Shown here piece by piece: positions 1-64,000 of a stretch of 64,000 nucleotides of DNA. Location of the stretch: NCBI GenBank assembly GCA_903813345.2, contig CAIIXF020000003.1, positions 9,628,218 through 9,692,217 of the forward strand. Reading direction: 5' to 3'. The notes under the pieces were generated by a model, which ran no database searches, was not told the DNA's origin, and worked only from the letters and a program-made list of their open reading frames with translations. The stretch is from Owenia fusiformis (lineage: Eukaryota > Annelida > Polychaeta > Sabellida > Oweniidae). The translations under genes were made by a program, and so were the position numbers. Numbering within the stretch: the first letter of the stretch is position 1; each line of letters starts with the position of its first letter.

Positions 1-402
1 TCGTAAATGATATAGGAATTTGGGTTGATTATTATTCATTTAGAAAGGTTTTTATTTGTAAGCTACTCAGCCAGATACCCATATTGGTAATCTAAAAATG
101 TAACTGACATAATTTGTGACCAATCTGCAGGATGATCATTTTAGAAAAAATGCTGTCACACATGTAATTAGCACTTTAAAATTACAGTAATATACAGTAA
201 TAGTAATACAAGCCAGGCTATTAACCAGCGGGTTTGGGGGATGAACTCCTTCTGGCCATTAATTCTTTCATAATCAAGCTTTTTCAAATTATGAGCACTT
301 TTCAAGTAATTTTGGGCTAAAACCATCAAATCTGAACCCCTCTGGAATATTTGAAAAGCTAATCTCCATTTTGTTAACTTTTGATTCTTGATGATAATCC
401 CA

Positions 403-513
403 GAGGAGGAATAACCCAGGATTAAAAAAAAACGAACACATGTAAAGTTGAATTTTAAGGTTCATCTTTCCATGAATATAGGTTCTTCTTTAAATCCTGG
501 GTTATTCCTCCTC
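403..513. repeat. Inverted repeat with 21-bp perfect arms
   Basis: Positions 403-423 and 493-513 are perfect reverse complements (core GGAATAACCCAGG / CCTGGGTTATTCC), separated by about 69 bp. Beyond the perfect part the inner sides stay partly complementary. It is probably a small MITE or a decayed hairpin. No target duplication was recognised. Confidence 0.6.
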
Positions 514-3439
514 TTTTAACAATACCGCAGATGCGAGTAGGTAGTTACCAGATTCACCACCAAGTGGCTCGTTTGGGTCAGATAGCATGGCTGGTATAGT
601 AGAAAGTTCCCTTTATCTTAAATTACATCTATTTGCATGGTTCAATTTTCATATAACCCTTATGTATTTAATAGTTACGCAAATTAAAATATGTTCAGTA
701 AAAGAAAATGTTATCTGTCCAATACAAGAGAAGATAATTCACTTTTTTGTGGTTCTGTAACATGGGGTCTATGGGGTATCAACCCGAACAAGAAGTCACA
801 TTTTCAAAAAAAATTAAACTTTCAAAGTTGATAGATAATTTCCGAAACCATATTTCTAAATGTACTTTTACATGCAGATTTCAAATATGAGATCACTTTG
901 ACAGAATTTTGAATATTTAATGACGTAAATCAAGGTTATTTGTACTCGCATGTAGTCTATTGTCAATACATATCAGCTGAATTTTTGAAGTGAATACTCG
1001 TGTTTAGTGAACACCCATTCTCAGCACATACTCTACTGAGTACACAGCGGGCGAATTGCTGTTCTGATGCGTCAAATTGGTTCATGCTTTTCATTCCTGA
1101 GCTCGCCGATGTCTCGCGCTATCAATATATATTAATAAATGACGTCAAATATATATTATATGACGTCATATATTATATATGACGAGAATGACATCATACT
1201 ATATTTTCATCCAGTGTATAATGAAATAGCGCACCTAGCGGATGGCGTGTAGGGTAAAATTCTTGCCTGCTGTGTACTTTTTAAAATTGTCTATCTGTAG
1301 TGAACACCTACCTTCAGTGAACACATTTTTGTGGCTCCATAGGTGTTCACTGTACACAGGTTTTACTGTATGAGTTAAAAAAAACAGGAAATCATTTACA
1401 TCGTACCACATTTCAAAATATATGCTACATATTAGTAATTAATGTCATCACTGAATATGCCTCCAGTTTTATATATCTTCATGTCAAAAACATTACTGAA
1501 AATTTTTAATCAAACCATATGGTTTGTCTGGAAATTTGCAGATAAGAAAATTGAGACGCTGCTACCATCTAAAAGCTGACAACAAAACAGTATTTAAATA
1601 ACATTTCAAAGACCTAGGTATGAAATTATCAGTTTCATATTTCAAAGGGGTCGATGTAATATTTTATTTTAGATGCAGCAACAGCTGACTGACTGATCAT
1701 TTGTGCCCGGAAAAAAAAGTTCACGTTTTCCCATCTAAAACAATTCTAGAGTTAGAAATAGGACATAAAGTTTGTACAATAAAATAAATGTTTAATATCA
1801 AATTGTATTCTGCATTTCAAACTAAATGCAATTTTGCATTAATTCATTCATCTGAAAATATACAATTCCATGGTTGTGATGTTATGAAGAGTAGAAATAG
1901 TTTGAAAGTTATATCATTACTAAATATGGTATATAAATACCAAGTCAAAAGAACATGTAACTGCAATTTAACTGTACAAATATAAAAGTGTCTAATATCG
2001 CAAATTAATTGACATAGGCCTAGGGAAAAATCCAGTGAAATAAGGAATACAAGAACTTCACATTAAGAGTAGGTAACCAGGGGAATTAAGTTTTATGTGC
2101 GAGTAAATGGAGATTAGATAAAGGCTAATTAAACTGACACAGGTGCAACTTAATTTAATTACAGCCTAGCCTAACCAAACATGATCAAAAATTGAGTCAC
2201 TTGGTATTTTCAATTTACTCTATAACTTACTTTATAAATGATGAAGAATTAAGGACACTGACCTGTAAAGCTGAACACCTCACTACACCCAATCAAGTTT
2301 TCCCAAAAAATAGAACAGACAAACAAATATTCACAAATGGGGCGGGGGGGGTATGAGTGGTTTATGGGTTTATTTGATATGAGTCTGCAGATAGATATTT
2401 AGGAAATATCTGACCTCTAGCTCTGATTTCTCAGAACTTTAATTAAAATATTTCTTAGTAATCAATTTACAAATTGAATGAGGAGTCTTTGTGTACTTAA
2501 AACAACATTTCTCAGAAGTTTTACAAGTAAAAGTACACATTTCAGTTTTAACATGAAAGATAAGGTTGTGGGGGTCAAACCAAGTTAAAATGAGATTAGA
2601 TAAATGGGATGGGACCTGATCTCCATCATATAAGCTTAGAGGCTTCTCCTACACAAGAAAATGGGTGGCATATCATGGCCTAACCTAGACTAACCTATTA
2701 ATTAACCACTGAAGGGTAAAACATCTAAATCAAGCATCTACCCAATCTGAGTCTGTACCTGTGTCTACCCAAAAATTTTCAGATTTCAAAGTTTTAACAT
2801 GGAAGTCAATGGTGGATTAAACAAATGTGATCAAAAAAGTTAGGACCAGACAGGTTTCAAAGATACTAATTTTCGGGCAAGGTTCACTGAAACTATGATT
2901 GCTTCATCCTTGAGGCCAAGAATACCTTTTAATGAGATTGACGTCAATGAAATGTGATAATGAAACGTGATAATGAAGATTACGTAGAAAACCTCTATTA
3001 CCTCCATTGCTAATTGGTAATAATATGAAATTTTGTACCAGTAATTATAATTCTCTACACTAACCAGAATAAAAAATAAAGTGTGTTCTCTTTTTCTAAC
3101 TACTACAGTATTTAGACCTTACTTTTTCGAATTTCTATATAACACAACATTTCCCAACCGACCAATTATATGGGTAGATTGACTACGAAAAAAATTGAGC
3201 ACTATTTGAAAATCTTTAAATGTTATTAGATAGTACTAATAGTTAAATGTCTTCCTAAACGAATACGCAAAAAATCAAACTTGAAATCATTAATGCATCC
3301 CTCAGATTAATTTTTTTAAACCTACATCAAACCTACATCATTGTCTTTGCTTCAAATCGGTTAAATAGTGACATCGTACATCTAAAGTGTATTTTGTCAC
3401 TGTACCTTGTCGATGCGGTTAGGCGTGCAATTGTAGAGT

Positions 3440-4000
3440 ATATATAGTAAAACTTGTCTAATCCGAATGGCATTGGGATTTGCCAAGTGTTCAGAAAAGT
3501 AGGTGTTCATAAGTTTCTTTGATGAACGATCAATAGGACTGATAAAAACTGCAGTGAGAAAGTGTTCATATGGAGAGGTGTTCTGGAGCCTGTTTCTCGA
3601 AAACATTGTCAATTACGATTCGCGGATTGACAATTTTCGTTTTCTACGATGTTGTCTATGATTTTCCAAATTGCGTTTCTCGAAACACCTCGTCGATGAC
3701 ATCGTGAACGAAATCATAGATTGCGACATCTACATGTGCTTGGTGGTAAATTGAGTGTCGGCGTCATTTGACCATGGACTGGTTCCCATAATAACCACAC
3801 CATGAACGGTTGACGAGTACCCCTAGAGGTGTCGTCAAAATCATTACCAACCACGATAAAATCGTAAATTGATGAAAATTATCAAGTTTCAAGAAATGGA
3901 AAAATCTTAGAAGACAACTGAATTCACAAATCGTAATTGACGAGGTTTTTGAAAAACAGGCTCCTGTTCCAGGTGTTCAAGTGAACAGGTTTTGCTATAT
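3440..4000. mobile_element. MITE-like element with ATATAG(T/C)AAAAC ends, host of a nested insertion
   Basis: The left end reads ATATAGTAAAACTTGT and the right end is its imperfect complement (ACAGGTTTTGCTATAT). Inside are several GTGTTC words that also occur at 985-1375, 16370-16500 and 18180-18260, so this looks like one member of a dispersed family. A second element (3585-3964) interrupts it. Confidence 0.45.
3585..3964. mobile_element. Nested MITE, 380 bp, ends GGAGCCTGTTT / AAACAGGCTCC
   Basis: The left arm starts GGAGCCTGTTTCTCGAAAAC and continues with a TTGTCAATTACGATT word. The right arm is its imperfect reverse complement, giving terminal inverted repeats of about 35 bp. The flanks are TGTTCT (3579-3584) and TGTTCC (3965-3970), five of six bases identical, suggesting a 6-bp target duplication. 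It sits inside the 3440-4000 element and is therefore the younger insertion. Confidence 0.5.
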
Positions 4001-5282
4001 TTTGTTTTATGTTTTCCAAATTCATTTCAAAATCTCTTCTCAGAATTTTATTTTATATATGACCGTTGTGTCACATTTCCATGAATTTGGAAATCAATAA
4101 TTTTATGAATCATTGCCAAATGTCTGATAAAATCATGCTTATTTTGCACTATTTCTCTCTCAGATTTAAATGCACTACTCATTTTTTATAGTTCCATACA
4201 AATTAGAGTATTCACTTCATCTATTTATACTATTCTTGGTAGTTCCCGCTTTTAACTTATATATTACAATAAATAACATGACCTCTGTTTTACATTTCTA
4301 AGAACTATATCTATTGATGTCTGAGTATTATGTAATGTTAAATTACTTATTGTGCAAATAAAAATATTGCCTCAATCAAATATTAGATGAGGCAAATGTA
4401 AATATAGATGAGGTACATTTTGGCTAAAAGAGGTATATTTCTATAATAGACAGTTTTAGTAATATATCTCATATATTTCTGTAAAATCTTTGGTAAGGCA
4501 GATGTCCTGCCTGCAACGTCTATTACAGTAGATTTCGCTCACTTGCAAGAGAGTAACATTAAATTAGGTTAACCTCTTGACTTCCCAGAGTGACGAGATT
4601 TCTTGTCACCTCAAAAATGACCTTGAAACCCAGAGTGACGAGAAAATCTGTCACAAAATTTTTCACTAAAATTGCTCTATAGAATATCCGTAAGATTCGT
4701 TGAATCCTACAGAACTGATTTTCCTTTAAATAATTCACTGATGCCTATTTTCAATCAAAAATACTGGAAATCTAAAAATAATATTCTCAGAAACCATTTA
4801 AGTTGTAACAAACTAGATTTTCCAAGTACTAGGTCATCGTGACCACTAACAGGAAGAAACAAAAGATGTCATTAAAACAGAGACAAATAGATAATTTGTA
4901 TCATATTGCCAATATAGCATGTCTTAGAGTAAAGTACTTTTAAAGCAGATTTACCATTGTGGGATTCATAATCAAGCTTTAGATAAAGAGAGACTCTGAT
5001 AGATCAGAATGAAATTTACAGATAAAGCAAATTTAGCACATTTCAGACCATTTGTCAAGCTAATCTTCTTTGAGTGTATAATATGTCCACTAGGGTGTCA
5101 TCCACCTTTCAACTTATCTTTGAAAATAAATTAATGAATGAATGAACTAGTTTGGTTCAGATTAATCTGAGTACCAATTTAATGACAGAATCTTTCAAAG
5201 TAAAGGGAAGGGGATATTTTTGGCCAGGTTTTCGTTCCACATTTCTCATTAAAATTGATTTGAAGTTCATGATTCTCTTCAA

Positions 5283-5893
5283 TTCACTCATTTTAGAGTG
5301 TAAACAATGACATTTGCACTCATTTTAGAGTAAACACCATTTCCTTTTAACTAATTTAAAGTTTAAGCCATGTCATTTTCACACATTTTACAGTTTAAAC
5401 CATGTCATTTTCACTCATTTAAGAGTTTAAACCATGTCATTTTCACTCAATTTAGAGGTTAAACCATGTCATTTTCACTCATTTTAGGGTTTTAACCATG
5501 TCATTTTCACTCATTTTAGGGTTTCAACTATGTCATTTTCCCTCATTTAAGAATTTTTAACCATCTCATTTTCACTCATTTTAGGGTTTAAACAATGTCA
5601 TTTTCACACATTTCAGAGTTTAAAACATGTCATTTTCACTCATTTTATAATTTTAAACATGTCATTTTCACTCATTTTAGAGTTTAAACTATATTATTTT
5701 CATTCATTTTAGAGTTTAAACTTTGTCATTTTCACTCATTTTAGAGTTTAAACTATGTCATTTTCACTCATTTTCGAGTTTAAACCATGTCATTTTTACT
5801 CAATTAAGAGCTTAAACCATGTCAATTTCACTCATTTTAGGGTTAAAACCATGTTAATTTCACTCAGTTTAGGGTTTAAACCATATCAATTTC
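5283..5893. repeat. Minisatellite, about 32-33-bp unit, abutting a splice donor
   Basis: About 18 degenerate units carry the words GTCATTTTCACTCATTTT and AGAGTTTAAACCAT. On the minus strand the unit reads ATGAGTGAAAATGACATGG followed by TTTAAAC. The array lies at the very start of intron 3 of the phosphatase gene, and the unit nearest the exon contains the real donor (GTGAGTGAAATTGATATGG). The array thus looks founded on the donor sequence, with GT changed to AT in nearly all copies. Confidence 0.85.
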
Positions 5894-5899
5894 ACTCAC

Positions 5900-7928
5900 C
5901 TGTGCTAAAATATATTTTCTGTTGACTTTTGGACATTGTACTAAGCTAGCATTGATGTAATCATTCTTGCATTTTTTCAACTTCACGCGGCTATGGTCAT
6001 CTGCAAAATCAAAAAGATCAAAAAACACTTCATTCAGTATTATGAATATTTCAATATTTTTAAGGTACAATATTTTTAGATTGAAAATACCAGATATACC
6101 TATAGATAAATATATTATCATCTGCTTTATTGAAATTCTTTTATCTGATTAGAATGGTCGAAACACCTGATCATCATCCTTTTGTTTTCATTCATATATC
6201 AATATAACGCTAGTGAGAAAGCATTTCAATTAAACAAAAATGAATTTGGTTTCTATGAGGTATAATCTGTTAAAATGACTCAAAGACAATTGCTTTCTTT
6301 TATAGTTGAACATGAGTTTAACTGAATCTTAATGGATTTTTCTGGATTGTATAAGGGACTTATTTGAAGTGGAAATTTATTTAAAACTAAATGGTTGATT
6401 TGAAAACAAATCTCATTATGACTGCCAAAATCACTTACATGGGCTGACATCCCTGTAGCGATTCAAAGGTTTATTATCTGCACGCTTCGCCACTGACATG
6501 GGGAAGTCATGTTGTAAAGAAGCCTCGGTGCGTAATTTCTACAACATAAAAAAATTAAATTATTAATAATATAAGAATAATCAATTAATATAAATTATTA
6601 AGGTCTCATAGTACTTTACAGGAAATGACAAAACAGGAAGTGACAAAACATGCAGCATTTTGGATATTTTTGAAACAAAGATAACAGAGTTCTGCTTTGA
6701 CCTCCAGTCAGTTTAACTAGTTTTAAATGTAATTTACATAGTCAGGATCAGAATGACCTAAGGTTATAGCTATTTTTCAGCCACATTTTCAGAGGGATGA
6801 AAAAGTTATTTTCTCATGTTTTGGGTCATTCTGACCATGCACATTCAGGGATTTCATTAGCAGCAGGCAACAGGCGATTTTCACTAGTTGTTTTCACAAA
6901 ATTGCCTGTTGTTTTGAGGGACTTTTTAACTTTTCCATGTTAAATTTCTGATTTCCATAAATTTTGACTGCTGTTTTCATTTATTTAACCTGTTGTGAGA
7001 AATTCTAGTGAAACCCCTGCACATTGCACAAAATGACTGGAGGTCAAAACAGAACTCTGTAATATCTTGGTTCAAAAAATGTCCAAAAATGCTGCATATT
7101 TAGTCACTTCCTGTTTTCTCATTTTCAGTTAAGTGATGAAGTATATACAGATAAGGGTCCTTCGTCAAACTTCAACTTATGGGACTATTTCAACCATGGG
7201 GTTATTTCAACCTTGGCTTATAATACTCAATTCACATGGTTGAAACAACCCCACGTCTAAAGTAATCCCATACATCACAGTTCCACAAAAGACCCCTATA
7301 ATATATAGAGCAAGTCAACAGGCATTTGCATCGATCAAACCCAAAAATTTAGCAATCAAGGACCACAGTACTGTTATAGAAAAATATATTCATATATGTG
7401 CAACATTTGTATATTTCAGATAAATGAGATATGTGCAGCCAATCGTTATTACATTTTAAATAACATATCTGAGAACGTCATATTACAAAAGGCAGCAGAT
7501 TTGTTAGCAAAACAATAAGCAATCCAGACATTACAAACTTTTGAATTCTAAAATATGAATGTTGTTTTCAATATAATATTGTAATGCGGTCTTACCATTG
7601 CTTAATTTTTGGTTTTAGGCGTAAGTCAACTGACTTGCTTACACCCAGAAAGTTAGTGAGATCCTAAAACGTGCCATATGTAATAATGTTCCAATAACAA
7701 GTTATATGCCCTTTTGAAATTTGGGTTTATTATATCAGATATCTAGAAGAGACAATATGATATTTGTAAAACATGAAAAGAAAATGTATGGGAACTTCAA
7801 ACTTGCCCTTGAAAAGTCCAGATTGAAAAAGTGAACAAACGAAAAAATACTCCACAACTCACGTGATAAATGATTGGCCACGCCCCTCTGGCATCATAAT
7901 CCTTCAACTCTTTTTCAAACATCGACAT
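5900..7928 (-). CDS. PTPN1/2: Non-receptor tyrosine phosphatase, PTPN1/PTPN2 type, 5' part (partial)
   Basis: Cytoplasmic or ER-anchored protein-tyrosine phosphatase of the PTP1B/TC-PTP subfamily, which dephosphorylates receptor kinases and JAK/STAT proteins. Three coding exons are visible on the minus strand: 7928-7863 (22 codons, donor CAC|GTGAGT), 6538-6439 (acceptor TTGTAG, donor CCAT|GTAAGT) and 6000-5900 (acceptor TTGCAG, donor CACAG|GTGAGT). The phases join without a gap. The predicted protein has the N-terminal helix with Glu-Lys-Glu, an EASLQHDFP segment, the phosphotyrosine-recognition loop NRYRDVSPYDHSRVKL and the DYINASL motif, about 89 residues in total. Start: the first ATG (7928) is followed two codons later by a second (7922). 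The catalytic HCSAGIGRS exon lies outside the window. Whether this is PTPN1 or PTPN2 cannot be said, because invertebrates usually have a single co-orthologue. Confidence is high for the family and good for the three exons. Confidence 0.88.
6618..7130. mobile_element. Foldback MITE, about 510 bp, with roughly 95-bp inverted arms
   Basis: Arms at about 6618-6715 and 7030-7130 are reverse complements with few mismatches (shared words ACAGGAAGTGAC, GCAGCATTTTGG, CAGAGTTCTGCTTTGACC). An inner pair, AGAATGACC / GGTCATTCT, lies between them. It is located in intron 2 of the phosphatase gene. No ORF was found inside. Confidence 0.65.
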
Positions 7929-8140
7929 CTGAAATATCCTTTATGTTCTACTTTAACCGTCCAAAGTCACATCATTAGCCCAAGAAACTGCAAAAACCAC
8001 GATGAATTTTTCGATTTGATGTCACCGGAAGTCGAATTAGTCTCTCATGACAAGACCCATATAGATTTCCAAAAAGTAGTACCGCGAATTGATTGGGACT
8101 CATTATCTATTAAAAATACATTTTGCAGTTGAATATGTAT
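7929..8140 (-). promoter_or_regulatory. Probable 5' UTR and promoter-proximal region of the PTPN1/2-like gene
   Basis: This is the sequence immediately upstream of the phosphatase start codon, read on the minus strand. On the plus strand it shows ACCGGAAGT (8024-8032), an ETS-type site, and a few CpGs. No TATA box was recognised. The plus-strand ORF at 7863-8132 is open by chance and overlaps the phosphatase first exon on the other strand. Confidence 0.35.
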
Positions 8141-11100
8141 TTCTTCTTTGTACAGTCATAATTTAAACTGAATATGCAAGTAATTTTATATATAACTAAG
8201 AGGATAGATAATTCAAACTTAAAAATATTAAAAATGTAGAACTACTTTTTACTGTGCATTTTTTCAGAGAGGAGTTGCTAGTCACCCAAAACAAAATTTT
8301 GAAAAAAGTCAAATTCTTCCTGGAATTTAGTGATCATTACGGTCTAGGATGAGATAACCTCCAACATGACGTAGTATCAAAGGTAAATATATATTCTTTA
8401 TTATTCCGAAACGAACCATTTGCTTATTGGGTATTATTTTAGAGCTTATGTTTTGGGCCAATCCCCAAAATTAGCAAAATTTAAAAGTAAACAAGGTTTC
8501 TATGACATTTAGTAACACAAATCATTGAACAAGAATGTAATCTATTCAGCAGGAATTCCACCCATTGTTGCGGTGCTTCAACTTGTACTTTCGTACATCC
8601 GCGCTAAGAGAATATAGTCCGCAACATGTGTTCCAGGCAGATCCCCAAAATTGTCCACAGACATTTTTATTTTGCTGTAACTCCACCATCTATCAACCAA
8701 TATTGATTAAACGTTCACGAAATGATCACCACTATCTCAAAAACCAATTAATGTCCAGTTTATAGCGATATAACCTAAAGTATCGGTGTATTCACCAACG
8801 TTTCAATTTGTTTCGAAATCTTGAAAACTCACTTCCGGTTTCGAAAGTCCAAACTAAACCGAGGTACAAATTTGTTTTGGAAGGTGATATTTGACACAAT
8901 AAGGACCAACACATAACATACATACTTGTTTACATGGATCAGTCTGAATCTGCTGTGACGGGGCCATTTTCTTGAATTGAACTATGAATTTCCAAATTAC
9001 GATTTTTTGGGGATTTTTTTTATTTTGATGATACACATTCCGAAATATTGAAACATTCATTTTGTATCCTAAAATGTATATTTTGTTAAGCCTCTGGTTT
9101 GAGTGTATGTCTTACAGTATAATCATCTAAACCTAGACTATTGACGGACTGTGAATACGTAAAAGATATGATATAATAGCTTTTAACTCCGTCATGCCTA
9201 ATCGATCATATATGATCGATTTGACGGGTTTGTGACGTCACCCGATAAAGAAAAATCTTACCAAAATATAATTGCATCTTTCCACGCTATTTCCCTATAA
9301 TTGTTATATAAAGTTGTGAAATAAATATAAATACATTCATAGAATACTGCTTTGTTCACTTATTTTGACCAATTTTGTTGTTATTGACCAAAAAATAATG
9401 CAAAAGAAAAAATTCAAATATTTTTGAAATTATTGATTTCCGGTTCGACCAAGAGGCTGAACCGCGAAATTTAAAATATAATTATTGAAATATCCAGCCA
9501 TCTAGGGGCAACAGATGCACATTTTGAAACTAGTTTCAAGTATAATAATACTAGGGGTATCAGCGAACGTAGAGAAGATGAGCTAGATTGATGAAAAAGG
9601 TTAGAATATGTTCGTTTTCATTCAAGTCAATCAAGGCCCGATTTCTGAGAAAAATTCAATTTTTATCTAAAAATATTTTCTCAATATCCATGCTTTGTGA
9701 GATCAGTTCATCAATATTTCCAATTGAAACACATATATAGGGTGTAAAGGGTTACTATATTGTTAATTTTACTACCTTTATGCACCTACAAAACCTTGAA
9801 TGGCAGATGAATTCACTCTGTTAATTTTTATGGCCGATTTTATAGTGGGCGATAATAGGTGAAAAGCTTTATTTTTTCACTATTTTTCGTCTTTCCTCAC
9901 TCTTATAGCTACTGTAAGATGTCATGGCACATTAAAATCTTGTTGTAAGGTGTGTAGGACAATCAACACAAATATATTTTGAAAAATGTTGAGTAGTATA
10001 GGGAGGGGGGCATAGGAATTCAGGGGGGAGCATAGGGATTCAGGGGGGGGGGGTGTATCAGAAGCCTTTGTTGGGGAAACCCATGGAAGGCCAAGCAGTT
10101 TGAGGATTAATTGCAAGTTCATGATCTATCTGGTTTATTAGCAATTAAACATAATGAGTACATGAACAAACAGACATTCACAAGCAGAAATTTGCTTTTA
10201 ACACATCTTTATACATCTATTATTTCTTCAAAACATTGTAGAGTCATGATTTTCATCGATTTTTCAAATATCAGTACCTTATCGCAGATAGTCTTTGGTT
10301 TATTCTAGTGAGTCGTGACAGTGACAGTATATTATTTTTCTATGCTTCATGTAGTTTATCATTTTAAAGCTGTTATGAAACAGAACTGGGTTATTAAACA
10401 TTTATCAACTGAATCTCGGGTAATAAAAATTATTTATTCCTGAATATAGAATTTAGTTGACGGAACAAACCGTTCTTGCGTCATCTTATGACATCGCTAT
10501 ATTTTCATAATATATGCAAATTAGGCAAAAACAGTATATGAGCAATCCCCCTTAGTATGGCCTATAATATATAATAAAAATTATTCAAGTTAAAAGTTTT
10601 ATTTGTTATGGATTACATATTTCAATTAAACATTTCGACATAATTTTCCTAGATTTTCCACGATTCCTGGAATTTTTGGCTCGGCATCGCAAACTTTAGC
10701 ATAATCTAGTTACACCAAATCTTCCTTATACCCATCATGTAATATACCATTTTAAAGCTTAAATCAAGAAGAACAAATCCATGTTTTTCAAAATTGCAAT
10801 AATTGAACAGTATTTGAGAAAAACTGTATTGACTGTAGAGATATGACTCAATTTAATGAAATAAAATGCTCAATTTCAGCCTTGTGACGTCACTATGACA
10901 TCATTTTTTTTGCATAATTTATGCAAATTAGGTAAAAATGAGAAATATGGGTAATTCTCTTCATTTTGATATATGACAGTCATATATTTGTATAATATTG
11001 AATAAAAAGCATTTAAATTAATATTTATTGCACATTTCACCAATTTTAACCACTTTAAGGATCAGGCGTTAAGGAGTTAATGAGAATGTGTAAGTCACTT

Positions 11101-11290
11101 CCGGAGAATTTAAATGATTGACGTACGAGACAGGGAAGTTTTTAACATTTATATTTCACCTTTACAGGGAATATATCAGCACAGAAGTTTCTTTATATAC
11201 ACCATGATATTATTCATTATACATAGTAAGCAGGAGACAGACATACAACACAAGTATTACGTGTTGAAGGAGTAAACTACGTGTACATAA
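8141..11290. other. Intergenic stretch, repeats only
   Basis: No exon was recognised. The stretch contains a perfect 22-bp palindrome at 9200-9221, G-runs with interspersed T at 9990-10050, several TGACGTCA-like words (9231, 10884), and possibly one 1.9-kb inverted-repeat element (9183-11078). The short ORFs here show no family features. Confidence 0.5.
9183..11078. mobile_element. Possible 1.9-kb inverted-repeat element
   Basis: The left end, TTAACTCCGTCATGCCTAAT, and the complement of the right end, TTAACTCCTTAACGCCTGAT, match at about 15 of 20 positions. TGTGACGTCAC words lie near both ends (9231 and 10884). There is no clear target duplication and no transposase, so this could be two independent fragments of one family. 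Confidence 0.3.
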
Positions 11291-11450
11291 AGAGTGGAAA
11301 ACTTGACCTTGGAAAATAGTAATGGCGGACATAGAGCCGGAAGTGACATTTAATTGGAAAACACTGGAGTCCTGGCAGTCAAATCATCGATTCATAAGTG
11401 GATGGGAATGATATACAAATTGAAGATTGATTCTTTACATACAAAATAAG
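11290..11450 (+). other. Candidate noncoding first exon (5' UTR)
   Basis: The context is promoter-like: ATGGCGGAC at 11322 and GCCGGAAGTGAC (an ETS-type word) just after it, followed by a near-consensus donor AATAAG|GTACGT at 11451. The ATG opens only a 29-codon frame. It could be the untranslated first exon of the ZDHHC gene (acceptor at 14951) or of the SGNH ORF (possible acceptor TTCTTGTAG near 11818). The sequence alone cannot decide. Confidence 0.3.
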
Positions 11451-11926
11451 GTACGTAGGGCAAATAGTTTGATACAGCATTCTATAACTGAATTAAATAC
11501 AATATCAACCAATGAAATCAATTTTTCTTTCTCCTGGATGTCTATGACGATTTGAAAGGATTTGTATGATATTTTTCTCTAAAAAATCTCCAATAATCTT
11601 TGTATTGTGTGTGTGCATACTTGTATAACCTTAAAATAACGTTTTGATAGATATAGTCTGTTAGGTCAAGGCTTGATAGAGTCAGTTTTCACTCATTGTG
11701 TAACTAATCTGACCCTAAATCTGTAAAATAGACCTTGTAAAAAATCATTGATTCTTAGCATTTTCAAAGTTCTTCATAAAGGTGAGATAAAGATTTCTTG
11801 TAGTCTTTTTCTTGTAGGTTTCTGCATTTGAAACCAGTCAAATTTGAGTACTAATTTTCTTCTAAGTACACATATTTGCCATACTTATTAGATCTATCTC
11901 TGATCTGCATCTTGTCTAAAGTCACA

Positions 11927-13966
11927 ATGCAACGTGCTGTTCCTATTGCAAAAAATTTTGCCTCAGAATACAAGGTTTCTGTCATTGGCGATTCACTGGT
12001 AAAACTTTTACCAAACCACCATGGGTCAGAAGTACTTAGCTTTCCTGGTCGTTGTGTCACAGAAATTATGCACACAGTGCAATTTTCGAAAGTGGCCACG
12101 GAGAGCGATGTGCTTGTTATCCATGGTGGTGCAAATGACATATCTAATTTTAAAGATCCTCAATACATAGTTGATGACATCTTGGCTATGGCCTCGAAGG
12201 CAAAATTCTTGAACCCCAATGTAAAGATCTTCATCTCAGGGCAATTGCCCCGTGGTGAAGATCTTTATGGTGGGGTCAAGCCAAGAGAGGTCAGGTGTCA
12301 AAATGACATTTCAAAAACAGTCAATTTGGAATGCAGTACTAAATCAGAGTTTATTTATCTGGACCACTACTTTAAATTTTTGGACCAAAATTCGAACATC
12401 TTGCCAAATCTCTTTGCCCGTGATGGCCACCATTTACTTCCTGAAGGGTCTGATGTCCTTTACTCATCCATCATTTACCAGCTAACATTCCATTTGACTA
12501 GGTCCCGTCAAACACTTAAATCCAGACCCATAGCATTATCATCTCCGCCTAACTTAGAAAGTGTTGAAGATTTTCCAGCCCTTCCTGCTCCCATCTTGCC
12601 CACTCATCTTCACTTTACAACCCCTGTCAATACTTCATACAAACCAAAGGTAACCAACAAAAAGGTCCAGATGAATAAATTGAAATCTACAACTCAAAGG
12701 TCTAAAACAAAGTATAGGTACAACATTCACAAAACCAACATTTCAACATCATCCACTTCTATCACTGAATCCAACACATCATATTTCACAGAACGTGAGT
12801 GCCTTCATGCAACATGCAAATGGTCTGAGTGTAGGGCAGAGAGTCACATCATCTCAACATCAAATCCATTTGCTATTCTGACAGAATCACCTACACCAGA
12901 CACATACATATCTCATAGAAGTAATAGATCCAGAGGGGCTAGACGTAATCAAACTCATAAAAGAAAATCCAAACCTTCAAGAAGACATAAACACAAAAAA
13001 TCATGTGCACCCTCTGAACCTAGCACCACTGGCACTGATATTTCACCAAACACCACTCGCACTGACATTTCACCAAACACCACTGGCACTGACATTTCAA
13101 CAAACACCACTGGCACTGACATTTCACCAAACACCTCTGGCACTCACGTTTCAACAAACACCACTTGCACTGTCATTTCACCAAACACCACTGGCACTGA
13201 CATTCCATCAAACACCACTGGCACTGACATTTCACCAAACACCACTGGCAATGACATTCCATCAAACACAACTGGCACGGACATTTCACCAAACACCACT
13301 GGCACTGACATTTTACCAAACACCACTGGCACTGACATTTCACCAAACACCACTGGCACTGACATTCCATCAGACACTACTGGCACTGGTATTTCACCAA
13401 ACCCCACTGGCACTGACACTTTTCCATTTAGAGTAAAAGTAGGACTTATGTGCATTGATTTATCATTATCTAAAAATACATATTTTGCCAGAGATTTGAT
13501 TTCTCTTATAAAAGATTATATTTTTCTAAACACTGATTGTCGGGATTTTGATTTAACAAAAATGGCTTATTTAAGGGTCGAATGGGGTAAATGCTTTAGA
13601 AAACACGATGTTGTATGCATTTCTTCATTTTCTGAACTTGAGTTGATATTTTGGGGGAAAGGTGGAATGGATAAAAAGAAACAGTATAAGACTTTTCATG
13701 GGGATGAGAAATGTAAAGAATTTTGTACAATTTGTAATAAGAGAAGCAGCAAAATGGTTCATTTGTCATTTAAAGATAAAGAAAAAACTGATTTAATTTT
13801 AAAGGAATATCCTTATTTGACACAGTCTTCTTGTATTTGCAAAGCGTGTAACACACGTTTATTACGAATCACTTTAACTAAATCCAATTCTAAATCAGCT
13901 TCCCAANNNNNNNNNNNNNNNNNNNNNNNTGCTGTATTGAAACTGATATATTACTATTCCACATAA
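11927..13966 (+). CDS. Single-exon SGNH/GDSL-hydrolase-domain protein with Thr-rich repeats and Cys-rich tail
   Basis: The first true ATG is 11927; the frame is open upstream to a TTG at 11876. Residues 14-200 form an SGNH-hydrolase-like domain: VIGDSLVKLL (block I, Ser23), IHGGANDI (block III, Asn70) and DGHHLL (block V, Asp166 and His169), so the catalytic serine, asparagine, aspartate and histidine are all present. A basic Ser/Lys/Arg-rich linker follows, then 14 copies of a 9-residue unit (TGTDISPNT type). The C-terminal part has a C-x2-C (FCTICNK) and a later C-x-C-x2-C (CICKACN), perhaps a zinc-binding module. The frame runs into the assembly gap at 13907-13929, so the true C terminus is unknown. 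Esterase domains of this type occur in ORF1 of CR1-like LINEs, but no reverse transcriptase is present here. It may be a host gene, or a domesticated or stranded ORF1-like gene. The substrate is unknown. Confidence 0.6.
   Translation: MQRAVPIAKNFASEYKVSVIGDSLVKLLPNHHGSEVLSFPGRCVTEIMHTVQFSKVATESDVLVIHGGANDISNFKDPQYIVDDILAMASKAKFLNPNVKIFISGQLPRGEDLYGGVKPREVRCQNDISKTVNLECSTKSEFIYLDHYFKFLDQNSNILPNLFARDGHHLLPEGSDVLYSSIIYQLTFHLTRSRQTLKSRPIALSSPPNLESVEDFPALPAPILPTHLHFTTPVNTSYKPKVTNKKVQMNKLKSTTQRSKTKYRYNIHKTNISTSSTSITESNTSYFTERECLHATCKWSECRAESHIISTSNPFAILTESPTPDTYISHRSNRSRGARRNQTHKRKSKPSRRHKHKKSCAPSEPSTTGTDISPNTTRTDISPNTTGTDISTNTTGTDISPNTSGTHVSTNTTCTVISPNTTGTDIPSNTTGTDISPNTTGNDIPSNTTGTDISPNTTGTDILPNTTGTDISPNTTGTDIPSDTTGTGISPNPTGTDTFPFRVKVGLMCIDLSLSKNTYFARDLISLIKDYIFLNTDCRDFDLTKMAYLRVEWGKCFRKHDVVCISSFSELELIFWGKGGMDKKKQYKTFHGDEKCKEFCTICNKRSSKMVHLSFKDKEKTDLILKEYPYLTQSSCICKACNTRLLRITLTKSNSKSASQXXXXXXXXAVLKLIYYYST
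13021..13425 (+). repeat. In-frame 27-bp minisatellite inside the SGNH ORF
   Basis: There are 14 complete copies and one partial copy of a 27-bp unit (ACTGGCACTGACATTTCACC core), encoding Thr/Ser/Pro-rich 9-residue repeats. The unit is a multiple of three, so copy-number change keeps the frame. Variation is mostly conservative (ISPNT, IPSNT, ISTNT). The low stop density makes antisense and shifted frames appear open; those are shadows. Confidence 0.95.
13907..13929. other. Assembly gap (23 N)
   Basis: A run of 23 undetermined bases falls inside the open frame of the SGNH ORF. Any ORF crossing it is conditional on the true length of the gap. Confidence 1.
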
Positions 13967-14950
13967 TTTCAGGCTGTCTCTGTATTTCAGCTTCGTATCA
14001 AATCAGCCACAGTCACGATCTGTCTCATTAAGTTCTCATTAACTCCATTGCTATATTTATATGTGTCGCAAGTCAGCTTTCTATAAGTACAAGGTGGGCC
14101 CAATATAGCAATCTCTAGCCAAGAGTAATATGCATTACAAAACAAGTAATTGGACCAAACTTACAAGAACAGGTAGACAGCAGCCAGAGTTTTTATTGTC
14201 CAGTATCAAGTAGGAATGGAAGCGTTATTCAAGCTCGAAACTCCGTTGCCTAGCGTAGATTACTCATATTTTGAAGACTATAACTGCCAAGGAAACTTGA
14301 ATATTAACGTAATATTCGTAATGTCCATCTTCTAATGAACCTTATATAGAAATATTTTACTAAATTGTATGCCAGGCAATAGAGTTTCATGTTAATCCTC
14401 CTTGGTACTGTATCTATAAGTTTCTGGTGTAAAGCTGTGTATAATTACTGTTCACGTGCTGATATTGATCGCAGGCACAGAATAGTATTTTCAATACAAT
14501 ATTGGTTGTCGTACATTTAATTTTGAGTTGAACTTGATGAGTACAAAAAATTCTTTAATCCTGAGAGAAAGAATATGGAAACATGGAACTTGGTAATCAG
14601 TAATTATTTCATTCCTGGTAAATCTCGATAGTAACTTCCCTTTGATGGAGGAGTAAAAGTTCTTATTTTATTATCTTGATGTGATATTATGATCCTCTGA
14701 ATACAGTGTTCTAGACATTATCCATGTATCTTTTATTGATCAACCTGTACAAAAATCAACATGTCACTTATTAAAATATAAACATAAATAGGCCTATATG
14801 AAATCGATGCTCCAAATTCCAAGAATCCTAAACCTAAACCACATAGAATTATTGAATTGAATATTATTAGGAATTATCCAGTTTAAAAAATTCTGTATTA
14901 AATATAATAAATTTTCAAAAATGTTTCATTTCTGTTATGTTTCATTTTCA
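13967..14950. other. Noncoding sequence upstream of the first ZDHHC coding exon
   Basis: No exon, transposon end or tandem array was recognised. It ends in the acceptor TTTTCAG that precedes the first ZDHHC coding exon. Confidence 0.4.
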
Positions 14951-14962
14951 GGTTCCCAGAGG

Positions 14963-17900
14963 ATGGGTGCCGATGCCAAATTCCGGGCCACAAGTCGCAG
15001 CAATGGATGGGCCTGTCCTCCTCACCCCTTCCAGTTCATTGCCTGGGGGTGCATCTTGTATTTTGGCATCGTTTATTTCACATGTATCGTCCCTGGTTTT
15101 TTGACGGAATGGCAGCCTGCAGCGTATATTGTATCCTTTTAAAATATTTTTAGTAATCACGTTTATATATTAGTACATGTATTATGTATATTCAAGTATT
15201 TAGCTATTTCTGCATCTTTAATTGTGTAAAGTTCCCACTATCTCTTACATATTTATTTACCCTCATTCACCACTAACTATTCATCATTAATGATTACTGT
15301 CACATGTTTGAATTATACTAATTTATGTTAATTTATGAATCTAGTCACATTTTGATCAAAAATATTCAAAATTTCAAATTTTTCCACTCAGTAATTTTTT
15401 CTTGATATTTTTCAAGATTTTTACGTTTATTCCGAACTTAAAATTACCCCACATGATACATTTTATTTAATGCTAATTTATACAAATACATGTATATGCT
15501 AATTTATACAAATTTATGCTATTTTTATGTTAATTTATCCTTAACTCCAATCAGTCCTTAGGAGTTTTATTCTTCATACACATTGTGACGCACATCGCTG
15601 CGGTGTCAATCAACCCAGCAGATGATAACGTCATTGAACGATTTAGGACAAACAATAAAAAATTACCTGTGCTGGATCGACGGAAGCACAAACACGCCAT
15701 AGAGAATCAACATTGCTATATATGTGAAGTTGACGTGTAAGTTTATAATTTGTAAAAAATTATGGTATTTATGTTTTAAATAGAAAATACAGTGAAAACA
15801 ACAAGGGTTAAAGTACTGTTCATCTAAAGATATTTTGACACTACATTGCTTGATTGTTAAAATGAAGTTGGGTATGCCCTTACAAGGGAGATAAGTGCCA
15901 GTTCTTGTAACAGTGATTAAGATTACCTCGGAGCCAGTTTCTTGAAGAATGTTTATGTTTGATGATCATTGGCTGTGTCATAACAAATTAAAGTCAAACC
16001 ATTTTCTATATTCCAGAGGATCAAGGTCTAAACATTGCAGCGCTTGTAACAAATGTGTAGCAGATTTTGACCATCATTGTAAATGGTTGAATAATTGTGT
16101 AGGAGGGAAGAATTACAGGTAAGAATGATTTTTATTTTGTGGTGACATATTGTTAAAGTCCCCAACTATTTTTGTGAATGGTGCTCAGTAGCTGGTGGTA
16201 AGTGGCCACATCTGTAACAAATGGCAGGTGGTGACATTTTGCGCATTAATGCCTTGTTTATCTTACATTTTATACAGCCAATACCCCTAAGTCAAATCTT
16301 CGATCTATTTGGTCATGTTGGTACCCAGAGATATTTTCATCAGTTATATTTTTGGAAGTATTTTAAAGCACTGTAAATTGTTTGAGAAGTGTTCACATAG
16401 AGAGGTGTTAGCATTTAGACGTGTTACATTGAAAATGTATTGGGAGGGGTTCACATTGAGAGGTGTTCACATTGACAAGAGTTCACATTGAGAGGTGTTC
16501 ACACTGATATATGCCCTTAATTGTAGTATAACTGTTATCCATTTTTTACATTTTGTAGGTTGTTCATTGTGACGTTACTTGTGGCGTTCATCGGGTGCCT
16601 GCTTATATTTGGCCTATGCATATTCCAGTTTGTAGCCTATTACACAGACAAAGAGAATGGGCATCTTCTTAAACAGTATTCAGGTATAAATGAAGTAGAC
16701 TACTAATCTTTTGAATTCTACTTAAAGTGGATATTTCCTGAAGTGTAAAATTTTTTTTCCGAGACTTCTCCTGAGAAGGGTATTGCTTGCATGCCAACCA
16801 GGCCATTGGTCCATCTATCTTGAATATGAATTATAGAACATGCAGTTATACCATAAACTAGCTGTACTCTTGTAAATGGCCAATATATGCTTTATATTTT
16901 ACGTTTCAGATTTTAACAGTGCACATGCTGAAATCACAAACCTCACAGTGTTAGCTAACATGAATAACAGTACAGCAGGTCAGTATAGATGACGTTGTAG
17001 GCATACTTTAAAATGTGAAATAGAGTGGAATGGAGTGGATTTAGAAAGGAGTAAATTATAATTAAGTACATTAAACAGTCAACATTGCAACACATGAAAT
17101 TGTATATAAGTATATGGCTAGCTGTGGGGTGTGATGTGCCACTCAGAAGTACAGTTAAGTGGAGCACCTTAGAAGTGGAACACCTCTAGAAGTGGAACAA
17201 CTCTAGAAGTGGAGCACCTCTAGAAGTGGAACACCTCTAGAAATGGAACACCTCTAGAAGTGGAACAATTTTCAGAGTCCCAAAACTAGCTAACAGAGAT
17301 CACGGTAGACGTTCGCCATTCGCCAATTGCGAATTTTCGAAAGAGGTGGCGAAAAATATGTAAAGGTATTTCGCAGTTATGGCGAATTAGAGGTGTCACG
17401 GTTTCCCGATATTGGACCGAATTTCGGTCCAGATGCTTCGGTTCGGGACATGGGACAGAAAGGGTTAATATCGGTACATAGATTCCTTCACTAAAATGCA
17501 TAAAAACGTGTATAAATAGCGAGGAACACCTCCGATTTCGTTCTGAAATATTTTCACTTACCTCGTACCTAGATTACACTTCTTTGCATTGAAAAGTGTT
17601 ATTAACGGACCCGCGATTTCAGGTAGATGGTAATGCTTGTTCGTAAATTTCTTCATCGTCGTTCGCAAATCTAGTGCATTATCAGTATGCCGGATGTAGG
17701 AAAGAAATTGAAAAATCGAGCCGGCATCTTAGTCGAAAAAGTCGGCAGTTTGGAAGTATTTTGGGACTCCGATATCACAAGGTAAACGAATTGGTAATAT
17801 TACACCGTGCAGACTATGTGAAATGCCGATCACATTCGCGGCAGATGCTTTACATTCAATTTTAATGGACGTTTTTTTATTCCTGAATATGATTTTGAAA

Positions 17901-20900
17901 AGTGAAACTGAAAGTGAAACTGTCATCATCAGACATATCATCATTTTTAATGTTCTGTCCCGTCCCGTCCCGAAAGTAACGTGTTGAGACCATTTGTACC
18001 GTTCCGTACCATACCGAAATTTTCTTGGACCGTGACACCTCTATTGCGAATTCCCTTTTTTACGGTTTTTCAAAATGGCTAATTCATATTTTGGTTGGCT
18101 AAAAATATTTTGGAAGATTTAGCCACAATGGCTAACAAGTTTTTTCAACTATCGTGATCTCTGTAGCTAATATTAAATGAACCTCTATAAGTAGAACACC
18201 TCCCAAGAGGAACAGTTTTTAGAGAAACCAGATGTGATCCAGTTAAGCAGGTTTTACAGTATATGGCTGACTATTGGGTCACTCAGTATCCATGTGAAAA
18301 GTAACATCTGAATTCAGATTCTAATTTTCAGCAATTTATTTATATACTTTACTTTATTTTCAGCACCAGAGTTTAAACTATTATATTTATTGGTCCCGGA
18401 TGAGGCTTGGCTGTCAGTTCTGGGGGTCACAGCAATCTTGGTGCTTTCTGGGGCAATACTTTTAGGGCATCTTCTGATATTCCATGTATATCTGAGTAAG
18501 TTCAACATTTTAAGTTAAGCACATTATCCATCCTAAATGTTTTACACTTCCCTCCATAAGTTTGGCAATTGGAAGTTACAATAGTTTGGGAATTAATGAA
18601 AATTTTGAAGATTTTCTTTGCCAAACATAAACACGTTTAAGTTTCAGAGAAATATTTGAAAGTTCAAATTCAGAAAAATAGGTTTTTCATTTCTTCTTGC
18701 ACATGTATTTTGTAATTTTTGGGCTTTTTAGTTATTCATGTACTTTGGAATCTATTGAAATATTTTGTTTGATTTTCTTTGTAATTTGAATTGAATATAA
18801 CTAATTAAAAGAACTAAACAAATTGAACATTTTCAATGAATATAATTTTCACAATTATATATTGAAATTGCTTACAGTGTGCAAAGGGATGGGAACATAC
18901 GACTATATCGTTGAACAGAGAGCTGAAGCTGAAAAAGAGGCTCGCGATAAAGACATCGATCTTGAAGAACCGCAATATGAATATAATAGCAGACATAAAA
19001 AGGTATAAGACATTTGTGTAAATAAAAACAAAAATCAGCCAAAATGTAGACAAAAAATAAACGTTAATGAATGGTTTTCAATATATACCAATTCTGTATG
19101 TTCTTAGAATTTTCTGATTTCATGCTTTTCTCTGAATTCTTATTCCAAAGGAGGAATCACTGAGGGATTAACGGGCCGTGAGGTCATGCTCTAAGTCATG
19201 CAGAAAACTTGTATTGTCAAACGCTCCTTGAAAACTGTAAAATATTGTATAAGAAAAGCGTAAAATTGAGCATGATTTGAGTAAATGCTCAAGACAGATT
19301 TTGAGACCCCTTGTACACTTACATGATGTCATACTATGATGTCATTATGACATCACTTGGATTGAATCTCCTTTATTCCAGATTTGTTCTCTCCCCACAC
19401 TTAACGAGTCTCCTGAACTTTCCACCGCAACTTCTCCCAGCTCTATACCAATGGTTGACCTTGTTAACATAAAAAAAATTCAAAATGGCCATTGACCTAT
19501 CCATCATTATATATTTTTTTTATATGCATTCCTTTTTTTCAAAACATAATTCTTCTGAAGAAAAAAATTTAAAATGCCTTCTGATCTGACAAAACTTTTT
19601 TTTTCTTTTTTTATTTGTTTTATATTCATTTGATATTCAAAGTTTTTAAAAGTTTGTCTCTAAATCCTCTCATCACATCACCTTTTAGCATTTGCATTAT
19701 TTTAATGTTGATGAATTCTAAAAAAACATTATTGTTCTTCAAAAGTTTTTCCATGAAATTTCAAACAAGTTTTTAAAATGTCCCACGAGAAAATCCAAAT
19801 TCATAATATTCAAACTGTATTATCATTTTTTATGTAAGTTTAAAATACAATGAAGTGAAATACAATAAATATGCACAATATTTTAATATTGTATATATTG
19901 TTATATGTATAATGTACAACTTTGGTTGATTACATTTCATGATTTAATCAAAATTGAATATGTTAATATAAATCTCAAAACCATTAAGTACTAATTTATG
20001 TAAAAAAATCTTAAATGCCATTTCCTTGATGAAGAAACATTAAAAACACTTTCAAAACTGTAACCGATATATACCATTAGAAAGCAATCCCTAATTAATT
20101 ATCTACGAACATCTTAAATGGAGCACAACCAGAAGTTGGAAAAAACAAGGATGGTACGTTAATTTTATCTAAAGGCATGATCCCTATATAATTTTCATAT
20201 AAGGTTTTGATTTCCATATAAGGGTTTAATTCTGGTTTGATGTCCATATAAGGGATAATATAAGGATTTTGGTTTTTAGAGTTTTCGCTATTCTTAGGTA
20301 GGCAAAGTAGAAATAATGATTTAAGATTATTGTCTCTACCTCATCTACATTAAATCACAACTGCAATTTACTGTTATCTGATTGGTTCCTCAGCATGAAC
20401 CAATCTTAACACACAGACAATAGCGAAAACTTTTATCATACATGGTTATGGGCTTTTTTCACAAAACTGAGCCAAAATGAGAGGATTTGCAGGAAATGTT
20501 GAAAGTTTGAATACAAAGTTTGTAATGTATACAAATTCAAGAAAATTCGACATGACCATATAAAGGAATATTTTTTAGAATTGAAGAATTTCAAGACCCC
20601 TTATATACCCATCAATTATAAGTTCTTTTTATTTGCGACCCACTAGAGCAAAATTTTCTTTCAAGCTTTGGATTGATCTTTGGTTGCAAAAAGCACTTAA
20701 CTTATATCACAACATGATGACCATGTTTTAAAATGCAAGATAGAGTGGAAATGGGTGGAAATAGCAAGGAATAAAGTAAACAGGGATGTAATTAACACTC
20801 TAAATTGTATAGAAATGCAAGAAAACCAGACATTTCAATAAAATTTTTAGAGAGAAATTAGAGGAATTAGCAAGGAATAAAGTAAACAGGCATGAAGTGA

Positions 20901-23900
20901 AAACTCTAAATTGTAAAGAAATGGCAGAAAACCAGACATTTCATTCAAATCTTAGAGAGAAATGAGTGAAATTTGCATGAGCAGACGGACATTTTCTTAA
21001 CATGGGTAGAAATGAAATTGAGTAATATGAATGGTTGTTAATGAGTATAATAACCTTAGTGTAATGTGATGCTATTAAAAAAGAGGTGTTTAATCCATCC
21101 CTTGATTTTTGGGACCACTTATGCATCATGGTCTAGATTAATTGTGGCCATATGGCAATGTCAGTGCACTCTCCATGCAGGATTCTATTGTCATGTTCTA
21201 TCAAATTCTAGACCCTGTCATGGAGAGTGACATTGGATTCAATTTTGTAATATTTCGAATTCAATTTTCAACATTAAGAAATGAAGGACACAATTTTAAC
21301 ATAGGTGAAAGTCACAAATATTGCATTGCATGAATTAGTTATGTTTTCTATAGAATGAAATAGCACTTTTTGATTTTATGTGTTAACATCCTAGAACTTT
21401 AAAGGTAGAGCAATAACTTCAAACACACACATTGTAAATCAATAACTAACTGATTGAATTAAAAAGAATGAATTGCTGATCAATTTGTTCTAGGTTGAAC
21501 TATATACTTCAACTGTTTTAAGTGTTTGCTTTAACTGGTCTAATTGTATACCCTAACTGGTTCATACCTTTATACCTTGACTGGTTTAATTGTATACCTC
21601 ATCTGTTTTTTATATACCTCAACTGGTTCAATTGTTTACCTCATTTTTGTTAAATTGTATACCTCAGCTTGTTTAATTATATACCTCAGCTGGTTAATGC
21701 TTCAAGTGGTGTAATTGGTTATCCCATCTTACCCCATAAAGAATATCGAAGTTTCCATTTACAGTTGAGGTATAGAATTTACCCAGTTGACCCCTAAAGG
21801 AGTCAACAATCTTGTCATTCTTTTTGTGATGTGTAATTATATGCATAGTGTCGCATTGTGTAAAGAGGCATGCAGAAAATATCCAACTATATTTTACGAG
21901 GGGTGATCCAAAAGTCTTGGACGCCCCACTCTAACTTTGCTATTTTTTAATATAATTACATGAAACTTTCAGATAATAAAGATCAACATCTTAACAACTT
22001 TGTGTATAAGTTTCAGTAGAAAATAATATATTTTAGCTTCTTTTCTAAATATTTTTTAATACCGGGTCCCTGCCACCCGGAACGGTATTTAAATATAGCA
22101 AATCACGTCACAACTATTATAATATTGCATATACTTTAGGTGCAGGTGCACAACCTAACACCAGCCATGATATGAGAGAATTTTCGATTTTCAATCTGAG
22201 TGTCATCTGCCATCATCATCTTCACATATAAAGACCTACTTTTCAACATATTTTCCACGAATTTGAACTCATTTTTCATACCACTTTACCAATGAATGGA
22301 AGACATTTATGAAACCGCAATTGCTTATGTACTACAAATGCTGCTGGAGTTCTATTCTTAACCTCATCCAATGAGTAAAAAAAACATTTCAACCCTCCTT
22401 TCAACTTGGAGAAAAGGAAGAAAATCACACAGAGCCATATATAGATTGACATATCGTGCATATGGTAGCTGCTCAAGGTCAATAATAGTGAAAATATCTT
22501 GTAGTATTCTTTGTTCAACTTTGATTTCTTTCGTGTTCTGCATTTCAGCAGCCATCTTGCAGCAAAAATGATACCAGAATGAGGGTTGCCTGTCTGATGG
22601 CATTTTCTTAGAATTTGACATGTCAACCATTGTCATATGTGACATTATAATTAAAACACAATTAATTGGCTGCCAAGTAACAAAGGAAGTAAACTAACAT
22701 GGTTTAAGATTCAAAATTCAAAGAAATATAGTGGCCAAGGCTTGCGAAACAAGTGAAATGGCGGTTACATTTAAGGCTAAAAGTTGCCATGTGCGAATAC
22801 CGTTCCGGGTGGCAGGGTCCCTGTATTAAAAACTATCTAGAAAACTATATAAAATATATCATTTCTCCATGAAATTAATACACAAAGTAGTTAGGTTGTT
22901 GGTCTTTATTATTGTAAAGTTTAAAGTAATTTTATCAAAAACCAACAAAAATAGAGCAGGGCGTCCAAGACTTTTGGATCACCCCTCGTATATGCAGTGT
23001 TTTCATCAAGAATTTTCATCTAGTGCATGAAAAAGTTTCACTAAAAAAAATTTTTCTCATTAAGTGGCCAAGAGCCTTTTATAATGTCACCACCAGAAGT
23101 GGTGTCAAAAAACGGTAGGCTGTTTTTGGATGAAATACAAGCCTATGGTTTTATACTGGGTCTCTGCCATACAAATTGTAGCCCCCAATATTTTCATCGA
23201 GCCTTGGGATAAAAACACGGAGAACTCTTGTACTTCATTAAAAACACAGAGAACTCTTGTACTTTATTAAAAACACAGAGAACTCTTGTTCTTCATTAAA
23301 AACACAGAGAACTCTTGTACTTCATTAAAAACACAGAGAACTCTTGTACTTCATCAAAAACAAAGAGAACTCTTGTACTTCATTAAAAACACAGAGAACT
23401 CTTGTACTTCATTAAAAAAACAGAGAACTCTTGTACTTCATTAAAAACACAAAGAACTCTTGTACTTCATTAAAAACACAGAGAACTCTTGAACTTCATT
23501 AAAAACACAGAGAACTCTTGTTCTTCATTAAAAACACAAAGAACTCTTGTACTTCATTAAAAACACAGAGAACTCTTGTACTTCATTAAAAACACAGAGA
23601 ACTCTTGTTCTTCATTAAAAACACAGAGAACTCTTGTACTTCATTAAAAACACAGAGAACTCTTTTTCTTCATTTTCATGTTTTAGAGGCTGGTTCAGCA
23701 TGTCTGTAGAAATAAAGTAAATAGCCAGTATATATGTATTCACAGCTATATTAGTCAAAGTTAGGCGCACCCTGTATTTCATATATATTCACAGCTATAT
23801 TAGTCAAACTTAAGTGCACCCTGTATTTCTCGCAAGTATAGCACCATTTACAAAGTAATTGATCACCCTGTATATTGTACTTTTAATTGCACTTCCTATT

Positions 23901-26900
23901 TTGGGTCACCCTGTATTAATATGCCCTCATGTTTAATTTGATTATCCTCATGTTTCAGAGGAATAGGGTTGAACCGGAGGAAAGACAGGGGCAGACTCAG
24001 CTACAGGAGGACAGTGGAGAGGAGACAAGGTGAGCCAATTTTTTCAAAAATATCAATTTTTGTCACACTTTGAAAAAATTGCAGGTGGGTGGTCAGCACA
24101 TAAATCTTGTCACTAGAATTGAGGAGAAATCTACTTCTCAGGCCCGTAGCCAGGGGGGTTCGCAGGGTTCAGGCGAACCCCCCCCCCCCCCCCCTCTTGC
24201 CAAAATTTCTTTCAAAATCATGCAGTTTTTCACCATTTTGAGCACTTCACAAGTGATTTTAGCCATATTTGGGCAAAAATTGTCAAATGCGAACTCCCCC
24301 TGAAAATTTTTGAAAACTGAACCCCCCCTTGGCAAATCCTGGCTACGGGCCTGCTGTTCATTTTGACATTTTTACAGATGCAAGACAAGTGCCAAGTTCT
24401 GATTAGGTTTTAAGCATGCTGGGTAAATTACAGGGTGTACTATTGTAATCGAAGTATATAGATGACAGGGGGGGCAATGTTGTCCTTATAAATAATTGAA
24501 GGAAGTACACCCGTGCCATTATTTGTCCAACAATTACCTAAATTGACAAAATTGCTTCCCTTTCTTCTAATGAATACGATATCGAAATGGCTAGATATTG
24601 GACTTAAGACTCTTAACTACCCTGAGACTGCATGCTGAGTTTTACATTACAGAAATGAAATTTGGACAGTCAAATTTGAGTCAATAACAAATTTGAGAGT
24701 CTAAAGAAAAAATAAACTTTGATATCCCTCTGTGATGTCATCCCAAAGTTTTGATTGAGTTTTTGGGCATAATTTCCGTTAACATACAGCTAATTTTCAG
24801 AAACTTCTCAAAATTTGCTTTACAAATATTGCTGTTTGCAAAGTATGACATCTTAAACTCTTGCCTTGGTTCACCAAAAGGGTCAGAATATATTGGAAAG
24901 GCCAATATTGTTTTCCTTATCTAATAAGAAAAACTAGACATTAAGGTGAGATGTCTCTTTTTAAAACAACTTCCCAACTTAGATCAAACTGTTGTTATTA
25001 TCTTCCAGAGAACAAACTAGACATTATGGCGGAAGTTTCCGGGAGTACGAGAATGCACTGAGTGAGGCGATGTCAGAGGAGCAGAGAGAGAGAGGAGAAA
25101 CCCCACCCCCTCCTAGCAACCCTCCCCTTCCAGTGGAATCACCCCCACACAGCCCTAGGGTAAGTCTTTTGACTGACAGCCTTGAGATAATACTAGGGGT
25201 GAGACGAGTCGAAAAAATCAGATTCGAGTCGAATCCGATTCGAGTCAGAAAATGACGATTCGAGTTTCGAATCCGTTTCGAGTCGCGCGAAGTGCGAACA
25301 ACATCGCTTTTGACCGTTCGTATTTTTAATGCGTCAATGGTGGAAAGCCGGAAATATAAACAAATACAATTCGTCGTAAGTTTATTCTGATTTTATTACA
25401 TATATTCTTTCATTTATGTGTACATACAATATAATAATTTAATACAAGCATATCCAAGTCATTGAAACTTATATATTCAACGCAATATCGAGTAAAAACA
25501 TGCATATTGACAGTATTTTTCTGAATTTTTTTATTTTTTCGAATTTTTTTCTCAACTCGAAAATGATTCGATTCATCAACTTCGACTCGATTCGACTCGA
25601 CTCGAAGCCCCAAACCCGCGAGTCCTTGACTCATCGGGTTGTCGTCTCACCCCTAGATAATACCAACAACAGGTTAATTATTTATTTGAATTCTGAATGA
25701 TTTGTTTATTTATTTATTGAATCATTAGCAATTTCTACAGTATTGGTACGATTAAATGCATTTGGTGATGGAAAGTCACATCAAAAGATTGTATTGAAAC
25801 TGTATTTATTTAACTGTATACTAGTATATCTAGTAATCTATTTTTTATTTTTATTATTGTCAAAAGATATTGATACTGAAAAAATACCAAAGATTTTTCA
25901 TTATGAAATTTATATTTCTGATCCAGGGCAAGAAAATGAAAAAGAAGAAAAAGCGAAAGAAGATGGTGTCACAAAAGAGACCCCTTGAAAGGACAGAAAG
26001 TGCTGAACAAGACACGTCATTTCAGTTAAGGTCGTCAAACAAGAGGAATTCTAAAGGTCATGTTGCTGAGACAGATCTGCCCTTAGGTAATTATAATTCA
26101 CTAACAATAGCCATATTTACGTTGTATTAATTTCATTATATAAAACATTCCAAATTGACTAAGCTAAGAGCTTTGAAATTTTTTTTTTCAAAATGTCTTA
26201 CAAAATATTTTTGAGTTTCCACTCATTAATTTCCCAAGACATCTTGAAGGTAGGTATGCCTTCAAAGAACCATCTGATTGTCACTGGTTGGAAGACTTTG
26301 AAGTCATGGATTAAATCAACATGAAGAATTCATTAAAACCAAGACGTCTTACGACTCAAGTCCCAAGACATCTTAGACCACCTAACCAAGATTATTTAGA
26401 GTTTGAATTATATACAAGAAATCATTTAGTTGAATTACTATGTTCCTGTATTGGTGTCTCATTGGAAATATAATATCATTTCAGAGTTCGTATTCAAGGT
26501 ATACTATTTAGGGGAATTTTAAAATGCTTGTTTTTCTATTTCAGGGGGGACAGGAGTATATACCCCGAGGGGTTACACGGCGAGGCTTGATATGCCTCTT
26601 ACCCCAATAACAATTAGATCCCCTCCATCTCCAGAAGTTCCGATAAAACCTGCCATGGCAACGGGAGAATATCATAGTGACTCCGCCGAATCTTTAAATG
26701 AAATTCCACTCAATCTTACTCGCGCTGGCTCCATATATGGGCAATCGCAGCAAAACAGGAATAATTTGCAGTATCAGAATTTGCAGTCCTCATCCTCTGC
26801 AAAACTCCTTCCAAATAGGACTAAAAATCCAGATGAACTAAATGAGGACCATGAAGATGAAATAAGGACTCCAAAACCTGCAAAAAGGAAAACAAAATCT

Positions 26901-27119
26901 GGGTTTAGTCCAGAAGAAAGTTTCAATACAACTACAAAGTTTGCAGTTAATGTGACAGCCAAATGTGACAAGGATGGGTCTCTTATATATGGCGATAATG
27001 AACAAGATAAGAAAACATTACCCATAACTCCTATTCCACAAAGGAGGTCCCCTAAAGTGCCTCCTCTGGATTTGTCAGCTTTAAAGCAAGGCAGTGCTAG
27101 TGAAGAAGAAGAGACGTGA
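14963..27119 (+). CDS. ZDHHC1/11: DHHC palmitoyltransferase, ZDHHC1/ZDHHC11 type, 11 coding exons
   Basis: Integral membrane S-acyltransferase of the ER/endosomal system that transfers palmitate to cysteines. Coding exons: 14963-15130, 15555-15736, 16017-16118, 16559-16683, 16910-16978, 18364-18495, 18878-19002, 23959-24029, 25009-25159, 25927-26086 and 26545-27119, which sum to 1860 nt and about 619 residues, with all phases compatible. The start ATG has a strong context (A at -3, G at +4). TM1 lies in exon 1 ([19 protein letters not shown]) and TM2 in exon 2. The Cys-rich domain spans exons 2-3, with DHHC at residues 135-138 in [13 protein letters not shown]3 is in exon 4 and TM4 in exon 6, followed by GTYDYI where the family's TTxE motif is expected. 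The C-terminal tail is cytoplasmic, with a proline stretch and the lysine cluster [12 protein letters not shown]. In vertebrates ZDHHC1 and ZDHHC11 modulate STING/MITA signalling, but that role here is only inference. A noncoding upstream exon is likely. Confidence 0.93.
17161..17280. repeat. 17-bp tandem repeat, about 7 copies
   Basis: The unit AGAAGTGGAACACCTCT is repeated head to tail with few changes, in intron 5 of the ZDHHC gene. Related words continue at 18180-18215, on the far side of the insertion at 17288-18168, so the array or its host element was probably interrupted. Confidence 0.85.
17288..18168. mobile_element. Inverted-repeat element with ends GCTAACAGAGATCACG / CGTGATCTCTGTAGC
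   Basis: The left end (17289 on) and right end (up to 18167) are near-perfect complements over about 18 bp, both flanked by TA. The element splits a region of GTGGAACACCTC repeats and is itself split by a hAT-like insertion (17388-18043). No ORF was recognised. Confidence 0.55.
17388..18043. mobile_element. hAT-like nonautonomous element, 656 bp
   Basis: The terminal inverted repeats are TAGAGGTGTCACGGT and ACCGTGACACCTCTA. The flanks TGGCGAAT (17380-17387) and TTGCGAAT (18044-18051) agree at 7 of 8 positions, consistent with the 8-bp target duplication of the hAT superfamily. No transposase was found. It is nested inside the 17288-18168 element. Confidence 0.75.
20755..20975. repeat. Direct duplication of an about 108-bp segment
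   Basis: The segment AGCAAGGAATAAAGTAAACA...CCAGACATTTCA occurs twice in tandem with a few substitutions, in intron 7 of the ZDHHC gene. Confidence 0.75.
21490..21720. repeat. Degenerate tandem repeat, about 24-bp unit
   Basis: About nine diverged copies of TATACCTCAACTGGTTTAATTG. It lies in intron 7 of the ZDHHC gene. Confidence 0.7.
21897..22988. mobile_element. Mariner/Tc1-like foldback element, 1092 bp, TA-flanked
   Basis: The ends CGAGGGGTGATCCAAAAGTC and its complement GACTTTTGGATCACCCCTCG are each flanked by TA (21895-21896 and 22989-22990), as in Tc1/mariner elements. The arms are about 195 bp and end in an imperfect hairpin word (TACCGGGTCCCTGCCACCCG on the left, its complement on the right). 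There is no transposase. The centre (22276-22645, minus strand) instead holds an unrelated open frame. Confidence 0.8.
22276..22645 (-). other. Open frame inside the foldback element, possible captured host sequence
   Basis: On the minus strand a frame with a [20 protein letters not shown] segment has the look of a normal protein N terminus preceded by an untranslated leader, and a second overlapping frame is also open. No transposase motif was recognised. It could be a fragment of a host first exon picked up by the element, or a chance frame in AT-rich DNA. No function can be assigned. Confidence 0.25.
23210..23680. repeat. 29-bp minisatellite, about 16 copies
   Basis: The unit AACACAGAGAACTCTTGTAC plus TTCATTAAA is repeated head to tail with very little variation (TTC for TAC, ACAAAG for ACAGAG), about 280 bp upstream of ZDHHC exon 8. 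There are no spacers, so this is not a CRISPR array. Confidence 0.95.
23757..23915. repeat. Cluster of four CACCCTGTAT words
   Basis: GCACCCTGTATTTC occurs twice and TCACCCTGTATTA / TCACCCTGTATATT once each within 160 bp, all in one orientation. ACCCTGTA is also the terminal word of the mariner-like elements at 31658-32780 and 44887-45890. The cluster could be a pile of element ends or a short local duplication. Confidence 0.5.
24139..24353. mobile_element. MITE, 215 bp, ends CAGGCCCGTAGCC / GGCTACGGGCCTG
   Basis: The terminal inverted repeats are perfect over 13 bp, and the interior has a long C-run and C-rich ends. The flanks do not give a convincing duplication (CTACTTCT against CTGTTCAT). 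A diverged relative lies at about 210-350. It is located in intron 8 of the ZDHHC gene, about 110 bp after exon 8. Confidence 0.75.
25194..25655. mobile_element. hAT-like nonautonomous element, 462 bp, perfect 8-bp target duplication
   Basis: The ends are TAGGGGTGAGACGA and its near-complement TCGTCTCACCCCTA. GATAATAC flanks both sides exactly (25186-25193 and 25656-25663). The interior is rich in ATTCGAGTCGAAT-type palindromic words. It lies 34 bp after ZDHHC exon 9. The perfect duplication suggests a fairly recent insertion. Confidence 0.88.
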
Positions 27120-27372
27120 AATCTTGACCAATGAAAAAATTCATGTGTTTTTTCATGAAAAAATATGAGAAAAGGAATTAATAGGAAGAATCAGATCTTA
27201 CTTCAATATGTGCAGATTTCAGAATGGATATCTTCATCATAGGAAAATACTATGAAATGCACCTTTGGAAATACAAATTTTCCATCAAGTGAAAATGTGA
27301 ATTTCTGAAAGATAAGCCACATACCAACAAACTTAAAGTTTCTATGAATGTTCATCTCTCTGGTAGTAATGT

Positions 27373-27475
27373 ACAAAGTTGTTGATTTTCTTTCTCAGAG
27401 ATATTTATTTTATTTTTATTTTTAAATATATATAAATAAATAAATATCTCTGAGAAAGAAAATCAACAACTTTGT
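27373..27475. repeat. Perfect 38-bp inverted repeat in the ZDHHC 3' UTR region
   Basis: Positions 27373-27410 and 27438-27475 are exact reverse complements (outer words ACAAAGTTGTTG and CAACAACTTTGT) around an AT-only 27-bp loop. It starts about 250 bp after the stop codon, so it is probably transcribed and would fold into a long uninterrupted duplex. It could be a very young MITE, a microRNA-like hairpin or an editing target. Confidence 0.85.
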
Positions 27476-27589
27476 AAACTTAAAGTTGTTTATTTTGAAT
27501 ATTTAGAATAGGGATATATGTTAGATTCATTTTGAACAGATGAATATAACCTCCATGGTTTTCTAGTAAGGTAGTCAATGTTCCCAGAC

Positions 27590-27670
27590 ACAATGTTACC
27601 ATGGAGATATCCCTGACACAATGTAACCATGGAGATATCATTTAATACAATCTTACCATGGAGATATCAA
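27590..27670. repeat. Threefold tandem repeat with ACCATGGAGATATC
   Basis: Three copies of an about 32-bp unit (ACAATGTTACCATGGAGATATC plus a variable spacer) follow one another in the presumed 3' UTR. Confidence 0.75.
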
Positions 27671-29344
27671 CTTAACTTCAGGGTATTGTATTCTATAGTA
27701 CTACCAAACAGTTGCAATTAAATGTAAAAATGTGTGCGTAAAAATTTTCATGTAACAATTTTGACTGTTATCTATTTGTTATAACAATTGAAAATGCCTT
27801 ATTGGACATAAACCCCCCCCCCACAAAAGTATGACAATCTTGATATCCATTGCATATTTGAGTCATCAAATTATCCTATTTGTGAATGTTCAAGTCTTTT
27901 ATATTTGGTCTTTTTTGTATTTTGTTAACCACCAAGGAAGGTGAGCAATAGCTCTTGGGTGTATCCCATATATCTATGGTCATAATTTACGTAATTAACC
28001 TGGGAGATAGACCTAGAAACCCCTCCTTGAAGGACCCCAGTGTTCTTTTATGTGCACTTATACATAGACATACAAGTACATACCACAGCCTTTTGTACGA
28101 GTTGCGGACAACTTAGTCAAACACCCTGAAGTACTTCACACAAACAAGCAAATGAATTTTTTGGGGGATATTTGGTCAGAACTTTTATTGATGATTAATT
28201 GATTAATTAATTAATCACCAATCATGAACACCTGTGGTCAAAATTGAGGTGTACTAGACCCCCCTTTTCATCCCCTTGTGTGGCCTCTTCAGAATTTTTA
28301 AGTCAAAAGGGGCACAGACATTGCGATGGTGGTCAATTATTAGAGTTCTTGTTGTCATACTTTTGTTGGGGATTGTAACAGTGTTCATATTGAGGTTAGT
28401 GAAATTGAAAGAGTTGTGCAACATAAGATATATGATTTGTAATAAGTATATAGTTTATATATAGGAGAATATTATAGATTACCGGTATTTAGTGTAGCAC
28501 CAAAGCAGTCTATTGCACAGTCTTTGGAAATTCCGTATTGGCTTTAGTTACTTGGGGCTATACGAGAGACTAAACCCTTGGTAATCTGTGAATACGAATG
28601 AACCGTGTCATGAAAAATGAGTTGTATCACACTTGTAAAATGGAATAAAAATCAAAATTCTAATGAGAGCTTGCACCAAAACCTAAATTATATTGCCACT
28701 TTGTGAAATTTTGGAGAAGTTAGCTGAGGTTGTTATGGCAATTTAACGCTTTTTGACGTCCAATAATAAAACAAAAAGAGAATTTTTGTGATGAAACCCC
28801 TTTTGTCATGACCAGGCTCTAATACTTTTTTTATGAAACATGTATTTAAGTACTATGTTATAATATGTACTGTATGTGTACTAATACTGTATTATAAGTA
28901 CTGCATTTTATGTAATGTATTATACTAGGTACATATACTCTATTATATGCACATTTTACTCTATATTTTACAGAGTATAGACTATTAGGAGTGTTAAAAA
29001 GTGAGTGGGAAATGATCCCAATTTGAGAAAATTATATTGGCAAACGCTTTATTTTTCATTTTATTTTATTTCTTAGTATTATTCTATTATTTTCCGTCCG
29101 AGAAATCTTAGTCATTCTTTTATACAAAGAAGCATAGTTTTGCCAAATTATTTAATCTACTTGCTCTTGTCTTATGGTTTGATATGCTAACATTATTTTA
29201 GTTTAGCTAGGCTGTATTAGCATAAGTAGCTCCATGCCATGGTAGTTCAGTTTTGAATGCAGAAAAGGGAGTGTTGAAGAGTCAAAAAAGCATTTGATAA
29301 AATAAATATCTGTAAAACCTGACGGATAGGAACAGCTCTCTTAA

Positions 29345-29577
29345 AGGTCAGGGTGCATGTTCGGAATTTTGCTGCATTCCTCAAATTGAGTCATATGTTA
29401 TTTTTCAAACAGGAATCACTCCTTCCCCACATAGTCTACATCTTTCAGTTTTGCACAAAGAGTGCACTTATGTGCCTAGAAAAGACTTGTGAGATGTGTT
29501 TTGTAAAATGTATAAAAAACAATGAAAATGTGACTCAATTGAGGAATGCAACAAAATTCCGAACATGCAACCTGGCC
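29345..29577. mobile_element. MITE, 233 bp, flanked by TTAA
   Basis: Inverted arms of about 50 bp (GCATGTTCGGAATTTTG left, its complement right) are flanked by TTAA at 29341-29344 and 29578-29581, the target preferred by piggyBac-type elements. The ORF at 29353-29607 runs through it and is chance. Confidence 0.7.
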
Positions 29578-30453
29578 TTAAAGGAACACTTCTCTACAAG
29601 AAATTGAAGGACCAGTTTTCCAAGGAGTCAATTCCATTCACTAAGTTGTCAATAAACTTTTACTTTATGAATGCCAGTTTACAATGAATAAACTTAAGCC
29701 AGTAGAGAGGATGCCCTATTTATGCAGGTTTTACGATATGTAATACTAGAATAGTACTGAAAACTTTATAGAAATCCAGAAAAGGGGAATGTCCACTCAA
29801 ATGTTTCGTTACAGTACATTTACCTGACATGGGATTACTCAAATTTATTGCAGTCTATAGTACGATATTCACATTTAAAACTCCTAGTCTAAAAGTCATT
29901 ATAAATTAGTATTTAGTTTATTTAGATGAATTAAGATGGGTGCAGTAGGAAAAGATACATAAGTAGAAATTTTTACTCTGCCTTCCTAAATCACTTATTT
30001 TATATACTAATAAATACTTTTCTACATGTATTTACAGAAAGTTTAGGTTTTACAAAATATGAACTTGTATAATTGAATGGTCCACATTCGTTAAAAGTGT
30101 ACTTGTCGTCATTGTCAAGGCATTGGCATTGGCATAATTGGCATATCCCACTGATGGACATGTTTTAATATTGGCATCTAGCTTTCGTTTGGTATATCAG
30201 ATATAATTTTATTATATGTATTCTGTGAAATGTGCTCTGTATTGTGTGTGTTAAATTACATATTCTGTCCTTATGAAATCTGTCAAAGTTACAATTTACT
30301 AGCATGTTTAAAATAAATATTTTTATATTGAATCAACATGATTGTAATGTTTTAATTTTTCTACTTCAATCTACTAGATGCTTCTTGCCTATTATATAGC
30401 TCAGAAATAGAGTACTGTATGTAGGTCTGTATGTTACTATGTACACGGTGACT

Positions 30454-30714
30454 ATCCAGGCCCCGCTGACATCTCGAGCATTGAGCTTATGTTAGAAGCG
30501 GGGCCTTGAAAAATATGATTAAAAATAGTTATAGTTGAAGAACGTCGTTACCCTGCAATTGAAATAGCCATTGCATTATGAAATAAAGTTGTACTGAGTT
30601 TCATTTATTAAAATTTCATAGAAATTCAATTTTATCATACTCTCAAGCATGTCAAGGCCCTGCTTCTAACATGACTGGGGAGCTTATTGTTCGCGATGTC
30701 AGCGGGACCAGGAT
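30454..30714. mobile_element. Inverted-repeat MITE, about 260 bp
   Basis: Arms 30454-30509 and 30652-30714 are imperfect complements over more than 50 bp (CCGCTGACATC / GATGTCAGCGG, GTTAGAAGCGGGGCC / GGCCCTGCTTCTAAC). The AT-rich middle has no ORF. Confidence 0.7.
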
Positions 30715-31657
30715 AATCCACGTGATGTAGGTCGTAGATTGTGGTCTGCACTGTGTGACTACACCAGTAGTAGTACACATAATAGAACATGTAATGTGTT
30801 ATGTAGTGTAATTGCCATAACAATCGAAGCAATAGAATTGTGACCTTAGATTAGTTGTAGAAAAAATATCAATACTGCTATTTTTATATGATGTAATGTT
30901 ACATTTTATTGCAATCTACTTTTGTTCCAAAATTAGAAAAATTGAGATTGAGATGGTCAGAGACTTATAAAACGTTTTATAGGCTATGTCTCTGAGATGG
31001 GCTACTCAACCAGCATAATTCAATTGATATTTATATTATTATTTGTGCTCAAGTTGAAAATAGCATATTGTTCTTCTGTAGAATGAGAAATGTTTGGTTC
31101 AACAAAAGCTGCCCCAATTGTTTTGCAATACACTAGGGTGTCCCAAAAAATCACTTTTTTGGAGTTGAGCTTAGCACAGTTGGGGTTTGGTTCCTTTTGG
31201 GGAGTTTATTAAGTGTGTAAAATATTATAGAGACAGATCGATGTTTCAGTTGTTGGAATTAGACCTAAAAATGTAACGTTTTTGGCAAAAATCGCACTTT
31301 TTGACCAGATTTACTGAAGAATAATGGAAACCTACCTCACCTTCTGTTCATAAAAATGAAGGCTAAATGAAAGGTTGTGCACCACATTACCACTCTAAGT
31401 AAGAATACTGCTGAGATTTGGGTATATACCCTCCAAAAAGACTCTGAAATGAGGCTAAAAATGACATATTTTAAGATTGAAATCAATGGGTAACATTCAT
31501 ACGTATTACAAATGTTTTATTTAGCTATAGATATGCAGATCACATAAGTAAGTTCAGATCAGTTCTTCAGGTCAGTTCTTCAGATAAAATTGTCCATATT
31601 GTCCATTTGTTGTTTGTTAAACCTGCACATCGCTCCAAAACGCAATATGTTGACATA

Positions 31658-32780
31658 CAGGGTGGGCCAAAAAAAACCAATACCCAACTTCAAATCAGGA
31701 TAAAAATAGTTACATTCAATATGGTACATTGACTTACATATCATTTTAAAGGTTATTCAATTTCAAACAATTTGGTATATAACACTATGTCATGAAATCA
31801 ATAGTAAAGTTTTATTATACTTATTTCGGAGGCCGAGTTGCTATTTAAGGTCTCCAGATTTAAGGGAGAAAAAAGTAAATCTGCGGAATTATGTTAATTT
31901 TTTATTTATAGAATATCATTCATTTGTTAGGTGAATACATGCTTTATATTGATATTTGCATCATTGTGTGACTAAACTTATTGTTTATGAATTTCAGTGT
32001 TGTTTAATAACATTTTACACTTTATTTATCTAAACAATTTTCACAATTGCTCAATATACCCCCACCCCCTCCCCTCTGAATCAACAATAAGCTTCAAGTG
32101 GTAGTGTAATCTATCAATAGCCTTATTGAGAGATTTCTGTTGCAATTCATTTCTGCACTTTAGGATTCTGTTTCAACTCATCAAAGCTGTTTATTGGATG
32201 CTTTTGATTGTACCATTTCCTCGAGATGGCTCCATGTATGGTAATCAAACACATTACATCTAGCATCAGGGCTGTTGGGTGGCCGAGCATCGAGATCAAT
32301 CAAATTGACACCTTGTTTGCAAAGGAATGCCAATGTCTCCTGAGATCTATGGTACGAGGCAATGTCTTGTTGGAAAATAAAATCCTCATCACATATACGT
32401 TCAATGTCTTTTAACAGACCCCCTTTGAGTACTTATTGATAATAAACAACACTAAAATTCTTAAACAATAAGTTTAGCCACACAATATGCAAATATACAA
32501 GCATTTATTCACCTAACAAAATGATATTCTATGAATAAAAAATTAACATTATTCCACAGATTTACTATTTTCTCCCTAAAATCTGGATACCTTAAATACC
32601 GACCCGGCCTCGCAAATAAGCATAATAAAACGTTAATATTGGTTTCATGACACAGTGTTATATACCAAATTGTTCGAAAATGGATTACCTTTAAAATGAT
32701 ATATAAATCAATGTATCATATTGAAAATAGCTATTTCAGTCTGATTTAAATTGGGTATTGGTTTTTTTTGGCCCACCCTG
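31658..32780. mobile_element. Tc1/mariner-like element, 1123 bp, nested
   Basis: The ends CAGGGTGGGCCAAAAAAAAC and their complement are flanked by TA at 31656-31657 and 32781-32782. The arms are diverged complements over about 350 bp. The middle holds a transposase remnant on the minus strand (32181-32417). It lies inside the 31134-33580 foldback element and is therefore younger than it. Confidence 0.85.
32181..32417 (-). pseudogene. Tc1/mariner transposase fragment
   Basis: The minus strand reads FIFQQDIASYHRS, then GVNLIDLDARPPNSPD, then WSHLEEMVQS, in the order of the C-terminal half of Tc1/mariner DDE transposases: the second catalytic Asp in QQD, the PPNSPD loop and the WSHLE helix. The third acidic catalytic position, normally just after SPDLNP, is scrambled, and the N-terminal half is missing. 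It is a dead remnant. Confidence 0.8.
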
Positions 32781-32885
32781 TATATTGTTTTTTCATTTTC
32801 AAGCTCTAATGGCTAACTGCACCTGGTCTTTGGTGGGGAAAGGTCATGGTTAATTTTTGACCTCTTTCAAGTAGATGTACACTGG

Positions 32886-33134
32886 ATGGAATTTAATCCC
32901 GACAACTGGGATCAGTTTCCAGAGTATATTAGATTTAAGGAGCTCGTTACTTCCATGGAAGTAGTTAACGATTGTGCAGAACGGGCAATCAAGGATGTTA
33001 CCGAGTTCGCAAACTACGGTAAGGGTGTGGATCGCCGCGATCGTGTTCAGATGGTGGTTAACCATCACCGCCAGCTTCTTGATTTTAAAAACCTTAACAA
33101 ACAACAAATGGACAATATGGACAATTTTATCTGA
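32886..33134 (+). pseudogene. 82-residue open frame in the foldback transposon, possible C-terminal remnant of an element protein
   Basis: The frame contains an AERAIKDVTEFANY helix and a VNHHRQLLDF segment. Codon use and charge pattern look protein-like, and a CTCTTTCAAG just upstream could be an acceptor. I recall similar C-terminal sequences in repetitive invertebrate proteins but cannot name the family. The frame overlaps the start of the right arm, where the antisense ORF 32850-33107 is a shadow. Confidence 0.35.
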
Positions 33135-33589
33135 AGAACTGACCTGAAGAACTGATCTGAACTTACTTATGTGATCTGCATATCTATAGCTAAATAAAAC
33201 ATTTGTAATACGTATGAATGTTACCCATTGATTTCAATCTTAAAATATGTCATTTTTAGCCTCATTTCAGAGTCTTTTTGGAGGGTATATACCCAAATCT
33301 CAGCAGTATTCTTACTTAGAGTGGTAATGTGGTGCACAACCTTTCATTTAGCCTTCATTTTTATGAACAGAAGGTGAGGTAGGTTTCCATTATTCTTCAG
33401 TAAATCTGGTCAAAAAGTGCGATTTTTGCCAAAAACGTTACATTTTTAGGTCTAATTCCAACAACTGAAACATCGATCTGTCTCTATAATATTTTACACA
33501 CTTAATAAACTCCCCAAAAGGAACCAAACCCCAACTGTGCTAAGCTCAACTCCAAAAAAGTGATTTTTTGGGACACCCTACAATACACA

Positions 33590-34350
33590 CTAGATGATTT
33601 TTCAGTTCTCAATTTGGCCAGGCCCCGACCAGGCCACTTGTATGATGACGAGGCATAAGCATTTAATGTTATATGCTTCAGTTAAATCACCATATCTAGA
33701 ATGATGTTTATGTTTCTGTTTATATCCATCTTTGAGACAATTATGGACACTCTACTAAAAATGTAGTATCAAATTTTCCTCTTTCATATACATGATATAG
33801 AATATTTGCTTTTATCGTTTAGGGGTCTAACTCCCGTTGTCAATTTTACAAGTTTTTTAAAAAAATTTTTATGAGTATTGGATATCAATTTTTTTCCTTT
33901 TTCTGTCATAAGAAAACAATGTACCCCATATATCCAAAACCATGGTCTAACGTAAAAACAAACAGTGTCTAGCACCCCATTCCCCCTAAACAAGAGTGAA
34001 TATCACAATCAGGACCAGAACACCAAGGGACATTTTATTCATACTGAGATCATGACAATACATGTACATGTTGAATAAAAATTGAAAACATGATAGCCAA
34101 TAGGGTACTCATAACATCAAAAACAGCTGTAGATACTAGTACTAGTACTCATAGAAGACTCATAGAAGACTCATAGAAGAGCATTCAATCTCAAATGATG
34201 TGGGATAGATGAAATCCAGTCTCCAAGTCCATGGGTAATTAAAAGGGTCAACATCCATTCGTAAAGCAGTCGCCATAATCCATAAAACACAATGATTCAC
34301 AATGGTCATCAGGAGAAAACTATGACTGGTTTCAAGATTTAGACGGAGTC
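33590..34350. other. Noncoding, nothing recognised
   Basis: AT-rich sequence with a short threefold AGAAGACTCAT repeat near 34155. There are no exon signals or element ends. Confidence 0.4.
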
Positions 34351-34353
34351 AGC

Positions 34354-34755
34354 TTGACACATTACATCACTGCACTATGTGTCAGACACATTACACTACT
34401 GCACTATGTGTCAGACACATTACTGCATTATGTGTCAGACACATTGCACTACTGCACTATTTGTCAGACACATAACACTACTGCACTATTTGTCAGACAC
34501 ATTACACTACTGCACTATGTGTCAGACACATTACACTACTACACTATGTGTCAGACACATTACATTACTGCACTATGTGTCAGACACATTACACTACAGC
34601 ACTATGTGTCAGACACATTACACTACTGCATTAAGTGTCAGACACATTACACTACTGCACTATGTGTCAGACACATTACACTAATGCACTATGTGTCAGA
34701 CACATTACACTACTGCATTATGTGTCAGACACATTACACTACTGCACTATTTTTC
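34354..34755. repeat. 29-bp minisatellite with a palindromic core, about 14 copies
   Basis: The unit is CACTATGTGTCAGACACATT plus ACACTACTG. Each copy contains the palindrome TGTGTC-A-GACACA. The 29-bp length cycles through all three frames without a plus-strand stop, which makes long artificial ORFs (34354-34791, 34379-34684). There are no spacers, so it is not CRISPR. Confidence 0.95.
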
Positions 34756-34799
34756 ATATATTTACTTCATATTGCACTATTCATGATTTAATGATTCGC

Positions 34800-35916
34800 T
34801 TACAAGCCTATTCGGCATGAGATTATAATTTACAACAATTTTCTTAAAAATAGCTGATATCATAGGTTGAATACGTGTAGCTGTACTTCCTCTTATATGT
34901 TTATTGTGCCAGTTAAAATCCGTGTCACTAAACACCATCTTGATTCACAAGGTTGCAGTGGCTTCAACTTGTGTAACTACATGTAATGACACCTTGGAAG
35001 TCGAAGAGGACTTAGCACAAAAACATAATTGTGTTACAGAGCCCAAAATGTGTCCAGTTAGGATTAGAAGAAAATGTGCTAAATTCAAATCCGTCATTTT
35101 GGTCTATATCTGCAAGGAAGATCGTCAAGACATTAGCTATGGGTCCTATGAAGGGTCCATATGTGCTTTTTAAGATAAACAAAAATCAAAATATTGGAAA
35201 AATCTGTGATAAGACCCCTTCTCCGTGGCCTAATATGTATAAATCTTAACATGACTTTATTTTATGATTTGAATGTGGCCCTTAAAGATCTTCATTTTGA
35301 CTTTCAACGAGCGAATACACAAACACAGTATCTCAGTATACACGTATACACTATACAATGTCTGACTGTCGATGTAGAACTGAGGCCCGGGTAAACTGTC
35401 ATTAATAAAAAACAGACATTTTAACGTATTCCTTGGCTTCAGTTGTGGAACATGCACACGAACGCGAGTGTGTATGAGGATTGTGTATTCTGAGGTTTGG
35501 GCAATTGAACATATGAACGTTTGGTAGTTTCGTAATTTTATCAACATTGATGCGACTGAAAGTCATGTAATTAGCAGATCGGGCGACTTCTGATATCATA
35601 AGAAGGATTTGATTTAACTAGACGGTTTTTATCGTCATCATGGAGTGACCTTTAAATGTTACTAAAATAGACCAGGATGTTCTTAATATTCGGAGTAATA
35701 TTGAAGCAAACATGACTTTATTTTATGATTTGAATGTGGTCCTAAGATCTTCATTTTGACTTTCAAACGCCAAGGTTTGTATAAGATATTACTTGGTCGT
35801 TCTTTCAATGAGTTCTCTATCATCTTCTATCTATAACAGTAGTAATTAGATATAGAGTTTAAAAACGACGGGTCTGGTTTGCTCTCGACATTATAGTGAA
35901 AAACAGAGGTTAAACC
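34800..35916. other. Noncoding, with a 60-bp direct repeat
   Basis: The segment beginning ATGACTTTATTTTATGATTT (35250) recurs at 35710 with two small differences, about 460 bp apart in the same orientation. The short ORFs around 34904-35599 have no recognisable domain. Confidence 0.5.
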
Positions 35917-35918
35917 TA

Positions 35919-38055
35919 ATACTGTATAAGTGGTACATACCTGCCAACCTACCGTATTTTTACGGGAATCTACCGTAAATTTTTCGTTTTTCCGTAAAAA
36001 ATGACAAACTACCGTAAAAAAATACCATTTTTTTCCCCGTAAAAACGCCCGTAAAAAAATCTACCGTATTTTTTTCGTAATCTACCGTAAATTTTCTTTT
36101 TAAAAAACTCGTTTATTCCATGAGAACGGCCGTAAAATCTACCGTAAATTTTTGAAATCTACCGTAAATTTTTGAAAATCTACCGTAAATTTTCGAAAAT
36201 CTACCGTATTTCTGCTAAAATCAACAGTATTTTTGTTCAAACTACCGTAACATTTCCCGTTATTGTTATTGGGAAATGCTGAATAATTGAAGTCTTCCTG
36301 TACTGTCCCTGTAATATTCCTTCACCAACCCGAATATAAATAGGTATCGGTAGGTCTGTGGTTATAAGGTTATTGCGCATTTATCTAAGTAAGCTTGCGT
36401 GTAATCAGTCCAAACACCAACTACCACCTAGCTAGAAAGAATTCTTTCTGCCATGATTTTTGTAGTTAACCAAACCCTTTTGTACACAGATCTTTATTCC
36501 GAATGCAACAAAAATATGATTTTAGTTGCGCTTCATCTAAATGAATGAGTGGAAATGCGTATGCATATTTAGCGTATGAAATATGCGTAGTTTTTTTTAT
36601 TTGTTATGATCAGTAATGAACGCCACATATACATTATACATAGTTTAATCAATTTGTTTACAGAACGATAAAATGTTGTATTTTTCATCAGAACACATTA
36701 TCAGTAACAAATACATAATTAAAAAATAAAGCATTGAGTTCTGGTTTATTATAAAAGTATTGTGATATCCGAATCTGAACGATGTCTCAGGGGAAAGGTT
36801 TCAGCAAATGCTCATAAAAGATTATTTTTGAAAGACTTTGATCTGTACTTATTTTCTATTTGTGCCAGACAAACACATTGATATCATTAGAGACTTGCGA
36901 GTGAACAAATCAATATTTAATACCATATGATTCCAATGTTATATGAACATTATGTCTGTCATTTCAATTCGTTTAAGTGATAGATCATCTAAGATGGTGA
37001 GTAAAAACGTGTAAAATCCATATTTTGTAATTCAGGTGGTAGTTCTGCTTTACAAACTGCAATTATCAAAAGCACTCTTGCAGTAAAATATGTATTCACA
37101 ATAACAACAACAATATGACCACGTAAACATTGTATTAATATAGAAAACCGCATTGTATAAAGGTTTAACTAGCGCATTTTTCAAAATCTACCGAAAAATA
37201 CCGCATTTTGGCAAATCTTCCGCAAAAGAACCAGTTTTTCAAAATATTACCGTAAAAACTACTGCAATTTTCAAAATCTACCGTAAAACTACCGCATTTT
37301 TTCAAAATCTTCCGCAAAGGTACCGGTTTTTCAAAAAATTACCATTAAAACTACCACAATTTTCAAAATCTACCTTAAAACTACCGCATTTTTTCAAAAT
37401 TTTACGCAAAACTACCGGTTTTTCAAAAAACTACCGCATTTTTCAAAATCTACCGTAAAACTACCGCATTTTTTCAGAATCTTTCGCAAAACTACCGGTT
37501 TTTCATAAAACTACCGTAAAAACTACCGAATTTTTAAAAATCTACCGTAAAACTACCGCATTTTTCTAAATCTTCCGCAAAACTACCGCTTTTTTCAAAC
37601 TTCTACCGCAAAATTACACTTTTTTCAAAAATCTCCCCCAAACCTCTGAAAATCTTAAAAATCTACCGCAAAAACTACCGTATTTTTTAAATCTACCGCA
37701 AAAACTACCGTATTTTGAATAAATCTACCGCAAAAACTACCGCAATTTTGTTGAAAAATACCGCAAAAACTACTGTATTTTGAAAAAATCTACCGCAAAA
37801 ATACAGCAATTTAAAAAAAATCTACCGCAAAATTTTGGTCTTAGGTTGGCAGGTATGTGGTATTTAATCCGAGTGGTTAATTTGCCGAATGGTCAAATAT
37901 TTCAATTTCTTGTTTTTAATTTTCCTAATGACAAGAAACTTCCCATTGGATAAAATTATGAGGACAAAATATCCGACATTTAATTTTCCGAGCCTGTTAA
38001 AAATTAGGCAATAGGCAAATTAAATGATTAGGCAAAATTACCACTTAAACAGTAT
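35919..38055. mobile_element. MITE copy A (about 210 bp), interrupted by a 1.9-kb insertion
   Basis: The left end TACTGTATAAGTGGTA is at 35920-35935. The rest continues from 37858 (TGGTATTTAATCCGAGTGG) to the right end TACCACTTAAACAGTA near 38054. Once the insertion is removed, it matches copy B at 38911-39118 in reverse orientation along its whole length. Confidence 0.8.
35936..37857. mobile_element. 1922-bp element with 16-bp TIRs and internal TACCG arrays, 5-bp target duplication
   Basis: The ends CATACCTGCCAACCTA and TAGGTTGGCAGGTATG are perfect complements. TGGTA flanks both sides (35931-35935 and 37858-37862), and the undisturbed sibling MITE shows the empty site, so the duplication is directly demonstrated. 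Inside are two directly oriented degenerate arrays of CTACCGTAAA / CTACCGCAAAAA words (35948-36250 and 37180-37835) around an AT-rich 900-bp centre without ORFs. I cannot assign the superfamily. Confidence 0.9.
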
Positions 38056-38074
38056 GTACAACGTTTTTTCATAA

Positions 38075-38466
38075 CACTAATGGATGAGGGGGGGGTCAAA
38101 AGTTGAAGAGGTACAGTAAAGAGTAAGATACCATATTGTATGTCATTTAAACTCTCGAAGGAGGTGTATTGAAATCTCAAAAAAAGTAGGTCAAATTGGG
38201 TCACAAGTAGGTCAAAGTAGCATAGGGATGAGCTTTTTCGCGTATCTTTTTGAATTTTTCAGTAAAAAATATAATGTTTAGCCAGAAAAGGGTACTTAAC
38301 GTATTTGATGTATATAGTATCTACCTTTTTAGGCCAAAAAGCCGTTGGTAAATACCTTTCCTAGATCCAGAGATAGGTAATTTTGTCGAAAATTTGACGA
38401 AATGAAATATCGAAAAATGGTGGATGACCCCCAGTCATCTGACCCCCCCCCTCCGTTCATTAGTGT
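38075..38466. mobile_element. MITE, about 390 bp, ends CACTAATG...GGGGGGG / CCCCCCC...CATTAGTG
   Basis: The terminal inverted repeats of about 23 bp include a G-run on the left and a C-run on the right. It lies between the two inverted MITE copies. No ORF was found. Confidence 0.65.
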
Positions 38467-38910
38467 AATGAAAACTACGTTGTACACATTAAAGCATAGT
38501 CTATAAACACAAATCAGGTCACTTTCAACATTGCTGGTAACAGTCTGTGAGAAAAATAAGGTACACTGTTCCTAAAAAATGTATTAGATATGTCAGATCA
38601 GAATTAATCTTCAAGTTTTGGAGGAAGACAATATTTAATTCTGGCCGATCCAGAAGTTCTGATAAAAATGCTGTAGGCCTATCTTTTTTTAAATAAAGAA
38701 AATTGGGTTGTTTTTGTTTATATCACTACCCAATGAGGTGTGTATTAATGATTAACTTTCCTGTTATCTCAAAATCTGCTTGGAAACTTAACTATACTAT
38801 TGGATTACTATGGGAAATTCCTCTAAGAGAAAATTCTTGGGATTAAGGAAGGGGTATACCATTTACACAATTTAAGAAATTATTGGCATGCATGAAACCT
38901 ATTGATTGAT

Positions 38911-39118
38911 ACAGTACAAGTGGTGATTTTGCCCAATCATTTAATTTGCCTATTGCCTAATTTTTAACAGGTTCGGAAAATTAAATGTCGGATATTTTGT
39001 ACTCATAATGTTATCCAATGGGAAGTTTCTTGTCATTAGGAAAATTAAACTCAAGAAATTGAAATATTTGACCATTCGGCAAATTAACCACTCGGATTAA
39101 ATACCACTTATACAGTAT
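38911..39118. mobile_element. MITE copy B, inverted relative to copy A
   Basis: The ends TACAGTACAAGTGGTGATTT and TACCACTTATACAGTA show imperfect inverted repeats. The body (GGCAAATTAAATGATT complement, TTTTTAACAGGTTCGG, CATTCGGCAAATTAACCACT) is the reverse complement of copy A. It lies only about 150 bp before the ankyrin gene. Confidence 0.8.
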
Positions 39119-39265
39119 TATTCAAAAGCGATCGTAAAAATGATTCCCAGCAATACCTGGGTGTTAATCCATAGATAGTCCTTGAAAGTGAGAAATATTT
39201 TTTAGAATTATATGGTGCAATCTTATAGTTAATAAAATGTTTTAAAGTGTATTGGTGTTTTTTAG

Positions 39266-39527
39266 ATGAAAAACACAAGCGAAATGCATGAAAAAGCTCC
39301 CCAGATTCATTCTACAAACAACTCGCTGTCCGTTACTACTGCTGCTGCCGCCGCCACAGCCGCCGCCGCTGCTGCTGCTACTATAAATACTTTCAGAATA
39401 GGGGTGGAGAGTGATAAATTACAACTATTCATTGAATATGGTGCAGAAATAAATGCTAAACATTAATGGACAAACTGCATTTTTGCTTCCGTAAAGTGGG
39501 AAACAACAATTCGTAGTCAAAGGTGAA
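39266..39527 (+). pseudogene. Damaged N-terminal part of the ankyrin gene
   Basis: After an acceptor-like TTTTTTAG (up to 39265) an ATG opens a 66-residue frame: a Ser/Thr/Asn-rich leader, a poly-Ala tract encoded by mixed GCN codons, then DKLQLFIEYGAEINAK, which is the second helix and loop of an ankyrin repeat. It stops at TAA after AAACAT. One frame over, the sequence continues INGQTAFLL, the expected start of the next repeat, and that frame is the one of the large ORF at 39528, but with a TAA at 39492. A one-base deletion plus one stop therefore separate this leader from the main ORF, or GTAAAG at 39491 is used as a donor. It may be a real lesion, an assembly error or an alternative exon. 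Confidence 0.5.
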
Positions 39528-42500
39528 ATGGCTGCATTGCGTCCTCAAGGTTTGATTAATTCTGTTGAGTATGTTGCTGATGCAGGAACTGCAGATAGAG
39601 ATGAGACGATTGCATTGATATCAGCAATTGAACGAGATTCAAGTGAGTGTGTGGAAAAGTTGATGGCTGGCGAAGCTGATGTAAATATTGCAGACAGAGA
39701 TCGAAATACTGCATTGATATTAGCAATTGAGCGAGATTCAAGTGAGTGTGTGGAAATGTTGATTGCCAATGGGGCAGATGTAAATGCAGTTGACAAAGAT
39801 GGAAATACTGCATTAATGAAAGCAATTTCATCAAATTCCACCAAATGTGTGAAAATGTTGATTACTGGTGGGGCAGATATGAATTGTGTAGATTATTATG
39901 GACGGACTGCATTAATGTATGCGATTGGAACGAACTATTCTGAATTTGTGGAAATATTAATTGCTAGTGGGGCTGATGTGAATATTGCAGACAAAGATGG
40001 AGAATCTGGATTAATGAAAGCAATTACGTCGAATTCCCTTAAATCTATGGAAATGTTGATTACTGGCGGGGCAGATATGAATCATGTAGATATATATGGA
40101 TGGACTGCATTAATGTATGCGATTGGAAAGTCTGCATGTGTGGAGAAGATAATTGCCAGCGGGGCTGATGTGAATATTGCAGACAAAGTTGGAAATACTG
40201 CATTAATATATGCTGTTAAAAGAAAGAAATCTGCATGTGTGGAAAAGTTAATTGCAAGTGGAGCTGATTTAAACATTGAAGACAAAGATGGAAATACTGC
40301 ATTGATATTTGCAATTAAGCGAGATTCAAATGAGTGTGTGGAAATGTTGATTGCTGGCGGGGCTGATGTAAATATAGCAGACAAAGATGGAAAGACTGCA
40401 TTGATATTTGCAACTAAGCGAGATTCAAGTGAGTGTGTGGAAATATTGATTGCTGGCGGAGCTGATGTAAATATAGCAGACAAAGATGGGAAGACTGCAT
40501 TGATATTTGCAATTAAGCGAGATTCAAGTGAATGTGCGGAAATGTTGATTGCTGGCGGAGCTGATGTAGATATTGAGGACAAAGATTGGAAGACTGCATT
40601 GATATTTGCAATTGAGCGAGATTCAAGTGAGTGTGTGGAAATGTTGATTGCCAATGGGGCAGATGTAAATGCAGCTGACAAAGATGGGAAGACTGCATTA
40701 CTATTTGCAATTCAGAATGATTCAAGTAAGTGTATGGAAATGTTGATTGCTGGCGGAGCTGCTGTAAATATTGAAGACAGAGATGGGAAGACTGCATTGA
40801 TATTAGCAATTGAGCGGGATTCAACTGAGTGTGTGGAAATGTTGATGGCTGGCAGAGCTGCTGTAAATATTAAAGACATAGATGGGAAGACTGCATTGAT
40901 ATATGCAATTGAGCGAGATTCAACTGAGTGTGTGGAAATGTTGATGGCTTTCGGAGCTGCTGTAAATATTAAAGACATAGATGGGAAGACTGCATTGATA
41001 TTAGCAATTGAGCGAGATTCAAGTGAGTGTGTGAAAATGTTGATGGCTGGCGGAGCTGCTGTAAATATTAAAGACATAGATCGAAATACTGCATTGATAT
41101 TAGCAATTGAGCGAGATTCAAGTGAGTGTGTGAAAATGTTGATTGCAAGTGGAGCTGATGTAAATATTGCGGACAAAGATGGAAATACTGCATTGATATT
41201 TGCAATTAAGCGAGATTCAAATGAGTGTGCGGAAATGTTGATTGGAAATGGGGCAGATGTAAATGCAGCTGACAAAGAGGAAAAAACTGCGTTAATACAT
41301 GCCGTTAAAAGGAAGAAAACAGGACTATTGAAGAAGTTACTTGCCAATGGAGCAAATGTAAATATTGCAGACAAAGATGGAAAGACTGCGTTAATACATG
41401 GAGTATATTTGGAGCCTACTGAATGTTTCGACAAGTTGATTGCCAGTGGAGCAGATGTAAATACAGCAGACAAATATGGAGAAAGTGCATTAAAGTATGC
41501 ACTTGGAGAGAAATCCGCTGAATGTGTGGAATTATTGATTGCCTGTGGGGCAGATGTAAATACTGCGGACAATAATGGTAGGAATGTGTTGATATATGCA
41601 GCTGTGTGGAACAAATCTGCATGTGTGAAGACGTTAATTGCTAGTGGAGCTGATGTAAATATTGCAGACAAATATGGGAAGACTGCATTGATGTTTGCAA
41701 TTGAGCATAACTCAATTGAATGTGTGGAAATTTTGATTGCCAGTGAGGCAGACGTAAATACAGTAGACAAAGATGGGGAAACTACATTAATGAAAGCAAT
41801 TTTGTCGAATTCCATTAAATGTGTGAAAATGTTAATTGCTGGTGGAGCAGATGTGAATAATGTAGATCAAAATGGATTGACTGCATTAATGTATGCAACC
41901 CAAAGAGATTGGTTATCTGCTAAGTTTGTGGAATTGATGATAGCTTGTGTAGCTGATGTAAATATAGCAGACAAACATGGAAAGACTGCATTGATGTTTG
42001 CAAGTGAGCATGAATCAAGTGAATATGTGGAAATGTTGATTGCCAATGGGGCAGATGTAAATGCAGCTGACAAAGATGGGAAGACTGCATTATTATTTGC
42101 AATTGAAAATGATTCAAGTGAGTGTGTGGAAATGTTGATTGCATGTGGAACAGATGTAAATATTGCAAACAAAGATGGAATGACTGCGTTAATATATGCA
42201 ATTCGTAGATGTAGAGGATATAAGAAATCCAATAAGTGTGTGGAAATGTTGATTACAAGTGGAACAGATGTAAATATTGCAGACAACGAGGGAAGGACTG
42301 CGTTAATATATGCACTTGGCTTTCATTCAACTGATTGTATGGAAAAGTTGATTGACAGTGGCGCAGATGTAAATATTAAAGACAAGGAAGGAATGACTGC
42401 ATTGATGTACGCAACTGCGCATTTTTCAAGTGAGTTTTTGAAAATGTTGATCGCGAATGGAGCAGATGTAAATATTGCAGACAAAGATGGAAATACTGCG

Positions 42501-43649
42501 TTAATCTATGCAGTTTTATTTCATTCAAGTGAGCTTGTGGCCGAAATGATGATTGCACTTGGGGTAGATGTAAATATTGCAAACAAAGATGTGAAGACTT
42601 CATTAATGTATGCACTTGATAGGGAATCCACCAAGTATGTGGAAATGATGATTGCCAGTGGAGCTGATGTAAATATTGCAAGCAAAGATGGAAAGACTGC
42701 ATTACTAATTGCAATTGAGAATGATTCAAGTGAGTGTGTGGAAATGTTGATGGCTGGCGGAGCTGATGTAAATACTGCAGACAATAATGGGAAGACTGCA
42801 TTGATGTTTTCAATTGAGCTAAATTCATATGAGTGCCTGGAAATGTTGATTGCTGTTGGGGCAGATGTGAATAATGTAGATCAAAATGGAAGGACTGCTT
42901 TACTGTATGCAACTGATAAAGATTTGATATCTGCTCACTGTGTAGAAATGTTGATTGCTAGTGGCGCAGGTGTAAATACTGCAGACAAAGATGGGAAGAC
43001 TGCATTGATGTTTGCAACAGAAAATGATTCAATTCAGTGTGTGAAAATTTTGACTGCCAGTTTGGCAGATGTTGATAGTGCAGATAAATATGGATGGACT
43101 GCATTGATATATGCAATTTGGATGGAATTTACTGAGTGTGTTGGAATACTGATTGGCAATGGGGCAGATGTAAATACAGCAGTCGAAAGTGGGAAGACTG
43201 CATTAATGTTTGCTATTGAGTTTGGTTCAAGTGATTGTATGGAAATGTTGATTGCCTTTGGGGCAGATGTTAATATGACAAACCTGCGTTTGGTTTATTC
43301 TAGGTGTCAAAATTCAATGATACTATTTTTAATTGCTATTTCATTCGGTATAGAAGACCCTGGCCACCAGTGTCTAAATGCAATGTATGAAGCATATGGT
43401 TTTCCCGCTCAGACACAATTGAGATTGATCAACATTATTCAAAGAAGGAAACTGAGTCTGAAATGTCAAGCTAGAATGTGTATGTTTAAAACAATGGGAA
43501 TGGATTGTGATAAATACGTCAAGACCATTGACAGTTTGATATTAAGAGGAAACTTGCCTCCAAGGTTGAAAGATTTTATGATGTTTAACAATGAAGTGTC
43601 TGAGATGTTTTTAACCCTTAAATTGTTACTTGTTGTTTTCACCCTCTAA
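39528..43649 (+). CDS. Giant intronless ankyrin-repeat protein with SOCS-box-like C terminus
   Basis: 1373 residues in one exon from an ATG (MAALRPQG). By eye 37 consecutive 33-residue ankyrin repeats of the form GKTALIFAIERDSSECVEML, followed by IAGGADVNIADKD, run from about residue 30 to 1260. Some are lengthened by 1-5 residues in the helix loop, and one is shortened. A degenerate segment follows, then residues about 1310-1353 (SLKCQARMCMFKTMG ... NLPPRLKDFMMF) resemble a SOCS box: BC-box-like start, hydrophobic middle and an LPxxLKxFL-type end, though the usual BC-box Cys position is Ala. Ankyrin-SOCS proteins are substrate receptors of Cullin-5 ubiquitin ligases, so a role as a binding scaffold in protein turnover is an inference. 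Repeats 8-17 are nearly identical at DNA level, pointing to recent 99-bp amplification. A damaged leader lies upstream. Confidence 0.85.
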   Translation: MAALRPQGLINSVEYVADAGTADRDETIALISAIERDSSECVEKLMAGEADVNIADRDRNTALILAIERDSSECVEMLIANGADVNAVDKDGNTALMKAISSNSTKCVKMLITGGADMNCVDYYGRTALMYAIGTNYSEFVEILIASGADVNIADKDGESGLMKAITSNSLKSMEMLITGGADMNHVDIYGWTALMYAIGKSACVEKIIASGADVNIADKVGNTALIYAVKRKKSACVEKLIASGADLNIEDKDGNTALIFAIKRDSNECVEMLIAGGADVNIADKDGKTALIFATKRDSSECVEILIAGGADVNIADKDGKTALIFAIKRDSSECAEMLIAGGADVDIEDKDWKTALIFAIERDSSECVEMLIANGADVNAADKDGKTALLFAIQNDSSKCMEMLIAGGAAVNIEDRDGKTALILAIERDSTECVEMLMAGRAAVNIKDIDGKTALIYAIERDSTECVEMLMAFGAAVNIKDIDGKTALILAIERDSSECVKMLMAGGAAVNIKDIDRNTALILAIERDSSECVKMLIASGADVNIADKDGNTALIFAIKRDSNECAEMLIGNGADVNAADKEEKTALIHAVKRKKTGLLKKLLANGANVNIADKDGKTALIHGVYLEPTECFDKLIASGADVNTADKYGESALKYALGEKSAECVELLIACGADVNTADNNGRNVLIYAAVWNKSACVKTLIASGADVNIADKYGKTALMFAIEHNSIECVEILIASEADVNTVDKDGETTLMKAILSNSIKCVKMLIAGGADVNNVDQNGLTALMYATQRDWLSAKFVELMIACVADVNIADKHGKTALMFASEHESSEYVEMLIANGADVNAADKDGKTALLFAIENDSSECVEMLIACGTDVNIANKDGMTALIYAIRRCRGYKKSNKCVEMLITSGTDVNIADNEGRTALIYALGFHSTDCMEKLIDSGADVNIKDKEGMTALMYATAHFSSEFLKMLIANGADVNIADKDGNTALIYAVLFHSSELVAEMMIALGVDVNIANKDVKTSLMYALDRESTKYVEMMIASGADVNIASKDGKTALLIAIENDSSECVEMLMAGGADVNTADNNGKTALMFSIELNSYECLEMLIAVGADVNNVDQNGRTALLYATDKDLISAHCVEMLIASGAGVNTADKDGKTALMFATENDSIQCVKILTASLADVDSADKYGWTALIYAIWMEFTECVGILIGNGADVNTAVESGKTALMFAIEFGSSDCMEMLIAFGADVNMTNLRLVYSRCQNSMILFLIAISFGIEDPGHQCLNAMYEAYGFPAQTQLRLINIIQRRKLSLKCQARMCMFKTMGMDCDKYVKTIDSLILRGNLPPRLKDFMMFNNEVSEMFLTLKLLLVVFTL

Positions 43650-44886
43650 AGGTTTTTTGGGGCCCAAGATATATTTTGCAATTACTTTGCAACCAGAGAC
43701 GCTTTTTTCATTCTGACCTTCAGTTTTACATAGGTTAATCTATTACCTTTCACAATATGTATGCATTATTTATCATGAATGCATGGAGATATGTGTAAAC
43801 TGGTAAACCTAATCATAAGGGGTCGGGTGTTTTAGCATCTTGTAACATTTCGTAGCATTTATATATAACATTGTATTAATTGAATATGTTTCAGTGATAG
43901 TGATGTTCTTTGGCCTCAGGTAGCACAAAAAGTCATAATGCGATTTATATCTGGTTTGTTTTATCTGAAAGGAATTGAATTAATTGATAATTAGATGGAA
44001 TTTCATGTTCTGATAGAATGATTATTTCTGATATAATTATTGCAAAGAATGAGCCCTGGTGACCCCAAAAACCATTTAAGGGTTAATTAAATAATTTAAT
44101 ACGTTGCACACTTGATGAAACATTTTCGAACAATGAATAACAGAACTACAGTAATTTATAGCTACAAAGCCATGGCAGGGCCATCAATGTTATTTAAAAA
44201 TGTATATCTTACGATTGGCCTCCTAGGCCTTGGCCCCCGGGGAGAGGGGGTCAAGGAGGGGATACCCCTCTGTTTTTGTTAATACTTTATGCACGTTTTT
44301 ATGCGCCCTCGTTATTTTTCTAGCTTGAGCCACAGATAAGTAACACAATTTGCCATAAAAGCAACATGATTGGGGATTTATAATTTTCAATAATGATTTT
44401 AGCAGAAAACATTTTTTGTGAATTATGTTTTTTAGAGGTAAAAAAGTTTATCCTTCTCTTCAGGATTTTGCGAGAAAAACGTTTTTTTAAAAAACCCGAC
44501 ACTCAGAGTTAAGGAATATGTTATACGCCCTCTTCAATTTTATGTCCATATATACATGTACTTGTTTTGTAAGGGTGCTAAACTGCTAAAAGAGGTGCTT
44601 ACTGACACTTGTCCCTTTAGTCAGTTTAGAATATACTGTTTAACTATACCCTTTGCATTCGTTTGACTTCACTTCTTAAAAGAGAGGTTCGTCTTGTAGT
44701 TTAACTAGACTTTGCACGCAGCCCGGCACGCAGGGTAGTTTAACTATGTAGTACGATTTCAAATTGGAGGAACAGACATGAATTAATTGTTAAAAATATG
44801 AATGGAATTAACACAAACTACTAAAGGGAATAAATGACTGACAAGAATATAATGATAAAAAGTAAATTAACAGAGTGAGGCATGTA
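43650..44886. other. 3' flank of the ankyrin gene, nothing recognised
   Basis: There are no exons. A GC-rich palindromic patch with CCTAGGCCTTGG and CCCCGGGG words lies near 44220-44250. Confidence 0.4.
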
Positions 44887-45890
44887 CAGGGTGTTCCATA
44901 TGTTTCAGGAATGATGCTGTATTTTTTTTTTCAATCTAGCTGATATTTTAACAAAATGTGTCCAAATATGTTGTGAATAAGTTGTAAAAGTTTCATATCA
45001 TGAAACTCAGTAGACTGAATAATATGGTTGCTATTGTAACCTAGGGGTAGGGTAGGTGGAGCAGGTATAACAATGCGCAAAACATGATATTTTTGTAAAA
45101 ATAGTAGTTTTTGTATAAAGTGTTCAAAGTATTAATTTGTCATAGTCGCATCAAACTTGTTGGAAATTAAAAAGAATAAAGGTGGATTCCTGGAAATTAA
45201 AAATGTTATCACACCCTTTATTAGCCATCATCATTATTTCAGCATCTATCCCTTCCGCATTAGTTCTCGGAAATCCACATTTTGGATAATCAGTCTCAGT
45301 TTCCCTTCCAGATTTGAACCGCTTGTACCACTCATACACTCTAGAGGTTATCATCATTGACTCCCCATGTGCATTCGTCAGGAGTTTATATCATGTCTTG
45401 TCACAGATTGTTGTGTGTTGCCTAAGCCGAAGGTTTTCCTTTGCTTATGACTTTTTCATTTTTCAAGATGGCCGCTCGTCCAAAATGACCTATGTTTATT
45501 CTCCTTTGTGACTCATGACATGACAGGTGTTTAAATTGTGATGTGATCAAGGGTGATGACATTTTTTACTTTCTTGGAGTCCACCTTCAATTTTATTTAA
45601 TTACTGACAAGTTTGATCCAACTCTGACAACCTAATACTTAGTCACACTTCGTACAAAAAAACTATTTTTACAAATATTTCATTTATTTTGCGCGTTGTT
45701 ACACCTGCTCCACCTACCCTACCCCTGGGTTACTATAGCAACCATATAATTAAGACTACTGCACCTCACGATATGAAACTTTCCTAACTTATTCAAAACA
45801 TGTTTAGACACATTGTGTCAACAATTCAGTTAGATTGAAAAGAAAACCAATAAAACACAGCATCATTCCTGAAACATATGGAACACCCTG
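44887..45890. mobile_element. Mariner-like element, 1004 bp, TA-flanked
   Basis: The ends CAGGGTGTTCCATATGTTTC and their complement GAAACATATGGAACACCCTG are flanked by TA (44885-44886 and 45891-45892). Diverged inverted arms extend roughly 190-250 bp. The interior has the HTH part of a transposase on the minus strand (45150-45395). Confidence 0.85.
45150..45395 (-). pseudogene. Mariner transposase N-terminal fragment
   Basis: The minus strand reads KLLTNAHGES, then TSRVYEWYKRFKSGRE, then YPKCGFPRT, which is the second helix-turn-helix of mariner transposases (VYEWHKRFKEGRE-type helix followed by the GRP/PRT linker). The DDE catalytic domain is absent, so it is a nonautonomous remnant. Confidence 0.8.
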
Positions 45891-46219
45891 TATATTATCC
45901 GAACACCTCTCGAAAACTTTTTCATGATTCAAATTTTATCTCCCATCTGACTGGTTTAAAAAGCCTTGAAATGTGAACATCTGCAAGGCTTATCCGAAAC
46001 TTTTGACCGGTGAAAAAGGGTAGGTGGTCCTATCAAATTTTGGTCCTACTCTCTATTGATTTATATGGTGACCTAATTACAATTATTTTCCTTATTATCT
46101 ATACACAGTCAGGGCCAGTAAGGGCCGTAAGGAAAGGGGACCATAATTTATTTTACACCGGTTCAAATAATGTTCATATTAGACAGGTTTCAAACTGTCT
46201 AGTTTTATTGAATGACTAT

Positions 46220-46610
46220 GAAAAGACTAGTCTCGGTTTGGAGAACAAAGTTCATGAGTCTACTGTACGTTACCCCTGTTCTGGACAATCTTGATATTTT
46301 AAAATAGTGTATATTTAAATGTCATCTTTTGAATATCCATGATTAAATTTGGGTGATATTTCTATATTCTTCATAAATAATTATCAGCGCAGTACACTGA
46401 TGGACTTCTTTCTACAAATCGAGACTGGTCTTTTATTGAATCGGTCTACTGCACGTTACGCCTGCTTCGGACAATTTTGATATTTTTACATCTTGTTGAT
46501 TTAAAGGTCCTCTTTTAAATATTCATAATTTAATATTTCTATATTTTTCATAAAAGACTATAAGCCAAGGAGACCGTCCTCCAAACTGAGACTTGTTCTT
46601 TCCAGTGATC
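46220..46610. repeat. Diverged copy of the TTAA-MITE family
   Basis: It starts with GTCTCGGTTTGGAGAACAAA and ends with CCTCCAAACTGAGAC. The internal words (TCTACTGTACGTTACCCCTG, CTTTTGAATATCCATGATTA) are shared with 60340-60730 and 50880-51000. Confidence 0.65.
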
Positions 46611-47049
46611 CAATTGATAAACCTGACATTTTTAGTATTTACATCCTGGTGCAGAATCTGTATTCCACTCTGACATCATTTTATCAAATGCTTTGACGTG
46701 TAAGCCATCATTTTCTGTTGTTAACTATTTAAACAGGCATACCACACATGATATTTAGTCATTTTAATGTATTAAAAAAGCACAAAAATGTTCAATATTT
46801 TCCTATGTATATTTAACTAAGAAATCCAAATAAATAATACTCATGCAATTACTTGTTTTGATGTCAAAATGGAAATAATTAGTAATACAAATTTAATGGA
46901 CATCAATAAGGCACAGAAAACACAAGTGAAAGGTAAGAGGTTCGTTCAAGAGGTACACAAAAACAAATGGAGTACCAGTTCTATTTACTAAACAACCATG
47001 GTAAATATAACCATGGTAATATAACAATATATGTAATCACTCTGAATTT

Positions 47050-47500
47050 TATATCAATACAGAAATAACCAATTCTTTTCAGTAAATGAACACATCCTTC
47101 AGATAATAAACATTGTCTACATATAATGAAAAAAATTATTTGAGCTATAGAGTGCTTCCCTCATATAAACATTATCTTCACACAATAAACATGTACAAAT
47201 AATGAGCATTACACATTGCATGAGATAATGAAGATTATTATCAGTACCAGATGATGAGATAGAGTCTTTAGATAATAAACATTGTATTTATTGTACTCAA
47301 AATAATGAGCATTATCTTTAGAATTGGATGGTGCACTGTCTTTAGATACTGAACATTCATTATCAAAATAATGAACATTATCTTAAGAATTAGATGGTGT
47401 TCATTGTCTTTAGATGTTAAACATTCAATCTCAAAATTACGAACAATATGATTATCATCAATCCTCATAATACTTGATAATAAACATCCATTACATTGTA
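47050..47500. repeat. Degenerate tandem repeat, about 30-bp unit
   Basis: Repeated variants of AATAATGAACATTATCTTTAG and GATAATAAACATTGTCT. The array is strongly diverged. Confidence 0.6.
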
Positions 47501-49801
47501 GAATAATTATTTTTGAAAACTATACTGAATGATAAAAACAGAAAAATGTGCAATATATTATGAATTTCAAATCATAGAAAAAGTAATATTATTATTTTTT
47601 GTATTAAATTGATATATAACTTTAATAAAGGACAATTTAGCGGATTGTGTAATATCACATTTGCATGCATGTTCACTTACATATACACGGTCTACTATAC
47701 CTAGCCTCTAGAAATGCATAATATACTCTGTTTGTCATGGGAGATATTTATGTAAATTACCACCTGAACTCTTATCGCGAATAGGAGTATTGTATTGTTT
47801 AGTGTACATATTTGCAAGTACCTTATTAACATCTAACAGTCTTCCGATAAACCATTCATAAGGAACAGACAAATAAAAAAAATAACATAATCATTAGTAT
47901 TAAGCCAAATGGGTTGCTTATGAACACTAAATGCAAGGTATAGTAGAGTGATATAATAACATGTATTTATATATACACAGTAATATGAGATGCTATATAT
48001 ACAATGGATGATCTCGGTCAGATTTGAACTTGATTTCACACCACAAGGAATGCATTATAGACAATACAATCCTGGTGGAGCAAAATGTATGGTACTACAC
48101 ACTACATGTTATATGTATATATAAAAATGACAAAGCCGAATGCTTGGCAAATTACAAAAATTGCAAATTTTAAAGCTGGTTGATTTTTAGGAGCTTATGC
48201 TCAAGTGCATATTTTTGAAGCTGGGGAAATAAAGTAAGCTAATTCTAACTGACTCTCGCTTTCAAATAAAATCGACTGATTATGACCTTGACATTGAAAG
48301 AAGAGACAAACTCCTGTTCCCCTCATTAATTTGGAAAAATCGCAAAACATGAATCAGATATTTTATTTTGGGGTCTAACAACAGGTTTAAAACATCATAC
48401 CAGAACCACATAAATATAGCAAATATATACATCATATGTGAAAAATCACCGGCAAATCAAACAATTTATAGTGCAATTTATCTGTATATACAGGGACAAT
48501 ATTATCGTATATACATTACAAAAGAATTACCGGTATTTATCAAAGTTCTAAAAAGCTACCAAATTATAATTAGCATCATTATAATATTTTTGATAGGAAC
48601 CAATCAGAAAGCAGGATTTCTACGTGGTACGTAATAATAAAGAATATCAGATGTTCTATTCACCATCCAATTCCAAAGTAATATATCGGATTCACTCACT
48701 TTGGACTAGGGTGGGGATTTTGACACTGCTTCAAATTCCCCACATTCAGCCAGCAAATCTTATCATAATTGCTCTAAGTTCTCACCATCCTCCAAACGCA
48801 GTGGACCATACTTCTTCAGCACTGGAAAATGACTGGTCCTCCTCTGCGTTCAGAGAATGAGTTCTCACCCGTACAAAATGTTTTTTCTTGATATAACAAT
48901 CAAAGAATAAATGGTGTTAATTCTTTTGTGTAACATCCCCAAATCACTTTGGGCCATATATTACGGGAGCTTAAATCATTGGGACCATTATTAATTTTAC
49001 ACGAAAATTTGAAATCATGTTTCAGCTGTTTAAGGATTATATGTATTGATTTCTGTACAATAATACTGAAAACCTCGCTTAAAAACTAAAATATAGGTTT
49101 AGTGCAACACCCTTACAGAACAAATCTGATAACATGAGGTATGATACAGCAAAAAAGGGTCAAAAATACCAAAAAAGTGTTTCAGTCCAGAGGATTTGAA
49201 AGGTGAGATTTTGATTTTTAACCTGTGCTCTTAAATGCTAGTCTTTTGAGAAGGTTTGAATTTTTCGTTTTTGCCCATTTTTGACACTAAATAAATAACT
49301 CTAAATACAACAGCTCAATGTTTGTCAAATTAGTCAATATCAGTTAATATATTTAATGCAGTATATGTAACATTTTTGGTATCATGACAGAAATATATCC
49401 GTCGTTCTGGGTTTTAAAAAAGTTAAACAATGATGTTTTTCAAATACCCTATAGGGATGGAGCGAGAGTGAAGAATCAAATCCTAACAGATAAATATCAC
49501 AGAAATTACATCTAGTTACTATTTATATTAGCACCAACACCAAAAACAGATCTAGGTTTTTCACAAAAAAGACAGAGTGATCTATAAAAAATTGTGTATA
49601 AAAGGTTACCCGCCTAATTCAGTAATATCCCAAGTTCTGTTTAACCCTGGAGCTATTGTCATTGTTTTGAAAATTCAGAAATGAGTTCCACATTTAAAAC
49701 TGCGATATTTTTTCTTTACATGAACATTGATTGTAATTAATACTGACCCTTGCAAAAATATCACATTAGAACCTGACAAGAATGAGATATGTTGTAAGGG
49801 C

Positions 49802-52800
49802 TTAAACACCAAGTATATCCCTAATATCAGCTATCGTTTTATCATGTCCGAGAATTTGCATGTGGTCCACACCTGCATACTCAGTGTGCGTTATTTTCTG
49901 TTTCTGCTTACTCTGCCATCTCTTAAATCCATATAAGGACCTTTGGTTTACCGTACCATCACCATCTCCATATATCGTATCAGGTTGCCTATCTGGCCAT
50001 TGTTTGGCAGAGTATTTAAAACTTGCAGGTGTCTGAACCTTGATTCCATTCATGCAATGCACTTCAATACCTGGCGCAACTTCGGAACCCTGTAGTAAGT
50101 TTTTAGTGTCTTCTCTCATATGGAAGCCATTGGGGAATTTGATATCCTCGAAAAATTGTTTATAATCATGCACCGTGTAATTGGCATTGGGTTGGGAGAC
50201 CACAATTTCGTCCTTGTCCCAGAAGTTGTCATACGGGAGAAGCCAGGCGGAACTCGGCATGCTACGTTGTTCTGGGCGCACAGTGAAGGGGTTTACGACA
50301 AATAAACCCAAGTTATCACCTGGAAAAAAATAATGTAAATTGTGAAAACAGTTCTTTTATTCTCTAAGAAAGTGAAAATGTAAACATAATATGAATGTTT
50401 TTGTAAAATTTTGACAGGGATGACAAAACTAGAAAAAAAACTCCTGAGAGTAGCAAATCCCACTGAATAAAACAATTTTTATTAAATCACTCATCAATTT
50501 TAACATTACTTGATAGGTAGTAATATTGTCTCTAAACAAAATATACAGTTATGACATGGTGTAATACAAATGTTATAAAGTCCTTCTTATATTATTTCTA
50601 AAAAGGTTCAATGACAATGAGGGATCGGCCTAGAAAATTTGAACCAAATCTGATAATCAGTATTTGCCCTATCAAAAAAATAATATTTCTATGTTTGGTG
50701 GGATAATGAGAATGTTTGTCATGAATAATCTAAAGTTAGTTATAATGTGATAAACTAAACTTAAATAGACTTCTAATTTCAACAGTTATTCAATAACAAA
50801 GTTAAATGGTAAATGATGATTTCATATATAAGGAAAGAATGTTAATTTTTCTAAATTCCTAAGAAAGTTAAATAAGAGAAAGTATTCCCAAATTAAATTA
50901 TGATTATTCAAAAGAAGACATTCAAATTTGTCCAAAGCAGGGATAATGCTCATTTAGATTGATGAGCTTCGTTCTCCAAACCGAGAATTGTCCTTTTGAA
51001 ATTTGGACACCATCCATTAAAAATGCACATAAGGTTATACCTGAGGCCATTAGCCGCAGTGTCTTTGCAGCCCCACCCCATGGTCCAGATAAACTAATCA
51101 TAGAGGAGACAAATTTATCTTTCCAAGACTGCTTCTGCTGGTTCAAAAAGTATAACATCATCACATTTCCCATGCTGTGACATACAAACACAACTTTTTT
51201 GTTGTCATTTATTTTGTATGTATCTTCTACGAGGGCCTTAAACTTCACAAAGAAGTCCTGGAGCTCATCTGGAAATAGTCAATGTAAAAACTGAATGCAA
51301 TTTATGCAAAAATCTGGTCAAGTTCAAATGTTTTAAGGGGGAGGGGGGACTGGGGGAGTTACAAGAGCTTAAACAAGACAACAGCAACAATTGAATGTTG
51401 GGTAAGCGCTCAAATGCACATCTGATGGTTCATAACATAAATTTTTTTTGTGAGACATTTTTTGACTGCCTTCCCTTTAATTTATCTTTTAGAAAATACA
51501 TATGATTAAAATTAAGTTTTTTGGTAGTTTACTACTTACTTGGGGCTTTCCTGAAATCATAGGGGGCACCACGGATGCTCTTTCCCCGTTGATATCCAGC
51601 CTTTACAAGGGCATTGGCAATGGGTGAAAAGTAACTTGCTACAAATAAAACAGAAATGCAATGAGGTGTGAGCAACTTTTCCAAAACTTTCAAAAATATT
51701 TTTTGCTGAAACAAAATTCCTTTCATGTTCAAAATATTGAGTTCTGAATTTACTTATGAAAAAACATTAGATATTTTCAATGAGTATCTGCTGCTTAAGA
51801 GACTATTTATTTAATGTTTAGATCTAAATCTTATAGAACATTAAAAATGTATACTATTAAATAACAAGACAAACAAGTATTCACTTTTTTATCGAAAATT
51901 CAAAATAGCCATGAAGTTAACCCAGCATGCCCACAAAATTATCAGATCTTAGCACTAAGGGCGCTCTTGCATCTGTTGAAAATTTCAATTTGAACGGACA
52001 AGTGAATTCACTGGAGTTTAAAAACGAGGTTTGATTTAGGTGGCGCTGCACCTGCCTGCCGGCCCAGACAGACGCACCGTGGCATGCACACCCATCAGCA
52101 CAGGACGATGACAATATAGCATATGAAAAAGTGCAAAAAGCAAAGTTCTACTCACTTGGAGAAACCTGACTGGGATCAAGCCATTCTACAGAAGAAGTGT
52201 TCCCGAATTCTCGAATTTGGATATCAACACCCGGGGAGTTAGACGTCTTTCTACTAGTTTCATTGTACACAAGTCTGAAAAAATTATTTCAAGTTTATAA
52301 CATCACTAAAATTTACAGTTTCTATATTTTTTTTTACTGTGTAATTATAGTGGATTTCTTTCTAAAATGATTAAAAAATAATCCTATTTGATTAACAGAA
52401 TTATATTGGCATAACTTGTTTGTTTCGGATTTTTTTTCATACGGTTATTTACAAATCATTCTGCAATAAAAAGGCCATTGCACTGTGTGTGATATACTCA
52501 TAATTTTTTGGTAACTATTTGTTTTTCCTTTTTTTGTATCTCAATGGGAGTCAAAGTGACTTTCATAGTTTTCACAAAAAATGTTTGCATACCCATCATG
52601 TTTTACTATACATACTAAAAAAATCAAGTTTTTATTTGCCCAACCCTTGTAAAATGATATCTTCCTTGTTCAACAAAGGAAGGGAAATTCAGTTTTAGTT
52701 TCCTTTTATAATTCGAAGAAGGAAACTCCAACTTGTATAAATAAAGACACACATTTTAAGGAGAATTATATCACAAATACTGTTACAATAGTGGTTGTCA

Positions 52801-55800
52801 GAGATTATCTACTCATCTCAATTGATTTTTTGAGGGATCTAATCACTACAATTTTCAATATACAACAGGGCTCTTGCCAGGCTTTTAGACTGTGACGCAG
52901 CACCACACTCTATTTAGCTCCCTCCACACCCTATTGGCAAATCATGACTGCTTCCACAGTCTAAACTTGGCTGAATATACAATAATGGCATGTAAAAAGG
53001 ATAAAACATAACATAAATATGATTTATCATGATTGAACAGTTATTCTGAAGATGTTAGCACCACACCCTGGTGAGAGCCCTGTACAAGTACATGTACCTT
53101 TAAAATTATACTCTACTGGGGTCAATTTTTGGAACCTTTAGTTTACAACTGTACCAAAAATGAACCCAAGGGGAAAACCTGCTAGCCATACTAACTGTGC
53201 CGAAGAATGGTAAAAATGAAAAAAACTCAAGACTTCAGTGCAGGTGTACTGTTAAATTAGAAAGCTAGTGTACAATTTACCACCAATGGAACATTAAAAT
53301 TGTAGAGCCTTTAGTACAATTTTTACAACTTTGAGAGTTATCCAAATGCAGTAAGGTTTAAGGTTTCAGCAAGGGTGGCACTATGTAGTATGTGTCTTAT
53401 AACACTGTCCTGTCTAAAAACAAGGCCACCTCAAATTTATCTTATCATTTCAAGAGCACTCTTAAAGTATAAATCATAAGGACATCTGTACTTATTAAAG
53501 TACATGGGGTGATACCAAACCAAACAAGCAGCAAACAATTAAAAATGATCGGATGATTGTTGTTATTTTAAAGAACAATAGTTCAAAACAATTTTGAAAA
53601 GAATAAAGTTACATAAAGAGGCATACATTGATTTTTATTCATATTTTTGGTGTCAATATAAGTTTCACTGGTGTTCCTTTCAAAATGTATGAACAAATCA
53701 ACAGTTCATTGCCTAACCATCCTCCTAAGAAGGTGTCCAGAATCCGTACCTCCTTCTTCCCCCCTGCTATAACCAATACTGAAGCGCCCGATTCAACTGA
53801 ATCACATGATCTAATTATGCGCAATGACTTATACATGATTTCTGTCGCAGTGTTGCGACAGCCGATCAGATTGCGAGTTCTTAATCGGGGAAATGCTAAC
53901 TGCTTATTGCAGGGGGTAAAAAAGAAAGAATATATTCTGGATTTTGAAGCTCTGTGATCGGAGGATGTTGCCTAACAGACAACCAGTTTTTCATAACAAC
54001 AACTGAACAAGGCATTAACAATATCACACAAAATGCCACCACCTGCCATTTCTTACAGAAGCCAAACTCTAAACACCTACTGCTGGACACCAAACAATGT
54101 CCACAAAAAAGTTGGAGACTAATATTTTCTCACTACTTAAGACTACTTGTGGTGGTACTGACATAAATGTGATTGCATTTGAAACCCATAACTAATGAAG
54201 ATTGAAAATAATATATTGAAAATTATTATTTGTTCAAAAGAAATTATCAGCAATATATATGTGGAATTGAGTTAACTCATTCTTTGCGTCTTTTCAAGTT
54301 CGGAAATATGCTATTGTACACCTTTAAGTTGATCACAAACAACCAAGACATAAAACTTGCGTTTATTCTCAAGAACAGCATAAGTCTCTTTAAATATGAT
54401 ACCATGTAATTTGTGAAGTCAGACCAGGACACAAGGAACTGAAAACACTCAATGAAATCATGTGATCACATGTCATATGATGGCTAACCACACTTTTCAT
54501 TTGATATGGCAAATGTTATTTGATAAATAAAATTTGGCACTGAACAACAGAGAGTAACAGGGTTAAGATGAACTTTTAAGCTAGTGTGTCCCAATAAATA
54601 AAGTAACTTATCAAAGAAAATTTCCATACAAATGTTTTAAATGTTTCATTCATTTCCCAATGAATGCATTCTATTTACAATTTTGAAGCTGATGAGAGCT
54701 CAATGATTAAAAAGAATATGGGTATATGTGAGAATCACTATCAAATGAAGATGCAGTGAACAATATTTCACTTGATATTTGGTTTGAACAAGACCTACAG
54801 TGAAAATATCATACTTTAAAGAGCAATATAATCACCATGTTAATTATCCAAATGAAGGAAGTTCTGTATTTTTTTACTTCCATATTTTGAACTACAGTGA
54901 TAAATACTACATTTTTAAAGCGCAAAATCGCCCCTATGTATGTAATCTACCCAATTTGGCCCGAATCTAATTATGTGACGGAACCTGTAAAGATTTAATA
55001 GGTAGTTAATAGGATGAGCAGTTTTCCTTTAATATTGCTGACAAAATTTATGTGGCGCCTTAACCCACCCAACTGTCCTGACAGAAGCTGCAGATATTAT
55101 ATATCAAAACATATGACAGAAAAAAATATTTGGCAAACAACACAATTGTACCTAATTCACTTTGTAATAAAGATACACACATATTATACACATATAATAA
55201 TCATTAATTAACCTTATTTCAAATTTACAAAAGTGTGCAATCAGACAAATGAAATATTATGAATTAGATATAGAAAATGGAACAGATAATGTATTCAATA
55301 AAATACAACTGTTCTTTGTAGTATTAAAAAGTATTATTTTCAATTCATGAGAAAAAATCTCCTCTAAGTTGTATCATAAGTAATTTGTTGTAATGTTACA
55401 TAATTATTTTGTTTTAATCTTCTATTCTGTATGCATTTCAGTCACTACTTGATTCAAGTTAAGAACAAGATAAATTCATTTCATAATCAAATTGAAGTGC
55501 TTAAAGATACAGTTTACAAGAGTATCATTCCTTATCTAGAAGTATCTTATCTTGAGCCTTTCCTCAAACCATGATCACTGGTCAGTATCAAACAAAGGTA
55601 ACGACCGTTACCTTCGCATTTAAGATGGCGGACGTTAAGTGTCGATTTAGATATTAGATTTAATTGAATTAAAATAGTTTATAGTTGACAAAAGGCTTTG
55701 ATATTTGAATCAGGCTTATATGACATGGAAACTCCGGAGTATGATAATTTGTTCATAAATCGTGCATAGGTACCACAGTTCATTTATGTCTTTGAATCTT

Positions 55801-58660
55801 GGTTACACAATAGATACAACAATTTAGGCTGCAACAATTAACTTACTTAACAATTCCTTTCCCATATTTGGACTATAGGCTCAGAACTGTTTCAATGAAA
55901 CTGTATTTCCTTACCAACGATTATGTGAATTTAAAACATGCACAAACTTTACCTCAAATTGTCCACGAAACAGTCGAGGACAAACGGGCTAACCATTTCC
56001 AAATTCAACCACAGCGAGAAATATGCAGTTGTATGTTGACTGCACCAATAATGAATGACGCTAGGTTTTGACAACTTGGCGAAGAACTGTGATCCGCCAT
56101 CACCAGGCACTGAAATAAAGATGGCGCTTAACTAATTTACATAATCCACTCACCTCATGTTATCGACAAAGCAATCGAGAACAAAAGGAACAATGAGTTC
56201 AAGGTTAAGCCACAAGGAGAAGAAGTTCTTCGTCTGTTTTGTACACCAACGATGGATGGTGCTCGGTTTGTCTAATTTTGCGTAAAATTGGGTCCCTCCA
56301 TCGCCCGGCACTAAAATATGAACAAATAAGGACATATATACAAGAGGTTAGTAACTTAGTCTATAGTGATAAAGACACTTAGTAAAGCATAGTCAGTCTT
56401 ATGCATCGCCACAAAAAAGCTTGTTTGGTGCACTCATGTTGGGTCATATTTTTGACATGTTGCACTTGACTGTATTATTTGAAAAAAAACACATAAAGGC
56501 ATCCATGCAAAAATAGCTGAAAGTACAGTGAAACCTACATAGGAGTGAAAATTCTGGATAAACAATTCAAGCATTAACATGAAATCAGCACTAAATGGTA
56601 AGTTACTGCATTTGTTAATAAAAGTGCTACATATATGCATGGGGTTTCAATTAGATAACACAAACAATGAACCATCAAACCTAACAAAACCCGTCTGGCC
56701 CAGTTATCTACTCTCGATATCGTAGATCTGGGCCAGAAAAGGTCCAATGCAAAAAAGGGGGGATTTACTCAGGAAAAAACATGTCGCTGAATCATCACTT
56801 ATTATTCATTCCCTATTAGCCATCCAACCAAAACATTGGGCTACATGTAAACCCAAGTATTTATTTGAAATAAAGAGTACATAACTTACACGTAAATGTG
56901 GTGTTTTGTTTGTTATTTTGATGTTGAAATGGGCACAACATTTTGTCAGTTCTCCGCACCGAATAAAGTCACGTGATGTGACGTAACACGAGTATGACGC
57001 GATAATTTTTAAACTTTCATGAACGAAAATACATTTCCCGGGAATCAATACATTCCAAATATTACGATTTGTTCAGCAGATTTCTTATCAAAACGTAGAT
57101 TACTTTATAAAACAGACGTATCTGTGTTGTATTTAGACTGGAAAGAAATATGGTGGAAATTAAATACGATTTTTCAATTTGTTGAACTGACAGAATGTAC
57201 TACTGAACGAAACATGCAGGAGAGACTTCTCGATATTCTATGAGATCACAAACAGATTGCAGAAGAATTTCTCTTTTTGCTGCGTTTAATCGTTTCGTTC
57301 TTATTTATTAGCCATCATCCAGCGATGGAAACCTAATATAAATACAAAGTTTGATACAAGGAACAAACATGTAAGTGACTTTTATGATGTTTATTCATTT
57401 ATCAGCACGTATTATACATTGAAAAACCAGTGTGTTTTTTCCGGAGTAAATACCCCATTTTTTGCATTGGACCTTGTCTGGCCCAGATCTACGAGGTCGG
57501 GAGTAGATAACTGGGCCAGACAGGTTTGGTTACATCAAACCGGGTGAAACCCTGACTACATTAATTGTTAAAATGAATATTTTTGATACAATTTGACCCA
57601 TATGATAGGCCTATAAGCCCTATTAAAATTTTCATCTAATACTATGTTCATGTCACCTAATAGTCTCTAGTGCTGTTTTTTCAACGGTGCTTTTCTCTTG
57701 TGACTTACATGACTTGATAAAGCAAAGATATGATCAGCCAAGATGGTATGGTTCAAATAGAGTCACAGTATTGGAGAGGGATTAATCGAAATAGATTAGT
57801 TATAGCTCTTAAAGGGGCAATAAGGCTTGTAGAGAGAAAATAGGAAAATTTTAACTTTTTCTGAGCTATCAAGGCAACAGTTGGCTTAACATCTTCTTCG
57901 ACATACCTATTTTCTTAAAATGTATGGATAAACTATCAATTTCGGCATTAAAAAGTGTAAATTCAGTTCAAAGTTTCAAAAAGGGGACGTCCACTTTTAT
58001 ATTTTAAGATCCACCATGTTTCAAGAGGAATATAAGCTGAAATAATGATTATCTAGGGGGTTTCTTTGTAGAAAATAAAAATAGATGTTAGTCTTGATGA
58101 AATATCCAAACTTATATATATTTCGACACAGGTCCATGATCATTGAATGGCCCCTCTGCACTGCTTGTTGCACCTTTAAGCATAGCAACTTAGCAGTGCT
58201 AGTATTTAGACCTTGAGAGATCAGGGATTAAAACGGTTCTGGCCCACAAATTCTGACCAATCAGCTACATTGTTTTAGACCACACCCACACAGATGCTAA
58301 AATACGAATTAATACATTTTGGAAATAACAAAGCAGTAAATAAAAGCAACAATGTAAATATTAAGTACATGTTTTACCATTATCTCATATTTGCTAGCAA
58401 TATTTGTGAATATATGGATTATCTAACCGTTACATAATTTTATGAAAAACATTGAATCGATCAAAATCTCGAAATGCACCCTCCTCTTTTCAATGTATTT
58501 CATTACTAAAAACTCTCAAGATCTCATAGTTTTACTTACCTAATATGACAGGATTAGTAACAGCTCCCTTTTCAGTTGGTTTACCAAATATTTGTGTTGT
58601 AAATAATGAGAAAACCGTAAATAAAGATACGATTTTCAAAATTTCTTGCCGTTTTGCCAT
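49802..58660 (-). CDS. PLA2G15: Lysosomal phospholipase A2 / LCAT-like lysophospholipase, six exons, with alternative exon 2
   Basis: Secreted/lysosomal alpha/beta-hydrolase that deacylates phospholipids and transacylates ceramide at acid pH. Coding exons on the minus strand: 58660-58540, 56310-56154 (2a) or 56109-55953 (2b), 52274-52156, 51638-51540, 51268-51041 and 50319-49802. With either exon 2 the CDS is 1242 nt, 413 residues, essentially the usual family length. Signal peptide: about residues 1-26 (hydrophobic LKIVSLFTVFSLFTTQIFG). PGDGG oxyanion-side motif in exon 2; nucleophile Ser197 in VCHSMGN; Asp360 in YGDGDGTVN; His394 in GVDHMQIL. PWGG and the APYDFRKAP segment are also in place. 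N-glycosylation sequons occur at NETS, NTSS and NYT. All splice sites are canonical and in phase. The gene is head-to-head with AIP. Confidence 0.96.
50880..51000. repeat. Fragment of the TTAA-MITE family in PLA2G15 intron 5
   Basis: The words CAGGGATAATGCTCATTTAG and TTCGTTCTCCAAACCGAGAA are almost identical to the right half of 60340-60730. It ends about 40 bp from the donor of exon 5. Confidence 0.8.
52275..55952. other. PLA2G15 intron 2
   Basis: No further exons were seen. It includes an inverted-repeat element at about 52862-53091 (ACAGGGCTCT / AGAGCCCTGT), a weak inverted repeat around 53710-53980, and near 55595 a GGTAAC-GACC-GTTACC palindrome followed by ATGGCGGAC that opens only ten codons. 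The ORF 53628-53957 spans the weak inverted repeat and has no recognisable domain. Confidence 0.5.
52862..53091. mobile_element. Inverted-repeat MITE, about 230 bp
   Basis: The left end ACAGGGCTCTTGCCAGG and right end CCTGGTGAGAGCCCTGT are imperfect complements, and GCACCAC words occur near both ends. A fragment of the same family (TTTTAGACTGTG, GCACCACC) lies inverted at about 60255-60290. Confidence 0.6.
55953..56109 (-). CDS. PLA2G15: PLA2G15 alternative exon 2b (tandem duplicate of 2a)
   Basis: Also exactly 157 nt, with acceptor TTTATTTCAG and donor TTGAG|GTAAAG. It encodes VPGDGGSQFFAKLSKPSVIH, then YWC, then SLWLNLEMVSPFVLDCFVDN. By eye it matches 2a at 38 of 53 residues, with all motif residues and both cysteines kept and no stop or frameshift. 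The 44-nt spacing from 2a and the shared phase point to mutually exclusive use. Confidence 0.9.
56154..56310 (-). CDS. PLA2G15: PLA2G15 alternative exon 2a
   Basis: A 157-nt exon with acceptor ATATTTTAG and donor ATGAG|GTGAGT. It encodes VPGDGGTQFYAKLDKPSTIH, then RWC, then SLWLNLELIVPFVLDCFVDN. It carries the oxyanion-side Pro-Gly-Asp motif and two cysteines that are also present in 2b. It is upstream of exon 2b on the coding strand. Confidence 0.93.
56682..57532. mobile_element. Mutator-like nonautonomous element, 851 bp, perfect 9-bp target duplication
   Basis: The terminal inverted repeats are about 100 bp (shared word GTCTGGCCCAGTTATCTACT, then GTAGATCTGGGCCAGA and AAGGTCCAATGCAAAAAA). 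CATCAAACC flanks both sides exactly (56673-56681 and 57533-57541). A 9-bp duplication with long TIRs is the signature of Mutator-type elements. The interior holds a 74-codon ATG frame (57019-57243) of unknown origin. It lies in PLA2G15 intron 1. Confidence 0.85.
57019..57243 (+). other. 74-residue open frame inside the Mutator-like element
   Basis: It begins MNENTFPGNQYIPNI and ends RNMQERLLDIL, acidic at the C-terminal end. No family was recognised. It may be a captured fragment or chance. Confidence 0.2.
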
Positions 58661-58976
58661 CTCGTAGATCCGTAGTAACTTCAAAACGAGGCCACACTTA
58701 CAGGCGATTTCATAAAAATTACGAACGCATATATCATGGGCAATGATTGTGCAATTAAACTTTCATTCTCTACGAATCTAAATATATCCGTATTCTTCAA
58801 AATATTGATTTGAAGATCACTGTTGTTTTTTTATCGAATCATCCCAGTTTTAATATCGAATCGAACGCATAACGAGTTGTTATGAAACATATCTCGAGGC
58901 GTTGATTGTTATATTTTAGTCGTTCGTTTGAAGCACCTGTCAGAAATCAGTCGGTGCAAACAATTTTTTTCCCGAA
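58661..58976. promoter_or_regulatory. Shared divergent promoter interval of PLA2G15 and AIP
   Basis: The two start codons face away from each other with 316 bp between them. The interval has more CpGs than its surroundings (for example around 58860-58925) and no obvious TATA box for either gene. Both 5' UTRs must fit inside it unless a noncoding exon lies elsewhere, so a bidirectional promoter is the simplest reading. Confidence 0.7.
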
Positions 58977-61900
58977 ATGTCTGCGAAAGTTGAAATGGTT
59001 CATGATCCCATGCAGAGGCTGGGGATGCAAAAGAAAATCATCCATGCTGGTAGAGGAATGCTTCCAGATTTTGTAGAGGGAACGAAGGTAATAAATTTAG
59101 TCTGAAAATAGCAAAATATCTTTACTTTATGTGAATTCACGACATAAAATTCATTGATTCAATTTCAACGATTGATTTTCTTTCTTACTTTCTCGGTTTC
59201 CTTTGTCATTTTAATCATGCTTTGAGTATCTATTTGATTGTTTGTTTATCCATTATAGCGTTTTTATATCGCCTATTGGTCACGTGTTGCTGCCTTGCTG
59301 GTGGTTCATTCACTTGTGCTTGCTCTTGATACTTATTTCTATGTCTATATGTCGGTCAATAGCGCTTGCGCTAATGTTTATTGTACAAAAATTATCCGAC
59401 TTGAAATAAATATTGATATGATATTATTCACCATCATCTACGTTCACATTGCTGTTGTACAATCAGGATACCAGATTCAAGATTGGCCTTTCATTGACTT
59501 TCCATTTCCACGCTAATGTATTGATAATTCAACTATTGTGTTTTTGTTTCACTGGTCTGCCGAATCTTCTGACAAATCAATTTATATTTAGATGTTAGCG
59601 GAAACCATACACAACAATGTGGAGAGACCAAAACATTATCTAAAAAAAATTTCAGAAGCCAGTAAAAAATTTCAAATATTCCAAATAGATGAGCAAGGCT
59701 CATAATTTTAACATTTAAGCAAGCTAATCAACTTAATCTATCTGCAAACTTATATGTATGCAAATATTGAATGAAAGAAGATGTAAAAATGTCCATAAGC
59801 TCCTTACTACCTTACTTATCTCTGGCATCTACGTTTTATTTAACGCCGTCCTTACATTAGATGGACCCCAAAAAATAATGCTGGACGGAAAAATAAAAAA
59901 CTCCCGAGTCCCTTGGACGCACTTTATTTCCACAGCAATTTCTAAAAATCTTACCTTTCAATTTAGTTAAACATATCAAATGAAAGAATATAAATTGGCC
60001 TACCTTGTGAAGACAAAATCTAAGTATAATAGGCAGATAATCAGCAGTGTTTTAGAGAAACACTGAGATAATTATCTTACTGTAATTCGGCCACCATTTT
60101 GATTGACCTCTAAGACCAAAACTTCATTGCTTTGAGATTAATGGGTCAGTAGCAAAAAACCGTTATCACTGTCCTGCCATCTTTCAATGGATACTGGACT
60201 TCTGCGGAAACAATCATGATTTATTTATAGGTTATGGTAAAGTTAAATAAACTGTGGTGGTGCTCCACAGTCTAAAAGCATAGTGAGAGCAATTGCTTAG
60301 ACAGCATGTACATGTACATGAACATATATACATTCTTAAAGGACGATTCTCGGTTTGGAGAACAGTCTCCTGGGCTAATATTTTTTTTCATGAAAAATAT
60401 AGAAATATTACCCAAATTAAACTATGAATATTCAAAAGAGGACATTTAAATCTACAAGATGTAAAAATATCAAATTGGTCTGGAGCAGGGATAACGCTCA
60501 ATTAGACCGATTTTAATAAAATACAAGTCTCGATTTGGGGAAAGAAGTTCATCAGTGTACTGCGCTAATATTTTTTTGAGAAAAATCTAGAAATATTACC
60601 CAAATTAAATTATGACTATTCAAAAGAGGACATTCAAATCTTTATTATGTAAAAAAATAAAATTTGTCCGAAGCAGGGATAATGCTCATTTAGATTGATG
60701 AACTTCGTTCTCCAAACCGAGAATCGTCCTTTAAACATTTCAGCGCTTAGAGGTCAAAGAGTTTGGAGAGCGAAGCTATTAATGGCCAAATTTCTTTAAA
60801 ATACAGGACCTACATGTAATACACTATCATTCTAGTAAGAATTTTATATAATTTTTTTCAGGTGAAATTTCACTATAAAACTCGCAAATGCAACGAAGAA
60901 CAAACTGTGCTAGATGATAGCAAAAAACATGATAAACCCATGGAGATTATTATTGGGAAAAAGTTCAAACTCGAATGCTGGGAAACGTGCTTACAGACCA
61001 TGTGTAATGGGGAAGTGGCCTCATTCACTGTTTCTGCAACAGTAAGTAACAATATCTTTCAAATTTGTAAGTAACTGATCTAGATCTAATTTAGTAGAAT
61101 ATCTTTCTGATCTAATGGAAAGTCTTACTAATTTAGTTGAATATCTTTCTGATCTAATGGAAAGTCTTTCTAATTTATTAGAATATCTTTCTGATCTTAT
61201 GGAAAGTCTTTCTAATTTAGTAGAATATCTTTTTGATGTAATGGAAAGTCTTTCTAATTTATTAGAATATCTTTCTGATCTAATGGAAAGTCTTTCTAAT
61301 TCAGTAGAATATCTTTTCTGATCAAATGGAAAGTCTTTCTAATTCAGTAGAATATCTTTCTGATCTAATGGAAAGTCTTTCTAATTTATTAGAATATCTT
61401 TCTGATCTTATGGAAAGTCTTTCTAATTTAGTAGAATATCTTTCTGATCTTATGGAAAGTCTTTCTAATTCAGTAGAATATCTTTTCTGATCAAATGGAA
61501 AGTCTTTCTAATTCAGTAGAATATCTTTCTGATCTAATGGAAAGTCTTTCTAATTTAGTAGAATATCTTTTTGATCTAATGGAAAGTCTTTCTAATTCAG
61601 TAGAATATCTTTCTGATCTAATGGAAAGTCTTTCTAATTCAGTAGAATATCTTTTCTGATCAAATGGAAAGTCTTTCTAATTCAGTAGAATATCTTTCTG
61701 ATCTAATGGAAAGTCTTTCTAATTTATTAGAATATCTTTCTGATCTTATGGAAAGTCTTTCTAATTTAGTAGAATATCTTTTTGATCTAATGGAAAGTCT
61801 TTCTAATTCAGTAGAATATCTTTCTGATCTAATGGAAAGTCTTTCTAATTCAGTAGAATATCTTTTCTGATCAAATGGAAAGTCTTTCTAATTCAGTAGA

Positions 61901-63145
61901 ATATCTTTCTGATCTTATGGAAAGTCTTTCTAATTTAGTAGAATATCTTTTTGATCTAATGGAAAGTCTTTCTAATTCAGTAGAATATCTTTCTGATCAA
62001 ATGGAAAGTCTTTCTAATGTAGTAGAATATCTTTCTGATCTAATGGAAAGTATTTCTAATTTAGTAGAATATTTCACAGTCTTAAAATAATTCATTGACT
62101 TACTTAAAAACCCATGTTATTTGCAAAAATAAGCCACATGTATTGACTCACTATTACCTTATTATCCCAACGAACGGAGTTCGGTAGGGATATAGTGAAG
62201 CCCTCCGTCCGTCCGTCCGTCTGTCCGTCAGTCCGTCCGTCTGTCCGGAAGATAACTCAAAATACTAGTTGACGGATTTTCTTCATATTTAGTGGAAAGA
62301 TGTATATTGGTGAATAGTTTTACGCAAAAAAATTTTTTTCAAGATGGCCGCCGCTTTAGAAATGACAGGACTTTTTCGCAAAAATCATAAATTTTTCATT
62401 CTGAACCAAAGTAATTAATATTATTGTTTGAAATTTTGGTAGTATATTCACAACATTTATCTATTTCACATATATTCCGCGTTTTTCATCCTGACCCCCA
62501 GGGGCCGTGTATGGGGAGACAGGAAAACAGAAATTTTCGCTAATTTTTAGATCTTTCTAAAGTATAGCTTTATTATACTCAAATGAAAGGCAATTAAGAG
62601 TAGATTGCAAATATTGTATCTTTTTTCTGATTCGAGCCTCGTAAAATTCAAAATGGCCGTCTAATGGACGATTTCGCAATAATTTTTCGATCCCTTCAAA
62701 GTATGGCTATATTATACTCAAATTGAAGGAATTTTGGAGTAGATCACAATTATGGTATTATTTTTCAGATTTGTTTCTCAGAAAATTCAAAATGGCTGCT
62801 TTGCAGGAATTCGCAATTCTAAAATCTAATTTTTTCAATTTTAACCAAAGTAATGAGTATAATTGATTGGAATTTGCTAATTGATATTTTGTTCGTTGGG
62901 ATTTGCTACTCCGCGGAGTTGCCGTTATTTCATTAATAAAGGTCTCTTAGTCTTTACCTTTTGATTTTAGCATGCTGCGACATACCCATTGGTTGCGAAA
63001 AATCTCAGGGATATTGCGCATAACAAGCCAGTACAGGAACGGAAACACTGTTGTGGTATGATGCAAATGGCGGACCAGGGTGGCACTGGCTACAGCGATT
63101 TAAATGAATTATTGAAATCTCCACAAAAACTAGAATTTATATTTG
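58977..63145 (+). CDS. AIP: AH-receptor-interacting protein (FKBP-like/TPR co-chaperone), first three coding exons (partial)
   Basis: AIP is a cytosolic immunophilin-like co-chaperone that links Hsp90 to clients such as the aryl hydrocarbon receptor. Coding exons: 58977-59087 (donor AAG|GTAATA), 60862-61041 (acceptor TTTTTTCAG, donor ACA|GTAAGT) and 62971-63145 (acceptor TTTTAG, donor TTTG|GTGAGT), about 155 residues. They give the N-terminal PPIase-like domain: [43 protein letters not shown], then the AIP-specific insert with HCCGMMQM and the [15 protein letters not shown] end. The TPR exons are not in the window and must lie beyond 64000. The introns hold a TTAA MITE, a 42-bp minisatellite and a CCGTCC-type element. 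Confidence 0.93.
60340..60730. mobile_element. TTAA-flanked MITE, 391 bp, internally duplicated
   Basis: The ends AGGACGATTCTCGGTTTGGA and their complement TCCAAACCGAGAATCGTCCT are flanked by TTAA (60336-60339 and 60731-60734). The interior is two diverged direct halves sharing ATATTACCCAAATTAAA and GAGGACATT words. Relatives lie at 46220-46610 and 50880-51000. Located in AIP intron 1. Confidence 0.85.
61076..62076. repeat. 42-bp minisatellite with higher-order structure in AIP intron 2
   Basis: About 24 copies of a unit ATGGAAAGTCTTTCTAATTT + AGTAGAATATCTTTCTGATCTA. A 43-bp variant with CTTTTCTGATCAA recurs at 61313, 61482, 61651 and 61862, that is, every 4, 4 and 5 units. The 42-bp unit is open in one frame ([14 protein letters not shown]), creating ORFs that stop at the 43-bp variants. 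It starts about 35 bp after the exon 2 donor, so it is intronic. Confidence 0.95.
62165..62901. mobile_element. Inverted-repeat element with CCGTCCGTCCGT tract, 737 bp
   Basis: The ends TCCCAACGAAC and GTTCGTTGGGA are perfect complements. Just inside the left end is a CCGTCC/CTGTCC tract, followed by repeated AAGATGGCCGCC / CAAAATGGCCG words. This kind of element is common in marine invertebrate genomes. No transposase. Located in AIP intron 2. Confidence 0.75.
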
Positions 63146-64000
63146 GTGAGTTCAGATTCAAGGTCACTAAAAACATTTTATGAATCAGAATTTATTGTCT
63201 TGAAATACATGAAATACATAAAATTAAAAGAGCATAATCCCATACAGTGATCTCCCCAGGATTTTTTCTCATGTGGGTACAACATTTTCATTTTCACAAT
63301 TCAGACCAAAATTGGTCAAAATTTGCCAATTTTTCATGATTTTTCTCATTTTCAAGTGGGTGCATATTGATTTTCAGGTGGGTGCAAGCTTATTTTCAAA
63401 ATCTCAGGTGGGTGCTGCGCCCACATGCTTTAATGCTGGGAAGATCACTGCCATATCTAGTTTACACAACTGACTGGGTATTATATCACCCCCAGTGTTC
63501 TGCAAGATTGATAAATATGAATTATGGAAAGAAGTCATTTCCTGATTATTCACATCATGATATACCATGACATCTCATTTCTTCTCAGCTCTGAGATGTT
63601 TCAGGTGAAACAGAAAGATGCTATGAGTATCAGAATGGATTATTCATACCCCACACAAAAATTTACAGGAATTGACCAAAACCAGAGGTTCTTCACCTGA
63701 AGGCCATTTCAAGCCACACCCCATTCTTATGGAATTCTGGGAGCATTGAGAACATGTTTAGTTATTCACTGAATGTTTATCAGTCACACTATTCTTTTTT
63801 TATTTTTAAATCAAATGCTCTTTCATCTCAGAGTTATATATAGAGCGGTACCTCATCTAAATAATTGACTATCAGGATATTAGATATGTCCTTCAATGAA
63901 ACACAAACTATAATACAAAATGACAATTGCTTTACCATGCTGTGGACAGGTGATGACACCCTTGCGGTCACAAGAGGACTATAGACATCGAAAATCACCA
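63146..64000. other. AIP intron 3 (open at the window edge)
   Basis: No AIP TPR exon was found. A patch of TCAGGTGGGTGCA words (63290-63420) is a short local repeat. The ORFs 63273-63473 and 63367-63570 are chance. Confidence 0.45.

Follow-up and report, generated by a model that had tools for sequence, protein, structure and literature searches.

Tandem copies of exon 2 in a PLA2G15 gene of Owenia fusiformis, separated by a 44-nt intron and predicted to be spliced in a mutually exclusive manner

The PLA2G15 gene found here appears to carry an old tandem duplication of exon 2, and its mRNAs are predicted to use either exon 2a or exon 2b under steric exclusion, a reading that we consider likely. 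The proposed mechanism is that the 44-nt intron between the two exons would be too short to accommodate both U1 at the 2a donor and U2 at a branch point for 2b, so that 2a-2b joining would be blocked. Frameshift and NMD would back up this exclusion, and exon 2b would be spliced solely from exon 1. The surveyed window is a stretch of 64,000 nt (G000:C3:9628218-9692217) of the 498-Mb genome. The exons were placed in it by open frames and splice sites, and the joined protein then proved collinear with the human enzyme. The features are as follows, in window coordinates.

58540..58660, minus strand: exon 1, coding part from the ATG, 121 nt, donor GTAAGT
56154..56310, minus strand: exon 2a, 157 nt, PGDGGTQFYAKLDKPSTIHRWCTKQTKNFFSLWLNLELIVPFVLDCFVDNM, placed by splice sites and open frame
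56110..56153, minus strand: intron between 2a and 2b, 44 nt, GTGAGT...TTTCAG
55953..56109, minus strand: exon 2b, 157 nt, PGDGGSQFFAKLSKPSVIHYWCSQHTTAYFSLWLNLEMVSPFVLDCFVDNL, placed by splice sites and open frame
52156..52274, minus strand: exon 3, 119 nt
51540..51638, minus strand: exon 4, 99 nt
51041..51268, minus strand: exon 5, 228 nt, with CHSMGN as the catalytic serine region by alignment with 4x90
49802..50319, minus strand: exon 6 to the stop codon, 518 nt

The introns measured 2229, 44, 3678, 517, 271 and 721 nt in order. Exon 1, which encodes an N-terminal hydrophobic stretch (judged by eye), joins in frame to either 2a or 2b and then to exon 3, and each single-inclusion isoform has 413 aa. 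The initial annotation had identified the gene as a lysosomal phospholipase A2 (PLA2G15/LPLA2), and this identification was upheld. The closest solved structure was human group XV phospholipase A2 (4x90), which aligned with residues 36-411 of the 2a isoform (E 2.5e-124), and LCAT ranked behind it (E 2.9e-91). Both isoforms matched the Pfam LCAT domain PF02450 (267.9 and 269.3 bits). GDGDGTVN and VDHMQ in exon 6 aligned with the catalytic Asp and His regions of 4x90. The LCAT-family domain, the Ser-Asp-His triad regions and Asp13 were all present.

Two repeats were observed elsewhere in the window. Intron 1 contains, upstream of exon 2a, an inverted repeat whose ends (tctggcccag... and ...gtagatctgggccaga) lie approximately 830 bp apart by eye (~57520-56692, minus strand) and which resembles a fold-back or MITE insertion. 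A tandem repeat at 61887-61024 (minus strand) has more than one frame open, with recurring words similar to one 14-residue protein sequence.

The coordinates, the equal lengths of 157 nt, the GT/AG sites, the equal phase and the 44-nt intron given for the two exons in the initial annotation were all exact. Exon 2a is preceded by TTTTAG, ends in GAG and has the donor GTGAGT, while exon 2b is preceded by TTTCAG, ends in GAG and has the donor GTAAAG. The copies are identical at 101 of 157 nt (64%) and at 36 of the 51 complete codons at the residue level. The agreement of 38 of 53 residues counted by eye in the annotation corresponds to these 36 residues plus the two split codons, which give V before and R after in both copies. 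Of the four possible exon combinations, an open frame was kept only by the two with a single exon; with both exons included a stop followed after 95 residues, and with both skipped after 69, as expected from the earlier statement that including both or neither breaks the frame. Reading through past either donor led to an immediate stop, the open frames ending in ...NMR and ...NLR. The features that define a mutually exclusive pair, namely neighbouring homologous exons that are similar in length and compatible in splice sites and phase, were all found here. A whole-genome search with the exon 2a protein listed five matches: the two exons 2a and 2b themselves and three others with E values of 0.059 or higher. 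Neither a third copy of exon 2 nor a second LPLA2 gene was found among the best-scoring candidates from the LCAT profile and the exon 2a protein.

The threshold in use for steric interference is a donor-to-branch-point distance of approximately 50 nt (PMC5740500, PMC7969005). Because the whole 2a-2b intron has 44 nt, any branch point inside it would lie less than 50 nt from the donor, and the pair falls by this length in the steric subtype (under ~50 nt). Candidate branch points were scored with an ad hoc matrix over up to 110 nt per acceptor, so that the best scores favour long introns. The word AGTTAAG, named in the initial annotation as the best in this intron, is indeed present with its adenines ~25 nt in, but the top rank inside the intron went to another weak word (2.16) at a distance of 16 nt from the donor. 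Upstream of exons 2a, 4, 5 and 6, the best words scored 4.7-5.3, and low values were also seen for exon 3 (3.64) and GSK3 exon a (3.42). Better words were found inside exon 2a; one of them, GATAAC (3.96), precedes the 2a donor by seven bases, and its use as the 2b branch point would make 2a-2b joining geometrically impossible. The scan is suggestive only, in favour of a block to 2a-2b joining.

The length of ordinary introns in this genome was approximated by the gaps between neighbouring profile hits whose profile positions run on from one another. The minimum gap was 126 nt for kinases and myosins (44 pairs), 118 nt for kinesins (38 pairs), 132 nt for p450 (14 pairs), 297 nt for AAA (5 pairs), 227 nt for ion channels (10 pairs) and 110 nt for SNF (21 pairs). 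All 132 sampled exon-exon gaps were thus approximately 110 nt or more, compared with 44 nt here. The survey used rows of profile hits chosen by eye, which by hand count amounted to 292 of the 753 rows listed. A frameshifted hit gave one p450 pair a negative gap, and its removal reduced the total from 133 to 132; tandem pairs of the same profile were deliberately excluded. At least two contiguous kinase pairs on C10 were omitted, with gaps of 225 and 1771 nt, neither of which is short. Exact modelling of six short gaps gave best models of 110, 123, 126 and 133 nt for four of them, two of which also had lower-scoring alternatives of 92 and 72 nt, and no model for the other two. No short intron absorbed in a profile hit was found by eye in four hits with internal stops, and the ABC transporter profile search yielded no usable pair. 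Introns of 40-50 nt are spliced in some animals. The 44 nt of the 2a-2b intron, set against these 132 gaps, agree with the mutually exclusive exons proposed in the initial annotation.

The arrangement in PLA2G15 is not a one-off, as it was also present in a GSK3 gene and in a Kv4-type channel gene. The homologous exon pairs found elsewhere in the genome are as follows.

G000:C10:2256899-2257029 and 2257077-2257207 (L008): GSK3 tandem exons for the HRD to DFG segment, 131/131 nt, 47-nt intron
G000:C5:18145557-18145719 and 18145770-18145932 (L020): Kv4/Shal-type channel tandem S6 exons, 163/163 nt, 50-nt intron
G000:C8:32026323-32026460 and 32026686-32026823 (L021): voltage-gated cation channel exons, 138/138 nt, 225-nt intron
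G000:C2, L009, from ~3074 and ~6710: homologous exons of an apparent COQ2 gene, located by UbiA matches and by eye

The GSK3 pair was first met in the kinase profile search as two hits of one and the same profile stretch, 28 nt apart. Its copies share 35 of 43 residues, with saturated silent sites and pN of 0.115, and the other exons of the gene match human GSK3B. The copies of the Kv4-type pair, closest to KCND2, share 48 of 54 residues (pS 0.757, pN 0.076). None of the exon lengths of 157, 131 and 163 nt is divisible by three. The GSK3 and Kv4-type pairs were met by chance among the eight multi-exon families surveyed. Since the design with 44-50 nt recurs and the sampled ordinary gaps are at least ~110 nt, the best mechanism for the exclusivity of 2a and 2b is an intron whose length does not permit splicing.

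A different account would attribute the exclusivity to regulated choice of splice sites or to RNA structure, with NMD clearing errors and the short intron not being the cause. The early stop on double inclusion agrees with such a view, as do the two pairs with wide spacing. The cation channel exons, with 37 of 46 residues identical, are separated by 225 nt, and the COQ2 exons, 47% identical over 51 residues, lie ~3.5 kb apart; the COQ2 assignment rests on weak UbiA matches (42.1 bits for one exon, and for the other 29.9 bits, which is under the cut-off) and on the sequence by eye. These spacings indicate that steric exclusion is not the sole mode in this genome and that other mechanisms exist here. 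However, the introns of 44, 47 and 50 nt are all much shorter than any ordinary gap in the sample. Local RNA folding was also ordinary: in the 481 nt around 2a and 2b no unusual stability was detected (z -1.04, 15 of 100 shuffles as stable), a measure of local structure. For lack of a signal in this stretch, local RNA structure was set aside as the cause. We consider this different account unlikely and retain steric exclusion by the 44-nt intron as the preferred reading.

Several repeated structures were encountered beside these pairs. A myosin gene (G000:C9:37986009-37994334, L014) has 12 listed tandem matches to the same stretch of the head domain (profile ~18-84), and the region is possibly a large cluster of alternative exons, to be taken as a candidate. 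Downstream of the exon pair in the GSK3 gene (L012:2075-2709), a 94-bp unit is repeated in 6.8 copies that are 98% alike. The unit consists of an acceptor and the first part of an exon, and the last copy runs into the full exon; the array may form a row of decoy acceptors. In a kinesin gene (G000:C2, L015:246-3089), a 159-bp unit consisting of an acceptor and most of an exon recurs in 17.9 copies that are 97% alike; those upstream copies that were read reach the stop KNKPVAL*, and the last one continues past it. Both arrays were rejected as exon clusters, being near-identical tandem repeats of an acceptor and a partial exon.

The divergence between 2a and 2b was used to test for selection, as the initial annotation had proposed with a dN/dS comparison. 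The 56 nucleotide differences are distributed as 13, 9 and 34 over the three codon positions. Silent sites were saturated (pS 1.03, with 11 of 12 fourfold-degenerate codons differing) and pN was 0.198, pointing to purifying selection on both copies. Exon 2a was taken as the starting point of 20000 simulated runs in which 56 differences were likewise introduced and every change was treated as free. The mean identity was 18 of 51 residues and the maximum 28, never reaching 36, and 18% of the runs were stop-free. As this simulation treats every change as free, another was added in which one copy accepted silent changes only and the other was neutral, with six divergence times and 12000 runs. In none of the 12000 runs were 36 or more identical residues combined with 34 or more third-position differences and the absence of a stop. 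Because silent sites are saturated, pN is 0.20 and the simulations with one neutral copy never fit, both copies were kept by selection and, for the greater part of the time since the duplication, maintained as protein. The data may still be compatible with a very recent loss in one copy.

These results bear on whether one of the two exons could be a relic or an unused exon, with a single copy spliced into mRNA. The 2b donor (GTAAAG) is less consensus-like and its intron has no good branch word, and very recent disuse would be traceless. Against this, both copies have retained an open frame, their splice sites and their protein sequence despite saturated silent changes, a neutral copy was rejected in every run of the simulation, and the two are equally near human LPLA2 (27 and 28 of 51 residues). 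We regard a relic as quite improbable. The copies are closer to each other (36 residues) than to the human enzyme, and these identities by themselves fit a duplication of exon 2 that would postdate the split from the vertebrate line.

It is highly improbable that 2a and 2b belong to separate transcripts with alternative promoters and their own first exons: the 2229-nt intron 1 could house another first exon, but only 44 nt separates the exons and both acceptors fit exon 1. An assembly artefact or a collapse of alleles or paralogues has next to no probability: nothing was found in its favour, the copies are just 64% identical in DNA, and the searches with the LCAT profile and the exon protein, within their limits, revealed no additional copy of the gene.

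With the two exons read as sterically exclusive alternatives, the position of their differences indicates what the isoforms would change. Residues were numbered as in LPLA2, anchored on Asp13, Cys32 and Cys56, which are kept in both copies. The 15 differences lie at residues 16, 19, 23, 27, 30, 33, 34, 35, 37, 38, 39, 48, 49, 50 and 61. Eight of them are in 27-39 and three in 48-50, placing 11 of the 15 in the membrane-binding domain, and none is in residues 40-47 and 51-60 (18 residues). The segment does carry the PGD motif and the two cysteines noted in the initial annotation. The accompanying expectation that the isoforms would differ near the active site was not borne out, as the motif and the cysteines are identical in 2a and 2b and the majority of differences concern the membrane-binding domain. 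Asp13, which in human LPLA2 influences the pH profile and acyl selectivity (PMC6027918), is likewise unchanged.

In LCAT, the ligand groove of the membrane-binding domain is described as formed by the b1-b2 loop, helices a1-a2 and the Cys50-Cys74 disulfide, with Met49, Leu68, Pro69 and Leu70 among the residues of the hydrophobic cleft (PMC6277198). The Y51S/G71I variant weakened HDL binding, in agreement with earlier work on Trp48, Leu70 and the analogous LPLA2 positions (PMC6277198). The same report pairs LPLA2 S33 and I53 with LCAT Y51 and G71, which gives an offset of +18. By this offset, LCAT Trp48 corresponds to LPLA2 30 (Arg in 2a, Tyr in 2b), Tyr51 to 33 (Thr in 2a, Ser in 2b), Leu68 to 50 (Val in 2a, Ser in 2b) and Leu70 to 52 (the same in both). 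Because 11 of the 15 differences fall in the membrane-binding domain, the isoforms should differ in membrane docking. We infer a common fold and catalytic centre with altered docking, and hence different membranes or lipids bound.

If both forms are made, one lysosomal phospholipase gene would yield two enzymes that share a catalytic centre and differ in their membrane-binding surfaces, which would amount to a swap experiment by nature on the membrane-binding domain of LPLA2/LCAT. A broader reading is that such pairs form a class born mutually exclusive, in which PLA2G15 represents a membrane-docking switch. A tandem duplication would leave an intron of ~44-50 nt, below the splicing minimum of the species, and the copies would be unjoinable and free to diverge. 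The PLA2G15 pair, the HRD-DFG exons of GSK3 and the S6 exons of the Kv4-type channel would be three cases, and as the last two were chance finds, many more would be expected. We offer this tentatively, as a proposal that falls somewhat short of an even chance. If it is true, PLA2G15 would possess a docking switch for lysosomal lipid turnover. The occurrence of the 44-50-nt design in unrelated genes makes it now testable whether intron length at duplication suffices for mutual exclusivity.

The gene conserves the triad regions, Asp13 and the Cys32-Cys56 pair of human PLA2G15/LPLA2 (4x90), whereas the human structure has a single version of the exon-2 segment and the gene here encodes two. Mutually exclusive exons that act by steric hindrance are established elsewhere. 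Of 629 human clusters, 57 showed potential steric interference with a donor-branch point distance below 50 bp (PMC5740500). Exons 4a/4b of OGDH are experimentally proven to be exclusive by steric hindrance (PMC7969005), and Dscam exon 17 is a further reported example. The PLA2G15 pair resembles them in its adjacent homologous exons, a donor and putative branch point too close together and the frameshift on double inclusion. It differs in that OGDH, in the intron between its two exons, uses branch points at 25-41 nt from the donor, whereas the entire intron has 44 nt here, and in that exclusivity was proven by experiment for OGDH, whereas it is predicted from sequence for the PLA2G15 pair.

Exons 6a/6e of coq-2 are described in nematodes, flatworms, annelids and molluscs, and their exclusive splicing in annelids was reported from genome and RNA-seq analysis (PMC7434440). 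Like that pair, 2a/2b would swap a functional segment of an enzyme, and the matching COQ2 pair in this genome, which resembles the one in animals that make rhodoquinone, shows the Phe-to-Leu difference named in that report (TFNWG versus TLNWG). In contrast to 2a/2b, the COQ2 exons are widely spaced here, concern another gene and another chemistry, and have RNA-seq support in that report. The muscle myosin heavy chain gene has seven exon clusters in the annelid Capitella (PMC3912159). There, as in PLA2G15, tandem alternative exons encode variants of one part of a fold, although that is a different gene with several clusters, some of more than two exons.

No earlier report of the PLA2G15 2a/2b pair or of the GSK3 exon pair was found among the listed titles and abstract openings of the open-licence literature. 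The 2a/2b pair is a well-founded sequence prediction and one of three pairs with 44-50-nt introns found in the genome. Mutually exclusive exons of the steric kind are known; the gene and the repeated 44-50-nt design are, as far as searched, new.
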